This document shows, piece after piece, positions 1 through 64,000 of a stretch of 64,000 nt of DNA (position 1 is its first letter; each line of letters opens with the position of its first letter). This DNA comes from Bartonella sp. DB5-6 (GTDB lineage Bacteria; Pseudomonadota; Alphaproteobacteria; Rhizobiales; Rhizobiaceae). The notes beneath the pieces are model-generated. The model was not told the origin of the DNA and ran no database searches. It saw only the letters and a program-made list of their open reading frames with translations. The stretch is taken from positions 151,353 through 215,352 of the forward strand of contig NZ_JH725118.1 in assembly GCF_000278115.1 (NCBI RefSeq), given 5' to 3'. The position numbers and the translations under genes are program-made.

Positions 1-510
1 CTCACAGGCAGCAGCAAAAAATGCCAGTACTAACAGAGAAACTCCGACATAAAATTGTGGACAACTTTTGGTGATTTTGTCACTATAATGAATTTGCACT
101 TCGCGATTTGACAATTGATAGGGTGCCATATAATCGCTGTTTTCCTCGATTTTTAAACTGTCTAGTCTAAATCCTTAAAAAGCGCTGTTGTACTCTCCGT
201 GGTAAGAAAAGTTTTTTCTTCTACCTCAAGAGGGATTGTATCTAAATCAAAAGTCAAAAGTGAAGCAGATTTTGGCAACCCGAATCGATAACACCGTGTG
301 AAAGAACTCGATCAATAAGATATTTCGTTATTTCTTCTGCAAAATCTAAACGGTCGCCTACCCTAAAACTTTCCTTATAAAATTTGAGTTTTTCAACATC
401 CTCAATCAGCACAAGCAAGAATATATGTACATGTTTTTTTAAGTTTCCCCTAAATACAACCCAATAGAAAATATTGTATACACCCCTTGCGCGTTCTTCA
501 ATTCTTTGGA
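1..510 (-). pseudogene. Decayed unidentified gene, continuing off the left edge
   Basis: Reading the minus strand leftwards, three open segments lie head to tail in different frames. One contains RVGDRLDFAEEITKYLIDRV, the next SLLTFDLDTIPLEVEEK, and the last LKIEENSDYMAPYQLSNREV followed by a hydrophobic stretch at the window edge. Their composition looks like real protein, and each switch needs a frameshift, so I read this as one disrupted gene whose 3' end is outside the window. I do not recognise the family. The last segment could alternatively be a short gene starting at base 129. Confidence 0.4.
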
Positions 511-1037
511 ATTATAAAAATACAGTGTTAAATGAACTAACAAAAACTGACAAAAGAATTTTGATATTAAATCTATGACATTATAACGATTTCAAACCAT
601 TGCCCTCCTTAATACTGTAATCTGGAAATGCTACCAATAGATATAGATTTTATATTCCCTAATTTTTAAAATTGTAGTTTTTGCATTTTATGTGTGATTA
701 ACAAGACAACCATTAAAACGAGATGTGATTCCTAAAAACACATGTAATTTATGTTATCGACAATTTTAAATAATTGAACTTTTAACAATGCGGTTTGTGT
801 TGTGATAAAGTTGTATTATAAACTGTTATGATGATATTTGTTTGTATTTACTTTAATTGCTTATATGTATCATCATATTTGTAGTGTCATCTGCTTTTTA
901 TATTTCGTTCATGCATGGTAATTTTTATAAAAAATGGTCAATTAAATCACACATTAAAGTGTGAATTCTGAAAAGATTTAAACACTATAAATTCATATTA
1001 ATATATTGACTTTATTGTGTTTTTATATTAATCGTAC
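511..1037. other. Gene-free AT-rich spacer upstream of ubiG
   Basis: I see no supported gene here. The stretch is very AT-rich with stops in all frames and probably holds the ubiG promoter, but no clear promoter boxes or strong ribosome-binding site could be assigned. Confidence 0.5.
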
Positions 1038-1784
1038 GTGATGATGAATGAAGCGCATACCACTATTGATCAAAGTGAAATTAATCACTTTTCGCGTATT
1101 GCTGATGAATGGTGGAACCCACAAGGAAAATTTCGACCGCTTCATCAATTCAATCCAACACGTCTTTCTTACATTAGAGAAAAAATCTGTTTAGAGTTTC
1201 ATCGCGATCCTCTTTCACTTATGCCCTTCGAAAATTTGAAAATTCTTGATATTGGTTGTGGAGGCGGTTTGTTATGCGAACCCATAGTACGCCTTGGTGC
1301 TATGGTTATCGGAGCTGATGCTGCGCAAACGAATATTGAAGTCGCAAAAATCCACGCAGCCCAAAATAACCTTTCAATTGATTATCGTACTACTACTGCA
1401 GAAGCCTTAGCCAATGAAGGGGAGCAATTTGATATCATCCTCAACATGGAAGTTGTTGAACATGTGGCTGATGTTAACCTCTTCATAGCAGCCACAGCAA
1501 AAATGCTCAAACCACAAGGATTGATGTTTGTCTCAACACTCAACCGCACATGGAAGGCATGGGGACTGGCTATTGTAGGTGCTGAATATATTTTACGTTG
1601 GCTTCCAAAAGGAACTCACAATTATAAAAAGTTCCTAAAACCTCAGGAACTTAAACACCTCTTATCAGAAAATGCTCTGACTATCGTTGATGAGATCGGC
1701 ATTACTTATAATCCATTAAAAGACCGCTGGAATCTTTCAAAAGATATGGACGTCAACTATCTGCTTCTTGCGAAAAAGTCTTAG
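1038..1784 (+). CDS. ubiG: Ubiquinone biosynthesis O-methyltransferase
   Basis: UbiG carries out the SAM-dependent O-methylations of ubiquinone synthesis, in the cytoplasm or at the inner membrane face. The 248-residue length is typical. The N-terminal signature [20 protein letters not shown] (about residues 17-36) is characteristic of UbiG, and the SAM-binding motif LDIGCGGG lies at residues 70-77. NMEVVEHV fits the post-II region of class I methyltransferases. The start has two further ATG codons close behind it and no strong ribosome-binding site, so it may be off by one or two codons. It converges with grxC with only a short gap, and this neighbourhood is common in Hyphomicrobiales. Confidence 0.95.
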
Positions 1785-1800
1785 GTGTAATCTGCAACTA

Positions 1801-2055
1801 CTATACGTCTTGCAACAAAGAATCAAGCTTCCCTTTGTTTTCTAAAGCGTAAAGATCATCGCAACCGCCAACATGGTAATCACCTATAAAAATTTGTGGG
1901 AATGTATTGCGCCCATTTGCTCGCTGCACCATTTCTTGGCGAAGAGAGGTTGATGCATCAATATCTATGTATTTGACTCCTTTTTTATCAAGCAAATCAC
2001 GTGCTTTCATACAGTAAGGACAGTTAGGACGTGTATAAAGTTTTATTTCTTTCAT
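1801..2055 (-). CDS. grxC: Glutaredoxin 3
   Basis: A small cytoplasmic thiol-disulfide oxidoreductase that uses glutathione. The dithiol active site CPYC is near the N-terminus after KLYTRPN, and the GrxC signatures TFPQIFIGDYHVGGCDDL follow. I chose the ATG at 2055 (84 residues, MKEIKLY) rather than the upstream TTG, because GGAG lies about 8 bases before the ATG. It sits directly downstream of comF on the same strand, a pairing seen in related alphaproteobacteria, and is probably co-transcribed with it. Confidence 0.94.
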   Translation of the reverse strand: MKEIKLYTRPNCPYCMKARDLLDKKGVKYIDIDASTSLRQEMVQRANGRNTFPQIFIGDYHVGGCDDLYALENKGKLDSLLQDV

Positions 2056-2103
2056 ACTATTATTCTCCAATTTTTTCCAAATAGTGTCAACTTTAAAATT
2101 TCC

Positions 2104-2892
2104 TCAAAAATCAGGAAATATAGAAGCTTCTTTTAGTACACGCGAAAAAGTTAGCACATCAACCTGCCGTGCACCTGCACATTTTAATGCTGCAGCTGCG
2201 GCTGTAACTGTCGCACCTGTTGTGAAAACATCATCAATCAACAAAATAGAACGTCCTTTTAGATATTTTTTAATTTTACGTGGCACTTCAAAAGCATTTA
2301 GCATATTCAATTTTCGTTCCCTAGCAGATAAACTAACCTGCGGACGGGTATGCCGACAACGCACAAGCCAGCTGGGTTTAAAAATCTTTTTCCGCGCTAC
2401 TGCAATATAACGAGCAAGCTCAGCAGATTGATTATAACGCCTTTTAAAAAAGCGACGAAAATGCAAAGGAATGGAAATAATAACATCACAATCATCAATA
2501 ATTTCGCGCCCAGCAAAAAGCATCCAATTAGCCATAAAAGATGCCAGTTCTATATGATCACCATATTTCAATCGCGTTACCAAAACTTGCGCCACCCCTT
2601 TATGAACAATAGCCGAACGAACACGCGAAAAAGGAAGAGAATTTTGAAGAGCTTCACCACTGAGAAAACCATCCCCCATATCACAAACAAAAGGTATTCC
2701 CATAACAGGACAATAAGGTTTTGTGATAAATTGGAGACCTTTCCAACACTCGGAGCAAATCGTGCCATAAGCAGAAACTCTTTGCTTACATCCAGGGCAA
2801 ATGGGCGGATATAAAACCGTAAGTAAGTGCTCAATGAACTTACTCAATATATTCCCGCTATTTAAAGCCATTCCTTGAAAGCATAACATCAC
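2104..2892 (-). CDS. comF: ComF family phosphoribosyltransferase-like protein
   Basis: A ComF-type protein, related to the DNA-uptake factor of competent bacteria; its molecular role in this group is not settled. The N-terminal part carries a four-cysteine zinc-binding pattern (CPGC then CSEC, about residues 35-53). The C-terminal part has the phosphoribosyltransferase PRPP-binding loop ILLIDDVFTTGAT. Length (262 aa) fits the family. An alternative ATG lies seven codons downstream. It is followed by grxC on the same strand. Confidence 0.88.
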   Translation of the reverse strand: MMLCFQGMALNSGNILSKFIEHLLTVLYPPICPGCKQRVSAYGTICSECWKGLQFITKPYCPVMGIPFVCDMGDGFLSGEALQNSLPFSRVRSAIVHKGVAQVLVTRLKYGDHIELASFMANWMLFAGREIIDDCDVIISIPLHFRRFFKRRYNQSAELARYIAVARKKIFKPSWLVRCRHTRPQVSLSARERKLNMLNAFEVPRKIKKYLKGRSILLIDDVFTTGATVTAAAAALKCAGARQVDVLTFSRVLKEASIFPDF

Positions 2893-3076
2893 TAAATTCT
2901 GCTTTTATAGCTTCCCTGCTCAAAAAAAATCTTTTGTATTTTCTAATTGTAATTCCTTTAAAAACTCTTACTCTTTATAAATTTCTTTTCTTTCACATCA
3001 TAAACTGCACAAAGCTTGCCCAAAAATGAACCTTCTCAAAATATAACTATATTACAGATCGAAAGACTTTAATGAT

Positions 3077-3961
3077 ATGTCACATCCTTTAATTTTTGAT
3101 TATGACCGTATTGAACAATACCGTAAACGTGCTTTCCAAAAAGCAAAAAAGGGATACGATTTTTTACTGTCTTATGTATCTGAGGATCTCTATAAACGTC
3201 TCAGTACTGTTGATCGTCGCTTTAAATTAGCTCTAGATCTACACAGTCATACAGATCTTGCCGCGCAAATTTTAATGAAGTCTGGAAAAGTCCATTCCGT
3301 AGAACGCGTTGAAACCGACATACTTTATCAAAGCCATGATAAAAAATTTCATTTACGTCATCGAGAAATTCTTGATTTTCCTAAAAATTATTGTGACCTT
3401 ATCGTTTCACTTCTTTCATTACAATTAACCAATGATACCCCTGGTGTTCTAAGTCAGATAAAAAATATCCTTAAACCAGATGGCTTATTTCTAGCAGTTA
3501 TGGCTGGAGCTGGTACACTAGTAGAATTACGTGAATGCCTCCTACAAACTGAAATTGAAATCTATGGCGGAGCAAGCCCTAGAATCTATCCTTTTGCTGA
3601 CATTCGTGATGTAGGTGCTCTTTTACAGCGTATTGGTTTTGCTTTACCTGTAGCAGATATTGAAGATATCACTATACGCTACAATACAATGTTTGATCTT
3701 ATGCATGACCTTAAAGCTATGGGAATGCAAAATGCGCTCATCAATCGCTCACGACGTCCTGTATCCAAGCGTTTTTTTCTCCGCGCGGCTGAAATCTATG
3801 CACAACAATTTAGCGATCCTGATGGCCGCATTCGCGCATGTTTTTCTTTCATCTGGCTCTCTGGTTGGGCTCCTCACCCAAATCAGCAAAAACCTCTACA
3901 GCCAGGTTCTGCGCAAACATCCCTTGCAGATGTTTTAGTAAAACAACCGAGAAAACTATAG
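3077..3961 (+). CDS. Class I SAM-dependent methyltransferase (NDUFAF5/BioC-like)
   Basis: A 294-residue methyltransferase of the type found beside comF in Hyphomicrobiales and related to mitochondrial NDUFAF5, an arginine hydroxylase/assembly factor of complex I. The N-terminus IFDYDRIEQYRKRAFQKA is typical of that group. ALDLHSHTD at about residue 52 occupies the position of SAM motif I but lacks the usual glycines, as in several members of this subfamily. DLIVSLLSLQLTNDTPG matches the post-II region. The substrate is not evident. It is transcribed divergently from comF. Confidence 0.8.
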   Translation: MSHPLIFDYDRIEQYRKRAFQKAKKGYDFLLSYVSEDLYKRLSTVDRRFKLALDLHSHTDLAAQILMKSGKVHSVERVETDILYQSHDKKFHLRHREILDFPKNYCDLIVSLLSLQLTNDTPGVLSQIKNILKPDGLFLAVMAGAGTLVELRECLLQTEIEIYGGASPRIYPFADIRDVGALLQRIGFALPVADIEDITIRYNTMFDLMHDLKAMGMQNALINRSRRPVSKRFFLRAAEIYAQQFSDPDGRIRACFSFIWLSGWAPHPNQQKPLQPGSAQTSLADVLVKQPRKL

Positions 3962-3975
3962 ACTCAACATAAAAA

Positions 3976-5331
3976 CTATTTTTCAAAGATGCTTTTATCC
4001 GTTGTTCGTAACATCTGGCTGGTTATAGTTCCAGCCAACATTGAATCACTTACATTTAGAGCTGTACGCCCCATATCAATTAAGGGTTCGATAGACATAA
4101 GTACAGCAACCAAAGAAACAGGAAGCCCCATAATTGGCAAAACGATCAATGCAGCGAAAATAGCACCACCACCAACACCAGCAACACCAATAGAACTTAA
4201 CGTTACAACACCAACAAGGGTAGCAATCCAAGTAGGATCTAGGGGATTAATTCCCACCGATGGTGCTATCATAGTCGCAAGCATTGCTGGATAAAGACCT
4301 GCACAACCATTTTGTCCAATTGTTGCTCCAAAAGAGGCTGCAAAACTCGCAATTGACTGTGGTACACCAATCCATTGTGTTTGAGCCTCAATATTCAAGG
4401 GAATACTTGCAGCACTTGAACGACTGCTAAAAGCAAATGTTAAAACCGGCAAAACCTTTTTAAAAAAACGGAATGGATTAATTCCTGATACACCGAGCAA
4501 CACACCATGAATTGCAAACATAAGGATAATACCAACATAGGAAGCAATAATAAAAACCAATAAATCTAAAATATCTGTAACATGCGAGGTTGCTCCTACC
4601 TTCGTCATAAGTGCATAAATACCATAAGGAGTCAAAGCAATCACAATACGGACTAACCGCATAGTCCAAGATTGTGCTACTTGAATAAATAAAAGCGCTT
4701 TTTCCCCTTTTTCTGCATCATCTTTCTTTAAAAGAAGAACTGCTGCTCCTAAAAAGGATGCAAAAATAACAACACTGATAATTGATGTACGCTTGGCTCC
4801 AGTTAACTCAGCAAATGGATTTTTAGGAATCAAGGATAAAATCATTTTTGGTACACTCATATCTCCAAGTTGAGAAATACGATCCTCGAGAGCAACAGAA
4901 ACATTTTGCCCTTCATGTACCAAACCATGCGCCGTTAATTCAAAAACATTAACGACCAAAACACCAACCAACGCTGAAAGGGCAGTTGTAAAGAGCAATA
5001 TTGAAATTGTCATTATACTCATTTTACCAACAGCATAAATAGAATGCAAATGAGCAACCGCTGAGACTATAGAAACAAAAACCAATGGCATAACAATCAT
5101 TTGTAGTAACAAGATATAGCCATCTCCAACAATGTTAAACCATTCAACAGATTTCAACAAAGTAGCTTCACCTTCTCCATAAATAACCTGCAAAACACTT
5201 CCAAAAATTAAGCCAAGGATAAGCCCCAGCATAACACGTAATGAGAGGCTCCATTCCATCCTCTTACTTTGAACAAGCCATAACAAAAAAATAACAAATA
5301 GAAATAAGTTGATGAAAAAATTAAATGTCAT
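3976..5331 (-). CDS. L-cystine / dicarboxylate-amino acid:cation symporter (TcyP-like)
   Basis: An inner-membrane secondary carrier of the DAACS family. The 451-residue protein has many hydrophobic segments and the conserved helical hairpin region around [20 protein letters not shown] and [20 protein letters not shown]. The overall order and the N-terminal [20 protein letters not shown] resemble the cystine carrier TcyP (YdjN/TcyP group) more than glutamate or C4-dicarboxylate carriers, so cystine uptake is the best guess. The gene ends 15 bases from the convergent methyltransferase gene. Confidence 0.85.
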
Positions 5332-6099
5332 TGTTTATACCCACTATTGTTATGCTTGGTATTGAATGAGATGATGCGTAATATCTAGAGATAACATATA
5401 AACCTTATGAGTTTTTTACAAAATCATTATTTTTTTAATTTATCGGTTAGAAGAGAATTTTTTATCTACTAATAACCGTTTAAAGGAGATAAAAAAATCG
5501 AATGAAATTATTCTCCTAATTATTGATAATTTTTTAACAGGATAAAATATGGACAACGTTTATTGCATCTTAAAACTAAGAGAAAGATTTCTATATATTT
5601 TATCATGTGAATAGCGTTATCATTCTTCCTGCTATGTAAAATGATAAGCTCCTTAGTAACAATAGATAAGCTTCCAGACAACTCCATAGCTTATGTCTCT
5701 TACCACAAAGATATCAAGCCATCCTTGCCAATTTTATTATCGACAGTTTCAGCAATTTTCATTGCCATCTGTTGTGAATTATCTGCAGTCATAAAATGTT
5801 CTTTCTAAATACAAACGCGAAGATTTTTAAATTTATAACGTTATGTTGATATGCAATAGGATACCTACAATACATATCATATAATCGTGTAGATCAATTA
5901 AGTGTCATCAACCATAGTAATATTTGCATTAAAAATTCTACTGTTTATTAAAACAAAAAGCTAAATTTTCTATAATGCATAATGTAATATTTATATCTTT
6001 ACATTCCGTATTAATATTATTTGAATTGACTAAGATAAATATTTTAAATCATTACAATAAGCTTTATCAAACGTACTAAATAAAAACTACAGAAGTTTA
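5332..6099. other. Gene-free AT-rich spacer
   Basis: No supported gene. A short open minus-strand stretch at 5700-5792 encodes a sequence containing MAMKIAETVDNKIGKDGLIS. It looks protein-like and faintly recalls a chaperonin segment, but it is too short to call. The rest is low-complexity AT-rich sequence. Confidence 0.4.
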
Positions 6100-6495
6100 G
6101 AATACCGCGAAAAAGTGAAAATAGTAAAAAAAATATATAAAAGTTTTCAAGAAAATTATAAAGTCCGTCATACTTATAGAATATGATAAAGGGCGATTTT
6201 CGAGATATTTAATAGAGTTGATAACTAATCCAGCATTTGGTATTCTAAAGCATTATCACATAATCTTTGTTTTTTGTGAACGCTTTACTGATTTGTTGCA
6301 AAGAAGATAAAGAACTATCAACTCTACTGTCTAACAACTAAAAAAACGAAACTTAAGGCTTTTCAAGATAATGCAATCCAATACGATGTTAACTGGAATA
6401 ATTTAGAAGGAATTTTCTTTTTAGCAAAACTTGAAAGAAACTTTTATGATTCGATATTTGAGTACACAAAAAATTCTAAATTCCTAACCTGACAT
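6100..6495 (+). pseudogene. Possible decayed gene fragment, unidentified
   Basis: On the plus strand, protein-like segments follow each other in different frames: RYLIELITNPAFGILKHYH, then AFQDNAIQYDVNWNNLEG and FFLAKLERNFYDSIFEY, ending at a TGA near 6492. The composition is richer in polar and aromatic residues than the surrounding noise, suggesting a gene degraded by frameshifts. I do not recognise the family, and the limits are approximate. Confidence 0.28.
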
Positions 6496-7155
6496 TAACC
6501 AAGAAGAGCAAATTATGAATACAGAGAGAATGATAACACACAGTTCTATAACTCGTTTTAAAAATACAGCTGTTGTTTGCGCTCTTTCTACACAGATATA
6601 CCGCATCATGACACAAAAAGAAAGACAATATCACCAGTAAGATGTGATACAAAAAACGCTATAAAACAAATACAAACAATGAGTAACAGAATAAACATTA
6701 ATGTTGAAAACGTATTTAAAAAAAATGCTCTATTAGCATAGTTTATTGATTTGTAATGGTAATTTATCGTTTTGTCACTTGAATGAGTATACTGAGTACA
6801 GTAAGTACAGTAAGATTCTCTCATTCCAGACTCGTTTTAAAGTGAATCAAAAAAAATCGCTTATTTGCACATCACACGCGAGATGAATGTGTGGATAAAA
6901 AATGTTTTAGAAAGGGCTAAATAAGTCATTTTAATGCAAAAGAAAATACAATTTTAGATTAACGAAGTATCACTATAGTTCTGATCTGTTACTGGTATAA
7001 GTCAAGAAGACAATGCCCACTAAATCTCCCATTCTATCCTTCGTGAATAACACAAGGGGATGCAATGTTTCTTTTAAAAGAAAGTCCGTGAATGCACAAC
7101 AACAATAATACACACTTCTCTAAATGCGTAAAATATTTTTCTCTCTTCCTCAAAT
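6496..7155. other. Spacer downstream of gshA, no clear gene
   Basis: A 72-codon minus-strand ORF at 6606-6824 has a central hydrophobic stretch, but no convincing ribosome-binding site or recognisable family, so I do not call it. Nothing else is seen. Confidence 0.4.
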
Positions 7156-8529
7156 TTAATAGGCACATTCTAAAAATAGAGGTTCCACAGTCCCATCCCA
7201 AATAGAATGATAAAGGGACAAAAATTTATCGGCATCTGTTTGACCCATTGCGATCACCTCTTCTAGGGAATCTAGAAAATTTGTCTCATCAAAACCATCA
7301 GCATCATATTGCCAGCGATTTTTTAAGCCCTTGCGTGAAATAGCAACAGCCTCACGAGCTATTTCTAAAATTATGGTTTGACGAAAAGGTGTTCTCAATC
7401 CTTCTTTAGGAACACGTTTGCGCATATCTAAAACTTCTTCAAAACACCAATCTTTTGTCAAAGCTTCTGCTTCATTAAGCGCTTCACTATCATAAAGAAG
7501 CCCAACCCAAAAAGCCGACAACGCACATATACGCTTCCAAGAACCGCAATCAGCACCTCTCATTTCCAAAAATCGTTTTAAGCGCACTTCGGGAAACAAA
7601 GTGGATAGATGATTAATCCAATCTCCCATATTAGGCATTGAATTTGCAATCTTGTCTCTTAATGCTCCATTCATAAACTGACGAAAAGTTATATGTGTAC
7701 AATCATAATAACGACCGTCGCGCACAACGAAATACATTGGTACATCAAGTGCCCAGTCAACGTAATCGGCAAAACCAAAACTCTCAGAAAATACAAAGGG
7801 AAGAACTCCAGATCTCTGATTATCCGTGTCACACCAAATTTCAGAGCGCCAAGATAAAAAGCCATTCGGACTGCCTTCTGTAAAAGGTGAACTGGCAAAT
7901 AATGCTGTTGCAATGGATTGTAACTTCATTGATACTTGCATTTTTCGCCGCATATCAGTTTCAGATGAAAAATCAAGATTAACTTGAACGGTCGATGTGC
8001 GATACATCATATCAAGACCACTGTGACCAACTTTTGGCATATAATCGGCCATAATCTGATAACGTGACTTAGGCATGCGGGGAGTTTCCGCCAAAGTCCA
8101 CTTCGGACTAGCACCCATCCCGAGAAAACTAATCCCCAATGGTCCTGAAATCTTCTTGAGAAGTGCTAAATGTTCCATCACCTCATAATAAGTATGACAA
8201 ATCGTTTTCAACGGTGCACCAGATAATTCAAATTGTCCTCCAGGCTCTAAAGAAATAGCACCTTGATCAACTGATCCAACAAGGCCAATAATATTTCCTT
8301 CATCTAGAATAGGCTTCCATCCTAAAGCTTTTTGCATTCCCTCTAGAAGTGCGCGAATTCCTCTTGTCCCTTCATAGGGGACAGGACGAAAACCATCTCT
8401 ATAGAACGGAAATTTTTCATGTTCTGTACCTATACGCCAATCATTTTTTTTCTTACACCCCCCTTGGAAATAACTAACCAAGGAATCTAAGTTATAAATT
8501 TCACTTTCATCAGCTATATCAAGCGCCAT
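7156..8529 (-). CDS. gshA: Glutamate-cysteine ligase (plant/alphaproteobacterial type)
   Basis: Catalyses the ATP-dependent first step of glutathione synthesis, joining glutamate and cysteine. The 457-residue length and the sequence WRIGTEHEKFPFYRDG (about residues 32-47) are typical of the plant-like class found in alphaproteobacteria. EPGGQFELSGAPLKTICHTY and MYRTSTVQVNLDFSSE are further conserved blocks. The start ATG has AGGA about 11 bases upstream. The gene lies 68 bases downstream of rsmE on the same strand, a pair conserved in related genomes. Confidence 0.95.
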   Translation of the reverse strand: MALDIADESEIYNLDSLVSYFQGGCKKKNDWRIGTEHEKFPFYRDGFRPVPYEGTRGIRALLEGMQKALGWKPILDEGNIIGLVGSVDQGAISLEPGGQFELSGAPLKTICHTYYEVMEHLALLKKISGPLGISFLGMGASPKWTLAETPRMPKSRYQIMADYMPKVGHSGLDMMYRTSTVQVNLDFSSETDMRRKMQVSMKLQSIATALFASSPFTEGSPNGFLSWRSEIWCDTDNQRSGVLPFVFSESFGFADYVDWALDVPMYFVVRDGRYYDCTHITFRQFMNGALRDKIANSMPNMGDWINHLSTLFPEVRLKRFLEMRGADCGSWKRICALSAFWVGLLYDSEALNEAEALTKDWCFEEVLDMRKRVPKEGLRTPFRQTIILEIAREAVAISRKGLKNRWQYDADGFDETNFLDSLEEVIAMGQTDADKFLSLYHSIWDGTVEPLFLECAY

Positions 8530-8597
8530 AACTTATCGTATCCTGTCATCAGTTCTATCATTTTTAACGAATTGTTTAGAATAATTTTACGAACTTC

Positions 8598-9341
8598 TCA
8601 ATTAATTGACCAATCCCCCACGGTAACATTAAGAAGGGCAAAAGCAGCAACAGCTGCAGTATCGGCGCGTAAAATACGCGGACCCAAAGATATCGGAATT
8701 ACAAAAGGATGTTTTTTTAAAAAATTCCGTTCTTCTTTACTAAACCCACCTTCTGGTCCGATAAGAACACCAGATGTTGTAATTTTATAATTTTTTAAAA
8801 GATGTAATGGATTATGCGGTATTTGCACTTCATCACAAAAGAACAAAGGTTGTGTCTCATCCCAATGTGCTAAAAGTTCTGTCAACGAAACAGCTGGTAC
8901 GCATTCAGGCAAAGATAAAATGCCACACTGTTCAGAAGCTTCAATAACATTAGCCTCCATACGCGCCATATTGATACGCGTAACCTGTGCGTGTTGCGTT
9001 ATAACAGGCTGCAAAACCGATACCCCCATTTCAACAGCTTTCTGCACCATATAATCCAAACGCGCATTTTTAAGTGGAGCAAAGCAGTAAATGAGATTCG
9101 AATGCGTCGTTTGCAATCTTTCTTGATGGATAAGCTGAACTACAACAAATTTTTTCTTAATAGTGATGAGTCTAGCAAGCCACTCACCATCCTGTCCATT
9201 AAAAAGTAAAATTTCGGCTCCTTCTTGCATCCGCAAAACACGTATAAGGTAAGAAGCTTGCGCCCCTTCTATCTTTATTTCTTTATCTAAAGCAAGAGGT
9301 TGCCGGATAAATAATCTTTTAAGTTTATAATTTATGCGCAT
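8598..9341 (-). CDS. rsmE: 16S rRNA m3U1498 methyltransferase
   Basis: A SPOUT-class enzyme that N3-methylates U1498 of 16S rRNA. The 247-residue protein has the N-terminal PUA-like part and the C-terminal knot signature: VLIGPEGGFSKEERNFL, then SLGPRILRADTAAVAAFALL. KNARLDYMVQKAVEMGVSVL is also a family block. No clear ribosome-binding site precedes the ATG at 9341. The following gene on this strand is gshA, and the two probably form an operon. Confidence 0.94.
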   Translation of the reverse strand: MRINYKLKRLFIRQPLALDKEIKIEGAQASYLIRVLRMQEGAEILLFNGQDGEWLARLITIKKKFVVVQLIHQERLQTTHSNLIYCFAPLKNARLDYMVQKAVEMGVSVLQPVITQHAQVTRINMARMEANVIEASEQCGILSLPECVPAVSLTELLAHWDETQPLFFCDEVQIPHNPLHLLKNYKITTSGVLIGPEGGFSKEERNFLKKHPFVIPISLGPRILRADTAAVAAFALLNVTVGDWSIN

Positions 9342-9577
9342 AAAAAGTCGTATCGAAGCTAACTGTAATTATCGAAAAAATAGAGAAAAACATATAACAA
9401 AAAGAAAAAAATATATCTATAGAACTATAATAGAGAAAGAATTATAGAGTTTTTTTAGCTTTATGAGATAATAGTGGAACAAATAGGTCACTAAGTGATT
9501 CTTCTTTCACACGATTTCATAAAAACACACTATTCACCATCGCAATCAATCATTGATCGCATAATTTGAGGAAAAAT

Positions 9578-9721
9578 ATGTCTGCTAAAAAAGCCACAGT
9601 TATTACTATTGCTACCCTCTTAACTTTTATTCTGATCACTATCGGAATTGGTTCCGTTGGAGCGGATGGGAAACATACAATCGCCAAAGATGGCTATGGT
9701 ATTTCTGCGGAAATTCAATAA
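9578..9721 (+). CDS. Small single-pass membrane or secreted protein
   Basis: A 47-residue ORF beginning MSAKKATVITIATLLTF. A hydrophobic segment spans about residues 7-26, and a polar tail ends in DGYGISAEIQ. GAGG lies 7 bases before the ATG, a good ribosome-binding site, which supports translation. It could be a membrane-anchored small protein, or a secreted peptide if the hydrophobic part is a signal. I do not recognise the family. It lies alone between rsmE and the asmA-like gene, convergent with the latter. Confidence 0.6.
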   Translation: MSAKKATVITIATLLTFILITIGIGSVGADGKHTIAKDGYGISAEIQ

Positions 9722-9814
9722 ACACCGGTTAGCTTATCCCTAAGATTTTACGACAACATGATATTTTTTAGTAATTTTCTAAAATCCCCACCAATGCTAA
9801 ATGAAAAACGGTTA

Positions 9815-11695
9815 TCAATCTGCATTAATATCTTTTTTGACAAAAAAAATTCCGTGCCCCTGTTCTGTAGAGCTAAGAGAAAAGTTAAAAGGCCGCACAA
9901 GGCTATTAGCGAGGCATTGGATATCTCTGCATACAGTTTCTGAGCTATGACTTTTTCGTAATTGTGCCTGTAATGTAAACTCGTTTTGCTGGTCTTTCAT
10001 GACAGTAGATGCAATTATTCCCCAAAGGGATAGATTCCAATCCGCCGTACGCATTAATGATTCTGTTATCTTGATCGTACCATCTGAAAAGCTTGTTTGA
10101 ATATCCCAGAGATCAAAAGCTGTTGAAAGGGCGTCGTGACCCTTTAAGACAAATTGTTCACTTTTTGAAAGCTTTGACTGTAATTCATTCAAATCATATC
10201 CTAATAGTCGACCAGAAGACATACTCAGTGCCAATTCTCCTTTTATTTTCGTAAAAACTTCTGACCAAGAACTAGCGAGCGTTTGTACCGTCATGGTAAA
10301 GCTCGCTTTGCTTTGTGCAAATGGGATAATTCCCAGAACCTCTAAAACCTCCTGTATATCAACGGAGGTCCCTGAGGCACGTCCCTCAATACGTACTTTC
10401 TGACCAGCTGTTGCAATTTCAATATTGCTTTGGAGTGATCCACCAAAAACATTTGCATGTCCAAGATCAAAAATGCCATGCCCATTTCTTATTTGTATCG
10501 CAGCCGCTAAATTCGTGAGCGCAATATTACCTATTTTTGCTTGTGGTGATGAAAGCCGAACATCCACCCCAATACGATCAAAAATTGCCATATCACAGGA
10601 TGGCTTCTTCCCTTTAACTGAAAAAAATACTGATCCCAATAGGTTAAAATCTAGATTATCAAATGCTAAAGATCCTATTATAATCGGTACATAATCCTGA
10701 TAATCAAGTTCTAAAGCTCCACGTGCATTTGCTGTACCTATTGTAAATGTAACATTATTCATTTGAATATGCATTGGCTGCGCTAAAAAACGAGACTCCC
10801 ATACAATAGGAGTTTTTAATTTATATCCCCAAAACTGGTTACCTCCAATCCAAGTCAATGTCTGATTCCACCCCGGAGAGCGCATCGATACCTTTCCGTC
10901 AAAAATATAGTATTCGGATAATCGTGCCTGCCCTACAAAAGTTATACCACCACGCACAGAATTAAGACTTGCCTTGATTTGGCTTTTACCTCCTGCTAAA
11001 AGCAGCAACGCTTGATCGGCATCAATTGATAATTTTGTCAACTCTCCACGCCAACGAGCATCTGCACGAATCCGCACTTCTTGGGTCGTTTCTGGCCAAT
11101 CTAACGTTGCATTTAATCCCGTTATTTTTTCCGGCATACCGGAAATACTATCATGATACACAAGTACACCATTTTCGATCACAACCTGTCCGAAGGGTTG
11201 CTTCAAAAGGCGCTCTATATCCGGCTGATCAGGGTTATGTTTAATTATTTCACGAGCATTGCGTATTGCTAATCCTAATACACCCTGTGACCGTGAAAAA
11301 CTATCAAAAAGATCTGCTACTGTTTTAACGGGCTTTTCCATAACAAATTGCGGATGCACAATTCGCGTCTCTGAAAAAGAAACATGACCCAAAAGAAGAT
11401 CCATCAAAGAAAGATCAACTTCGATTGATTCAGCTTCCATTAACGGTACAGCATTATTCATTTTTGATGTAAAAGTAACACCGGAAAGATATGCTTTAGG
11501 GTAAGGAAAAAGATTTAACCGCGGTGGATCACGCAATTGCACATTATAGCCCGTCCATGTACTCAAATCCTGTGCTAAACGAATACGTATTGTATCTGTA
11601 GATACAAGATAAGGTAAAATGAGAATACCAACTCCAAACAAAAAAATAATTGTAATGAAAATTCCGCTCAAAAATTTTATTATTCTGGCGCGCAC
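9815..11695 (-). CDS. AsmA family protein
   Basis: A 626-residue AsmA-family envelope protein; such proteins are bridge-like and are linked to lipid handling or outer-membrane homeostasis. One N-terminal membrane helix (about residues 7-30) is followed by the AsmA domain start, YLVSTDTIRIRLAQDLSTWTG, and a long beta-rich region. The C-terminal AsmA_2-like part includes LALSMSSGRLLGYDLNELQS. The start is GTG with AGAGGA six bases upstream. The substrate and exact role are unknown. Confidence 0.87.
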   Translation of the reverse strand: MRARIIKFLSGIFITIIFLFGVGILILPYLVSTDTIRIRLAQDLSTWTGYNVQLRDPPRLNLFPYPKAYLSGVTFTSKMNNAVPLMEAESIEVDLSLMDLLLGHVSFSETRIVHPQFVMEKPVKTVADLFDSFSRSQGVLGLAIRNAREIIKHNPDQPDIERLLKQPFGQVVIENGVLVYHDSISGMPEKITGLNATLDWPETTQEVRIRADARWRGELTKLSIDADQALLLLAGGKSQIKASLNSVRGGITFVGQARLSEYYIFDGKVSMRSPGWNQTLTWIGGNQFWGYKLKTPIVWESRFLAQPMHIQMNNVTFTIGTANARGALELDYQDYVPIIIGSLAFDNLDFNLLGSVFFSVKGKKPSCDMAIFDRIGVDVRLSSPQAKIGNIALTNLAAAIQIRNGHGIFDLGHANVFGGSLQSNIEIATAGQKVRIEGRASGTSVDIQEVLEVLGIIPFAQSKASFTMTVQTLASSWSEVFTKIKGELALSMSSGRLLGYDLNELQSKLSKSEQFVLKGHDALSTAFDLWDIQTSFSDGTIKITESLMRTADWNLSLWGIIASTVMKDQQNEFTLQAQLRKSHSSETVCRDIQCLANSLVRPFNFSLSSTEQGHGIFFVKKDINAD

Positions 11696-12016
11696 AATAT
11701 TCCTCTAAACGTTTACCTCTATAACAGATTAAAAGAAAACCTAAATAACTGTTAAAAAGTTTCTTATAACCCTCAAATCCGTCAGATCTTATTTGAGAAC
11801 TTCATTATTTTTGTTCTTATCCAAAGTTTATTGAAACAGCAATGTTGCTGCTTCTTTACAAAGCAATTATTTTAAAGGTTTGCAAAAATTATAAAATACA
11901 CAAAACTATCGAACCATTCTTATTGTTCTCATAGGAATATTGCTAATAAAACTCTATTGTATTGTCAAAAAATGCTTTACAAAAAAATAAACAGCCTTAC
12001 CGAAAGGATCTCCCTT
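11696..12016. other. Intergenic region between divergent asmA-like gene and folD
   Basis: No gene is seen. The stretch should contain promoters for both flanking genes, but no box is clear enough to mark. Confidence 0.5.
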
Positions 12017-12916
12017 ATGAATAATATTATCGACGGAAAAAAACTCGCTGAAGAGATTATTACGAAAGTTAAGGCTGAAACGACAAAACTCCGCAATAAC
12101 TATAATATACAGCCTGGTATCGCCGTTATCATTGTTGGAGAAGACCCCGCAAGTCAAATATATGTCACATCAAAGAGCAGAAAAGCCGAAGAATGTGGTT
12201 TTTTGTCAGTAAAACATATGATTTTCAAAGAAACACAAGAACAAAAACTTCTTAAACTCATTGCAACCTTAAACTCTGACCCTAAAATTCATGGTATTTT
12301 GGTGCAACTTCCCTTGCCCCCTCATATTAATACAAACCGCATAACACAAGCCATTGCTTTCCAAAAAGATGTTGATGGCTTTCATTATATCAATGTAGGA
12401 AAACTCGCAGCCAACGCATTTGAAGACGCTATCATTCCCTGCACACCAGCTGGTGCCATGATGATGATTGAACAACAATGCGGACGAGATTTATCTGGTC
12501 TTGATGCCGTTGTTGTTGGACGCTCTAATATTGTCGGAAAACCTATGGCCACTCTCTTAACAGCAGCAAATGCTACTGTGACGATTGCCCACAGTCGTAC
12601 ACGTGATCTCGATGACGTATGTCGTAGCGCTGACATTTTAGTAGCAGCTGTAGGTCGTCCGCAAATGATTAAAAAAGACTGGGTTAAAAATGGTGCCATT
12701 GTTATTGATGTTGGCATTAACCGCATCGCAGCACCAGAAAAGGGTGTGGAAAAAACACGTCTTGTCGGTGATGTTGATTTTGAAGAAATAAAAGGAAAAG
12801 CCGCCGCAATCACTCCTGTTCCAGGAGGAGTTGGTCCTATGACAATTGCCATGCTCATGGTTAATACGCTCAAAGCAGCTATTCAAGCCAATAACCTGCC
12901 CATGCCAAAATTCTAA
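12017..12916 (+). CDS. folD: Bifunctional methylene-THF dehydrogenase / methenyl-THF cyclohydrolase
   Basis: FolD interconverts methylene-, methenyl- and 10-formyl-tetrahydrofolate in one-carbon metabolism. The family signatures are present: [41 protein letters not shown] (the NADP-binding turn) and [14 protein letters not shown] near the end. I chose the ATG at 12017 (299 residues, [12 protein letters not shown]), because AGGATC precedes it and the extra 20 N-terminal residues of the longer frame are not family-like. Confidence 0.96.
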
Positions 12917-12972
12917 GCAGTTTTCCGCATGTTCATTACATGCATATTACTTTAGTTTTTTTCGCATTTTAC

Positions 12973-14796
12973 TCATACTATCAAAACAGATGCTCCTTGA
13001 TCTGCACGATTAACAGATTGACGAAAAACACGAAAAAGCTCACGTCCAACGCCATACTCATTTTTTGAAAGATCAGGAGGCATGATTGTTCGCGCATTAA
13101 ATTTTACTCCATCTTCTAAAATAGCTAATTTACCCACATGAGCATCAAGACAAACGATATCACCATCTTGCAAACGTGCAATGGGGCCTCTCTCCAAAGC
13201 TTCTGGTGTTACGTGGATTGCGGCAGGAATTTTTCCTGATGCACCTGACATGCGCCCATCCGTTACCAACGCCACTTTTTGTCCCCTATCTTGTAAAACA
13301 CCTAAAATTGTCGTTAATTTATGAAGTTCCGGCATGCCATTCGCTTTCGGCCCTTGATAACGAATAACAGCAATAAAATCTTTATCATTCAACGCCCCAG
13401 ATTTAAAAGCCTTTTGCAATTCCTCTTGATCATTAAAGACAAGAACTGGAGCTTCAATCCGCCAATGCTCAGACTTAACAGATGAAACTTTCATAATAGC
13501 TGTACCCAAGTCTCCCGATAAAACACGAATACCACCATCAGGCTGAAACGGCTTTCTCCACCCTACCAATATCTCATGATTAGCGCTTTCATTGAGAGCA
13601 GGTTCACGCACCACACTACCATCAGCGTAAAGCTTTACTTCAATTGCATAAGCATTGAGACCTTTACCAAAAACTGTACAAACATCTTCATGTACTAAAC
13701 CCGCCTCAATGAGCTCGCGAATAACAAATCCCATACCACCAGCTGCATGAAAATGATTTATATCAGCAAAACCGTTAGGATAAATCCGTGCCAAAAGAGG
13801 AACAACTGACGAAATTTCTGCAATATCATGCCATGTCAATCGAATACCACAAGCAGCTGCCATAGCAATCAAATGAATCGCATGATTGGTAGATCCTCCT
13901 GTTGCATTTAATCCTACAATAGCATTCACGAAAGAACGCTCATCAACTATCGTACCAAGTGGTTTATAATCATCGCCAAGTGCTGTCATTTCAAGTACAC
14001 GATTAGTCGCTTCCTTTGTTAAAGCATCACGTAACGGTGTATTCGCATTGATGAAAGAACTTCCCGGCATATGTAACCCCATCATCTCCAATATTACCTG
14101 ATTTGAGTTAGCAGTCCCATAAAATGTACATGTTCCTGGCTCATGATAAGAACGTGCTTCTGATTCTAGCAATGTTTGGCGATCTATTTTATTTTCCGCG
14201 TAAAGTTGGCGTATCCTCGCTTTTTCATTGTTACCTTGACCACTTGTCATAGGACCAGCAGGAACAAAAATTCCTGGTAAGTGACCAAATGTTAACGCCC
14301 CAATCACTAAACCAGGTATGATTTTATCACAAACTCCAAGATACAATGCAGCATCAAACATATCGTGTGATAAGCCTATAGCCGTCGCCATTGCAATCAC
14401 TTCACGCGAAAAAAGTGAGAGCTCCATCCCTGCATTCCCTTGTGTTATACCATCGCACATAGCAGGAACACCACCCGCCACTTGTGCTACACCACCAGCC
14501 ACACGGGCTGCCTCTTTAATTAAGCGAGGAAAAGTCTCAAAAGGTTGATGTGCTGAAAGCATATCATTATATGCGGTAATAATGCCAATATTCCCAGCAG
14601 TATTAAACTTTAAACGTTCTTTATCTATTGGACAACAAGCTGCAAAACCATGGGCCTGATTGGCACATCCCAAAAAACTTCGCTTAGGATGATTTGCCTG
14701 TGCTGTAACAATACGATCTAAATAAATTTCTCTCGTTGGTAGAGAGCGTTCATAAATTCTCCGTGTAATCTTAGCAACTGTTTTGGAAAGTGCCAT
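12973..14796 (-). CDS. edd: Phosphogluconate dehydratase
   Basis: Edd dehydrates 6-phosphogluconate to 2-keto-3-deoxy-6-phosphogluconate in the Entner-Doudoroff route; it is an iron-sulfur enzyme of the IlvD/Edd family. The 607-residue length fits. Signatures include [20 protein letters not shown] and [19 protein letters not shown]. The start at 14796 (MALSKTV) is preferred to the ATG eight codons upstream, because GGGGGA precedes it with good spacing. It is the last gene of a zwf-pgl-edd cluster. KDPG aldolase (eda) is not seen next to it. Confidence 0.95.
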
Positions 14797-14850
14797 GTTT
14801 GTCCCCCATTCCATCATCAAAGATGAGATTGCGTGTCATCTGTATTCGTA

Positions 14851-15588
14851 TCATATTTTCACTTCACTTATTTCATTTTCTTCCGGTGACCAATAAACCT
14901 GAACAAGATGATTGGCATTACGTAAAACAGCGCGAACAGGCATTTCCATTTCAGACCCATCCTGACAAACCTCTTCAAAACAATCACGTTTCTGAAACCC
15001 TTCAAAATGGAGAATAATGCAACGAGATTGCATTATGACTGGCAAAGTCAGCGTAAGCCTTGGCTCAAGAGCGCTTTTTGCATGAAGTGGTAAAACAAGT
15101 GCCCGCGTCCGAAGATCAAGCGCTTCCTTCAAACGATCAGCATCAGGAAAAAAGGAAGCAGTATGTCCATCAATACCCATGCCTAAAACAATAACATCAA
15201 AGGGTTTAGGCAAAGTATTAATACGACTAGCTGCCGAAAAAGCCGCAAGCTCAGCAGTAATTGCCTTCTGATAAAGTCCTACAAAATGTGCTTTAGCCGC
15301 AAAATTTTGTAACAAATGACGCCGTACCATATGTTCATTTGAACGCTCAAGATGAGCAGATACAAAGCGCTCATCAACTAAAGTAATGATAATATTTTGC
15401 CAATCAATATCTGCTTTTGACAAATAATGGAAAAATAATTCTGGTGTTTTACCACCAGAGACTGCTAGAATTGCGCGCTTACGCTCAAGAACTGCTACAC
15501 TAAGCTCTGCTGCAACGCGATCAGCCAATGCCAAAGCGAGAGTGGTAGGTGTTTCAAAATTTAAACGGTCAATATTCATTCCATGCAT
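14851..15588 (-). CDS. pgl: 6-phosphogluconolactonase
   Basis: Hydrolyses 6-phosphogluconolactone to 6-phosphogluconate. The 245-residue protein is of the DevB/SOL type related to glucosamine-6-phosphate isomerase. VSGGKTPELFFHYL (about residues 43-56), VDERFVSAHLERSNEHMVR and LGMGIDGHTASFFPDA are the conserved blocks, the last carrying the catalytic acid/histidine. A second ATG lies three codons in. It lies 10 bases after zwf and 54 bases before edd on the same strand, consistent with an operon. Confidence 0.94.
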   Translation of the reverse strand: MHGMNIDRLNFETPTTLALALADRVAAELSVAVLERKRAILAVSGGKTPELFFHYLSKADIDWQNIIITLVDERFVSAHLERSNEHMVRRHLLQNFAAKAHFVGLYQKAITAELAAFSAASRINTLPKPFDVIVLGMGIDGHTASFFPDADRLKEALDLRTRALVLPLHAKSALEPRLTLTLPVIMQSRCIILHFEGFQKRDCFEEVCQDGSEMEMPVRAVLRNANHLVQVYWSPEENEISEVKI

Positions 15589-15598
15589 ACTTATTTCT

Positions 15599-17074
15599 CT
15601 AAACTAAATTGTTCCATATACGTCCATCACGTTCCATCAAAAGTGTTGAAGCAAACGGACCCCATGAACCAGCTCTATATCCATAAACAGGCTGCTTTAT
15701 TGTTTGCCATCCCTCAAGAATAGGATCAATCCAACGCCACGCGGCTTCAACTTCATCACGACGCATAAACAGTGTTTGATCTCCACGAATGACATCCATC
15801 AATAAGCGTTCATAAGCATCAGGATTACGTTCAGAAAACGCAGACGCAAAACTCATGTCCAACGGAATATGACAAAATCGCATACCTCCAGGACCTGGCT
15901 CCTTAATCATCAACCATTGTTTTACACCCTCATCAGGTTGGAGACGGATAACGAGTCTATTAGAAAAAATTTCATCTGAATCCGTATCAAAAATATTATG
16001 AGGGATGGATTTGAAAACGATAACAATTTCAGACATACGCGCAGCCATACGCTTACCAGTTCGTAAATAAAAAGGTGTATCCGCCCAACGCCAATTATTA
16101 ATCTTAACCTTAAGCGCCACAAATGTTTCACTCTTACTGTTTTTTTTCCCCAAATCATCAAGATAAGATCCTACAGAGATACCGTTCAATACACCAGCGA
16201 GATACTGCCCTCGCACAGTATGTTGCTCTACATTATGAACACCAAGAGGTGTTAAAGAATGCAAAACTTTCAGTTTTTCATTACGCACGGCATTTGCTTT
16301 ATTAGTACATGGAATTTCCATAGCAACCAAACAGAGCAATTGTAGCATATGATTCTGTACCATGTCGCGTAGAGCACCCGTACTCTCATAATATTCTGTA
16401 CGCCCCTCTAATCCTAAAGACTCAGCAACCGTTATCTGAACGTGATCAATGTAATTAGAATTCCACAACGGCTCATAAAGCGTATTAACAAATCGCAATG
16501 CCATCAAATTTTGAACCGTTTCCTTGCCAAGATAATGATCAATGCGAAAAATTTGATCTTCATCAAATATTCTTGCAAATATATCATTGAGTTCAACGGC
16601 TGTTTTTACATCGCGGCCAATGGGTTTTTCAATAATAATCCGTGTTTGTTGCGTCACCAAACCATTTTGTCCTAATCTCATCGCAATATCATAAAAAAGT
16701 GACGAACTAACCGCTAAATAAAAAGCTCGAATATCAGCTGGATTTTTTGACAGCAGTAGAGCTAAATCCTCCCACCCTCGATTTGATGTGATATCAATAG
16801 AAACATAGGTTAAACGTGCAAGAAAACGATTAAGTTGAATTTGGTTGAGATCTTTTGGAGAAATATGTTTCTCCAAAGAAGCACGAACAAAATTTTGATA
16901 TTCTCCATTACTCAACGTAGAGCGTGCAACCACAATGATACGCATTGGCTCGTTAAATTTCCCAACACACTGACAATGATAGAGAGCAGGTAAAAGTTTG
17001 CGTGCTGCCAAATCACCATTGCCACCAAAAATAACACAATCAAAGGGAGAGACTGGAATAATTTTACTTACCAT
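15599..17074 (-). CDS. zwf: Glucose-6-phosphate 1-dehydrogenase
   Basis: Oxidises glucose-6-phosphate with NADP, feeding the pentose phosphate or Entner-Doudoroff routes. The Rossmann motif VIFGGNGDLAARKLLPALY lies near the N-terminus, and the active-site signature RIDHYLGKETVQNL is in the middle. I chose the ATG at 17074 (491 residues) over the TTG eight codons upstream, since purine-rich GAGGAAGAGAGACAGG precedes the ATG. It is the first gene of the zwf-pgl-edd cluster. Confidence 0.96.
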   Translation of the reverse strand: MVSKIIPVSPFDCVIFGGNGDLAARKLLPALYHCQCVGKFNEPMRIIVVARSTLSNGEYQNFVRASLEKHISPKDLNQIQLNRFLARLTYVSIDITSNRGWEDLALLLSKNPADIRAFYLAVSSSLFYDIAMRLGQNGLVTQQTRIIIEKPIGRDVKTAVELNDIFARIFDEDQIFRIDHYLGKETVQNLMALRFVNTLYEPLWNSNYIDHVQITVAESLGLEGRTEYYESTGALRDMVQNHMLQLLCLVAMEIPCTNKANAVRNEKLKVLHSLTPLGVHNVEQHTVRGQYLAGVLNGISVGSYLDDLGKKNSKSETFVALKVKINNWRWADTPFYLRTGKRMAARMSEIVIVFKSIPHNIFDTDSDEIFSNRLVIRLQPDEGVKQWLMIKEPGPGGMRFCHIPLDMSFASAFSERNPDAYERLLMDVIRGDQTLFMRRDEVEAAWRWIDPILEGWQTIKQPVYGYRAGSWGPFASTLLMERDGRIWNNLV

Positions 17075-17193
17075 GAACCTGTCTCTCTTCCTCTTCAATT
17101 ACAAAAGCTTAAACAATTTATAGAAGCTTCAATCATTAAAGCAGATAGATACTAAATAAGCCATTAATTTTCTTCATTGAAAACGGTATCCAG

Positions 17194-18477
17194 TTAAAAA
17201 TGATCCATTAAGGAAAACCAATGCATTGCCAAAAATACAAGCGGATAACGCAGGACTCTACCACCTGGAAAAGATGAAATCTTTAAGTCTTGAAAACACG
17301 CAAAACGCTCACGCTTCCCAGTCAACCATTCAGCATATAATTTCCCCATAAAAGGAGCAAGCATAACTCCATGACCAGAATAACCACCACAATAAGTTAT
17401 TCCTGTGAAAAGTTGGCGAACATAAGGCATACGCTCAACAGTAATAGCAACTGTCGCTCCCCAGCGATGAGTCAAATTTATAGAGTGTAGATGAGGATAA
17501 ATTTCGGCAATCTGCCGTCGTATACGTTCATCTAAATTTGTAGGATGCTGATTATCATAACTTTCTACACCGCCAAATAATAAGCGATTATCAATGCTTT
17601 TGCGAAAATAGCGAACCATAAAACGAGAATCATCTACCGATTCGCCTCCTCGAAGAATCGGACTATCTTTTGATAACGGTTCCGTTGCTCCAATGTAAGA
17701 GCGGATAGAAACAATATTTTTCTCAACAAAATGCTGAAGTCCAAGCTTATAGGCATTGGTTGCCAATAAAATTTTCTCAGCCATTATATTTCCTCGTTCT
17801 GTTACCACCCTCCAATGGGCATTATTACGCTCCATCCCCGTTACTTGTGTCTTCTCATAAAGACTAGCACCAACACTTTTTGCTTTTTTTGCCAACCAAA
17901 TAACCAGCTTTAAAGGATTTATATGGCCAGTGTCTGCATCATGAATACCACCATAATAAAAAGACGAGCCTAGCCGCTTGGCCGTTTCATTCCTGTCCAT
18001 AAAAGTAATACCATGATAGCCATAACGCTGCATTGTCTCAACATGCCGTTGATAAGATACAACCTCACATTTTTTATGAATTACGGAAAGCTGTCCTGCC
18101 ATAAAATCGCACTGACAATCAGGCATAGTACACCAAGATACAATATCCCTTTTGGCTTCTTCAGCTAAATCAAACAGCGCTTTACTTCGCTCAAAACCAT
18201 ACTTTTTTTCTAGTGTTTCCACCCATTGTCGTTGACCCGTTCCCAATTGCCCACCATTGCGCCCTGAAGCACCATCACCAAACCGTGAAGCCTCCAACAA
18301 AACAACACTCACTCCAGTTTTTGCTAAATGATAAGCAGCTGAAAGCCCCGTAAATCCACCTCCAATAATAACCACATCACACTGTATCTGTCCGTCAAAA
18401 GACGGGTAAGAGGGGCGTTCTTCTAAAGCATCCTCATACCAAGAAACTCCTGGAGAAATTGGATTATATTCAATCAT
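17194..18477 (-). CDS. FAD-dependent oxidoreductase (gamma-glutamylputrescine oxidase-like)
   Basis: A DAO-family flavoenzyme of about 427 residues. The dinucleotide-binding motif VVIIGGGFTGLSAAYHLA lies near the N-terminus, followed by ASRFGDGASGRNGGQLG. The C-terminal block YCGGYSGHGVMLAPFMG is typical of PuuB-like oxidases. The start at 18477 (MIEYNPISPG) has GAGG nine bases upstream and avoids overlap with the preceding gene, 11 bases away. Pairing with a PuuA-type glutamine synthetase suggests oxidation of a gamma-glutamylated amine such as gamma-glutamylputrescine. The substrate is inferred from context only. Confidence 0.82.
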   Translation of the reverse strand: MIEYNPISPGVSWYEDALEERPSYPSFDGQIQCDVVIIGGGFTGLSAAYHLAKTGVSVVLLEASRFGDGASGRNGGQLGTGQRQWVETLEKKYGFERSKALFDLAEEAKRDIVSWCTMPDCQCDFMAGQLSVIHKKCEVVSYQRHVETMQRYGYHGITFMDRNETAKRLGSSFYYGGIHDADTGHINPLKLVIWLAKKAKSVGASLYEKTQVTGMERNNAHWRVVTERGNIMAEKILLATNAYKLGLQHFVEKNIVSIRSYIGATEPLSKDSPILRGGESVDDSRFMVRYFRKSIDNRLLFGGVESYDNQHPTNLDERIRRQIAEIYPHLHSINLTHRWGATVAITVERMPYVRQLFTGITYCGGYSGHGVMLAPFMGKLYAEWLTGKRERFACFQDLKISSFPGGRVLRYPLVFLAMHWFSLMDHF

Positions 18478-18488
18478 CGTGACAAACC

Positions 18489-19910
18489 TCAAACATTCAG
18501 CAAGAGATATTCGCGCTCCCACGGACTAATCACTTCCATAAAAGTTTCAAACTCTTGTCGTTTGATTGCAGCATAAGTACTTACAAATACATCCCCTAGA
18601 ATAGCACGTATCGCTGTATCTTGTTCAAATAAGTTAACAGCCTCAATAAGCCCACGCGGTAATTCAACATTATCAGCGTTCACATTACTTGTTGTTGGCT
18701 CATCGGGTTCAAGCTTTTGTTGTAAACCAATGAGACCACAAGCAAGAGAGGCTGCAAGTGCTAGATAAGGGTTAGCATCTGACGAAGGAATTCTATTCTC
18801 AACGCGCCGCCCTTGTGGAGCAGAACGTGGTACACGAAAAGCTGTAGTACGGTTATCATACCCCCACCGCAAATTAACAGGCGCAGAAATATCAGGCATG
18901 AGACGTCGATAAGAATTCACATAAGGTGCAAGCATCACAAGCACCCCAGACATATGTCTTTGTAATCCACCAATAAAATGGCGAAAACAGATACTTTCCC
19001 CGCCATCATCCTCTGTAAAAATATTAGCACCCGTTTTCTTATCAATAACCGATTGATGAATATGCATAGCAGACCCAGGCTGCCCTTGGATCGGTTTGGC
19101 CATAAAAGTTGCATACATATTATGTTTAAGCGCCGCTTCACGAATTGTTCGCTTAAACATGAAAACTTGATCAGCCAATTCAATCGGGTCACCATGACGC
19201 AAATTGATTTCAAACTGACCGGCACCTTCCTCATGAATGAGGGTATCAATTTCCAACCCCTGCGCTTCTGAAAATTGATAAATATCATCAATGAACTCAT
19301 CAAATTCATTCACACCAGCAATCGAATATCCCTGCCCTCCACCAATTGAACGTCCAGACCGACCAACCGGCGGAACTAAGGGATAATCAGGATCGGGATT
19401 CTTTTCTACCAAATAAAACTCTATTTCTGGCGAGACAACGGGCTTTAACCCCCTTTGCGTGTAAAAATCAATTACTTTTCGCAAAACATTTCGTGGTGTA
19501 TAATCTACAATCTGCCCATTTTGATATACAAGGTCACAAATCACTTGTGCAGTAGGAGCATCTTCCCATGGGACAATGCATAACGTAGAAAGATCAGGCT
19601 CAAGACGTAAATCACCATCTGTTTTAGGATATTCAAAACCATGGCCATCTTCAGGATAATCTCCTGAAATTGTTGCCATAAAAACTGCTGAAGGCAATGC
19701 CAACGATGTCTCCGATGTGAATTTTTTAGAAAGCATCATCTTGCCACGCGGTACACCTGCTTGATCAGGTGTAATACATTCAATATCTTCTACATTACGG
19801 AAAGCAAGCCACTGCGAAACTTGCTTCCAATTACTTACACCACGTAAATTTTTTAGGAAACCAGAAACAGGCTTAGAACTCTTGTTTCGCATTTGTTTAC
19901 CATTTTTCAC
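18489..19910 (-). CDS. Glutamine synthetase family protein (gamma-glutamylpolyamine synthetase-like)
   Basis: A 473-residue glutamine-synthetase fold enzyme. The blocks EIEFYLVEKNPDPDYPLVPP, EEGAGQFEINLRHGDPIELA, GSAMHIHQS and NRTTAFRVPRSAPQGRRVENR carry the metal, ammonia/amine and ATP-site residues. The N-terminal extension (VSNWKQVSQWLAFRNVEDIE) and the partner FAD oxidase fit PuuA-like enzymes that glutamylate amines rather than the nitrogen-assimilation GlnA. The first start is GTG at 19910, and an ATG six codons later (19892) is an equal candidate. Confidence 0.85.
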   Translation of the reverse strand: MKNGKQMRNKSSKPVSGFLKNLRGVSNWKQVSQWLAFRNVEDIECITPDQAGVPRGKMMLSKKFTSETSLALPSAVFMATISGDYPEDGHGFEYPKTDGDLRLEPDLSTLCIVPWEDAPTAQVICDLVYQNGQIVDYTPRNVLRKVIDFYTQRGLKPVVSPEIEFYLVEKNPDPDYPLVPPVGRSGRSIGGGQGYSIAGVNEFDEFIDDIYQFSEAQGLEIDTLIHEEGAGQFEINLRHGDPIELADQVFMFKRTIREAALKHNMYATFMAKPIQGQPGSAMHIHQSVIDKKTGANIFTEDDGGESICFRHFIGGLQRHMSGVLVMLAPYVNSYRRLMPDISAPVNLRWGYDNRTTAFRVPRSAPQGRRVENRIPSSDANPYLALAASLACGLIGLQQKLEPDEPTTSNVNADNVELPRGLIEAVNLFEQDTAIRAILGDVFVSTYAAIKRQEFETFMEVISPWEREYLLLNV

Positions 19911-20256
19911 AGCTATAATACACCAACTTTAAAACAACAAAGGTCTGCTTTTATGGTATCATCCCATACATGAATGTCACGAAAAACTTTATTAACTTAA
20001 TTTTTGAAGAATGCCAAAACTTCCATCAAAGTGAAAGAACCTTACACTCAACAAGCTATTCTATCAACCATAGTGAAAAAATTGATATTGCACGTGATAC
20101 ATCGGTGCGAACCTTCTCCTTATATAAAACAGTGAGAAATACCATAGTGGACGTAACCTAATTCTGATTCAAATAATCACACATAAGCAAATATTAGCAA
20201 GAATAATAAAAGCGAGATATTTAATTTCCTTTTGGCTGTAACAATGCTTAATTAAA
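19911..20256. other. Spacer between core region and accessory island
   Basis: No supported gene. A 63-codon plus-strand frame at 19970-20161 has no ribosome-binding site or family resemblance. Confidence 0.45.
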
Positions 20257-20386
20257 AGAAAAGGAACTTTTCTTTTAATATGAAGCAAGTTTTGTAATCT
20301 CTATTGTTATCCACATAAAAGTAAACAACCTAGGATGGTGAGTAGCTATGCCTTTACATCTAATGCTTACAAACACTCACCCCGCC
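20257..20386. repeat. Left copy of imperfect direct repeat bracketing the island
   Basis: This stretch of about 130 bp resembles 26917-27050 in the same orientation: aaggaact, aagcaagtttt, attgttat, taaacaacct / taaacagcct, and aacactcac(c/t)ccgcc occur in the same order with similar spacing. At the right copy the match runs into the 3' end of the MATE gene. At the left copy it abuts a broken methyltransferase fragment. It looks like a duplicated gene-end sequence at an island junction. Confidence 0.75.
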
Positions 20387-20690
20387 GTAATATGCGTAAA
20401 TGTATTTTCAGGATAAGACATATGCTCAGCATTTCCGACATGAAACTTAACCATCCCCTGCATAACAGAGCTATCAACCTTGTTCTAAGCGGATGCTACA
20501 GACTCTGCACTTATATCAATTCCCACCGCTTGACATTGCACTTCGCACACAAGATAAGACTTTTTGCTAATCGCGCCATGCGTGATCCAATATCTGATAG
20601 TCTCCAGCCGACTAGGCGGTGTATTATTTATATCTAAAAAGACCCAAAAAATCAGGATATGAGAACGCAGTAATATCAATTTCCTTTGAA
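20387..20690 (-). pseudogene. Broken class I SAM methyltransferase, end of locus 1
   Basis: On the minus strand, segments in two frames add up to a methyltransferase fragment. IDITAFSYPDFLGLFRYK is followed after a frame change by RLETIRYWITHGAISKKSYL, then VGIDISAESVASA, a TAG, and FHVGNAEHMSYPENTFTHIT. The glycine-rich SAM loop seems shortened by a deletion (SYLVCEVQCQAVG). The sequence stops at the repeat boundary, so its 3' half is missing. It probably belonged to the peptide-modification locus upstream. The substrate is unknown. Confidence 0.65.
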
Positions 20691-21262
20691 CTAAAATCCT
20701 TCATCATCGATCTTCCACCATCGTAAAATCTTTTTTGTATCAGTTGCTTTCACATATTTTGACTTATGATCTAGCGATTCTGCTAACGGAATATTATAGT
20801 AAATCCCAGATTCCGCATAAGCTTGACGTATCCGCTTCCGAGCTGTAGAAGCTATCAAATTTGTTTGCGTATTTGCAAACTTATGAAAAGTAAAGTTCGG
20901 CTGAATTAGAAATGCGATCGCATCTTGTAGAGGCAAATGCCTAGCATGGTTTTCTGGATAATGCGATGAAAACACAAGTAGGTATAATCTCGTATCCATA
21001 ACTTTAAATCTCCACTCATTAGCATCCTCGCCCTCAAGAAGGTTAAGAGCCAAAGCAAGACGTATGAAGTCAAAAAATTTATAGACATGCTGCACAAGTT
21101 CATTATCAGTTGTAACGTTTACACCTTCAAAAAGCAGATGTATCCATCAAGCTGGTGCACGGAATAAGTTCTAAGGTAGTCATAAATGAGCGCTAAAAAC
21201 TCTCTGTCCAGACCGTAAAACGAACAAAACCAATGGTTATTCTTCCGCGAAAAAATACATTT
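20691..21262 (-). pseudogene. YqcI/YcgG-like protein gene, frameshifted
   Basis: The open part (20691-21095) contains RFKVMDTRLYLLVFSSHYPE, then HLPLQDAIAFLIQPNFTFHK, a pattern resembling the YqcI/YcgG family, whose function is poorly known. The reading frame extends upstream as VNVTTDNELVQHVYKFFDF without a start. A preceding segment in another frame, LDREFLALIYDYLRTYSVHQ, looks like the missing N-terminal half, so a frameshift near 21130 is likely. It lies between the CmoA-like and the terminal methyltransferase remnants of locus 1. Family assignment is by pattern only. Confidence 0.5.
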
Positions 21263-21266
21263 TACG

Positions 21267-21518
21267 CTAGTAAAAAATACGATTTATCCGATCACCTAAT
21301 GCATCTTCATGATTGATACATATTGTTTCAATATTGTCTTCAATTCTATAAAAAATACCTAAAGCATTCAACGAATGCAATAATACGTTTTTATTAAATG
21401 TAAGGGATTCAAAAATATTTTTTTGTAACAAAGATGCCGGCTGCAAGTGATATGTCTTAGTGTCTCGTGCCCTCAGATATAATCTGTCATTAAAAATGTC
21501 TCCTATGATTAATAACAT
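21267..21518 (-). CDS. Small unidentified protein coupled to the CmoA-like gene
   Basis: An 83-codon ORF beginning MLLIIGDIFNDRLYLRARDT. Its ATG overlaps the last codons of the CmoA-like pseudogene, the usual sign of translational coupling, so it was probably a true gene of the same operon. I do not recognise the family. It has no membrane segment or cysteine pattern. It may be whole or an N-terminal piece of the next broken gene. Confidence 0.4.
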   Translation of the reverse strand: MLLIIGDIFNDRLYLRARDTKTYHLQPASLLQKNIFESLTFNKNVLLHSLNALGIFYRIEDNIETICINHEDALGDRINRIFY

Positions 21519-22230
21519 AGATACCCTTTAAAGTTTAAAAAAGAAAAGCAGCACTCTATATTTTTAAAACCAACATTTCTAAACAGATCTATATTTTCAT
21601 TATCAAAATTTGGTATTAATTTATTTTCCAAAGCTATTCTTTTGTTGTCAATTTCAGTCTTGGAATATCCATTTTTTTCTTTCCACTGCAAATAAGCGTC
21701 AATATATATATCATTTATAAGTGTATTAGGAAAAACAATTTTTTCAAAAACAACCAGTGTTGGCTTAGGCTCACATGAGCTTTGAATATTTCTGAGAAAT
21801 TTTTCTCTGTCTACAGGTCTAATAAACTGCAAAACTAAATTCAGTATTATGAAATCCGGCCTTAAATTTTCTATACAGCGCCATTTACCATCCGATAAAA
21901 AATTATGACTCCCAAAAGTTATTTTGCTTAAATTAGAAGCTCATTTATTTTTCGCTTCCTCAAGCATATCAAGCGATAAATCAACTCCATAACAATGCTC
22001 CACAAGCCCCTCATTCAATATTTATGCATCGTAGTTCTAGTAGAGCATCCGATATCTATAAATATATTATTTTTTGAAAACTTCGTATAAAGCAGCAATA
22101 TAATTTTTTAAATATTTTCATAGCCAAGAACACTCCGCACCACCATATCATCAAATACTTCACAAACATCTTTAGTAAATGAAAATGATTTGCGCTTGTC
22201 TTCCTGTAAAAAAAGCAAATTCCTAACCAT
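21509..22230 (-). pseudogene. CmoA-like carboxy-SAM synthase, broken
   Basis: Across frames the segments line up with CmoA (carboxy-S-adenosylmethionine synthase): FSFTKDVCEVFDDMVVRSVL then GYENI and a TAA, NIFIDIGCSTRTT (SAM motif I), a frameshift near 22020, CYGVDLSLDMLEEAKNK and a TGA, then FIILNLVLQFIRPVDREKFL and NGYSKTEIDNKRIALEN. The last block matches the CmoA motif NGYSELEISQKR as I remember it. Its ATG overlaps the end of the upstream fusion gene. Carboxy-SAM is the donor used in carboxymethylated microcin C variants, which ties this gene to locus 1. It cannot make a complete protein. Confidence 0.8.
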
Positions 22231-23952
22231 ACCGAAACTCCAAAACTGTGAAATACGGAACATGATGACTAGCTTTCAGCGGATCTGGATGTTGTGGCTC
22301 TACAATTTTCTTTAGAACAAAACCATATTTAAAAAAAGTATTAATATAACTTGATAACGTTCGCTTATAAGACGTAAGATGAGACATCACACTGCCATTT
22401 TATTAAGGCGTGTTTTAATTTGCTTAACCTCGTAAAAATATTTTTTTTAAGATAATTTCTTTATCAACACCAGAAACACAAGAATCTTTAACTGGATTAG
22501 GGGGATACACAGAATTTTTGCACCTCGTTGTGCCAACGTTGCTACCTTCTCTATACATTTTTGATATTCACAAATATGATCTAGTACAAGCGACAAAACG
22601 ATACAATCAAATAACATATCGGTCTTATATTCATTAATATCAATTTCTAAATACTCAGTGGCTTCCCCTAATTTTCGTGACCTATCTAACATCTTTTGAT
22701 TGGTATCTATCCCCACGACCATATCCGAACAACATTCTAAAACTCTTGAATACGTTCCGATCCCACATCCAATATCTAGGGATGCTCTATAGCATCCTTC
22801 TATCAAAAGGTTATTAACTATATCATTGAGTAAAATTTCATTTAAGCTATCAACTTCTCGTGAAGTCACATAATGTTCTGCAACGATATCAAAATCATGT
22901 AAATTATCTTGAGATGGAAAAACATTACTATGTTCTAGTAAAATTTCATCACTTATGTAATCGTATACCGCTACTTCATAATTATCAAGATTAATAAACA
23001 ATCTTTTATTATGAAGAAAACGGGAGTCACCACATACGTATTTAATTACTTCATGAGCACAAATAGAAGAAACAAGATAATTTAGCGGTCCGTAAGAAGG
23101 AGCCTGATAGTTTTTATTTATAGTATATCTTAACTCGCTACATTCTATATCCATATTTTTAGCGAGCACATCAAAACCAAGATTGGAATCTGGAAAAAAC
23201 ATTGGACCTATGGCTCCCAAACGCCCTAAATATCCTGCATTAATAACCGGAGTCGAAATCTTTTTCTGAATCTCAGCCATTAACTCAAATGCATTCGGTG
23301 GATCAGCAGACAATACAACAAGGTCGACTCCTATTAAAAAAGAACAAAATTCATCTAATGCCTCGATCTCAAGTAAACGCGGCAAAGTTACAACTTGACA
23401 AGTACTGTTGTGCTTTAAAATGCGTGCTTTTAAAGCATCTACTTTTCGCAGACCCATCTGTGCTTCAATAAAAGCGGTGGTCCTTGTTAAATTTGATAAT
23501 TCAATTCAATCGCCATCGGTTATCCTTAAATAACCAATACCTGCAGCAGCTAAAAGGGTTGCTACGTTAGAACCAATGCCACCTGCACCGATCACCCCAA
23601 TTTTAGCCTGCTGTAAAGACCGCATAGCAAGATCATGATCTACTCCTGCCATATCCAAAAACAATCGATGTCTATCGTATCTATCCTGTTTCTAAACAGT
23701 AGATATAATTTTATACTCCATAAGATCTTGTAACAACACATCAATATCATAAGCCTCTTGATATGCTCGTTCGCGATATTTCTGGCTAATAGCAGTACAT
23801 TCATTTGGTACATTCAAATCTATAAGCATCTCTACTAAAAACGATGGACAGCCATTAATTTCAACTAAATCCATATAAGATGACACACACACTATTTTTT
23901 CTTGTGTCTTTATGTAAGTCACAGGCAAGGCCCTATTCAACTGTATCTTCAC
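22223..23952 (-). pseudogene. Recognition domain - ThiF/MccB-like E1 - methyltransferase fusion, broken
   Basis: One reading frame runs from GTG 23952, interrupted by TAG at 23692-23694, by TGA at 23506-23508, and by frameshifts near 22500 (a run of five C) and near 22395. Residues 1-86 look like a PqqD-type precursor-recognition domain. Next comes a ThiF adenylating domain with KIGVIGAGGIGSNVATLLA and the nucleotide-site block around IELSNLTR, then STPVINAGYLGRLGAIGPMF. A SAM methyltransferase follows (SLDIGCGIGTYSRVL) with a recognisable C-terminus, RTLSSYINTFFKYGFVLKKI. The frame in phase across the TAG argues for one ancestral gene. It starts 2 bases after the exporter gene. I infer that it joined a nucleotide to the precursor and carboxymethylated the product. 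Confidence 0.78.
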
Positions 23953-23954
23953 TC

Positions 23955-25217
23955 TCAGACCTCTTCGTTTTTTATTAATTTTTTATCAGTATAAAGCCAA
24001 GCCAAATTAAGCGGAATAATTAAACATATACAAAGCAAGGCGAAACAAAAAGCTGCTTCTATACAAACATTTATACAAACATTATTCGCCAACCAACCAA
24101 TCAGCACAAGCGCTAAAATACCAAAAATACGTGCAAGAAAATTAACAATGGATAAAACCGTATTTGCATTCTTTTGTTGAATATGTTTAAAAAATTCTGC
24201 TTCAAACTGCGTCACAGGGACAGAAAAAAAACTGTGAAATACGGTGAATAAAATAATGGGGGCCCAACTGTTTGCAACGAGAAGCAGAGCAAGCATAACA
24301 ACAGCACTCAGGACTAGTGAGCACAAAGTTATTGCCATAGGAGCATATTTTTGCATAAGATATTTAATTACAAAGCGATTAAATAAGTATTTTACGAAAG
24401 TATAAGACACAAAGCACAGGCCAAGAATAAGGATTTTAGTCTTTCCTGTTGCATTGTCTAATACTCCTGTTTGACCCAAAATAAAAGGTTGCCAAAAATG
24501 AAATATAGGCTGCAATGCAGCAACAATAAAACCACATATCAATATATAATATAACCCGATCTTTGAGGTAACTAAATAAGCAAAAGCTTCTGTTGCATGC
24601 AACAAAGAACCTGAGTCTATTGGCTTACTACCCGAAACAGATGCAATAGCTATCCCCGTCACCCGACTAAACAAGAATATAAGCACGAGAAACCCGAAAG
24701 AACAAAAATAATATGCTGACTGATAATTATCCATACACAAAACAATAAGAACACCTAGCGCACCAGCAACCATATTCATGAATGCCGTTAGTTCCCGTTT
24801 ATAGGCGTTTACTTGGTGGTAGATCAAACTACCCTTGTAACCACCGCCGTCGATTAAGCCTTTAATCCATGTGCTATCAGCGCCAGAACATAAAGCAAAG
24901 CCTAAAGCATAAATAATTTCTGCCGGAATTAAGACAGAAAGATTAGGCGCGTAAATACATAAAAAGAAGAAGAGCGAAAAAAAGAAACATGATAAGATAA
25001 CATTTTGTTTAACGCCGATTTTATCTCCTAAAATCCCACAAGGCACTTCAAAAATACAAATAGCTACGCTAAACACAATTTGCAATAAAGCTAACTGTGT
25101 TATACTAACACCCATAGACAAGAAAAAAAAAGCATGGAAGGAACCTGTAATCAGCCGAACCCCGCTCATTGCCGCACAGCCATAGAGCAATTTTTTAACT
25201 TCATAATCTATTGTCAT
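23955..25217 (-). CDS. MFS exporter of locus 1 (MccC-like)
   Basis: A 420-residue major facilitator transporter with about 12 hydrophobic segments. SMGVSITQLALLQIVFSVAI near the N-terminus is closely similar to the same region of the locus 2 exporter (SMGVSLSQLALLQITFSGTV), so the two are paralogues. GILGDKIGVKQNV is the MFS loop 2-3 motif. The ATG at 25217 (MTIDYEVKK) has GGAT eight bases upstream and is preferred to the TTG at 25229. In microcin C clusters such a protein (MccC) exports the mature peptide-nucleotide and gives partial self-protection. It stays open although its neighbours are broken. Confidence 0.8.
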   Translation of the reverse strand: MTIDYEVKKLLYGCAAMSGVRLITGSFHAFFFLSMGVSITQLALLQIVFSVAICIFEVPCGILGDKIGVKQNVILSCFFFSLFFFLCIYAPNLSVLIPAEIIYALGFALCSGADSTWIKGLIDGGGYKGSLIYHQVNAYKRELTAFMNMVAGALGVLIVLCMDNYQSAYYFCSFGFLVLIFLFSRVTGIAIASVSGSKPIDSGSLLHATEAFAYLVTSKIGLYYILICGFIVAALQPIFHFWQPFILGQTGVLDNATGKTKILILGLCFVSYTFVKYLFNRFVIKYLMQKYAPMAITLCSLVLSAVVMLALLLVANSWAPIILFTVFHSFFSVPVTQFEAEFFKHIQQKNANTVLSIVNFLARIFGILALVLIGWLANNVCINVCIEAAFCFALLCICLIIPLNLAWLYTDKKLIKNEEV

Positions 25218-25233
25218 TAATATATCCAAAAGC

Positions 25234-25270
25234 TATAAAGCTGGCAGCTTTTTTTGCTGCCAGCTTTATA
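25234..25270 (-). terminator. Strong hairpin between precursor gene and exporter
   Basis: A perfect 15-bp inverted repeat (25234-25248 and 25256-25270) with a 7-base homopolymer loop; arm TATAAAGCTGGCAGC. It sits between the precursor ORF and the exporter, the place where E. coli mcc carries a partial terminator between mccA and mccB that yields excess precursor mRNA. No long T-run follows on the minus strand, so attenuation or mRNA stabilisation are both possible. Confidence 0.75.
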
Positions 25271-25282
25271 TATTTTAAAACC

Positions 25283-25405
25283 TCAATTCAGAAGGGAGCG
25301 TCGAACAGCCATTTTCTACTCACTTGCTTGGGCGTTGAGCGCAGTAACATCAGCCCGCTTAATTTGAATTTTTTTCAGTGGTTTATATACATCTTTAGTT
25401 TTCGT
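25283..25405 (-). pseudogene. Microcin-C-like precursor peptide gene (long type), start lost
   Basis: A consensus AGGAGG (25413-25418) is followed after 7 bases by ACG instead of ATG. From there the frame reads KTKDVYKPLKKIQIKRADV, TALNAQASE, TAG, then KMAVRRSLLN and TGA. Read through the TAG it is 40 residues long and ends in Asn, the residue that MccB-type enzymes modify. This resembles the roughly 40-residue precursors known for carboxymethylated microcin C of Yersinia pseudotuberculosis. The ACG and TAG indicate inactivation. Alternatively MAVRRSLLN, from an internal ATG, could be a separate nine-residue peptide. Confidence 0.6.
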
Positions 25406-25556
25406 AATTTTACCTCCTGTATTAAATGAAAACAATAAAATTTAACATGAAGTACACATTATAGCTACTTTATAGCTACCTTTTGTTAATTTATTATTTT
25501 GATATAAAAAGCTTTGCTCTCCTCCTCGCGCCTAGGTTAAGTATTTCATGCATCAA

Positions 25557-25885
25557 TCATTCTGTAACAACCACCGCAGCACTTGGAAACTCATGCGCTC
25601 CTTCGGGCAAAGTACGCTTATATTCACGCCATTTTGTCACCGGCTGTGCACCATACTCGAAACCCATCTCAAGCGCCGCAAAATGCGCAAAATAAAGCTT
25701 TTGTTCGCCCTCACACTCTAATACCGCCCAATCTGGTGTGTAAGAGCCGATTAGCGTTGCAATTTTAAACTCCTTTGCAACTAAAAAAATAATCTTACAT
25801 CAGGATTATTATCGAGATTTTGTGCAAACTCTTTCTCAATACGACTCTCACAAATCACATGATCATAAACACTTTTCTCGTTGAC
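25557..25885 (-). pseudogene. Type III restriction enzyme Res subunit, C-terminal remnant
   Basis: Minus-strand segments read VICESRIEKEFAQNLDNNPD then, after a frame change, IGSYTPDWAVLECEGEQKLY and AHFAALEMGF, ending at TGA 25557-25559. The block GSYTPDWAV with a following hydrophobic-charged strand matches the nuclease-like C-terminal part of type III Res subunits. The usual residues after KLYF are missing, suggesting an internal deletion. Only the 3' end remains, and no Mod subunit gene is nearby. It is unrelated to the peptide locus and marks this stretch as degraded accessory DNA. Confidence 0.6.
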
Positions 25886-26328
25886 CACCGCCAGCCATTT
25901 GGTCGCCTTTTCCGACCTAATTTTACAGATGTGGCCTCAATCTTATTATGATGCGTACATCCAGAGATTATTTTATCCTCTGTATTAGAGCCAAAAACAT
26001 GAACAACACGCAGGGGCTTCGGTAATAAGGCCAGCTGCTCAAGCAATCTACACAAAAATACATGTGCAGACGAATGCCCCTACAATAGGCAATATTTCAA
26101 GCTCGTCCATAGGGGGCCCCTTTTAAAAATTGCGCCTGTAGCTTATCACAGTAATAATCCCAAAATACACATTTAGCCCTTGTCTGAAATAACTCAATTT
26201 TGGATTGATGAGAACGAAAACACGCTGCGATAATCACATCGTCCAGCCATAATGACCTACACAAGGGAGCCAACCATTCCTGTACCACCAACGACTAAAT
26301 AATTGTATTTCCTATCATTTTTGATCAT
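25885..26328 (-). pseudogene. NAD(P)-binding (SDR/epimerase-like) protein, broken
   Basis: A good ribosome-binding site (GGAGGAGA) precedes ATG 26328, which opens MIKNDRKYNYLVVGGTGMVG, the start of a Rossmann NAD(P)-binding protein, then hits TAG shortly after. Degraded segments follow, ending in LPKPLRVVHVFGSN and LGRKRRPNGWRWS. Its start overlaps the end of the flavin-reductase remnant upstream, so the two formed an operon. It joins the Res remnant without a gap. Confidence 0.55.
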
Positions 26329-26804
26329 ATTCTCCTCCCTTATTGTTTAAAAATCTATAATACATTTCATCAGCAAGATTATGTGCAGCGAGCCCGTACA
26401 TCTTCGCTGCTAAATCCCCATGTACGGTTTTCATTCTCAGACGCAAAATCATCTTTAGCTGAAGCAACCTGACATTGCAGTGCCTGTCCATAAAGCGTAT
26501 GCACAACTGGTCCAAAATAACATGACAGTAGCGCATTTTTTGGCTGTACTGCCATGAGAGAGAAAGAGAACCAACAGCTTTATCCCCAAAAGCATCATAA
26601 TCTAAATTATCAAGAGCGTTCTTCAAAATCCCTGAATAAAACTCGTGATAAACAGGATTTGAAAGAATAGCTCCATCAGCAGCTGCGTGTGTTTTGACAA
26701 ACGCATGTACTTTGGCACAGCGATTGTAATGACTTATAAAAACAATAACTTTTTTAAATCATTTCCCACCGGCCTATAAATATAGGCACGCTTTTTCTAG
26801 CCAT
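26315..26804 (-). pseudogene. NADPH-dependent FMN reductase-like gene, broken
   Basis: Minus-strand segments contain MARKSVPIFIGRWEMI with an early stop, then HAAADGAILSNPVYHEFYSG and ILKNALDNLDYDAFGDKAVG, which match NADPH-dependent FMN reductases (the block before and around the LKNALDWL-type motif). After VGSLSLS the frame shifts again. The protein would have been a small cytoplasmic flavodoxin-fold reductase. It overlaps the following Rossmann-protein remnant. Confidence 0.6.
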
Positions 26805-26916
26805 TTTTTACGGTATTAAACTGTTCCAATTTACCGAACTTACTCCTCATTGAAGCCGAATGATTTTAATAAACCTATATTATTTTAAAACTCTATAGAT
26901 AATATTAAAGTTACAA

Positions 26917-27050
26917 ATAAAGGAACTTCTTTTTCATATTAAGCAAGTTTTATAACCTATATTGTTATCTACATAGAAGTAAACAGCCTCTATAGGTGGG
27001 ATGAGGTGCTATACCTTCACAGTGAGTGCTTTTATAACACTCACTCCGCC
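26917..27050. repeat. Right copy of imperfect direct repeat bracketing the island
   Basis: Counterpart of 20257-20386. This copy contains the stop codon of the MATE gene and a hairpin (AGTGAGTG at 27021-27028 with CACTCACT at 27038-27045) just after it. This suggests that the original location of the sequence is the 3' flank of the MATE gene and that the left copy is the derived one. Confidence 0.75.
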
Positions 27051-28384
27051 CCAAACATAGGATTGCGTTTTATTAAATAACCCACGCGCATATAATTAAA
27101 GAGAGAAACAATTAAGCTTGCGCCAGTCATACCAAGCCAGTAGCCAATAAAACCATATTCAAAAAAATGCGCCATGAGCGCTCCCCCAAATAAGCCTATC
27201 CCCCAATAGCCTATTGTTACAACAATTGTTGGCCAAAACGTATCAAGCAAGCCCACAAGTATGCCATTGAGCATGGCTCCTAAAGTGCCAAAAGCAAAAG
27301 ACAATAAGATGAATGGAAACAACTCCCAAGAGAAAACAACAACGCTGTCCTGAGAAATATCAAAGATGGTTGTAAGAATAAATTCATAAGAGAGATAAAC
27401 AATTCCTGATAAAAACAAGACATAAGCTACAGCAAAAACTGTAACACTCATACGCAGCTGTTTTAGAGCCATATTATTCCCATCAGCTCTATACCACGCT
27501 GCTATTGTCGCGGCTGCGCTGGAAATCCCTAAAGCCACCACAGAAATAAGCATATCGAGACGCATTCCAATCGTATGCGCGGCCAAAGCTTGGACACCAT
27601 AAGCCGTAATCATGAATGCAATGACAGAAGGAAAGCCCTCCGCAATAAGAATACGTATACCAATGGGAAGCCCTACGCGCAGCAAATTTATTATTCGTGA
27701 AATCTCTAACTTTGGTCTCAAATAATTTAAGGGAAAGGAATGAAAAGCAGAATTGCGGACCAGAATTATTGCCGCTGCCATAACAATTAAAATACGGATA
27801 AAGCTACTCGCAATTCCAGCACCAAAGACACCTAATCCGCTTGCAGAACCTATACCAAAAATAAGCGACCAAGAGAGAAGAAAATTTATAGGAATAGCCG
27901 CAAGCATAACCCAAGTTAAGGGCTTTGGATTACCAATTGCTGACAGTAATCCGCGGCTATTCACATAAAGATAAAAAAACACCACCCCTATAGCAGCGCC
28001 ATTATTATATTCCTGCGCTATATTGGCAATTGCCCCCTCTTGGCCGAGAAGACACAAGATATTCCTCGTGTTGAGTAAAATGATCGCACTCGTCATTCCA
28101 ATCAAAAGGGAAAGCCATATTCCTTGATCAAACCATGCCTTCAATGCATCTCTATCTTGTTTGCGAAAACTTTCCGCAAGTTTTGGTGCAACTGCGGTAA
28201 TAATACCTAGCCCTAACAACATAACAAAACTAAACATACTCAGAGCCAACATTGTACCACTCAAGGTTTGAACGCCTAAATGCGCCACAAGCGCTGCATC
28301 GGTGAAAGAAATCATCATCTGAGAAATAAACCCAATAGCCTGTGGCATGCCAAGAGATAGCAATTGCTTCATCACAACAAACAT
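27041..28384 (-). CDS. MATE family efflux transporter
   Basis: An inner-membrane multidrug/toxin antiporter of the MATE family (NorM-like), with about 12 hydrophobic segments. QLLSLGMPQAIGFISQMM and the pairwise repeat of six helices fit the family. I chose the ATG at 28384 (MFVVMKQLL), preceded by AAGGGGA with 7-base spacing; the longer frame to 28471 adds a hydrophilic extension unlike other members. Its 3' end lies in the right island repeat. The substrate is not predictable. Confidence 0.88.
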   Translation of the reverse strand: MFVVMKQLLSLGMPQAIGFISQMMISFTDAALVAHLGVQTLSGTMLALSMFSFVMLLGLGIITAVAPKLAESFRKQDRDALKAWFDQGIWLSLLIGMTSAIILLNTRNILCLLGQEGAIANIAQEYNNGAAIGVVFFYLYVNSRGLLSAIGNPKPLTWVMLAAIPINFLLSWSLIFGIGSASGLGVFGAGIASSFIRILIVMAAAIILVRNSAFHSFPLNYLRPKLEISRIINLLRVGLPIGIRILIAEGFPSVIAFMITAYGVQALAAHTIGMRLDMLISVVALGISSAAATIAAWYRADGNNMALKQLRMSVTVFAVAYVLFLSGIVYLSYEFILTTIFDISQDSVVVFSWELFPFILLSFAFGTLGAMLNGILVGLLDTFWPTIVVTIGYWGIGLFGGALMAHFFEYGFIGYWLGMTGASLIVSLFNYMRVGYLIKRNPMFGAE

Positions 28385-28711
28385 TGGGAAATCCCCTTCC
28401 ATATTGAAGGGCATATTAAACTTGCATCTTTTAAACAAAACGTATTGATTTTTTCCGTAAAGTCTTTCCATCGCAAATCTTGCGTAAAGGATGCATAATG
28501 AGAACTCATTAAGCTAAGAGGAGATGCCCAATTCTTAAAGGAAAAGCGCAATGCGCCTTTATTCGTTTTTTGGACTTCATGCCATGCATTTTTTTGTACA
28601 ACATTATGCCCCTAAGAAGCTATAGTCGTTGATACAATATCCTTAGCAGGCGTTTGTTCGTCTTGCACATCCATTTACAATATTTTCAATAAAATCTTTT
28701 GGAAAATTTTT
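28385..28711. other. Spacer between MATE gene and tRNA-His
   Basis: Nothing convincing is seen beyond the leader of the MATE gene. Confidence 0.4.
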
Positions 28712-28788
28712 TGGTACGGTTGGTGGGATTTGAACCTACGACCTCTGGTGCCACAAACCAGCGCTCTAACCAACTGAGCTACAACCGC
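28712..28788 (-). tRNA. tRNA-His (anticodon GTG)
   Basis: The reverse strand folds into a standard cloverleaf. The acceptor strands are GCGGTTG and CAACCGT, the D-arm is GCTCAGTTGGTTAGAGC, the anticodon stem CTGGT/ACCAG encloses TTGTGGC with GTG, and the T-arm contains GGTTCAAATCC. The 3' CCA is encoded. As in other alphaproteobacteria, the usual extra G at position -1 of tRNA-His is not encoded. Confidence 0.95.
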
Positions 28789-28929
28789 ATAAAAAATAAA
28801 TGCACCACAACTGTTTACTATTTCGTAAACATTTAATTCTCTGTTTGTGTGACATAAGGAAGATCAGAAAAGTTTGCAAGCCCCTTTTAAAAAAAATCCT
28901 GTACTTTTTATTAAGAAAAAATAGTTTTG

Positions 28930-30018
28930 TCATAAAGGGAGCGGACGTTTTGCCCAATACTCAACACGATGATCACGATAGGTTTTTATAGAATCAATAC
29001 CATCTTGCTGCATAAACTGCAAAATGCCTTCTAGAATAGTTACGGCAAGGTCTGGTCCTTCATAAACCATTCCACTATATAATTGGATCAAATCTGCACC
29101 AGCTTTCACTTTTTCCAAAGCTGTTTGTGCATCCTTTACACCACCAACGCCAATGATTGCAATTTCCTTACCTAATTTTTGACGCATTTTTGCAAGTACA
29201 ATAGTGGAAAGTTCGAAGAGTGGACTCCCAGAAAGCCCTCCCTCCTCACCACTTAGTAAGCTATCCTTAAGCCCTTGGCGTGAAAGAGTAGTATTAGAAA
29301 CAACGAGACCATCAAAATCAGAAATTTTCATCTCTTCAGCAATATCGTCCAATTCTTTCTCTGATAAATCAGGCGCGATTTTTAAAAAAATGGGAACAGA
29401 GAATCCATGCTTTTTCTTTTGCTCATTGCGTACTTGCGAAATTTCATTCATCAAAAGATGCAAATTATCACGCGCTTGTAAATCGCGCAAACTGGGCGTA
29501 TTAGGCGAAGAAATATTAACCGTAAAATAGTCAGCAATATCATAAAAATAAGCTACACCAGCAGTATAATCATCAATTTTATCAACAGTATCCTTATTGG
29601 CACCAATATTGATTCCAACAATGCCAAGTTGTTTACGTGCACGAAGCCTGCTATAAACAACTCGATGCCCTTCATTATTGAAACCCATTCTATTAATAAT
29701 TGCTTCATCTTCTCTTAAGCGAAAAAGTCGCGGTTTAGGATTTCCAACCTGAGGCCTTGGTGTAACTGTACCAACTTCAGTAAAACCAAATCCTAAACGA
29801 AAAATAGCATCGACAACCTCTGCATTCTTATCAAAACCCGCAGCAAGACCAACAAAATTTTCAAACTTAAGATCCGCAACAGTCACAGACAAACGTTTAT
29901 CAACGACCTTTCGACAACTGTTCAATCCACTCTTCAGTCCAATAATTGCTAAACAGTGCGCATGCTCTGGATCCAACATAAATAAAGCAGGACGACCAAT
30001 ACAACGAAAGAAACTCAT
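28930..30018 (-). CDS. pyrD: Dihydroorotate dehydrogenase (quinone)
   Basis: Class 2 PyrD, membrane-associated, oxidises dihydroorotate to orotate in pyrimidine synthesis with quinone as acceptor. The motifs [36 protein letters not shown] and [20 protein letters not shown] are intact. The class 2 N-terminal helix [16 protein letters not shown] is present. I chose the ATG at 30018 (MSFFRCIG, 362 residues), with GGAGAAGGA just upstream, rather than the first ATG at 30105. Confidence 0.95.
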
Positions 30019-30634
30019 CAATCCTTCTCCAAATATAAAATTGATCCAATGCACCACACGCCAATCTTTTAACCCAAAAGATCGCGAATAAAGATGAACC
30101 ATCATCCAAATCAGAGCCTGCCTTCTACTACAAGAAAATTCGTAATATAACTACAAGAAAGTTCATAACATAATCGCTATGCATGTTTACGCACACTACG
30201 TAGAATGAGAGCCTTTTGGTCTTTTAAAAACTTTCTTTACCTTTTCACAATTGTTAAAATATTAAAAATTGAAATCATCTGCAAACAAGAGAAATGAATG
30301 TCCCATAAAATAGATTTTTTCAATATGTTAGCAAAAAGATTTTGTAATGATTGTATAATTGTATAAATGAATCATAGCTTCCTGATTTTATTTATAAAAA
30401 GAACAGATACAGCTTTTATAAAAAAGTTTTCCGTCACGTTGAATTCTACAAGATACTCCTTGGGTTAAATCAAGCAGAACCCTTCATTAAACTTTTTAAC
30501 ATGTATAATATTCTTGGAAAAAATTCTTGGTATTTGTAATATAATATTTTAGAAAATAAAAATTGCCCTTTCCTTTTTCATAAAAAGCGATAATTAAAAT
30601 TATCGTATATCTTTTATATAAAGGGGAAAACGCA
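30019..30634. other. Spacer between divergent pyrD and mscL
   Basis: No supported gene is seen. It is AT-rich with homopolymer runs, and promoters for both neighbours must lie here but are not clear. Confidence 0.45.
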
Positions 30635-31048
30635 ATGCTTAAAGAATTCAAAGAATTTGCCCTAAAGGGAAATATGATTGATCTCGCTATTGGTGTGATT
30701 ATAGGGGGAGCTTTTGGTGGCTTGGTCAATTCAATTGTTAATGACATTTTTATGCCAATTATTGGACTTATTACGGGTGGAATTGATTTTTCTAACATGT
30801 TTATTCAGCTTGCAGGAGAGAGACAAGCTACACTGAGTGCCGCTAAAGCAGTTGGAGCAACAATTAGCTACGGTAACTTTATAACTTTACTTATCAATTT
30901 TCTTATTATTGCTTGGGTTCTTTTCCTCTTTGTTAAAGCTATGAATAAAGTACGCAGAAAACAAGAAGAAGAGGAAAACCCTAAGAAAATGTCTCTAGAA
31001 GAACAACTTTTGTCAGAAATTAGAGATCTTTTGGCTAAGAAAAAATGA
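30635..31048 (+). CDS. mscL: Large-conductance mechanosensitive channel
   Basis: A 137-residue inner-membrane channel that opens on osmotic down-shock. The N-terminus [20 protein letters not shown], followed by [20 protein letters not shown], is the pore-lining TM1. TM2 is around [21 protein letters not shown] charged coiled tail ends in [16 protein letters not shown] precedes the ATG by a few bases. It converges with the histidine kinase gene with a 2-base gap. Confidence 0.97.
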
Positions 31049-31050
31049 AT

Positions 31051-32379
31051 TTATGTATGGTTTGCCTCATGCAATACAGGAAAAAACATTTCCACAGTTG
31101 TTCCATGATTGGGTTTTGAAAATAATAAAAATTGACCACCACTTTCTTCTACCATTGCCTTACACAGCGGTAGCCCCAAACCAGTTCCCATAAAAGCGCT
31201 ATCACCAGAGCGTCCATCTTTACGCTCTATCTGACCATAAGGTTGCAGTGCCTGTACAATCTCTTCATCACTCATCCCGATACCGTTATCACTTACTGCA
31301 ATCTTTACGCGCTCTTTTTTTCCATGAGAAACATAAATTATAATTTGCCCACCTGATGGTGTAAAACGAATGGCATTGGAAAGAAGATTCCATACAATTT
31401 GCCGCAATATTTGCCGTGACACCCCAATAAATGGAACATGAGCTGGAGCAACAATACGCATGATAATCCCATTATGATTAGCCTGTGTTTCAAGAAAAGC
31501 CATACTAGCACGCAAACAAGATATCACATCAAATGCTTCAGCTATAAGAGGCGTATTGATCTGATCATTTGAGCTAGAATAATTTGCTTTTGAGCATTCT
31601 AGTAATTGATTAACCAACGATAATATATGTTTTCCAGATGAGATAATATCGCGTAAATATCCACGATAACGCTCATTGTCTATCATACCAAAACGGCCAT
31701 CTCTCATAATTTCTGCAAAACCAATGAGAGCATTCAAAGGCGTCCGCATTTCATGAACAACTCCAACTATTTTATTCTCTTCTGCTTTTTTATCTATCGG
31801 TAGAATTATTCCGGTTATATCATGCAATATAACAGCATAATTGTCTTGCCGTGCCAAAGGGACAATCGTAATAGAAACTGTTATATTTTTATGGCTTTTC
31901 GTCACCAACTCAGCTATCTCACGATTAAAAATCTGATTTTTTCCTTTTGTACGAATCAATTTAAAATATTTTTCAACTAAAAATTGGCTCTGCAAAGTAA
32001 ATAATGATGATAATGGCTGTGCCAGTAATTCATTTATTTCATAGCCAGTTAAAGCCAAAGCAGCACTGCTAACCGATTGAATTAAACCCTGCCCATCCAA
32101 CCAAAAAACGCTTTTAATCGCTGCATCCAACAATGATAAAACCACTGCTGGTTCTTTTATGAGAGTTTGTTCTATAGCATTTGCCGTCAATGTCTGTGCA
32201 CTTGGCAACAAAACAGCCGTTTCTTTAACCAAAGGCTCGCATCTTACAGATGGATGCAACTCTCCACGCAATCGTTCTGCGATCTCACGAAAAGCTGAAC
32301 GCTCTATCTCTGAAAGACTCTGCATTTTGGTATCCGATTCTTTATCTTTTTTCTCTTGAACTTTTTCTTGCATCTTCAA
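31051..32379 (-). CDS. PAS-domain sensor histidine kinase, N-terminally truncated (PdhS-like)
   Basis: The 442-residue product has a PAS domain (about residues 90-190, with FWLDGQGLIQSVSSAALALT). A HisKA domain with the phosphoacceptor H-box VVHEMRTPLNALIGFAEIM follows, then an ATPase domain with N-box LLSNAIRFTP, DNGIGM and GTGLGLPLCKAM. The same reading frame is open upstream of the first ATG (YLGVKLSAWPIFYAKQWLKG), so the ORF is the C-terminal part of a longer gene. The domain type recalls PdhS/PleC cell-cycle kinases of Hyphomicrobiales. Whether the shortened protein is made is unknown. Confidence 0.8.
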   Translation of the reverse strand: MKMQEKVQEKKDKESDTKMQSLSEIERSAFREIAERLRGELHPSVRCEPLVKETAVLLPSAQTLTANAIEQTLIKEPAVVLSLLDAAIKSVFWLDGQGLIQSVSSAALALTGYEINELLAQPLSSLFTLQSQFLVEKYFKLIRTKGKNQIFNREIAELVTKSHKNITVSITIVPLARQDNYAVILHDITGIILPIDKKAEENKIVGVVHEMRTPLNALIGFAEIMRDGRFGMIDNERYRGYLRDIISSGKHILSLVNQLLECSKANYSSSNDQINTPLIAEAFDVISCLRASMAFLETQANHNGIIMRIVAPAHVPFIGVSRQILRQIVWNLLSNAIRFTPSGGQIIIYVSHGKKERVKIAVSDNGIGMSDEEIVQALQPYGQIERKDGRSGDSAFMGTGLGLPLCKAMVEESGGQFLLFSKPNHGTTVEMFFPVLHEANHT

Positions 32380-33320
32380 ACCACGAAAACCCTTAAGCCA
32401 CTGTTTGGCATAAAAAATTGGCCAAGCAGATAATTTAACACCAAGGTATTGAGGACAACCATCAACAAGTCATTAAACCGCCTATTCGCTCTAAGGCGCA
32501 GCTGCTTCACTAAGACCACTAAGTAATTGATACCGTTCATCATGAAATTGGTTGACGAATCCATAAAAGTAGGATCCTAAAATAAGAAAAAATATAGGTC
32601 CAACAATTTCAGCTAACTCTTTTGGAACATCACAAAATCGACCGTTGTTATCCATTTTCCAAGTGAAATATCGTAGCAAAAGTTCTGGCGTAAAATAAAA
32701 AGGTTTCTGCATAATCTTCAACTCATCTGCATTTAATGGCACGTATAAGACCAAAAAACTTAACGATTTTACTTCTAAGCGAATTACGAACACTTAGACT
32801 ATAGGTAAAACAGTTTTTATTGGCATCTCATTATTAATTGTCTGTAGCAAAAATCTGATTGTTTCATCCACAAAACAAAAATGAGATAAAACTTCCAACA
32901 ACGTTGCATATTCATCAACAACGGAAATAGACATTGTTGTGCTATCCAAAAGAGAAATATTTTCTTCCTGCAAAGCTTCTAACAAAAACGCTTATCTAAG
33001 AGAAATTACAAAGAGCTCAATGTAGTGCTTTAAACTATCTAGCGCAACAAAACTTGTACAATTGAACACCATTCAATATCTCGTAATGCTCCACTTAACC
33101 AAAAAATGCCTTTCTTTCATCATATCTGCGACAGAAAAGAAACCCTCCTATATGCCCGCCGCACTATGCAACTAAAGAATATTTTACAATCAGCGAAAAG
33201 AACAAAAGCTATCTTTTCCCGTATGAAGGCTTGCTTAATTTCTTCACATGCCAGATAATCTAAAAATGACAAAGACTTCTCCATCCCTTCCTTGTACCAT
33301 CCTATACTGCACACTAGCAA
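32380..33320 (-). pseudogene. Degraded N-terminal part of the PdhS-like kinase gene
   Basis: Minus-strand segments in several frames continue the kinase upstream. YFTWKMDNNGRFCDVPKELA followed by EIVG is a clear PAS-domain start, as in PdhS. LEALQEENISLLDSTTMSIS and CEEIKQAFIREKIAFVLFAD lie further upstream between stops. At least two frameshifts separate these from the open kinase core. The outer limit is approximate. Confidence 0.5.
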
Positions 33321-33505
33321 ACTTAATAAATATCGCTTCTATTTTATTGCTCCTCATTCAATATTTTTAATATTTCACAAAATTCACAATAAAAAACCAA
33401 GCATGAGACAACGTAGGCTCTTATAAAATAAAGCAAGCATTACCCATTAAAATAACAATCATTAGGCATTTTAAAAGTCACGCATCTTTAAAATTGCCTT
33501 GCTTA

Positions 33506-36046
33506 TTATTGTACCTCATTGATGAGAATTTCGCGTTTCCCAACATGATTAGCGGCTCCAACAATGCCTTTTTCTTCCATACGCTCAACGAGAGAAGCTG
33601 CTTTATTATAACCAATTGCAAGCCGGCGTTGAATATAAGATGTCGAACATTTTTTATCACGCATAACAATTTTTACAGCTTGCATATAAAGTTCTTCACC
33701 ATCTTCCCCAAAACTTTCTGCCGTAGAAACTTCAGCAACTGAATCAGCAAGCTCAACCTCTTTGTTATCATCTTCACTATCCGTTACCGTTGCTAAATAA
33801 TCAGGCTTTCCTTGCATTTTAAGATGTGCAACTATGGATTCAACTTCTTCGTCAGAAACAAAAGGCCCATGAACACGTACAATACGCCCACCACCTGCCA
33901 TATGAAGCATATCCCCTTGTCCCAAAAGTGTCTCAGCTCCTTGTTCTCCCAAAATTGTACGACTATCAATTTTTGATGTTACTTGAAAAGAAATACGAGT
34001 AGGAAAATTCGCTTTAATCGTGCCTGTAATGACATCAACAGAAGGACGCTGCGTTGCCATAATAAGATGAATACCTGCCGCACGCGCCATCTGCGCTAAA
34101 CGCTGAATGGCATTTTCAATTTCTTTACCCGCCACCATCATGAGATCGGCCATCTCATCAACAATCACAACAATATAAGGAAGCTGCGTTAGATCCATCG
34201 CTTCTTCATGATAAAGCATTTCCCCACTTTCCTTATCAAAACCCGATTGCACAGTACACATGATCGTTTCACCTTTTTGTGCCGCGAGTGCAACGCGCGC
34301 ATTAAAACCATCAATATTACGTACACCTAATTTAGCCATTTTGCGGTAACGCTCTTCCATTTCACGGACCGCCCATTTTAAAGCTGTTACAGCTTTTTTG
34401 GGATCTGTTACAACAGGCGTTAAAAGATGTGGAATGCCATCATAAACAGAAAGTTCTAACATTTTAGGGTCAACCATAATCAAACGACACTGCTTTGGTG
34501 TCATTCGATAAAGAATCGACAAAATCATTGTATTAATTGCAACGGATTTCCCCGACCCCGTTGTTCCCGCAACCAATAAATGAGGCATTTTCGCTAATTC
34601 TGCAATGACAGGCTCACCATTAATCCCCTTCCCCAAAGCAAGAGCTAGTTTAAATTGGCTTTTACGAAAAGAACTTGTTTGGATTAATTCTCGTAAATAA
34701 ACTGTTTCACGAACCGCATTTGGTAACTCAATTCCAATAACATTGCGTCCAGGAATCACAGCAACGCGTGTAGAAATAGCAGACATCGAACGAGCAATAT
34801 CATCGGAAAGATTAATGACCCGCGATGATTTTACTCCAGCAGCAGGCTCAAATTCATACATTGTTACCACTGGTCCTAGATGAACATGGATAATTTCACC
34901 CTTAATACCAAAATCTTCCAAAACACTCTCCAAAAGCCCAGCACCACGCTCTAATGTTTCCTGCGAAATTATCGCGCCTTCATGAAAAACAGGTTCCTGC
35001 AATAAATTGATCGGAGGAAATTCATAAGTGCCATCGTCAAAAGATTGAACGTTTGACATAAAAGCAGAACTATAATTGTCTAACAACGTGCTAGCAGATC
35101 GCAATGCTTTGCCTTTTTGTTTTATCGCAGGAAAATCTTCTGAACTCTTTGCAACACTTTCTGTTCTACAATCGGTAATATTCTTGGCATTTTTAGTTGT
35201 TGTAGGAGTCTCTGCATCAGTAGATTCTACATCACCTAACGTATCAGTAGAATTTTCAATACTGATCTCAGAGTGAGGCTTTTGATTCTTTTTAACAAGA
35301 TCACTCTTTACATGCATCAAAGCGGAAGTTTTCTCAATTCCTCGGATATTCTTTTCTGGAGATTCGAATAGTGTTGAATCGTAAAACTGTGGAAAGCGGC
35401 ATTCAAGAACACGGTAAAGAGCTGTAATTGACTCATCGAATACAGAAGTAGTATCGGATGTGACTTCATTCCCCATGAACTCAATCGGTGTTATGTCCTC
35501 TCCTGAAGTTTTAGTGTCCACCTGTTCTAATATAAAGGATTCACACTCAAAAAATGCGTCATCGGAAAGATAAAAAATAGGCTTTGTTTTTTGAACCACA
35601 TTTTCTACTTGTAATTTATGCTTCTGTTTATCCTCCTTAAGCGGCGTACTAACAGCTTGCTGTGACAACTGCTTCAAAACTGTTAAATGGCAAATTGATG
35701 CTTTATTCTCTAGCGATTGAGGATTAACCACTCTTTTGATCGATGGAGAGTTTGTTGTTTTTTTGTTACAGTGTATAATATTTGTAAGATTTTTTCGCTC
35801 TTGCTTGGTCAAAACTTTAAACTGTTTGGCAAAAACTGGATCTGTTTCTATACGACGACGCAAGATTTCAACTTCTGGTGTTCGTGTAAAACGCACGTTT
35901 TGTCTGAGAGTAAATGCCTTTTTCCATACTTCTGGGTAAGGAAATATCTCTGCAATCTTAGTAGATGAACTGCTTTCTGATACATCTTGTACACTCTCAT
36001 CAGAAAAAGAAGGCGTAGAAATAGATTTTTTTTTCGAATTATGCAT
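33506..36046 (-). CDS. ftsK: FtsK/SpoIIIE-type DNA translocase without membrane segments
   Basis: An 846-residue hexameric DNA pump. After a low-complexity, serine- and threonine-rich N-terminal half there is the FtsK alpha region ([20 protein letters not shown]), Walker A in [16 protein letters not shown], Walker B in [14 protein letters not shown], and the C-terminal winged-helix gamma domain that reads KOPS ([20 protein letters not shown]). The four N-terminal membrane helices of classical FtsK are absent, so this may be the second, soluble FtsK-type protein known in alphaproteobacteria or an FtsK that has lost its anchor. The gamma domain suggests a role in chromosome segregation. Confidence 0.92.
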
Positions 36047-36482
36047 GACACCCTACAAACTGATAGCAATAAAAACAATTAACTCTTCAAAAAGAATGCA
36101 TAGAGACTATAGAGTATGAAGGTTAATAACCTTTTGCTGGATGTCACTTTTAATAAAAAAATAATGCTATAATTTCTCTTAAATAAAATTTTCACCACAA
36201 ATACTGGGCAAATTGCAAAATTCATACTGCCTATAAGCTGTACTGCATTTGTTTCGAAAAAAACTCTGTAATAAAAAATTACGAAATTGCCAGTTGTTCT
36301 CTTTCCATTTTATAAGAACAGTTAATATGAGAAGCACTCTTTTAGCTTTTTGATCTCATTGTCATAAAACAAACCAGTTTCTTTACCTTTGATAAGATTA
36401 TCCTTGTTATCCTTATTTAAAAAGGTTCAAATAGGAAAAAAATTTAATAACACAAAAATAGAGAGAAATTAGGGAGTAAATC
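36047..36482. other. Spacer between divergent ftsK and aldehyde dehydrogenase gene
   Basis: No gene is seen. It contains AT-rich promoter-like sequence, but no assignment can be made. Confidence 0.45.
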
Positions 36483-37913
36483 ATGTTGAATAAGCGGAAA
36501 TTTTATATCAATGGTCTATGGGATGATCCAAGCACTCCTCACGATCTATATGTTATTAATCCATCAACAGAAGAGGCTTGTGCTGTCATTAGCCTTGGTA
36601 GCATAAGAGACGCAGATAAAGCAATTAACGCGGCTCAAATAGCTTTTCAAACTTGGAAAACAACCCAACCTAGTGAACGTCTGGGTTTTGTTGAAAAAAT
36701 TTTAGAAATCTATGAAAAACGCTCAGGCGATATGGCAAAAACCATTTCAATGGAAATGGGAGCACCTATTGATATGGCGCTCAATGCGCAAACCGCAACT
36801 GGGAGTTCTCATATTCGCAACTTTATCAAAGCTTACAAAGAATTTTCATTCCAAGATGTTTTAATAGAAGGAAATGAGCAAGCGATTCTTCATTATGATC
36901 CTATCGGCGTCGTAGGATTGATTACACCATGGAATTGGCCCATGAACCAAGTGACACTTAAAGTTATCCCAGCTCTTTTGGCTGGCTGCACTATGGTGTT
37001 AAAACCCTCTGAAATTGCTCCTCTTTCTGCTATGCTTTTTGCTGAAATTTTAGATGAAGCTGCTCTCCCAGCAGGCGTTTTTAATTTAATTAACGGTGAT
37101 GGTGCCAACATTGGCTCTTACCTCTCTGCTCACCCAGACCTAGAAATGATCAGCTTTACCGGATCAACTAGAGCAGGAAAAGATATTTCTAAAAATGCTA
37201 GCAACACTTTAAAAAGAGTCTGTCTGGAACTTGGAGGTAAAGGAGCTAACATCATCTTTGCTGATGCCGATATAGATGCTATTCAACGTGGTGTACAACA
37301 CTGCTTTTACAATAGTGGGCAAAGCTGTAATGCACCAACACGTATGCTTGTGGAACAAGCTATCTATGACAAAGCCATCAGAACAGCCAAAGATATTGCT
37401 GTAAAAACACAAGTGGGGCCAGGGCACCAAGCAGGAAATCACATTGGTCCTGTAGTTTCAAAACAACAATACGACAAAATACAAGATCTTATTCAATCTG
37501 GAATTGATGAAGGTGCAACCCTTGTCGCGGGTGGATCTGGTTTACCAATGGGAATGGAACGCGGTTATTATGTGCGCCCAACAGTCTTTGCCGATGTGAA
37601 ACCCCATATGCGTATTTTTCGAGAAGAAATCTTTGGTCCAGTCCTCTCGATTATTCCCTTTAATACAGAAGATGAAGCCATAACTTTGGCCAATAACACC
37701 GAATATGGTCTTACAAACTATATACAATCGCAAGATCGCGGCAAATGTCGTCGTATTGCTGCACAAGTACGGTCTGGGATGGTAGAAGTTAACGGACATG
37801 GATTACCCAGTGGTAGTTACTTTGGAGGAGTCAAATTTTCTGGGCGTGCTCGTGAAGGCGGTCACTGGGGAATTAAGGAATTTCTTGATACCAAAGCAAT
37901 TTCATACTGGTAA
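36483..37913 (+). CDS. NAD(P)-dependent aldehyde dehydrogenase
   Basis: A 476-residue aldehyde dehydrogenase. NWPMNQVTLKVIPALLAGC is the catalytic-Asn region. FTGSTRAGKDISKNA is the cofactor loop, LELGGKGANIIFADADID carries the catalytic Glu, and NSGQSCNAPTRMLVEQ carries the nucleophilic Cys. GGGAG precedes the ATG. It resembles broad-specificity or betaine-aldehyde-type members, but the substrate cannot be set from sequence alone. rluD follows 32 bases downstream on the same strand. Confidence 0.92.
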   Translation: MLNKRKFYINGLWDDPSTPHDLYVINPSTEEACAVISLGSIRDADKAINAAQIAFQTWKTTQPSERLGFVEKILEIYEKRSGDMAKTISMEMGAPIDMALNAQTATGSSHIRNFIKAYKEFSFQDVLIEGNEQAILHYDPIGVVGLITPWNWPMNQVTLKVIPALLAGCTMVLKPSEIAPLSAMLFAEILDEAALPAGVFNLINGDGANIGSYLSAHPDLEMISFTGSTRAGKDISKNASNTLKRVCLELGGKGANIIFADADIDAIQRGVQHCFYNSGQSCNAPTRMLVEQAIYDKAIRTAKDIAVKTQVGPGHQAGNHIGPVVSKQQYDKIQDLIQSGIDEGATLVAGGSGLPMGMERGYYVRPTVFADVKPHMRIFREEIFGPVLSIIPFNTEDEAITLANNTEYGLTNYIQSQDRGKCRRIAAQVRSGMVEVNGHGLPSGSYFGGVKFSGRAREGGHWGIKEFLDTKAISYW

Positions 37914-37945
37914 AAGAATCTTATTCAAAGCTTTATAGGGATTGT

Positions 37946-38950
37946 ATGATAACACAGCAAATAACGGATGAAGATGCTCTTGGGCAACGTCTCGATCAGT
38001 GGCTAGCTAAACAATATCATAATGCACTGTCGCGTTCACGTCTGCAAACTCTCATCCGTGAAGGCTATCTTAAAGTTGATGGTCAATTAATAAAGGAACC
38101 GAAAACAAAATTAAAACCTAACCAAATTATCGAGTTGACGATGCCTACCCTTCGTGATGCAGAACCTAGCGGTGAAGCCATTGCATTGGACATTCTCTTT
38201 GAAGATGATCACGTCATTGTCATCAATAAACCAGCTGGTCTCGTTGTCCATCCTGGCAATGGCAATTGGAGTGGAACATTAGTTAACGCTCTTATCTATC
38301 ATTGTGGTGAAAGTTTGTCTGGTATTGGAGGTATTAAGCGCCCAGGCATTGTGCATCGTCTCGATAAAAATACAACTGGAGTCATGGTGGTCGCTAAAAA
38401 TGACTTGGCTCATAAAAGCCTCAGTGCCCAATTTTCTGACCATGGACGTACCAGCGCATTAGATCGACGATATCATGCTTTGATTTGGGGATCTCCTAAC
38501 CGTAATGTTTGGACAATTGATGCAGCTCTTGGACGCTCTCCCCATAACCGAACGAAGCAAGCTGTCGTCCATAACAAAAGCCCCCATGCTCGCCACGCTA
38601 TTACACATTTTTCTCTCTTAGAAAAATATGGAACTTTTACAGATACAACATCTTTTGCTAGCCTTCTGGAATGTCGTCTAGAAACTGGACGTACACACCA
38701 AATTCGTGTTCATATGGCCCATATCGGACACCCACTCGTAGGTGATACTGTTTATGGAAATGCTTTTAAAACAAAATCAAATACATTCAATCCGATTATT
38801 AAAAATGCAATTGATCAACTCAACCGACAAGCTCTCCATGCAACCAGTCTTACCTTTGAACATCCCGCTACAGGTGAAATTATGTCTTTTTCTTCACCTC
38901 TCCCCCAAGATATGATTGAACTTATCAATCATTTTAAAAAAATGAATTGA
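37946..38950 (+). CDS. rluD: RluD-type 23S rRNA pseudouridine synthase
   Basis: Makes pseudouridines in helix 69 of 23S rRNA if it is RluD itself. An S4 RNA-binding domain (about residues 13-70, with SRSRLQTLIREGYLKVDGQL) is followed by the RluA-family catalytic core. The active-site motif is HRLDKNTTGVMVV, and GRTHQIRVHMAHIGHPLVGD comes later. Length (334 aa) fits. It precedes rpoH, an order also found in related alphaproteobacteria. Confidence 0.93.
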   Translation: MITQQITDEDALGQRLDQWLAKQYHNALSRSRLQTLIREGYLKVDGQLIKEPKTKLKPNQIIELTMPTLRDAEPSGEAIALDILFEDDHVIVINKPAGLVVHPGNGNWSGTLVNALIYHCGESLSGIGGIKRPGIVHRLDKNTTGVMVVAKNDLAHKSLSAQFSDHGRTSALDRRYHALIWGSPNRNVWTIDAALGRSPHNRTKQAVVHNKSPHARHAITHFSLLEKYGTFTDTTSFASLLECRLETGRTHQIRVHMAHIGHPLVGDTVYGNAFKTKSNTFNPIIKNAIDQLNRQALHATSLTFEHPATGEIMSFSSPLPQDMIELINHFKKMN

Positions 38951-39098
38951 AACTTTTAGTCTTCTCAGGATTTCACAATAAAATATCTCTTTTTGAACAA
39001 AATTAAAAATTATGCTAGAATAAAATCAGAAAGATATTTATAATGTCTGGAAATAGAATTTGCCTTATCAGGGAATTCATGCAAAAGGAGGGTGCTAT

Positions 39099-39983
39099 AT
39101 GGCCCATATGAATCTACTATCAGTGACCGCAGGTGATGGAGGATTGAATCGTTATCTAGAGGAGGTACGTCATTTTCCTATGCTTGAGCCAAAAGAAGAA
39201 TATATGCTGGCTCAACGTTATCGTAAACATAATGATCTAAAAGCAGCCCATAGGCTGGTGACTAGTCATTTGCGTCTTGTAGCCAAAATCGCAATGGGAT
39301 ATCGCGGTTACGGTTTGCCCATTGGAGAAGTCATTTCAGAAGGCAATGTTGGGCTTATGCAAGCTGTTAAGCGTTTCGAACCAGAACGGGGGTTTCGTCT
39401 TGCAACCTATGCTATATGGTGGATTAAAGCTTCAATCCAAGAATATGTATTGCGGTCTTGGAGCTTGGTAAAAATTGGAACAACTGCTAATCAAAAGCGC
39501 TTGTTTTTCAACCTTCGTAAATTAAAAAGTAGGCTTCAAGCCTTTGATAATGGCGATCTCAATTCAGAGCAAATTAAAGAGATCTCAACAAAATTGAATG
39601 TCACAGAAGATGAAGTTGTGTCAATGAATCGTCGACTTTGCGGTGATACTTCACTCAATGCGCCTCTTCGCACAAAGGAAGGTGAAAATGGTGAGTGGCA
39701 GGATTGGTTAGTGGATCACTCTGACAATCAAGAACAAGTTTTGATCGAACAAAATGAATTGGAAAATCGTCGTTCTATGTTAACAAGCGCCATGGATAAT
39801 TTGAATGAGCGTGAAAAGCGTATATTCAAAGCACGTCGTTTAAGCGATGAACCGTTGACGCTAGAAGAACTTTCAAGTGAATTTCACATCAGTCGGGAAC
39901 GTGTAAGACAAATTGAAATGCGTGCATTTGAAAAAATACAGCATTCTATCAAAGCTTCTGTTTTATCCCAAAATCAGGCATAA
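39099..39983 (+). CDS. rpoH: RNA polymerase sigma-32 factor
   Basis: The heat-shock sigma factor. Region 2 (EGNVGLMQAVKRFEPERGFR, LATYAIWWIKASIQEYVLRS) is intact. The RpoH box QKRLFFNLRKLKSRL and the region 4 helix-turn-helix (LTLEELSSEFHISRERVRQI) are also intact. I chose the ATG at 39099 (294 residues, MAHMNLLSV), because GGAGG lies 7 bases before it; the longer frame begins with TTG and lacks such a site. Confidence 0.96.
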   Translation: MAHMNLLSVTAGDGGLNRYLEEVRHFPMLEPKEEYMLAQRYRKHNDLKAAHRLVTSHLRLVAKIAMGYRGYGLPIGEVISEGNVGLMQAVKRFEPERGFRLATYAIWWIKASIQEYVLRSWSLVKIGTTANQKRLFFNLRKLKSRLQAFDNGDLNSEQIKEISTKLNVTEDEVVSMNRRLCGDTSLNAPLRTKEGENGEWQDWLVDHSDNQEQVLIEQNELENRRSMLTSAMDNLNEREKRIFKARRLSDEPLTLEELSSEFHISRERVRQIEMRAFEKIQHSIKASVLSQNQA

Positions 39984-40135
39984 ACCCCACAAAGGCGGAT
40001 GTAGATTTGGCATATTTGTGTATTTTTGAAAAAAATGAGAGCCAATATATATTGGCTCCGTGTTCTTGAAGCTCAAATGATAGATCCTTTTATCCAAGAC
40101 TCGTGACGACTTTTTTCTTCATCCACGTTAATGCT

Positions 40136-41560
40136 CTATTCTTTTTTATCAAGATCTGTTGGCTTATTTGATTGCGCAAGCCATTGTCCAATAACTTCAT
40201 TAAAAATGGATTCACCTTTTGGCCCTTTTGCAAAGGTCAATTCATTTATACGTCCGTTTTTATCAGTCAACACCAAACGCACCCAATCTAATTCTCGCAT
40301 CAATTGTAGATTGCGGTCGAGAAATGGATGATTGTCGCTCAATGCAATAAGAAAAAAATTATCGCCAATCTTCGCTGCAACAGTCCTAGCTAAAGCTTGC
40401 CCAATGGAGTGTTCACTGGCCTTAAAAACTAATGTTTGAACATTGCTTATAGTTTCCCCTGAAAATTTATCAGAAAGATTAAAAATAAGATCTATAATAT
40501 ACGCAGCAGGGAGAGACAGATCGGTATTACGACGTAAAATCAACCGTAATGATAGCCCTTCATCTGGAATTGTTATATCACCTTGTATAATCGACTCTTC
40601 TGGAGCTCCCTTCACACGAGATTCTTTTATAAGCGTCCAACGAGCACTCCCCGTTGCCACTTTTTCTGCATCATAATCTGTACGCTCCTGATAAAAGATG
40701 GCCTCACCTGCTTGTCCAGTTGACTGCAAATTTGTGGTAACAACTGTTGAGGTTTCTTTCTCATTTGAAGAATTTTCCGTCTGATCTAAGCCTGTATCAA
40801 CTTCGCTCCCATCCTCTAATAAACGTTGCGTTAATTTTCTATTAACAGAAAATGCCTTTTGTAATACATGAGAAACCTGAACATTCCCCTGTGACAACTG
40901 ATCATTATTTGACACAAATATACGCCCACCAACAAAACAAATACCAGTGGTTAAAGTGACCAAACTAGCGGCAATAGCAGTACCTATTGCGATACGCTTT
41001 TGCAGAGAAGACTGATTAGCACGCCGTATAGCTTGAGAAAAAATATGCGAAACAATATGCAGGTTATCTATTTGCGAAGTAGAAGCTAAAGGTGAAGATT
41101 TTAACGTATTCTTGTCAATATGCTGAGAAACCAAATAAGCATCCATATTGACAGGTTCGGCATCTGGCAATCCTGAAACAGACTCATCAAACACTTCTTT
41201 ATCTTTTGAATTTGTAACTCTATCCTGTCTTCCTTCTATCATCACAACTGAAAACTCATGATCGTGTGGAGGCACAGAGCTTTGTGTGTGTTGGGAACCT
41301 TCAACTATACCTGTAGATTTCCATCCAATAACGGAAGAAAGCAACTCCTTTTCAACTGCTAAATATTCTTCTTCAACAGTTGCAATAGCGCTTTGCAAAA
41401 TCTGTCTTTGCTCATCTGCCATCGCTTGTGGTATTGTGGCTGCGACAAACTGATGTTCTAGTGTTTCAATAGCTCGTTTATAAATTCTCTGGCGCACTTG
41501 TGGTGTAACATTATTCTGCGCATCCATTGCCTTTTTTAAGATTCCAACGAAATCTACCAT
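40136..41560 (-). CDS. Conserved membrane-anchored protein of unknown function
   Basis: A protein of about 474 residues. The N-terminal part is helical and acidic (MVDFVGILKKAMDAQNNVTP, then a coiled region). A single membrane helix comes near residue 205 of the long frame (AIAASLVTLTTGICFVGG), followed by an extracytoplasmic C-terminal domain of about 240 residues with ESRVKGAPEESIIQGDITIP and LVFKASEHSIGQALARTVAA. I do not recognise a domain; similar proteins seem to occur in Hyphomicrobiales. The start could be 41560, with AAGGA close by, or the ATG at 41611. It is downstream of purA on the same strand. Confidence 0.75.
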   Translation of the reverse strand: MVDFVGILKKAMDAQNNVTPQVRQRIYKRAIETLEHQFVAATIPQAMADEQRQILQSAIATVEEEYLAVEKELLSSVIGWKSTGIVEGSQHTQSSVPPHDHEFSVVMIEGRQDRVTNSKDKEVFDESVSGLPDAEPVNMDAYLVSQHIDKNTLKSSPLASTSQIDNLHIVSHIFSQAIRRANQSSLQKRIAIGTAIAASLVTLTTGICFVGGRIFVSNNDQLSQGNVQVSHVLQKAFSVNRKLTQRLLEDGSEVDTGLDQTENSSNEKETSTVVTTNLQSTGQAGEAIFYQERTDYDAEKVATGSARWTLIKESRVKGAPEESIIQGDITIPDEGLSLRLILRRNTDLSLPAAYIIDLIFNLSDKFSGETISNVQTLVFKASEHSIGQALARTVAAKIGDNFFLIALSDNHPFLDRNLQLMRELDWVRLVLTDKNGRINELTFAKGPKGESIFNEVIGQWLAQSNKPTDLDKKE

Positions 41561-41799
41561 ATCCTTTATAATCTTTCTCAAACTGAGAAAAAACTCCAGC
41601 CGCAAGGACAAAAACGCCCTTCTTTTAGCCCTCTAAATTGATTGTCATTTATATTGATACAACTATCGTCGCAGTTTAAAGTGAACATGGAAAATAAACA
41701 ATGCTCTTTTGTACCTTTCCCTCACTTGCTCTTAAATTTCTATTTATACAAAAATACAGAGACAACATGAAAAACTCTACAGAAATCTCAAAATAATGA

Positions 41800-43089
41800 T
41801 TAATTTTCAAAAGGATCAGTAACAAGGATAGTATCTTCACGCTCAGGGCTAGTAGATAATAAAGCCACCCGTGTATGGATCATTTCTTCAATATAACGTA
41901 TATACCTAACTGCCTGCACTGGTAAATCCTCCCAGCTCAACGCATGCGCTGTTGCTTCCTTCCAACCTTCTAATGTCTCATAAATAGGATTTACACGCGC
42001 TTGAGCTCCCATGGAAGAAGGTAAATAATCGATTCTTTTACCATCAAGCTCATAACCAATACAGATTTTAATTTCATCCAAACCATCCAAAACATCGAGC
42101 TTTGTCAGTGCTATACCCTGAACACCACAAACCGTTACCATCTGACGTACTAAGACAGCATCAAACCAACCACATCGACGTTTTCGACCAGTTACAACGC
42201 CAAATTCATGTCCATGTATTCCCAGAAAATCGCCAATATCATTTATCTGCTCTGTCGGAAATGGTCCTTCTCCAACACGCGTTGTATAAGCTTTTGCAAT
42301 ACCTAAAACATAATGAATTGAGCTAGGCCCCATACCTGAACCAGTACATGCCTGTCCAGAAACTGTGTTGGATGACGTCACATAAGGATAAGTCCCAAAA
42401 TCATTATCTAATAAAGCACCTTGTGCACCTTCAAAAAGAATATGTTTTCCCATCCGATAACTTTCATCTAAAAGACGCCACGTACAATCCATAAAGGGTA
42501 GAATTTCATCCGCTACTCGCATCAATTCTTCATAAAGTGCTTTAGAATCAATCTCTGCAACGCCCATTCCACGACGCAAAGCATTATGATGTCCTAAAAG
42601 TCGTTCAATCTTAGCCATAAGCGTATCAGCTTCCGCCAAATCCATTACTCGGATAGCACGACGTCCCACCTTATCTTCATAAGCTGGGCCAATACCACGC
42701 TTTGTCGTACCAATTTTTAAACCAGATAAACCACTTTCCCGACTTGCATCAAGATCACGATGCAAAGAAAGAATCAATGGAGCATTTTCAGCAATACGTA
42801 AAATTTCTGGTGTAATTCTCACTCCCTGATCACGTAGCTTTTTTAATTCTGCTACAAAATGATGAGGATCAACAACAACACCATTACCTATAATTGATAA
42901 CTTCCCACGAACTAAACCAGATGGTAGAAGCGATAATTTATAACTAACCCCATCAACAACCAATGTATGACCTGCATTATGACCGCCCTGATATCTTACC
43001 ACAATATCTGCTCGTTCAGACAACCAATCTACAATTTTACCTTTGCCTTCATCTCCCCATTGTGTACCGACAACTACTACATTGGCCAT
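41800..43089 (-). CDS. purA: Adenylosuccinate synthetase
   Basis: Converts IMP and aspartate to adenylosuccinate with GTP. The N-terminal P-loop [20 protein letters not shown], the catalytic [12 protein letters not shown], and [20 protein letters not shown] with [15 protein letters not shown] are all present. The start at 43089 (MANVV, 429 residues) is supported by GGAG 7 bases upstream; the longer ORF from 43113 adds eight unlikely residues. Of side interest, adenylosuccinate chemistry and aspartyl-tRNA synthetase both involve aspartate, but no link to the microcin loci is implied. Confidence 0.97.
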
Positions 43090-43265
43090 AACTTTCTCCG
43101 TCGTGTTCGTCAAATAAAACTAGCATTCAAAAAAAATACTTCTTTATAACCAAACATTAGAGCAAGTGCGACTCTTCATTTCAGCTTTTTCCCAGTCTTC
43201 AGGTACTTAAATTTTCAGTTTCATAATAATAAAAGCAAATAAGTATAACCAAGACAAACAGTACC

Positions 43266-44429
43266 TTAAAGACGTGCTTTTTCAATCTGAAATGCCCATT
43301 CAAGCCATTGTGTTAAAATTTCGAGATCAGAAGCCTCAATTGTTATACCTGTCCAAATCCGAAGTCCTGGAGGAGCATCTCGATACGAGCCAATGTCATA
43401 AGCGACTCCTTCCTCATCAAGACGATCCACTACCGCCTTTATAAAAGATACCCGTTTTTCAGTATCCAAAGCAGTAATCACTGGATCTACAATATCTAAA
43501 CAAACAGATGTATTAGAACGTACTTGAGGATCCTTTGCTAAATATTCTAACCACGGTGTTTTACAAACAAAGGCATCAAGTATAGAAAAGTTTTTCTCAA
43601 CACGCGCCCTCAATGCCTGTAAACCACCTTGTGACTTTGCCCACTTCAATGCATCAAGAAAATCTTCAATACACAGCAAAGAAGGTGTATTGATAGTTAC
43701 CCCCTTAAAAATACTTTCGTTCAATTTTCTATCTTTTGTTATACAGAAAATTTGTGGCATGGGCCAAGCTGGAACATAACTCTCTAGCCGTTCAACAGCA
43801 CGCGGACTTAAAATCAACATACCATGTGCTGCCTCCCCTCCTAAAACTTTTTGCCATGAAAAAGTGACAACATCTAATTTTGAAAAATCAAGATTGTGTG
43901 CAAAAGCTGCTGATGTTGCATCACAAATTGTCAACCCTGCTCGCTTCTCTGGAATAAAATCTGCATTAGGAATACGCACACCAGAAGTTGTTCCATTCCA
44001 TGTAAAAACAACATCACGATCAAAGTCAATTTGTGTTAAGTCTGGTAGTTCACCGTAAGGAGCTTCAAAACAGCGTACATCAGAAAGCTTTAACTGCTCA
44101 ACAACATCTGCCATCCATCCTGATCCAAAACTTTCCCATGCCGCTATATCAACTCCACGTTCACCTAATAAAGACCACAGAGACATTTCAACAGCACCAG
44201 TATCCGAAGCAGGAACAATTCCTATACGGTACTCAGAAGGCACTTCAAGAATCTCACGAGTTAAATCAACAACTTCAGCAAGTTTTAGTTCTGCTTCTCT
44301 AGAGCGATGCGAACGTCCAACTAATGCATTTTTAAGAACTTCAGGAGTCCACCCAGGTCGCTTGCTACAAGGACCTGAAGAAAAATTAGGATTATTTGGA
44401 CGATAACTTGGTTTTCTTAACATTATCAT
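43266..44429 (-). CDS. serC: Phosphoserine aminotransferase
   Basis: A PLP enzyme of serine synthesis, 387 residues, of the alphaproteobacterial type. [20 protein letters not shown] is the typical N-terminus. [20 protein letters not shown] contains the PLP-binding lysine, and [20 protein letters not shown] lies near the C-terminus. GGGGAG precedes the ATG at 44429, with a second ATG two codons later. serA, the usual partner downstream, is not on this side; the next gene on the strand is purA after a short spacer. Confidence 0.95.
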
Positions 44430-44833
44430 TATTTCTCCCCTTTATATATGGCTAGTCTTTATTTAAAAAAACGAACTATTATAAAGACTGTGCCAATAGT
44501 CTTTTTAGACAAAAATCAAAAATGTTTTCTTTTTATTTCGTTAGAACGCTTAAAATACGCGGAAACCTTTCAAAAATACCCCCTTAATCATGCTGCTAGA
44601 TTGATTCTTTAAAAAAACCCCTCGCGCCACCACCACGATAAGACAGCATCCTGATGATCATACACTAACGTATCGCAATATACCTATCAAGTGTATTTTA
44701 TGGAAAGAATAATTACAATTTCTTAGAGTCAGGGAGATAAACTTATAAAAAATCAATTATTTTTCTTTTGATGACTGGACAGAGAGAATTTTAATGTTAT
44801 AACCGCACACGTTTCACGTGTTTTGTGAGACGT
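44430..44833 (-). promoter_or_regulatory. Long serC leader region with a small leader ORF
   Basis: About 400 bases upstream of serC contain a 17-codon ORF at 44596-44649 (minus) encoding MLSYRGGGARGFFKESI. A run of seven T in the DNA follows its G-rich part. A serC RNA motif was reported in alphaproteobacterial serC leaders, and this region is the place to expect it, but I could not check the structure. A leader-peptide or RNA-based control of serC is inferred. Confidence 0.35.
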
Positions 44834-44909
<76 letters not shown>

Positions 44910-46411
44910 CTTTTTGTGTTTAACATATTGAAATATATAGATTTTTTCTTTAAATAGCCATTTTCAGACCACCTTTTACGGTTTAGACAACTTTATCTAA
45001 TTTACTCCTATTTGCTCCTTATTTTTCTTTGAAGTGAGTGCCAAGATTTCTTTCTTTCTCCACCTCGCTGCTCTACCTAGCTTAGCTGCTCTACTTAGCT
45101 TATATGGCTCTAGAAATAATCCCTGAAGCCCCCAATTGCGAATCGTTGTTGTTGATACGCTAAAAAATTGGTACACTCACTATCGTTCAAAAGAGGCAAC
45201 CCATATTCACAGCGTTGTTATTCCTAACTGCTCTATGGCAAAAGATTCAAATTGAACGTGGAAATGGATCGAACAAAAGAAAAGCTGTTACCGGCAGCGA
45301 TCATTGATATCTTCTCAACACAGATTAGCACACGTGTGAAACAATAATACTATACATATTGCAGAACTAATTGACGCAATATTTTTTACTTTGAAAGTAA
45401 TTTTACAGCGGATTTTGTTTAAATATTCATCTTGATATCATAAAAAAATTATTTTTTAAAACATTTAGAAAACAAAATGGAAAATATTAAAATTAACTAT
45501 AGATTTTTTGAGCAAGATGTGTATAACTCGTTATGTGTATTGAGTATGTTTTATATGTATATTATTGAATACATAATGTTTAGTTATGGTATTTTTTTTC
45601 AGTTCAGTGGCGGCTTCTGTAATACAATCATTGGTTGTTACAATTATTAAGAAAACAATTCTTATTACTTCGTAGCTTATTGTAACATATGTTTTTCTTG
45701 GTAGTTTTATGCAGATTTTAATATTGGTTTTGAAGAGATTTTTTTCTGAGAGAGATGTCGATGCAGTGTGGCATTGTAAAGAAAATGTAAAGTAAGTGGG
45801 TAGAAGATAATGAAAAAACAATGATTTAATACTCTTTGATATTGGCGTTAGCTGGGCAAAAGACAACAATATTGTCATGTGTTTTGATTATTATTTTTGG
45901 GGGAGGGAAAAAGAAATTCGCAAAGGAAAAATTTGGAATTAGCTAATCAATGACTTCCTTATTTGTGTGCCTTGAGGATTCCGATTTATTTAGCTGACCG
46001 TGAAAATTGTTCCTTTTATTAGTAATATAAGGTGCGTTCAATGAGATATTGTAAGTATGGTTTGTTCATTCAAATAAATGAATACATTAAAGGGTGTGTT
46101 AATTTAGAGAGTTTGTGAAGTAAATCGTATTAAAAGTCTTAAAAAACCATCGAAAGAATTTTTTTTTACGAATTTGATCTATTGGAAATCGTTGTCTTTT
46201 AGGCAGAGAGGAGATTGATTACTACAGAATGTACAATAATTAATATAACTTTTGTTCAAATGAAAAAGCAGCATAGGTTTTAATATCCCCTATTGCAAAA
46301 GTCTTTTAGCTTTAATGATCCACTTTACTGTCCCATTCTATGGGGAAAGTAAGTTTTTAATTTTCACTTCATTCCTGCTTTGTGTGGGTTTTTTTTATGG
46401 GATTAAGAATA
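44910..46411. other. Gene-poor left part of the prophage remnant
   Basis: No supported gene in about 1.5 kb. A 115-codon minus-strand ORF (45531-45878) lacks a ribosome-binding site and family features. Bases 45110-45310 contain protein-like plus-strand pieces of no recognisable identity. Probably degraded phage DNA. Confidence 0.4.
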
Positions 46412-47074
46412 ATGCGGAAAATATCAAAAGAAGGGCTTGCACTCATTAAGCAATTGGAAGGTTTACGTTTAAATGCTTACGAAGATGCTATCGGTGTGTG
46501 GACAATTGGTTATGGACATACAAGCACTGCCGGTGCTCCAGATGTCTATAAAGGCATGCAAATTACAGAAAAAGAAGCAGAAAAAATCCTTCTTCAAGAT
46601 TTGAAACAATTCGAAGATGTCATTAAACGAACTGTTACGGTTCCTTTAAGTGATAAGCAATTCGCAGCACTTGTGTCGTTTTGCTATAATATCGGAACAG
46701 AAGCTTTTTGTCGCTCTACACTCGTAAAAAAGCTCAATAAAGGGAATTACGAAGCCGTACCAATTGAATTGCAAAAATGGACAAGAGCAGGAGGGAAGCG
46801 TCTCCAAGGTCTTATCAATCGTCGAGCAGCTGAAGCATGGCTATGGGCTCAAGGAGCACATGTGTCTCCAAATTATCAGAGAGTAGAAGCACAAGGCGTA
46901 ACGGGTATTTGTAAAGTGGAAGCGCTTGCACCAATTATAGGTTCCTTCTCAGGGCTTGGAGGACTTTTTGCGGGGAATGGTCCTATTCAATGGGCTTTAG
47001 CGGGCATTATGGTTTTAGCAGCTTGTACGGCTATGCTATATATCGTTAAACGCTTTCAGGAGCACCGTCTATGA
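46412..47074 (+). CDS. Phage-type endolysin (GH24 lysozyme) with C-terminal membrane helix
   Basis: A muramidase of the T4/lambda-like lysozyme family. ISKEGLALIKQLEGLRLNAY carries the catalytic Glu, and VWTIGYGHTS follows with the usual Asp/Thr environment. VSFCYNIGTEAFCRSTLVKK and RRAAEAWLW are also typical. About 30 residues near the C-terminus form a hydrophobic helix (ALAGIMVLAACTAMLYIVKR), unusual for a soluble lysin and suggesting membrane attachment. The start at MRKISKEG is chosen by family length (220 aa). It overlaps the next gene by 4 bases (ATGA). Confidence 0.85.
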   Translation: MRKISKEGLALIKQLEGLRLNAYEDAIGVWTIGYGHTSTAGAPDVYKGMQITEKEAEKILLQDLKQFEDVIKRTVTVPLSDKQFAALVSFCYNIGTEAFCRSTLVKKLNKGNYEAVPIELQKWTRAGGKRLQGLINRRAAEAWLWAQGAHVSPNYQRVEAQGVTGICKVEALAPIIGSFSGLGGLFAGNGPIQWALAGIMVLAACTAMLYIVKRFQEHRL

Positions 47075-47298
47075 TCTTATGGATAAGAAAATATCTGACA
47101 TTAATAGCAACAATCTTAGCAGCTTTTTTTGTAGCTTTAGTAAAAGCCTTTTTTCTTGGAAAGAGAGTTGAGCAGAAAAAACAAACAGAAGAAGCTTTAA
47201 AAACAGCAAAAACACGAATTGAGATAGAGAATGAAATTAATAAGAAAAGTGATACTAATGTGCGTACTGAGCTTTCTAACTGGCTGCGCGACGAATGA
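47071..47298 (+). CDS. Putative inner-membrane spanin-like phage protein
   Basis: A 75-residue protein with one N-terminal membrane helix (about residues 8-30) and a charged coiled tail, RVEQKKQTEEALKTAKTRIE. Its start overlaps the endolysin stop, and a lipoprotein gene begins inside its 3' part in another frame. That nested layout is the hallmark of Rz/Rz1 spanin pairs, which fuse inner and outer membranes at phage lysis. The assignment rests on architecture; no sequence family was recognised. Confidence 0.6.
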   Translation: MILWIRKYLTLIATILAAFFVALVKAFFLGKRVEQKKQTEEALKTAKTRIEIENEINKKSDTNVRTELSNWLRDE

Positions 47299-47479
47299 AC
47301 GTACTTCTTGTCTTGGATGGCTGCCAATTTATTTGAATCGACAAGATCTCAACGTGATTAGCCCAAATTTAGCAAGAGATATTCTAAAACATAACATGCA
47401 AGGTGAACGTCTGTGTGGATGGAAACATGGACAGAAAAAAAGTACTAGAGACATAGAACTTATAGAATCAAAAAAATAG
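47231..47479 (+). CDS. Small lipoprotein nested with the spanin-like gene (Rz1-like)
   Basis: An 82-residue protein starting MKLIRKVILMCVLSFLTGCA, a signal sequence with lipobox LTGC. Its first 68 bases overlap the preceding gene in another frame, as in Rz/Rz1 pairs. The mature part is polar (GERLCGWKHGQKKSTRD). It would be an outer-membrane lipoprotein partner for the inner spanin. It is longer than typical Rz1, so the role remains inferred. Confidence 0.6.
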   Translation: MKLIRKVILMCVLSFLTGCATNERTSCLGWLPIYLNRQDLNVISPNLARDILKHNMQGERLCGWKHGQKKSTRDIELIESKK

Positions 47480-47975
47480 CGTCTTCAGGAGATAATTGAT
47501 ACTTACCAAGGTGTAAAATAGTGTCTGTTATGTGAAATAGAAAGTTTTTATTTTATTATTATTTAGTTATTGATTTTGCGCATCCTATAGATGTGATAGA
47601 TGGTCTGTGTACATTTGAAGCAGTGGTTCTTTGAGGATTGAAAATCTGTTATGATCTAGAAAAAGGCTTCGCAAAAAGCCTTCTTCTATAAATTGTAGTA
47701 TCATAAACACAGAGTAGAGTATGTACAAAATGTGTTCCGCTTTCGATAGATAAAAACCAAATATTCCATCAGTTATTTTTGTCTCTACTTTATTCTTAAA
47801 CAATTTTTACCCTAGTGGATAGATTGATGGTTTTTCAAGTAAAGTTATGCTATTCTAACGATGTAGATATTGGAAAATAGATTTTAGTTAAAAAAAATTG
47901 TGCTTAAATCTTTAATATCCACAGCTGACTGATTTTTTATGCAGGTGCTAATATGACTTTAGGAATATTCTTATT
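47480..47975. other. Spacer within the prophage remnant
   Basis: No supported gene is seen. A 72-codon minus-strand frame at 47585-47803 lacks supporting signals. Confidence 0.4.
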
Positions 47976-48520
47976 TTAAGTATTAATAAAAGCCGGAACT
48001 TCTTGCCATGGCATAGTAGGAATATTTTTTGATGTAGCAGGTGGTTTTCCTAAAAGAGCGCGTGCTTTCATACAAGCTTGTAAATCAACATCTAAACCAA
48101 GATCCGTAGCATATTTCAAGAAAATATTAATACGGTTAAGTGCCTTTCGCTCTGTATCTGCTTTTTCATGCCAAAGGGGAGCGAGAACATTGCGAATGAT
48201 ATTGTCCGTTAATTTTTCTATAGGTAATTTGCCTATGTGTGGAATAACGTGCAACTGGAGTGGAGAAAACCAGTGGCCGTTTTTGCCTTCATTTTTCAAC
48301 TCTGCTTTTTTGCTTTCAAAAGCCGCTTTTGCAATTTCTTGGAAGATATTGCTTTGCTGTTTTAAAATAGTCTGTTCTCGAAAGACAATAGGGTCATTGC
48401 CTTCTTTAAGAACATCACTATAACATCTAGTAAGCTCGCGCGCTTCTTTTAAAAAAAATTTGCAACAGGACTGGATCCCATTTCACGACACTTATTGTGA
48501 TGTGTATAACCTATGAATCG
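47976..48520 (-). pseudogene. Phage (P4-type) integrase, N-terminal remnant
   Basis: Minus-strand segments read YTHHNKCREMGSSPVANFF, then in another frame KEARELTRCYSDVLKEGNDP and FQEIAKAAFESKKAELKNEG, then HWFSPLQLHVIPHIGKLPIE. The arrangement (AREKAR-like block, then the SAM-like core-binding domain with HVIPHIGKLPI) matches tyrosine integrases of the P4 group. The frame ends before the catalytic domain with its Arg-His-Arg-Tyr residues, so it is both frameshifted and truncated. Confidence 0.7.
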
Positions 48521-49050
48521 CTCTCGCTTAATTTACCTTCTCGACCACCTTTAATTTCTGATTTAAGATTTTTTCTTTAATACTTAATTTTTTTATTGAA
48601 TCATAAAAAGCTATAGACATCAATACATTCTTGCACATCTTTATATAATTTGATTCTTGCTAATAAAGCCTGCTCTGCCTCTTTGGGGCACCAGATGCGT
48701 TTATGTTACATTTTACTTATTGATTTTGTAATTTTTTTAAGATAAAGAAACTTGCAAATCTCTATAGAAGGCACAAACGCTACAGTTACATCACATTTTT
48801 TAGCCATATCTATTGATCTATTATTAGCATAATATAGTTTTTTTATCGTAAAGAATTAAATTAAAACTATTAGCAATTATCTATCAATATGTATCTAAGA
48901 AGCATTCATTTTTCATCAATATTTCTTATATACTAAACAGTAACAGCTGACTTATCTAAAGCTTCCCCTCATTACTATTTTTATAAAAATGTTCATCCTC
49001 TATCATAAAAATGTATTTACAATAATGCCGTTTCGACATAGCCTGCCTCT
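48521..49050. other. Spacer between prophage remnant and microcin-C-like locus 2
   Basis: No supported gene. A short minus-strand segment near 48620-48690 (WCPKEAEQALLARIKLYKDV) looks protein-like and may be another phage scrap. Confidence 0.4.
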
Positions 49051-49064
49051 GTCACACGCGTGAC
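49051..49064. promoter_or_regulatory. Short inverted repeat upstream of the precursor gene
   Basis: GTCAC-ACGC-GTGAC, a 5-bp perfect inverted repeat 36 bases before the precursor ATG. It could be an operator or part of a leader hairpin. No promoter boxes are clear enough to mark. Confidence 0.3.
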
Positions 49065-49099
49065 GAGTAATGAAAATATAGAGACTAAAGAGAGAGATC

Positions 49100-49123
49100 A
49101 TGGATCATATAGGTTTTAATTAA
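49100..49123 (+). CDS. Microcin-C-like heptapeptide precursor MDHIGFN
   Basis: A seven-codon ORF, ATG at 49100, encoding MDHIGFN followed by TAA. It has the two defining features of MccA-type precursors: seven residues and a terminal asparagine, the residue converted to the phosphoramidate-linked isoasparagine. GAGAGAGA lies just upstream as a ribosome-binding site. The gene stands 74 bases before a MccB-like gene, the order known in E. coli (peptide MRTGNAN). In that system the mature product is a Trojan-horse inhibitor of aspartyl-tRNA synthetase after cleavage of the carrier peptide. Such a short ORF can arise by chance, but length, last residue and position all agree. Confidence 0.75.
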   Translation: MDHIGFN

Positions 49124-49197
49124 TAAAGAAATTCTTTTACCTGAAATTACTTTTTAGCAAAAGCTAGACTAATGAATAGATGTGTGGGGGAGGAAGT

Positions 49198-50262
49198 ATG
49201 GAATAGCAATATATTTTAGGAAAATACACGCGTGTTGTTGTCCGTGAAAAGGATGCGATTTTTGGTGCAGGCTCAAAACAATTTATTATCAATGATAGAA
49301 AACACTGGGAGAGTTTGGTACTTCTTGCCGCACAATGGATCGAGAAAAAGACAATAGAAGAAGCTTACAATTCGCTATCGTCAATTATGTTAAAAGAAAA
49401 CTTTAACCGCGCATTTGACTTTCTTTTTTCTAACCACTTTCTTGTTTTGGCTGAAACATCAGAAAATATCTTCAATAATCGGTATTCCAGAAGTCATCTC
49501 CACTATCAAAGTTACGGTATGAATCCAAACTCCGTTCAGCACACCCTGTCACAAAAAGTGGTCGTCATTTTAGGATGTGGCGGGATTGGTAATCATGTAT
49601 CAGCAATACTGGCTACTTCTGGTGTAGGGAAATTAATTTTTGTTGACAATGATGTGATTGAGATGAGAGACCTTACCAGACAAATTCTCTTTACTGAAGA
49701 AGATAGTGGGCTTCCGAAAACAACTGTTCTTCGACGTGAATTGTCGCGGAGAAACAGCCAGAGTGAAGTTAGTGAATTACAAATATCGATCACTACGAAA
49801 GAAGATATCAAAAAATTACCCAAAGCTGATTTATGGATTATTTCTGCTGATACACCTGATCAACTGGTACCATGGATAAATGAATGGTGTGTACAAAATA
49901 AACAAGCCTATATAAATTCCGGCTATGTTAATGATATAGCTGTTTTTGGTCCTTTTTACATCCTTGGGCAAACTGGCTGCTACGTATGCAGCTCATCCAT
50001 AGGAAATCTCCCCCCAAAAAGTGACCACTTAATCTATAATGCTTGCGCTGCTATCAATAATAACTTTAAAATCGCCACCTTTCCCCCCGTAAATGCTCTT
50101 GCAGCCGCAATGTGCGCCAATGATGCTCTTAAATTTTTGGGTGGTTATGGTGATCTACTTTCCACTAATCGCCGTGTGGGGATATGGATCAGCAAACTTT
50201 TCACAGAAGAGCGTTCCTTAAAAAAGAATCCTCACTGCAAAGTCTGTGGAACAAAACAATGA
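49198..50262 (+). CDS. mccB: MccB-like peptide adenylyltransferase, amber codon at position 3
   Basis: Strongly similar in my memory to E. coli MccB over its length. NRYSRSHLHYQSYGMNPNSV leads into the ThiF-type motif VVVILGCGGIGNHVSAILAT. FVDNDVIEMRDLTRQILF is the ATP-site block, INSGYVNDIAVFGPFY follows, and CYVC with CKVC near the end is the zinc site. The start with ideal GGGGGAGGA is ATG 49198, giving ME then TAG (49204-49206), then QYILGKYTRVVV, which matches the MccB N-terminus. So the gene is interrupted at codon 3. The only obvious later start is TTG 49315, which would remove about 39 residues of the peptide-binding region. Suppression, a sequencing error, or inactivation are possible. 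Confidence 0.85.
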
Positions 50263-51479
50263 ATAGACCCCGAACACTCGCTGTAACCTATGGATCCTAC
50301 CACGCAGTACGGATGTTGATCGGTGTTTATCACGCCATTTTTTTGATGTCTATGGGTGTTAGCCTATCCCAATTGGCTCTGCTGCAAATCACCTTTTCGG
50401 GAACCGTCTTGCTTCTTGATTTTCCCTGTGCTGTTTTGGCTGACAAATATCGGCGTAAATACTCGGTCACAGCTGGAGTTTTTATGACTGGGTTGTTTTA
50501 TATTCTCTGCCTTCAAGCCCCCAATATGACAGCACTTATCATTTCTCAGATCTTCTATGCAGCAGGAATTTGCCTTATTGTCAGTGCCATTGACGGGTGG
50601 ATTTTCCATTCTCTAGGAAACAAACAGGATCTTTTTTCGCATTATGCACATCTTTCTCACAAAGTAAATTCCTTCGGAAGCGTTATTAGTGGTATCGTAG
50701 GAATTGCAACGATATATTACTCGAAGCAATATTTCATGGGATATATCATCTCATGCCTGATGATGGGGGTACTTCTCTTTGTATTTCTTATTGTTCCTGA
50801 AGAGGAGAAATCAAAAAGTGAAGGGACAAAAACAAAAACCATCCTACAAAATGCTAAGGAAACGCTCTGGATATTGCAAAACACCGTTGGAGGAGCATGG
50901 TTTGTTTTTCTGATGTGCCTTTTCAGTGCTGGTATTCAGATTATCTATCACTTCTGGCAGCCGATAATACTCTCGGGTGGAAAAATCAATCACCTCAATA
51001 GCTCACAAATGTTAATATTAATGTTCTGCCATATCGGAGCATTCTCAGCACAATATTTTTCCAATTCACTAATGTCTAAGTATCACATATTTGATAAAAA
51101 ATATAAGAATTCTGTAAAATATTTTTCCTTCTTTTCTGCCCTTATGTGCATAGCGCTTTATTTTTTTGTCCATAGCAATCAAACCACTGCATCAATCATC
51201 GCGTTTTCGTTAATTCATGGTTTTATTTGCACTGTACCGATAGGCGCAAAAAGCTTGTTTTTTTCAGAGCTTACCCCGAAACAAACCCAGCATATTTCCG
51301 GTATTGTCGGTGCTGTATCTTTCAGCGGAAGAATATTTTCAATCGCAGTGTTAAGTGTTATCTCTTTTCTTCCTGCAAAAGTTTCACCTTCTTATTATCT
51401 TATATTGCCAACCACGACTTTTTTCATGTGTTGTTTGGTTATCATGAGGTGGACGTCTCTCTCTCGCAAATCTATATGA
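50259..51479 (+). CDS. MFS exporter of locus 2 (MccC-like)
   Basis: A 406-residue major facilitator with about 12 hydrophobic segments, homologous to the exporter of locus 1 (shared blocks MGVS.QLALLQI.FS, and HFWQP.IL in the middle). The start ATG overlaps the mccB-like stop as ATGA, so the two are translationally coupled; the longer ORF to 50184 overlaps mccB and is rejected. In microcin C operons the gene after mccB (mccC) exports the product and contributes to self-protection. This reading frame is intact. Confidence 0.82.
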   Translation: MNRPRTLAVTYGSYHAVRMLIGVYHAIFLMSMGVSLSQLALLQITFSGTVLLLDFPCAVLADKYRRKYSVTAGVFMTGLFYILCLQAPNMTALIISQIFYAAGICLIVSAIDGWIFHSLGNKQDLFSHYAHLSHKVNSFGSVISGIVGIATIYYSKQYFMGYIISCLMMGVLLFVFLIVPEEEKSKSEGTKTKTILQNAKETLWILQNTVGGAWFVFLMCLFSAGIQIIYHFWQPIILSGGKINHLNSSQMLILMFCHIGAFSAQYFSNSLMSKYHIFDKKYKNSVKYFSFFSALMCIALYFFVHSNQTTASIIAFSLIHGFICTVPIGAKSLFFSELTPKQTQHISGIVGAVSFSGRIFSIAVLSVISFLPAKVSPSYYLILPTTTFFMCCLVIMRWTSLSRKSI

Positions 51480-52347
51480 AAAAAATCATACAATTACCGT
51501 CTCCAAATGTTTCCTTTTGGAATATATCATGCGCTTTTGGGCCCCTTCGCACATTTGCACTTCAAAATACGACGCAGATAACATGATAAAAATCGATTAA
51601 ATACATCATAAGGCTATTATTGCTCACCAAAAGCGAAGTACTTCAAATAACAGTGCACACACAAACACGTTATTAAAAACGATATGATTATAACTTTGAC
51701 AGCAGCATAAAAATTAATACATACCCAATCTCTTCTTACCTTGTGATAACAAAACTCTTAAGACAGTAAAATTATATAATATATGTATAGAGATCACGAA
51801 GCAAAGCGTAGAATACACAGAGTTTATGAACTGAAAAAGTCTATTAAAAACGACAAAATCGCGCTTTTTAAATTAGAAAGATCTACCCCCTAAGATTCAA
51901 TTAATCTTATTAAGATTTCACCTGCATGACTATTCAAACTGCGTAAACATAGTAACAAAAAACTGTGCAATATCTCTAAAACTCATTCTAGTGCTCCCAC
52001 AACCCATTTTAATGAAAGCGTCGAATTTTGACACTTCATAAAAACCAGCCCAAAACAGTTCACAACAACAATTCAATAATGCAAAGAAACTTTCTGCAAA
52101 TGCTCAAAACTTTCTAAAAGCATGAAATGTTTTTTTAATAAACAATTCAAAGGGCTTTTAGAAGACAATCCAACCTTAGAGCATAAAAAATATCTCTAAA
52201 AATAAACAGAGCTTCACAGCAAAAATTGCAAACCACAAAAATACACTCTCGAAGCAGAAAAGCTACAAAAAGGACGGGATAGGCAAAAAATAAATCAAGT
52301 GAATTAAAACACCTAGTCTTATTATAAATCACCGATTTTATTGAGAA
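51480..52347. other. Spacer after locus 2, no immunity gene seen
   Basis: About 870 bases with no supported ORF. I looked for MccE-type acetyltransferase or MccF-type serine peptidase genes, which protect E. coli producers, and saw none. Confidence 0.5.
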
Positions 52348-52438
52348 TGGCGGAGAGGAAGAGATTCGAACTCTCGAGAGCCTTTTGAGCCCTACTCCCT
52401 TAGCAGGGGAGCGCCTTCGACCACTCGGCCACCTCTCC
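52348..52438 (-). tRNA. tRNA-Ser (anticodon GCT)
   Basis: The reverse strand forms a class II tRNA: acceptor GGAGAGG/CCTCTCC, anticodon stem CTCCC/GGGAG around CTGCTAA with anticodon GCT, a long variable arm, T-arm with GTTCGAATC, and encoded CCA. It decodes AGC and AGU. Confidence 0.95.
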
Positions 52439-52747
52439 AAGGATAGTGCATAAATGGTATCAACAGAAACTTCAAGACATTTTCGATTTTTTTCAAAAAT
52501 ATCTAAGTTTTTTCTTTTTTAGTGACCCACAGAGGATAATAAAGTTAACAAAATAAAAATTGTGCCTTTTTTATCACATTGCCTTGAATAGTACATGAAT
52601 ATCCTTCAAAAGGGTAATTTCATATTTGTATCTTTAAAAAAGATCAGTATAGCTAGCATTACGAGTATCGCGTATTTTTGCCTTTCATGAGTTGAACAAA
52701 TAATATTCCTTAGAAAAAATTACACTACCTTTCATTGGAGATCCACT
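52439..52747. promoter_or_regulatory. Upstream region of the porin gene
   Basis: About 310 bases without a gene; it must hold the porin promoter and leader. TTGGAGA lies a few bases before the porin ATG as a ribosome-binding site. Precise promoter boxes are not assigned. Confidence 0.35.
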
Positions 52748-53953
52748 ATGAGTATTAAATCCCTCTTTTTAAGCTCTACAGCAGCTTTTTTAGCAATTTC
52801 TGGAGCACAAGCAGCTTCAACAGTAATTGCAGAACCAGAGCCTGTGGAATATGTTCGCGTTTGCGATGCATATGGAAAAGGATATTTCTATATCCCCGGA
52901 ACAGAAACTTGCATGCGTTTATCAGGAAATGTCCGCGCTGATTTTCTAGGCGGTGATAACGTTGATGCGACAACCGACGCTGAATTAGCTCAAAAAAGAA
53001 AAACATATGGTGCATCCTCACGATTAACCCTTGTTTTTCAAGCCGCTTCTGAAACAGAAATGGGAACACTTCGTTCCTATGCACGAATCTACTCAAGCTG
53101 GGGGAATGGTGCTAACAAAGCTGGTGCAACACTCTCAGCTGCTTACATTGAACTTGGTGGTTTTCGTGTAGGTCTTGATGACACAATTTTCAACAGTTGG
53201 ACAGGCGGTTATGGAAACGTTCTAAATGATGACAGTATAGCGCCAAGTGGTATCACACGTACCAATTTTATCTCTTATACCTTTAGTGGTGACTCTGGCT
53301 TTTCTGCCATTATCGGTGCCGAATTAGGCAACGCCGATGGTCCTGCCCCCATCGAAGGTACATACTACTATATTGATAAAGATGATAAAATTGCTGTCGT
53401 TCCTACAGATAGTCTCCCAAGTAAAAGAATAAAAGATTACACTCCCAATCTGGTTTTTGGTATAAAATTTATGCAAAAATGGGGTGGTTTTTCAACAGTT
53501 GCTGCTTATGATTCTTACTACAAAAAATGGGCTGGTAAGGTACGTGTAGATTTCAATGTCAATGACCGTTTTAACCTATGGGCAATGGCTGGCTATAAAA
53601 ATAGCGTTGATTACTACACAAAAGATGCAAACGACGTATTATCACGAGAAAATACGACAATCTATGCGAACTGGGGAGGCAAATGGGCTGCATGGGCTGG
53701 TGCAACTTACAAACTCACTTCAAAAGCAAATCTAAATGCTCAAGTTTCTTATAGCGCTGTAAAGACCTTTGCAACTTCTGTAAATATTGCATACACGCTG
53801 GTTCCAGGTTTTGTGATTACACCAGAGCTCACTTACGTTTCTTGGAATGATGATCGCTCCTTAAAAAGCATAGACGCTGCTACGACATATACACATGCTC
53901 TGCATAAGAAAAGTGCTTTACAAGGTATGATTCGCTTCCAGCGCTCATTCTAA
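52748..53953 (+). CDS. Outer-membrane porin (Omp2b/OMP43 type)
   Basis: A 401-residue porin of the alphaproteobacterial porin-2 family. A signal peptide ends at SGAQAA, followed by the family signature EPEPVEYVRVCDAYGKGYFY and IPGTETCMRLSGNVRADF; the two Cys of this block are typical. Repeated amphipathic strands fill the rest, and the last residue is Phe (MIRFQRSF), as in most outer-membrane proteins. It resembles Brucella Omp2b and the abundant 43-kDa Bartonella porin. A strong terminator follows. Confidence 0.93.
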   Translation: MSIKSLFLSSTAAFLAISGAQAASTVIAEPEPVEYVRVCDAYGKGYFYIPGTETCMRLSGNVRADFLGGDNVDATTDAELAQKRKTYGASSRLTLVFQAASETEMGTLRSYARIYSSWGNGANKAGATLSAAYIELGGFRVGLDDTIFNSWTGGYGNVLNDDSIAPSGITRTNFISYTFSGDSGFSAIIGAELGNADGPAPIEGTYYYIDKDDKIAVVPTDSLPSKRIKDYTPNLVFGIKFMQKWGGFSTVAAYDSYYKKWAGKVRVDFNVNDRFNLWAMAGYKNSVDYYTKDANDVLSRENTTIYANWGGKWAAWAGATYKLTSKANLNAQVSYSAVKTFATSVNIAYTLVPGFVITPELTYVSWNDDRSLKSIDAATTYTHALHKKSALQGMIRFQRSF

Positions 53954-53973
53954 TCCTTTTGGACTACACTTTT

Positions 53974-54003
53974 AAAAACTGGTAACATATGTTACCAGTT
54001 TTT
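53974..54003 (+). terminator. Rho-independent terminator after the porin gene
   Basis: A perfect 30-base palindrome, arm AAAAACTGGTAACAT, ending in a T-run, 20 bases after the porin stop. The AAAAA/TTTTT ends allow it to work in both directions. Confidence 0.85.
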
Positions 54004-55069
54004 GCACTTTCCCATGATGACTATAACACTGTTCCGTGATATTTTTTTGCCACTATCTCTACAAAAAAGCTGCTTACTGTTATAAAAATATTCCAAATAA
54101 ATAAACCCGATGAATGTTGATAAGCACATTTCATAAACCTCGCATGTAAGTCTAAATAATGCAGATCTTCATCATCAAAGAATTTATCATCAAAAGTGTG
54201 CAAATATCCTCGAGAGAAAACAAAATAAGCGAGATATAGCTTCAACGCACTAGATAATTGATCATAGAAATATTTTTAGTAAAAATGATAGCGCTAAAAT
54301 AAACAACGAGATTCTTTACAACTTTAATATTTGCAAATACGTCAAAAATATCCTCTTAAAAGCAGAAGTGATGTATATTTTTCAAAATTCTGAAAATATC
54401 GCACATATATTCTTTGCAGCGCGCATACCTTGCTTGCTTCTTTCAATCATCGTCACACACTTCCTGTATACAACAAGTACAGAACTACAATCCATACTTT
54501 TCATATCTAATGATTACGAGAGGAGAAATAATGCAAGATTCTTTGGACATCCCCATCTTTACCCTTTGAAACAATAAGCCCATGCTATCAATTTATTTAC
54601 CAGCTTTCAATGTTGCAACCGCTTTTGCATAGAGACGTTTCACGGGAGGTATATTGCCTCCTTTTTAAAACGTTTCTTATCCGCATACTGATTTCGTTTA
54701 TGACATGCAAATAAATAATTTTCTAATGTCTAATGTAAAACTTTGAAATGAAAAAACCTTACTATATTGGAAACTCTTATTCAAATTGTAAAATAACGAA
54801 TCATCTTTATAAAATTCTTTTTTACACAACACTCCCCTCTTTTCTTTTAACTCTTGAGCATTATGTTTTCTGTACTATGCACAACACCCTAACTTCACGT
54901 ATCTTTTTTAATGAGGCTGTTCCATATACAATAAAGAAACGAGTTTTTAAAATTCACTTTTTACTAAGTTTTCTCATCCTTTTCCCATGAATTGCTTTAC
55001 AGATAGCTTTTTCTCACACAAGCCCAATTGGCAAAAAGCAAAACTCACCGGAAAACGTCCACTGTTGTA
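54004..55069. other. Gene-poor region between porin and amidase genes
   Basis: No well-supported gene. The best candidate is a 74-codon minus-strand ORF at 54021-54245 (TTG start) with a polar N-terminal half (FDDKFFDDEDLHYLDLH) and a hydrophobic end; it may be a small membrane protein or a remnant. Other short ORFs look random. Confidence 0.4.
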
Positions 55070-56014
55070 TTAACTTGACGGAAAATACTTATCTACCAAA
55101 GCATAAATAATGGCTGCTGTTTCAACATCCAAAATCCCATCATAATTTTCTTGACGAAAATGAAGCTGAAATGCTCGTATCAAATTCTTATATCCAATTT
55201 CGGTACACGCAATCGAAATATCATATCCATAACATTTCAGTTTAACCAAAATATCCTCTTTAGCTGGAAAACTCTTAGAAAATTGCTCTTGATAGTGATT
55301 TTTTAATTCATCATCATACCATGCTCCTATGCCAGCCACATAAAGTTCTTTCCACGGAAAAGCTGCCCCTGGATCACTCTTCCTTCCAATAGCAATATCA
55401 CTGTGCCCAACGACATCGACTGGCATGATATCTGGATACCGTTGAAGAATATTCAATGCCAGTTCCTTAACTGCATCAATTTGCGTTGGATTATAAGGAG
55501 GAAAAACAAAATCCTTATTATTATAAGTAGTGAGGTTAATTGTCTCAAGCTGCAAAGCTGTACCACCCACACAAGCACCCTCAGTCCATGAACCAACATC
55601 TGTCTGTAATTGACATTCATCTTTATTAACGAGATTTAAAACACGCGCATCCGTTAAAGCTGCTTCAACATACGTTTGCCCAACACCATCAGAATGACTA
55701 GTAGCTAAATTGACTATTTCAATCCCAATAGAAGTATCATTTATATTATTACGCCCCGCCCATGAACTCACACCCGTATGCCACGCACGCTCATTTTCAT
55801 CCACCAAATTAAAGATACGCATATCCTTAAACCCTGCCTCAATATACGTCTGCTCTGATGGATCAGGAACAAGATAGTGGGCACTAACCCTCTCTCCTGT
55901 AAGAGCCATAACCGACTCTTTAAAATTAATGGCAGTATAATGCATGACAAGAAAACGAACACGGCGATTAAAACTCTTGATAGAACGATAACTGTTATAA
56001 TCAATATAATACAC
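55070..56014 (-). CDS. N-acetylmuramoyl-L-alanine amidase with internal duplication
   Basis: An Amidase_2/AmiD-like enzyme that cleaves the peptide from muramic acid in peptidoglycan. The zinc ligands are probably His25 (VMHYTA) and the His/Asp of VVGHSDIAIGRKSDPGAAFP. A C-terminal peptidoglycan-binding-like domain covers about residues 255-312 (LKCYGYDI to YDGILDVETAAIIYALVDKY). Residues 54-105 and 112-163 are tandem copies: EQTYIEAGFKDMRIFNLVDE versus GQTYVEAALTDARVLNLVNK, both followed by GVSSW/DVGSW and an NL(A/T)T segment. The second copy has lost AWHTG (now LQTD), so it looks non-catalytic. No signal peptide is visible. Confidence 0.85.
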   Translation of the reverse strand: MYYIDYNSYRSIKSFNRRVRFLVMHYTAINFKESVMALTGERVSAHYLVPDPSEQTYIEAGFKDMRIFNLVDENERAWHTGVSSWAGRNNINDTSIGIEIVNLATSHSDGVGQTYVEAALTDARVLNLVNKDECQLQTDVGSWTEGACVGGTALQLETINLTTYNNKDFVFPPYNPTQIDAVKELALNILQRYPDIMPVDVVGHSDIAIGRKSDPGAAFPWKELYVAGIGAWYDDELKNHYQEQFSKSFPAKEDILVKLKCYGYDISIACTEIGYKNLIRAFQLHFRQENYDGILDVETAAIIYALVDKYFPSS

Positions 56015-56743
56015 GGAAATCTTGCCTTTTTTCTAATTCACAAATACCACCGCTCTTTACAAAAGACGGTACACAAAACGAGCGCTGTATAATATCGTAA
56101 ATATCATCGCACAAAAAACATACCGCTTAGACATCATGCGATAGTGTAAAGATCCGGAGGGAATTCTACAAAATATTTATGGCAATTTATTGGCAGCCAC
56201 ATTAACAATACATCTTTGAAAGTAACTCTTCACTGCTGTATTTCTAACAAGACTTGTAAACTTTTTTTGTACAGTTGCAAATAATCAAAATCCCTTTTTC
56301 CTTTTTCATAAAGCAGTTTTCTCTATCCCCCCTCTTAAAAGCATATCCCCCATCTCTAAATCAATGCGTGCAGAGAATCTTTCTTGAACTTAATAAAACA
56401 ATCTCCAAAGAATCATTGTGTTTTTATCATGCAATAAATATCCACCTATAATTCACGTATCCATATGATTTTTACCCGAAATCGTATAAACATTTGTTGC
56501 AAAAAGGTAATGGTGAGTTCTAGCCACAGCAATATCCCGAACAAAACCTGAACGATAATATCCGCATTTTTCTGTAGAAGTGTTTCGAATAAAATATTTG
56601 ACCGTTATTTATACAGCTTAGCTGTTATTTTGTGTCAAAGAAAATGCTAGTAAACACAAAGACCTAGAACATCAAAATAGTGCTATATTTAACCCAAACA
56701 ATAAAAAATGATGTGGAGAATATTTTTACGTTTCTAAAGAGTA
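56015..56743. other. Gene-free spacer
   Basis: About 730 bases with stops in all frames and no gene recognised. It separates two minus-strand genes. Confidence 0.45.
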
Positions 56744-58927
56744 TCATTTGCGCTTCTCCGTTTGCAAATATCTTGTTAAAACTAACCAAGCCGCATATTC
56801 CTGTAAGACTATACCTAAAAGCGGACGTGTATAGGGAAAAGTTACACGCTCATCATCATAGCCTTTCATCCGTATAGTTATGGTAGCATGTCCAAGACTT
56901 TCTTCTTGATTTTCTAGTATCTCCAAAGAAGGTGACAAGCTAACCTCAACCTCAAGTTCCGGAACATTTTTTGCACTTTTTTCCGTTTTTTCTGTTGGCT
57001 GAAAATATTGTAAAAGGTGCGGATCAGTCGCAAACCAATGAACTTTTGCACGCATTGCCAATTGTTTACTAGCAGTAGTAACTTCTGCACCAACCAAATA
57101 CGGGCGAAAATGATTTTCAAATTCTTCGATTAAATGCTGTGCCAAAGGCGCTGATGATTGACCAACCAATTGCACCAGAACATAAGGGCTTTTCCATAAA
57201 AAATGCCGTTCAAATGGCTCATTTTCAAAATGACAATCAACAAAATGCGCGATTGTACTTTCATCAATTCCAATCAAAGTCCACGCATATTGAGCACGCG
57301 ATACGGAAGAATATTTCTTCTCATTGTGTTCTAAATAATTCTCTAAAAGCGCAAGAGCCTGTGATGGCGGACCGGGCAAAACAACAAGCGTACTTCCAAA
57401 ACAAGAGAGATAAAACCCTGGTGCTGTGCCAGTAAGATTGTCAAGCACGGTTGCTGTTTCTGGAAACAACGCTTGACGCGCATTGCTGGCATCAGGCGCA
57501 ATACCTAACCGTTGTAATTGACCTTTTATCGTTTGCCAAACAGCTTCATGATGAACCAAAGACTGCTGTACAGCTTGAGCAACCGCATCACGTGTTTTGT
57601 CATCTGATGTTGGTCCCAATCCCCCACTGATAATGATAAGATCTTCTTGCCCAAGACAAGCAATCACTGTTTCACTTATTTGCTGTAATTGATCAGCGCA
57701 AACAAAATGACGTGTTACTTGGATATTTCTCTTATTCAAGCTCTGACTCAAATCCTGCAAATTCGTATTCAAATATTGTCCTGAAAGGAGTTCATCACCA
57801 ACCGTAATAATTGCCGCACGACAAACAGAGACAGACTTCACAAGAGAATTGAGAACAGCTTCAGCCATTTGACGTGTAGAGGCTACGCCTCCCAAATCAT
57901 AAGTGACAGTTTTTCCAATGCGAATAACCTGATCAACACTCTCAGACAATTGTTTTGCTTTCTCCTGAAAACCTAAATGCTCTAAAAGTAAAGCCGTGGT
58001 ATAAAGCATGGCAGCAGGATTTGCTTTATTCTGTCCAGCAATGCGCGGTGCACTCCCATGAACGGGTTCAAAATAAGCAATTTTGCTGCCCACATTTGCG
58101 CTAGACGCAAGCCCCAATCCCCCCATCACTCCAGCAGCAAGGTCAGAGAGAATATCACCAAACATGTTTTCAGCAACAATCACACCAAACTGTTCTGGTT
58201 TTGTTGCAATCCACAAAGCGACCGCATCAACATTATGAATATCTGCTTCGATTTCTGGATAATTTTGCGCGATTTTCTCAAAAATTTCCTGAGCAAATTG
58301 TCCACTCTCCCGCATAACATTTGGTTTATCGGCAAAAGTAACCCGCTTAAATCCGTGTTTGCGTGCATAAGAAAAAGCGTATTCAAATAACCGCTCTAAA
58401 CCAAAGCGTGTTTGCAAACGAACCGTCCACGCTGCCTCCTCAGGACCATATTTTTCTAAATTGGGGTGTTTTAACCAAGCGGCTGTTTCAGGAGTTATTC
58501 CACGAAAGTCTAATCCCGCATAAAGACCTTCACTATTTTCTCTGATAACACAAAACTGAAAAGGTTTTCTCGGACCGAAAATGTATCTGATAGGGCGTAT
58601 ATTCGCAAACAAACCTAACTTCTGGCGAAGCTGAATGACAGGAGAAACATAGGCAAATTTTTTCTCTTTTAAATGCGGTGCAAGTTCTTTTAAAGCCGCT
58701 TCTTTTCCTTTACTGGTCACAGCTCCAAGTAAAACAGCGTCACTTTCGGCTATTTTTTGCCAAGTAGCTTGAGGAACAGGATCTCCTTCCTGTTTCCAAC
58801 ATTCCCAACCAATATCGCCATAAGTAAACTCGATCGGCAATTGAAATTGCTCCAAGACCATCAGCGCAGCATCACAGACCTCAATCCCTACTCCATCACC
58901 AGGTAATACAAGAACTTTCTTTTTCAT
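56744..58927 (-). CDS. Isopropylmalate/isocitrate dehydrogenase-like - CinA-like fusion protein
   Basis: A 727-residue fusion. Residues 1 to about 355 form a complete beta-decarboxylating dehydrogenase: VLVLPGDGVGIEVCDAALMV at the start, CVIRENSEGLYAGLD, FADKPNVMRESGQFAQEIF, NMFGDILSDLAAGVMGGLGL, and FEPVHGSAPRIAGQNKANPA. From about residue 367 an N-terminal CinA (molybdopterin-binding-like) domain follows: AAIITVGDELLSGQYLNTNL, IIISGGLGPTSDDKTRDAVA, VVLPGPPSQA. The C-terminal 180 residues are CinA-like but divergent. It overlaps the hydrolase-like gene upstream by 4 bases. The substrate of the dehydrogenase part is open. Confidence 0.85.
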   Translation of the reverse strand: MKKKVLVLPGDGVGIEVCDAALMVLEQFQLPIEFTYGDIGWECWKQEGDPVPQATWQKIAESDAVLLGAVTSKGKEAALKELAPHLKEKKFAYVSPVIQLRQKLGLFANIRPIRYIFGPRKPFQFCVIRENSEGLYAGLDFRGITPETAAWLKHPNLEKYGPEEAAWTVRLQTRFGLERLFEYAFSYARKHGFKRVTFADKPNVMRESGQFAQEIFEKIAQNYPEIEADIHNVDAVALWIATKPEQFGVIVAENMFGDILSDLAAGVMGGLGLASSANVGSKIAYFEPVHGSAPRIAGQNKANPAAMLYTTALLLEHLGFQEKAKQLSESVDQVIRIGKTVTYDLGGVASTRQMAEAVLNSLVKSVSVCRAAIITVGDELLSGQYLNTNLQDLSQSLNKRNIQVTRHFVCADQLQQISETVIACLGQEDLIIISGGLGPTSDDKTRDAVAQAVQQSLVHHEAVWQTIKGQLQRLGIAPDASNARQALFPETATVLDNLTGTAPGFYLSCFGSTLVVLPGPPSQALALLENYLEHNEKKYSSVSRAQYAWTLIGIDESTIAHFVDCHFENEPFERHFLWKSPYVLVQLVGQSSAPLAQHLIEEFENHFRPYLVGAEVTTASKQLAMRAKVHWFATDPHLLQYFQPTEKTEKSAKNVPELEVEVSLSPSLEILENQEESLGHATITIRMKGYDDERVTFPYTRPLLGIVLQEYAAWLVLTRYLQTEKRK

Positions 58928-59655
58928 AATCTACCAATCCATTCATCAATAATTGCATCCGTCATAGTAGGATTATCCTCCCACAAACGCGTACCAGCAC
59001 CAGTGATAATCTTATATTCATGATACATACAATAACTTCTCGTTTGGTTATCTACGGTTGCAAGTTGTGACTTTTCACCTACCAAAGCTAAAAACTTTCC
59101 AGTGTATTTGATAATCTCATTTCTAGCATCCATCCCCAACAAGAATTTAAATCCTCTCATCATACGTTCAATTGCCATGCTTTTTTGCTCATCAGGAATC
59201 TCCAATAAGACTCTTTTTTTCATGACCCCACGAGGGCACATAAAAACATTGAGTGTTTCTAGAGCTTCCGACAGATCACCATTTTCCAATAAGGTAAGAA
59301 CAGACCCAAGTCGTTGTTGCAAAGTCTTATCTGGATAACCTGGAGCATTCACAGCAAGCACTGCTTGAACATTTGGAAGTTGTGCTGCCAACATTTGTAC
59401 CAATGTCCCAGCCATAGAAAATCCTACAAGCACTGAGGGCACCTTAAAATATTTTTCAAGTTTCTCCGTAATAACAGGCAAAATTTCTATGGCAGAGTTA
59501 TTAAGAAAAGGAGAATTACTAGGAAAAAGAGACAGTGTATCAAGTAGAGTAATTTGAAATCCTTTTGCTAAGCATAGCTTTGTAAACGAAGAACAAAAAA
59601 CACCACGATCCCAAATTGGCATCACAGGAGAAAGAATAACAATATGAAGTCCCAT
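58924..59655 (-). CDS. Alpha/beta-hydrolase-like protein lacking the usual catalytic His
   Basis: A 243-residue protein with an alpha/beta-hydrolase pattern: SVLVGFSMAGTLVQMLAAQL carries the nucleophile elbow GFSMAG, and KFLALVGEKSQLAT lies at the acid position. The histidine loop reads GAGTRLWEDNPTMTDAIIDE, where GAGH would be expected, so the triad may be incomplete. It starts the operon with the dehydrogenase/CinA fusion (stop and start overlap by ATGA), so the two likely act together; the reaction is unknown. Confidence 0.65.
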   Translation of the reverse strand: MGLHIVILSPVMPIWDRGVFCSSFTKLCLAKGFQITLLDTLSLFPSNSPFLNNSAIEILPVITEKLEKYFKVPSVLVGFSMAGTLVQMLAAQLPNVQAVLAVNAPGYPDKTLQQRLGSVLTLLENGDLSEALETLNVFMCPRGVMKKRVLLEIPDEQKSMAIERMMRGFKFLLGMDARNEIIKYTGKFLALVGEKSQLATVDNQTRSYCMYHEYKIITGAGTRLWEDNPTMTDAIIDEWIGRL

Positions 59656-59941
59656 TTATCTACACCCCGCCCCTCTTGTTTCAAAATATGAATTGTAGCA
59701 GAAACTTCCCCACTGACTATAAATCATACAACACAAACATATCAAAACTTCCCTGCACATAAGCTTATCCCCCATAATAACCGCCGCAATAACTGATTGT
59801 ATCAGCTATAAACTAAGCTACGACAAATTTTAAGCATGTTCGAGAAAATAAGGTGTAAAAATTCACTCTCAGAGTCTGTCATTTTCATTTAAGCAAAATA
59901 ACATCACAACATTTTCGCATGATCTTTTTTTATCATTTCAC

Positions 59942-61150
59942 TCAATCTATTTCCAAGCGCATAAAATCATGCGCTTTTCGGATATAAATTATAAACCCTA
60001 GCAGACAACAGACAGCCAATGAGATTGCCATCACCCGTGGACTGTGCCCAGAAATCTTTCCAATAACCGCAGCACTCAGCGCAGCACTCCCTAATTGTAA
60101 AGCTCCCATAACACCAGAAGCTGTCCCAGCAGCTTGCGGATGGGATGAAATTGCCAACGCCGTTCCTAACGGCAATAAAAACCCATTACCAAAAGTAAGA
60201 ACAGCGATAGCTACAAAACTCGTTACAAGTGTCCATGGGCTTAGATACATTTGCAGAGCAAAGAGTATTCCCCCTATAACGAAAATAATATACCCACGCC
60301 ATACAGTTCTTTCCATAGACTCTCGCTTAAAAAGCCACCGTGCTACGAAATTTCCCAAAATATAAGGTAGCGAAACACCAATATAACTATAACCAATATA
60401 TATCGGTGACAAACCTAAGGTTGTGAGTAAAAAAGGCGATTCCACAATATACGCAAAATATGCCGCATACGAAAAACACGGAATAAGTGCATAAAAAATA
60501 AATTGTTTATTTCTGAAAACCGCGCCCCCCCCCTTTATAAATCCCGCAGATGAAAAACGCTGCCGCCTTTGAAGAGGTAATGTTTCCGTTAATACAAAAT
60601 AACAGAGCAAAATAGTCAAGGATATAAAAATGCTTAAAAAGATAAAAGTAGCGTGCCAATTGAAAGTTTGTAACAACAACCCTCCAATTAAAGGTGCAAG
60701 CGCTGGCGACATCCCAATGAAAGGGAAAACAATTAAATAAAGTTTCCCCGCTGCCTTTTTATCTAACAAATCATTGATAATAGCACGACTTAAAACAATT
60801 CCTGCACAAGCTCCAAGACCTTGTAAAAAACGTAATACAAGAAAAGCGTGAATATTATCCGTATAAATCACACTAAGAGTAGTAAACAACCACAAAAATA
60901 AGCCAAAGAGAAGTGTTTTTTTACGCCCAAAACTATCACTCAGTGGTCCATAAATGAGCTGTCCAAGTGCCAATGCAAACAGAAAAATTGCTACCGCACT
61001 CTGAATTTGGGATTCTGTTACTTGGTAGTATTGACGCATCTCTCCAAGTGCCGGCAGAAAAATATCTGTAGAAATCAGACCTCCTGTTGATAAACATACG
61101 ATAAGTATAATGAATGATAATGTATATTTATGTTGCATAAATAAAGACAC
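59942..61150 (-). CDS. Bcr/CflA-type MFS drug efflux transporter
   Basis: A 402-residue MFS exporter with 12 expected helices. LSTGGLISTDIFLPALGEMR in helix 1 and LIYGPLSDSFGRKKTLLFGL in loop 2-3 are typical of the Bcr/CflA (DHA1) group, as is GLGACAGIVLSRAIINDLLD. The protein probably exports hydrophobic drugs or small metabolites at the inner membrane. It stands alone, with a long AT-rich upstream region. Confidence 0.9.
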   Translation of the reverse strand: MSLFMQHKYTLSFIILIVCLSTGGLISTDIFLPALGEMRQYYQVTESQIQSAVAIFLFALALGQLIYGPLSDSFGRKKTLLFGLFLWLFTTLSVIYTDNIHAFLVLRFLQGLGACAGIVLSRAIINDLLDKKAAGKLYLIVFPFIGMSPALAPLIGGLLLQTFNWHATFIFLSIFISLTILLCYFVLTETLPLQRRQRFSSAGFIKGGGAVFRNKQFIFYALIPCFSYAAYFAYIVESPFLLTTLGLSPIYIGYSYIGVSLPYILGNFVARWLFKRESMERTVWRGYIIFVIGGILFALQMYLSPWTLVTSFVAIAVLTFGNGFLLPLGTALAISSHPQAAGTASGVMGALQLGSAALSAAVIGKISGHSPRVMAISLAVCCLLGFIIYIRKAHDFMRLEID

Positions 61151-61717
61151 ACTTTTTAAATTAAAATAGTAATACTTTTTACTTTAATAAGTAAATTAAT
61201 TATTTATTATTATAAATATATAAATGATTTGTTAATACAATTCTACTTTACTTGATAAGATTTAACTTTTTTATATTATTGATGCTACAAAATATTATCA
61301 TTTACAGGCGCATGATAAACTTTATATATAAATCACTTAATGCTTCATGATACGTCTTATAACCAACTTAAAAAGACTACAAGTCTCAACAGTAAAATTA
61401 TACGTAAAAAAATAAAAATAATGATCACAGGATTTTGCCTTTTATCTACAAATATAAACATCCATGCGTAACATTTAGCATATTTTCTTAAAGAAGTAAG
61501 AATATATATTTATGAAAAAGCATTCAGACAATTTCATAATTATTTTAAAAAAATTTGCACAAAACATTTTACACCTTAAGCTAGTTTTTCTTTAAATTTT
61601 CGATACAAAAGAGGAAGTTATTTATAAAAATGACCAGTAACATGTTTTAGTAGTGAAGAAAAAAATATTTTCAAATTTCATCGTAATACATTAACAAAAC
61701 AAGTTCCCCACAGCATT
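61151..61717. other. AT-rich upstream region of the Bcr-like gene
   Basis: No gene is seen. The sequence is extremely AT-rich, with likely promoter elements that cannot be placed exactly. Confidence 0.4.
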
Positions 61718-61993
61718 TCACAAAACAACCTTTTGATACAAAGATATCCCTTCTGCTTGCTTTATTTCGCATAGAGCATCACTCTCATCACCAACGTAAA
61801 CCCTCCATAAATTAGCACTCGATGCGTATTCCACAAAAAGCCTCCCACCACCATAATCTCAGTATACATCTCCAGAATAGTAATCCATACGCATCCCTAT
61901 AATGATCATTGATAAATCATGATCTATTGTCACTATTTCCCCTCCATTTTCACGCATATTTGCCCATTTGGAACATAATGGTTCAGAAAGCAT
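61718..61993 (-). pseudogene. Small unidentified gene with an internal TGA
   Basis: From ATG 61993, preceded by GGAG, the minus-strand frame reads MLSEPLCSKWANMRENGGEI and IIGMRMDYYSGDVY to a TGA at 61859-61861. It then continues open in the same frame, GGGRLFVEYASSANLWRVYV and DESDALCEIKQAEGISLYQK, to a stop at 61718. The second half looks as protein-like as the first, so a single nonsense mutation in a 91-residue protein is likely. I do not recognise the family. It is divergent from the membrane-protein gene at 62027. Confidence 0.45.
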
Positions 61994-62026
61994 TGTATCT
62001 CCAGCATCATTCAAGGAGATAAACAC

Positions 62027-63115
62027 ATGGAAACTCGCATTCCTGAAGACACACCTTTCGATACCCATTTTTTAGGAGAAACATCCATAGAAACAGAGTA
62101 TCCCTTTTTCCACACACCCATTTCATGGTCGGCAATCTTTGCTGGGGTAGTAACAGCACTGGCAACATCAATCTGCTTGTCTTTTCTGGTTACAGCTTTA
62201 GGCTTAAGTCAAATGGACTTCACCTCAACAGCACCTTTTGAAGGCACCTTTCTCTCCCTTGGAATTGGATCACTCGTTGTTATGCTTATCAGCATTGCTT
62301 TGGGAGGTTTTGTGGCTGGACGTTTTGCAGAGTCTTCAGGCGCACTTCACGGCTTTTTAACTTGGGCTCTCTTAACACTTCTTATGACAATCCAAGCCAT
62401 CTGGTTGGTCTCAAATGCTGCAAGCTTAAGCGCTAAAGCCGCTATCGAAAACACTTCCATGATCCAACAATCCGTTGACAACCTCAAAACAAATCCTTCT
62501 CCCCTGTTTACAAAATTAAATGGCGAAAGTGTTGAGAACTTTTTGACAAAGAAAAAGGACAATGGCGTCGATTTTGACAAACTGCGCAATGAATTACGTA
62601 CACTTCTCAATAAAAGTGACATTCCTGCCCTCAATCCGGAACACTTGAAGCAGTCCTATCAAGAAGCTCTCAAAGATATTGGTTCCACAATAACAGCGTT
62701 CAAAAACGACCCTTCTCACTATCGCACATATCTGAAAGATCTCAGTGAACGTCTTTCTGATCGCATCCAAACCATTACCACAAAGTTTGATCAAAGCGAT
62801 ATCATCAACAACCTTATGAACAACGGCATGACACGTGCAGATGCACAAACAAACGCCAACCGCGCAGTTTATGTTTATCAAACGGCAGAAGCAAAAACCG
62901 AAGAAGCACTTAAAGCCCTTGAAGAACAGGCTAAGACACTGTCTCACAAGCTAGACACATCCATAAAGGATGCGCGTCACATGGGAAATAAAGCCGCCAA
63001 AACAGCATCGCATATGGGCTGGTGGGGCTTTTTAGGAGGCTTGATTGGTGCCATTATTTCCAGTGTGTGTGGCTATTATGGCTACAGAAACCGTAAAGAC
63101 TCTTTTATGCTTTAA
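62027..63115 (+). CDS. Conserved alphaproteobacterial membrane protein of unknown function
   Basis: A 362-residue protein. Two or three N-terminal membrane helices (about residues 33-135) begin with ISWSAIFAGVVTALATSICL, a pattern of poorly characterised alphaproteobacterial membrane proteins. A long charged, coiled-coil-rich middle (about 140-325) follows, including DNLKTNPSPLFTKLNGESVE. A final hydrophobic helix (WWGFLGGLIGAIISSVCGYY) is rich in glycine. AAGGAG precedes the ATG. The topology suggests the middle domain faces one compartment between helices. The function is unknown. Confidence 0.75.
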   Translation: METRIPEDTPFDTHFLGETSIETEYPFFHTPISWSAIFAGVVTALATSICLSFLVTALGLSQMDFTSTAPFEGTFLSLGIGSLVVMLISIALGGFVAGRFAESSGALHGFLTWALLTLLMTIQAIWLVSNAASLSAKAAIENTSMIQQSVDNLKTNPSPLFTKLNGESVENFLTKKKDNGVDFDKLRNELRTLLNKSDIPALNPEHLKQSYQEALKDIGSTITAFKNDPSHYRTYLKDLSERLSDRIQTITTKFDQSDIINNLMNNGMTRADAQTNANRAVYVYQTAEAKTEEALKALEEQAKTLSHKLDTSIKDARHMGNKAAKTASHMGWWGFLGGLIGAIISSVCGYYGYRNRKDSFML

Positions 63116-63146
63116 AAACTTTTACCACATAAAGCATAAAACCAAT

Positions 63147-63178
63147 AAAAAGCTGTACTATCCCTACAGCTTTTTTTG
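63147..63178 (+). terminator. Rho-independent terminator
   Basis: Inverted repeat AAAAAGCTGTA (63147-63157) and TACAGCTTTTT (63165-63175), continuing into a T-run, 32 bases after the membrane-protein gene. Confidence 0.85.
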
Positions 63179-63262
63179 TAAACTGCTCTTAACCACTTTA
63201 TTTTTGAGTCCTCCGTTTTTTAAGATAATCTCTATCATGTGCTATGCTGTTAGCTAATTCTT

Positions 63263-63558
63263 ATGTTGAAGGAGGTACTTAAATGCTCCTTGCATTATTC
63301 AATCAATGAACATTCCCATGTATACCCTTACAATATAATTGAACACACAATAGACATCTCATTCACTGACATTCCATAGAACAGCACCAAAGCTTCTTAC
63401 AAGCTTCATTTTTTTTAACAGAACATACAGATGAAGAAGAGTGCAATATTTTGACAAAACATTCACGATCAAAACCCCGTATTTTGAAAACTTCTTCTCT
63501 ATACATAAAGAATGAGTTACAATTCCTCCTTGTAAGAAAATTTATAATGAACTCTTAA
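63263..63558 (+). pseudogene. Possible small decayed gene, unidentified
   Basis: ATG 63263 opens MLKEVLKCSLHYSINEHSHV and YPYNIIEHTIDISFTDIP to a TAG. A further protein-like segment in another frame follows, QSFLQASFFLTEHTDEEECN and LKTSSLYIKNELQFLLVRKF, ending near 63558. This may be one gene with a frameshift. No family is recognised and no strong ribosome-binding site precedes the ATG. Confidence 0.28.
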
Positions 63559-63688
63559 AAGATAAAATGCCCTTTTTAATCAAAATGGCATGTAGTGAAA
63601 AATAAAATCCATACTAGACGGAGAGGTATGATAATCTTTTATCGTGATTATCATGTATGTTTACCAACTAGTAAGAGAGGGGAAATAT

Positions 63689-63841
63689 ATGAATATTTCA
63701 CTTAATGAAGTAGCGGATGTTGTTGAATTAGCTAATAGCGACGTCGCGCCAATCTTGGCTGGTACTAAATATGCTCAGCGCGAAATTATCCAAGTTTGTG
63801 AAAACGACCACGATATGGATAATTCACATGAAGTACAATAA
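63689..63841 (+). CDS. Small unidentified acidic protein
   Basis: A 50-residue ORF starting MNISLNEVADVVELANSDVA and ending in a charged tail, CENDHDMDNSHEVQ. AGAGGGG lies 7 bases before the ATG at 63689, so I prefer it to the upstream in-frame starts. There is no signal or membrane segment. A new ORF begins 68 bases downstream and runs off the window, so the two may form an operon. The function is unknown. Confidence 0.55.
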   Translation: MNISLNEVADVVELANSDVAPILAGTKYAQREIIQVCENDHDMDNSHEVQ

Positions 63842-63909
63842 TGTATTATTGATGAAAATCTGCTAATCCAATGTATTCAGTTTAAAAAAATTAAGCGTGT
63901 TTAATTGGC

Positions 63910-64000
63910 ATGTTTGAATTGTTTTCTGAAGACTTTTTTCAAAAAAATTGGGCTAAGCAAGAAGCTGAATTATCAATTTCAAACATCCCTTTCCATGAAG
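63910..64000 (+). CDS. Partial ORF running off the right edge
   Basis: ATG 63910 opens 30 codons to the window end (MFELFSEDFFQKNWAKQEAE, LSISNIPFHE). The composition is protein-like. The FF..NW.K pattern faintly recalls the start of cupin/JmjC-type proteins, but this cannot be judged from 30 residues. The ribosome-binding site is weak. It follows the 50-residue ORF. Confidence 0.4.
   Translation, partial: MFELFSEDFFQKNWAKQEAELSISNIPFHE

Follow-up and report, generated by a model that had tools for sequence, protein, structure and literature searches.

A minimal microcin C operon of the E. coli type in Bartonella, most likely no longer producing in Bartonella sp. DB5-6 and with its exporter gene intact

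Organisation of the operon and its chromosomal setting

The stretch of DNA analysed here, hereafter the window, comprises 64,000 nucleotides of the Bartonella sp. DB5-6 genome (G000) and carries on its plus strand the three genes of a minimal microcin C operon, together with an intergenic element. The features of this operon are as follows.

49100..49123, plus strand: mccA, heptapeptide MDHIGFN and stop, seven codons from ATG to stop, with a purine-rich stretch immediately 5'
49134..49163, plus strand: mccA-mccB intergenic hairpin, of which the 13-bp stem present in relatives no longer forms in the window
49198..50262, plus strand: mccB, predicted peptide nucleotidyltransferase of the ThiF/E1 family, with an in-frame TAG at codon 3 (49204-49206) and open from 49207
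50259..51479, plus strand: mccC, MFS exporter of 406 aa, with an ATGA overlap with mccB

A sequence-only reading of this DNA had proposed the gene order mccA-mccB-mccC of a minimal microcin C operon, and this proposal is supported by the membership of the enzyme in MccB, by the gene order and by the conservation of the peptide. The Asn-ending seven-codon ORF was found where that reading had placed it, as was the ATGA-coupled MFS exporter, which is encoded in the same operon as mccB. The ribosome-binding site of mccA (AGAGAGAG) is purine-rich, as had been claimed, but it lacks GGAGG, and several relatives have longer G-rich stretches at this position. The gap between the mccA stop and the ATG at 49198 measures 74 bases and the frame that ends at 50262 contains the blocks ILGCGGIGNHVSAILAT and VDNDVIEMRDLTRQ and two CxxC pairs, so that the description of an MccB-type gene holds in these respects, but 49198-50262 is not an open reading frame, its third codon being TAG. 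An Rfam scan of the window at gathering scores returned three tRNAs and nothing else, and promoter-like sites were fewer in the window than in shuffled sequences.

In species whose flanking DNA differs, similarity to the window begins at about 48970-49080 and stops at about 51480-51520, and the mcc unit therefore measures about 2.5 kb including a leader region. A comparison of 19 loci showed two chromosomal sites. The window's own site, which adjoins a tRNA-Ser and a porin-like gene, accounts for 13 loci, and the other is occupied in L034, L037, L041, L042, G061 and G086. Phage-like remains, judged by eye, lie 5' of the operon in the window, namely a lysozyme-like ORF (46382-47074) and an integrase-like fragment (47976-48299).

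The arrangement closely resembles that of E. coli pMccC7-H22, in which an Asn-ending heptapeptide (MRTGNAN) is followed by a 74-base gap containing an inverted repeat, by an MccB that is 45% identical to the window protein and by an MFS gene that overlaps mccB. The two differ in the sequence of the peptide, in the stop at codon 3 of the window's mccB and in the genes that follow, since methyltransferase and GNAT acetyltransferase genes come after the E. coli MFS gene, whereas neither was seen 3' of the window's mccC. A further difference is that the Bartonella genome gave no match to an S66 peptidase (MccF family) at an E value of 0.001, in a search whose control gave matches in six of 14 genomes. 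The pHPG27-type operon of H. pylori is likewise a minimal mccA-mccB-mccC, in which the ATG of MKLSYRN precedes the annotated start of the enzyme by 108 bases, but identity to that enzyme is only about 29%, across 74% of the query. According to PMC6495379, the E. coli-type clade has short precursors, mostly of seven residues, with an N-terminal Met and a C-terminal Asn, and a strong Shine-Dalgarno sequence 5' of mccA.

The MccB enzyme and its heptapeptide

Pfam and NCBIfam annotate the enzyme as ThiF-like and no finer. A comparison with solved structures in the PDB was more informative: three E. coli MccB sequences were the best matches (7e-104, residues 2-350) and the next best was E. coli ThiF at 3e-14, whilst MccB proteins on E. 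coli and Salmonella plasmids are 45% identical to the window protein over 100% of the query. The comparison of the 49198-50262 protein with MccB that the sequence-only reading had recommended gave a full-length match. That reading had also named clustering with non-MccB E1 enzymes as an outcome that would speak against it. In a tree of 15 proteins, for which the program warned of long branches, eight Bartonella sequences instead grouped with the MccB of E. coli and H. pylori (support 95/95); outside this group fell the MoeB of the same genome, its third ThiF paralog, a ThiF protein of G019 and the ThiF proteins of L. plantarum and Pantoea. On these comparisons the window enzyme is assigned to MccB. 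Thirteen GTDB records were fetched, nine from Bartonella at 59-85% identity and four, at 26-29% identity, from MAGs labelled Anaerolineales, Chloroflexi or Ca. Aquidulcis. The closest relative of the window operon is that of G013 (MccB 93%, MccC 95%), in which mccA, mccB and mccC are all open. Phage records gave 15 partial matches to mccB, none covering more than 80% of the query.

Two other ThiF regions were encountered. The third ThiF paralog of the same genome (371 aa; L095:4431-7490, G000:C4, minus strand) adjoins a transporter-like ORF of 386 aa, judged by eye, and a ClpA-like AAA protein of 248 aa, and this region is possibly a further peptide-modifying cluster. In G019:C5 (L098:8277-15710) a Cupin_8/JmjC-like gene, a ThiF gene, a transporter-like ORF (by eye) and a radical-SAM gene lie in a run that looks like a peptide-modification cluster.

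Short ORFs of this kind are not rare. Counting both strands, the window contains six Asn-ending seven-codon ATG ORFs, and the TAA-ended pattern has five matches, one of them with an internal stop, against 3.98 expected, a number reached by 42 of 100 shuffles. Only the ORF at 49100 among the six has AGGA, GGAG, GAGG or GAGA in front, a generous Shine-Dalgarno-like set for which it qualifies through GAGA. In a search of 71 Bartonella genomes, one per species, mccB was found open across 351 codons in eight (G000, the window itself; G013; G020; G061; G070; G027, B. washoeensis Sb944nv; G086; and G031, B. queenslandensis BqUM). The search of related genomes for an Asn-ending heptapeptide, which had also been recommended, found a seven-residue MDHxxxN ORF 5' of mccB in seven of the eight. 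MDHIGFN is encoded by G000, G027 and G061, and MDHMGCN, MDHRGFN, MDHLECN and MDHIFCN occur in the others; the eighth genome, G070, encodes MDYRNYNA, one residue beyond Asn. Where mccB is frameshifted the peptides are MDHSECN (G080), MDHTECN (G073), MDHTECNE (G026), MDHTGCNE (G076) and MDHPKFK (G079), and in G085 the start of the peptide is lost. A lack of conservation in orthologous loci, which would have counted against the operon, was thus not what was found, the MDHxxxN peptide being kept at the same place. It is conservation in relatives, and not the ORF itself, that on this sequence evidence sets MDHIGFN above chance.

The suggestion of a new carrier peptide did not survive this survey: MDHIGFN is not new at the sequence level, because B. 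washoeensis Sb944nv (L034/G027) and G061 encode it too. The B. washoeensis operon shares with the window the identical peptide, an MccB at 85% and an MccC at 82-83% identity and the presence of the hairpin, but differs in having an open mccB, a hairpin that folds and another chromosomal site, where its neighbours are what we take to be moeB- and kdsB-like genes, named from their protein sequences. The B. washoensis MccA-MccB pair was reportedly reconstituted in vitro by Bantysh et al. 2014. The statement that surveys had predicted an mcc-like cluster in a Bartonella is borne out by PMC10949449, which mentions mcc operons of Bartonella, and inactivated production in B. quintana and B. henselae, with citation of Bantysh et al. 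2014 and Severinov 2007. Bartonella mcc operons are already in print, and the pattern of decay seen here is of interest; no statement on retained exporters or on a carboxymethyl-cytidine cluster in Bartonella was found in a limited search confined to one open-access library.

Exporters that outlive their synthetases

Of the 71 genomes, 38 contain mccC sequence with at least 50% identity, a count from which G011 was left out, as its match, at 31%, is the second exporter described below. Thirty of the 38 were inspected. Full-length mccC was found in 21, of which seven have an open mccB and the other 14 a broken or missing one; both genes are broken in eight, and G020 combines an open mccB with a stop in mccC. 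The remaining eight of the 38 have partial or stop-ridden matches. Pairwise Nei-Gojobori estimates, in which the pairs are not independent, gave a median dN/dS for mccC of 0.100 (0.035-0.208; 91 pairs) in the 14 genomes without an intact mccB and 0.124 (21 pairs) in the seven with an open one, values that denote purifying selection on the exporter gene in these genomes.

The remnants in G019, G092, G088, G072 and G093 have in common five frame-changing indels inside mccB and, measured against G031, a 38-base deletion at the position of mccA, although G072 aligns to its sister remnants over about 600 bases only. It follows that the operon was dead in the ancestor of these five genomes, and since then mccC has accumulated a dN of 0.006-0.032 against a remnant that differs at 8.1-18.6% of aligned sites. 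One frame-changing indel inside mccB is common to G002, G069 and G035, and none to G080, G026 and G001. As the mccC tree joins G031, whose mccB is open, to G093, and as G080, G026 and G001 have no such indel in common, recombination and separate losses are mixed. The mcc family is not dead as a whole, because mccA, mccB and mccC are free of visible lesions in five genomes other than that of the window (G013, G027, G061, G086 and G031). G086, the main operon of which is open, also has a second, degraded copy of mccC (G086:C35:9044-10250).

A second and more decayed mcc operon lies on the minus strand of the window (25405-21509), about 24 kb from the first and of a different type.

25283..25405, minus strand: second mccA remnant; in relatives a 40-residue precursor ending in Asn, here without its start codon and interrupted by an in-frame stop
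25237..25267, minus strand: inverted repeat between the second mccA and the exporter gene, read by eye without a folding tool
23955..25229, minus strand: mccC2, second MFS exporter, 424 aa from TTG (420 from ATG), open
22447..23952, minus strand: mccB2, ThiF domain and C-terminal methyltransferase domain, with in-frame TAG (23694-23692) and TGA (23508-23506)
21509..22399, minus strand: mccS-like (CmoA-like) remnant in several frames

The domains of mccB2 are ThiF, which matches E. coli MccB at 1.2e-8, and Methyltransf_11, and the CmoA model TIGR00740 matches 21512-21832 at 1.8e-23, which is below its curated cut-off on that fragment. An MccB with a C-terminal carboxymethyltransferase together with MccS characterises the carboxymethyl-cytidine type of microcin C (PMC9239234, PMC12250964), and the 40-residue precursor of relatives agrees with a clade whose precursors have 17-56 residues (PMC6495379). 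The long Asn-ending precursor of relatives, the MFS gene, the ThiF-methyltransferase and the CmoA-like gene are all features of the Yersinia/Bacillus/Nocardia-type carboxymethyl-cytidine operons, from which the second cluster differs in being broken in the window. By its layout the cluster belongs to this type, the group transferred being predicted to be carboxymethyl and not methyl. No aminopropylation or immunity gene was recognised by eye among ORFs of at least 100 aa between 17000 and 30000. Viral contigs contained no relative of the cluster, and the 32 plasmid records that match its ThiF part do so over no more than 80% of the query.

mccC2, which is about 31% identical to mccC, occurs at more than 50% identity in 18 of the 71 genomes, and 15 loci were examined. 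The precursor is intact, with 40 residues ending in Asn, in six of them (G013, with the sequence MKTKDMYKSLKKIQIKRVDVTVLKAQVSEQKMAARRSLLN, G080, G073, G066, G092 and G068); in G019 the final N is present but out of frame, and in eight loci, including the window, the precursor is cut short. Eight of the 15 have an exporter frame that is open across 400 residues, with a median dN/dS of 0.20 (28 pairs), and mccB2 is recognisable, using a 336-residue C-terminal piece as the query and E values up to 1e-12, in only two of the 71 genomes, that of the window with its two in-frame stops and G031 as a fragment. In both operons, then, the pump is retained and the synthetase lost, so that two distinct mcc operons show the same asymmetry.

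The pump probably outlives the antibiotic as an immunity determinant. The exporter might also have been kept for a different substrate, in which case it would look identical. MccC belongs to the general MFS_1 family and matches tetracycline-efflux models weakly, far below their cut-offs, and G072 and G034 retain it with no match to mccB by protein search (though in G072 some 600 bases upstream align to the sister remnants). Such a role is nevertheless rather unlikely, as the pump is retained alike in two distinct mcc operons of the genus and selection on mccC is equally strong with and without an open mccB. The more interesting findings are the retention of the pump and the presence of a second operon.

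State of the operon in this genome and its meaning

The mccB frame of the window is open for 351 codons from 49207 with no other lesion, and no ATG, GTG or TTG follows the stop in this frame before the TTG at 49315. The mccB changes specific to this genome comprise 7-10 nonsynonymous and 6-9.5 synonymous ones, according to the outgroup chosen; these numbers do not suffice to demonstrate a loss of selection, and the damage looks recent. Stops at codon 3 are also present in the mccB of G073 and G076, both with additional frameshifts, and this codon is therefore a repeated place of decay. Amber suppression was considered and rejected, there being no CTA anticodon among the 35 tRNA genes detected in the genome, a set that is incomplete because it lacks tRNA-Ile.

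The second lesion concerns the hairpin. In 14 aligned intergenic sequences there is a common 13-bp stem with a 5-base loop, and with the structure taken from the G013 fold 94.4% of cells pair. Six of the 13 stem pairs have changes on both sides, which none of 500 shuffles reached, although on one weaker measure, further pair types, 33 of 500 shuffles reach the observed value; shifting the partner by 1-3 columns reduces pairing to 30-69%. This covariation speaks for a 13-bp hairpin in the mccA-mccB gap of Bartonella. When ten of the 14 were folded, nine gave z scores of -1.83 to -4.99 (G013, -4.83) and the window alone failed (-0.48); the window has lost this element. No terminator-like site was found between the window's mccA and mccB. 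The corresponding place in E. coli holds a terminator, and ribosome binding to mccA induces termination there (PMC6495379).

The TAG at codon 3 and the unfolded hairpin together suggest that the cluster is probably silent here. The codon-3 stop could reflect a sequencing error, the assembly being a draft of 25 contigs, or mccB could be translated by another route, in which case a functional operon would make the MDHIGFN-nucleotide; mccA, mccC and the other 351 codons of mccB are indeed intact, and all three genes are open in the closest relative, G013. This is however improbable, given that the assembly does carry the stop with no suppressor tRNA among those found, that the hairpin fails in the window alone of the ten folded, and that the same codon is stopped in the further-frameshifted genes of G073 and G076. 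The sequence-only reading held that the organism makes, or made, a peptide-nucleotide antibiotic; the stop, the damaged hairpin and the want of an amber suppressor among the 35 tRNA genes favour "made" and disfavour "makes". That the enzyme is a ThiF/MoeB-type E1 and MDHIGFN a chance ORF, as the bare Pfam label and the frequency of such ORFs might allow, can be dismissed, the former by the PDB matches, the 45% identity to plasmid MccB and the tree, the latter by the conservation of peptide and position.

It can be held with good confidence that the window contains a microcin C operon of the minimal E. coli type, passed down within Bartonella, in which biosynthesis is most likely switched off and mccC is intact, that is, a member of the E. 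coli type by descent and probably not by function. In a working operon mccA would specify a heptapeptide with a terminal Asn, which MccB would turn into a nucleotide phosphoramidate, presumably a Trojan-horse inhibitor of aspartyl-tRNA synthetase; MccC would export this product and would thereby protect the producer. By analogy with E. coli, the hairpin may set the excess of mccA transcript over mccB. With mccB stopped at codon 3 and the hairpin broken, the operon of this genome would be silent, its mccA and mccC being intact.

For the genus a broader reading can be offered tentatively, at slightly less than even chances: that Bartonella once had two chemically different mcc systems, the synthetases of which were lost repeatedly whilst the exporters remained under purifying selection, and that many species are now resistant non-producers. 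The occurrence of two types of mcc operon about 24 kb apart in one genome is useful for studying how such clusters spread and die. If the broader reading is true, it would imply that these bacteria have long been in contact with microcin C-like antibiotics made by a few sister species with which they have hosts or vectors in common. The genus, with its open operons, broken synthetases, pumps alone and genomes with none of these, constitutes a natural series for testing the ecology of antibiotic loss and retained immunity.
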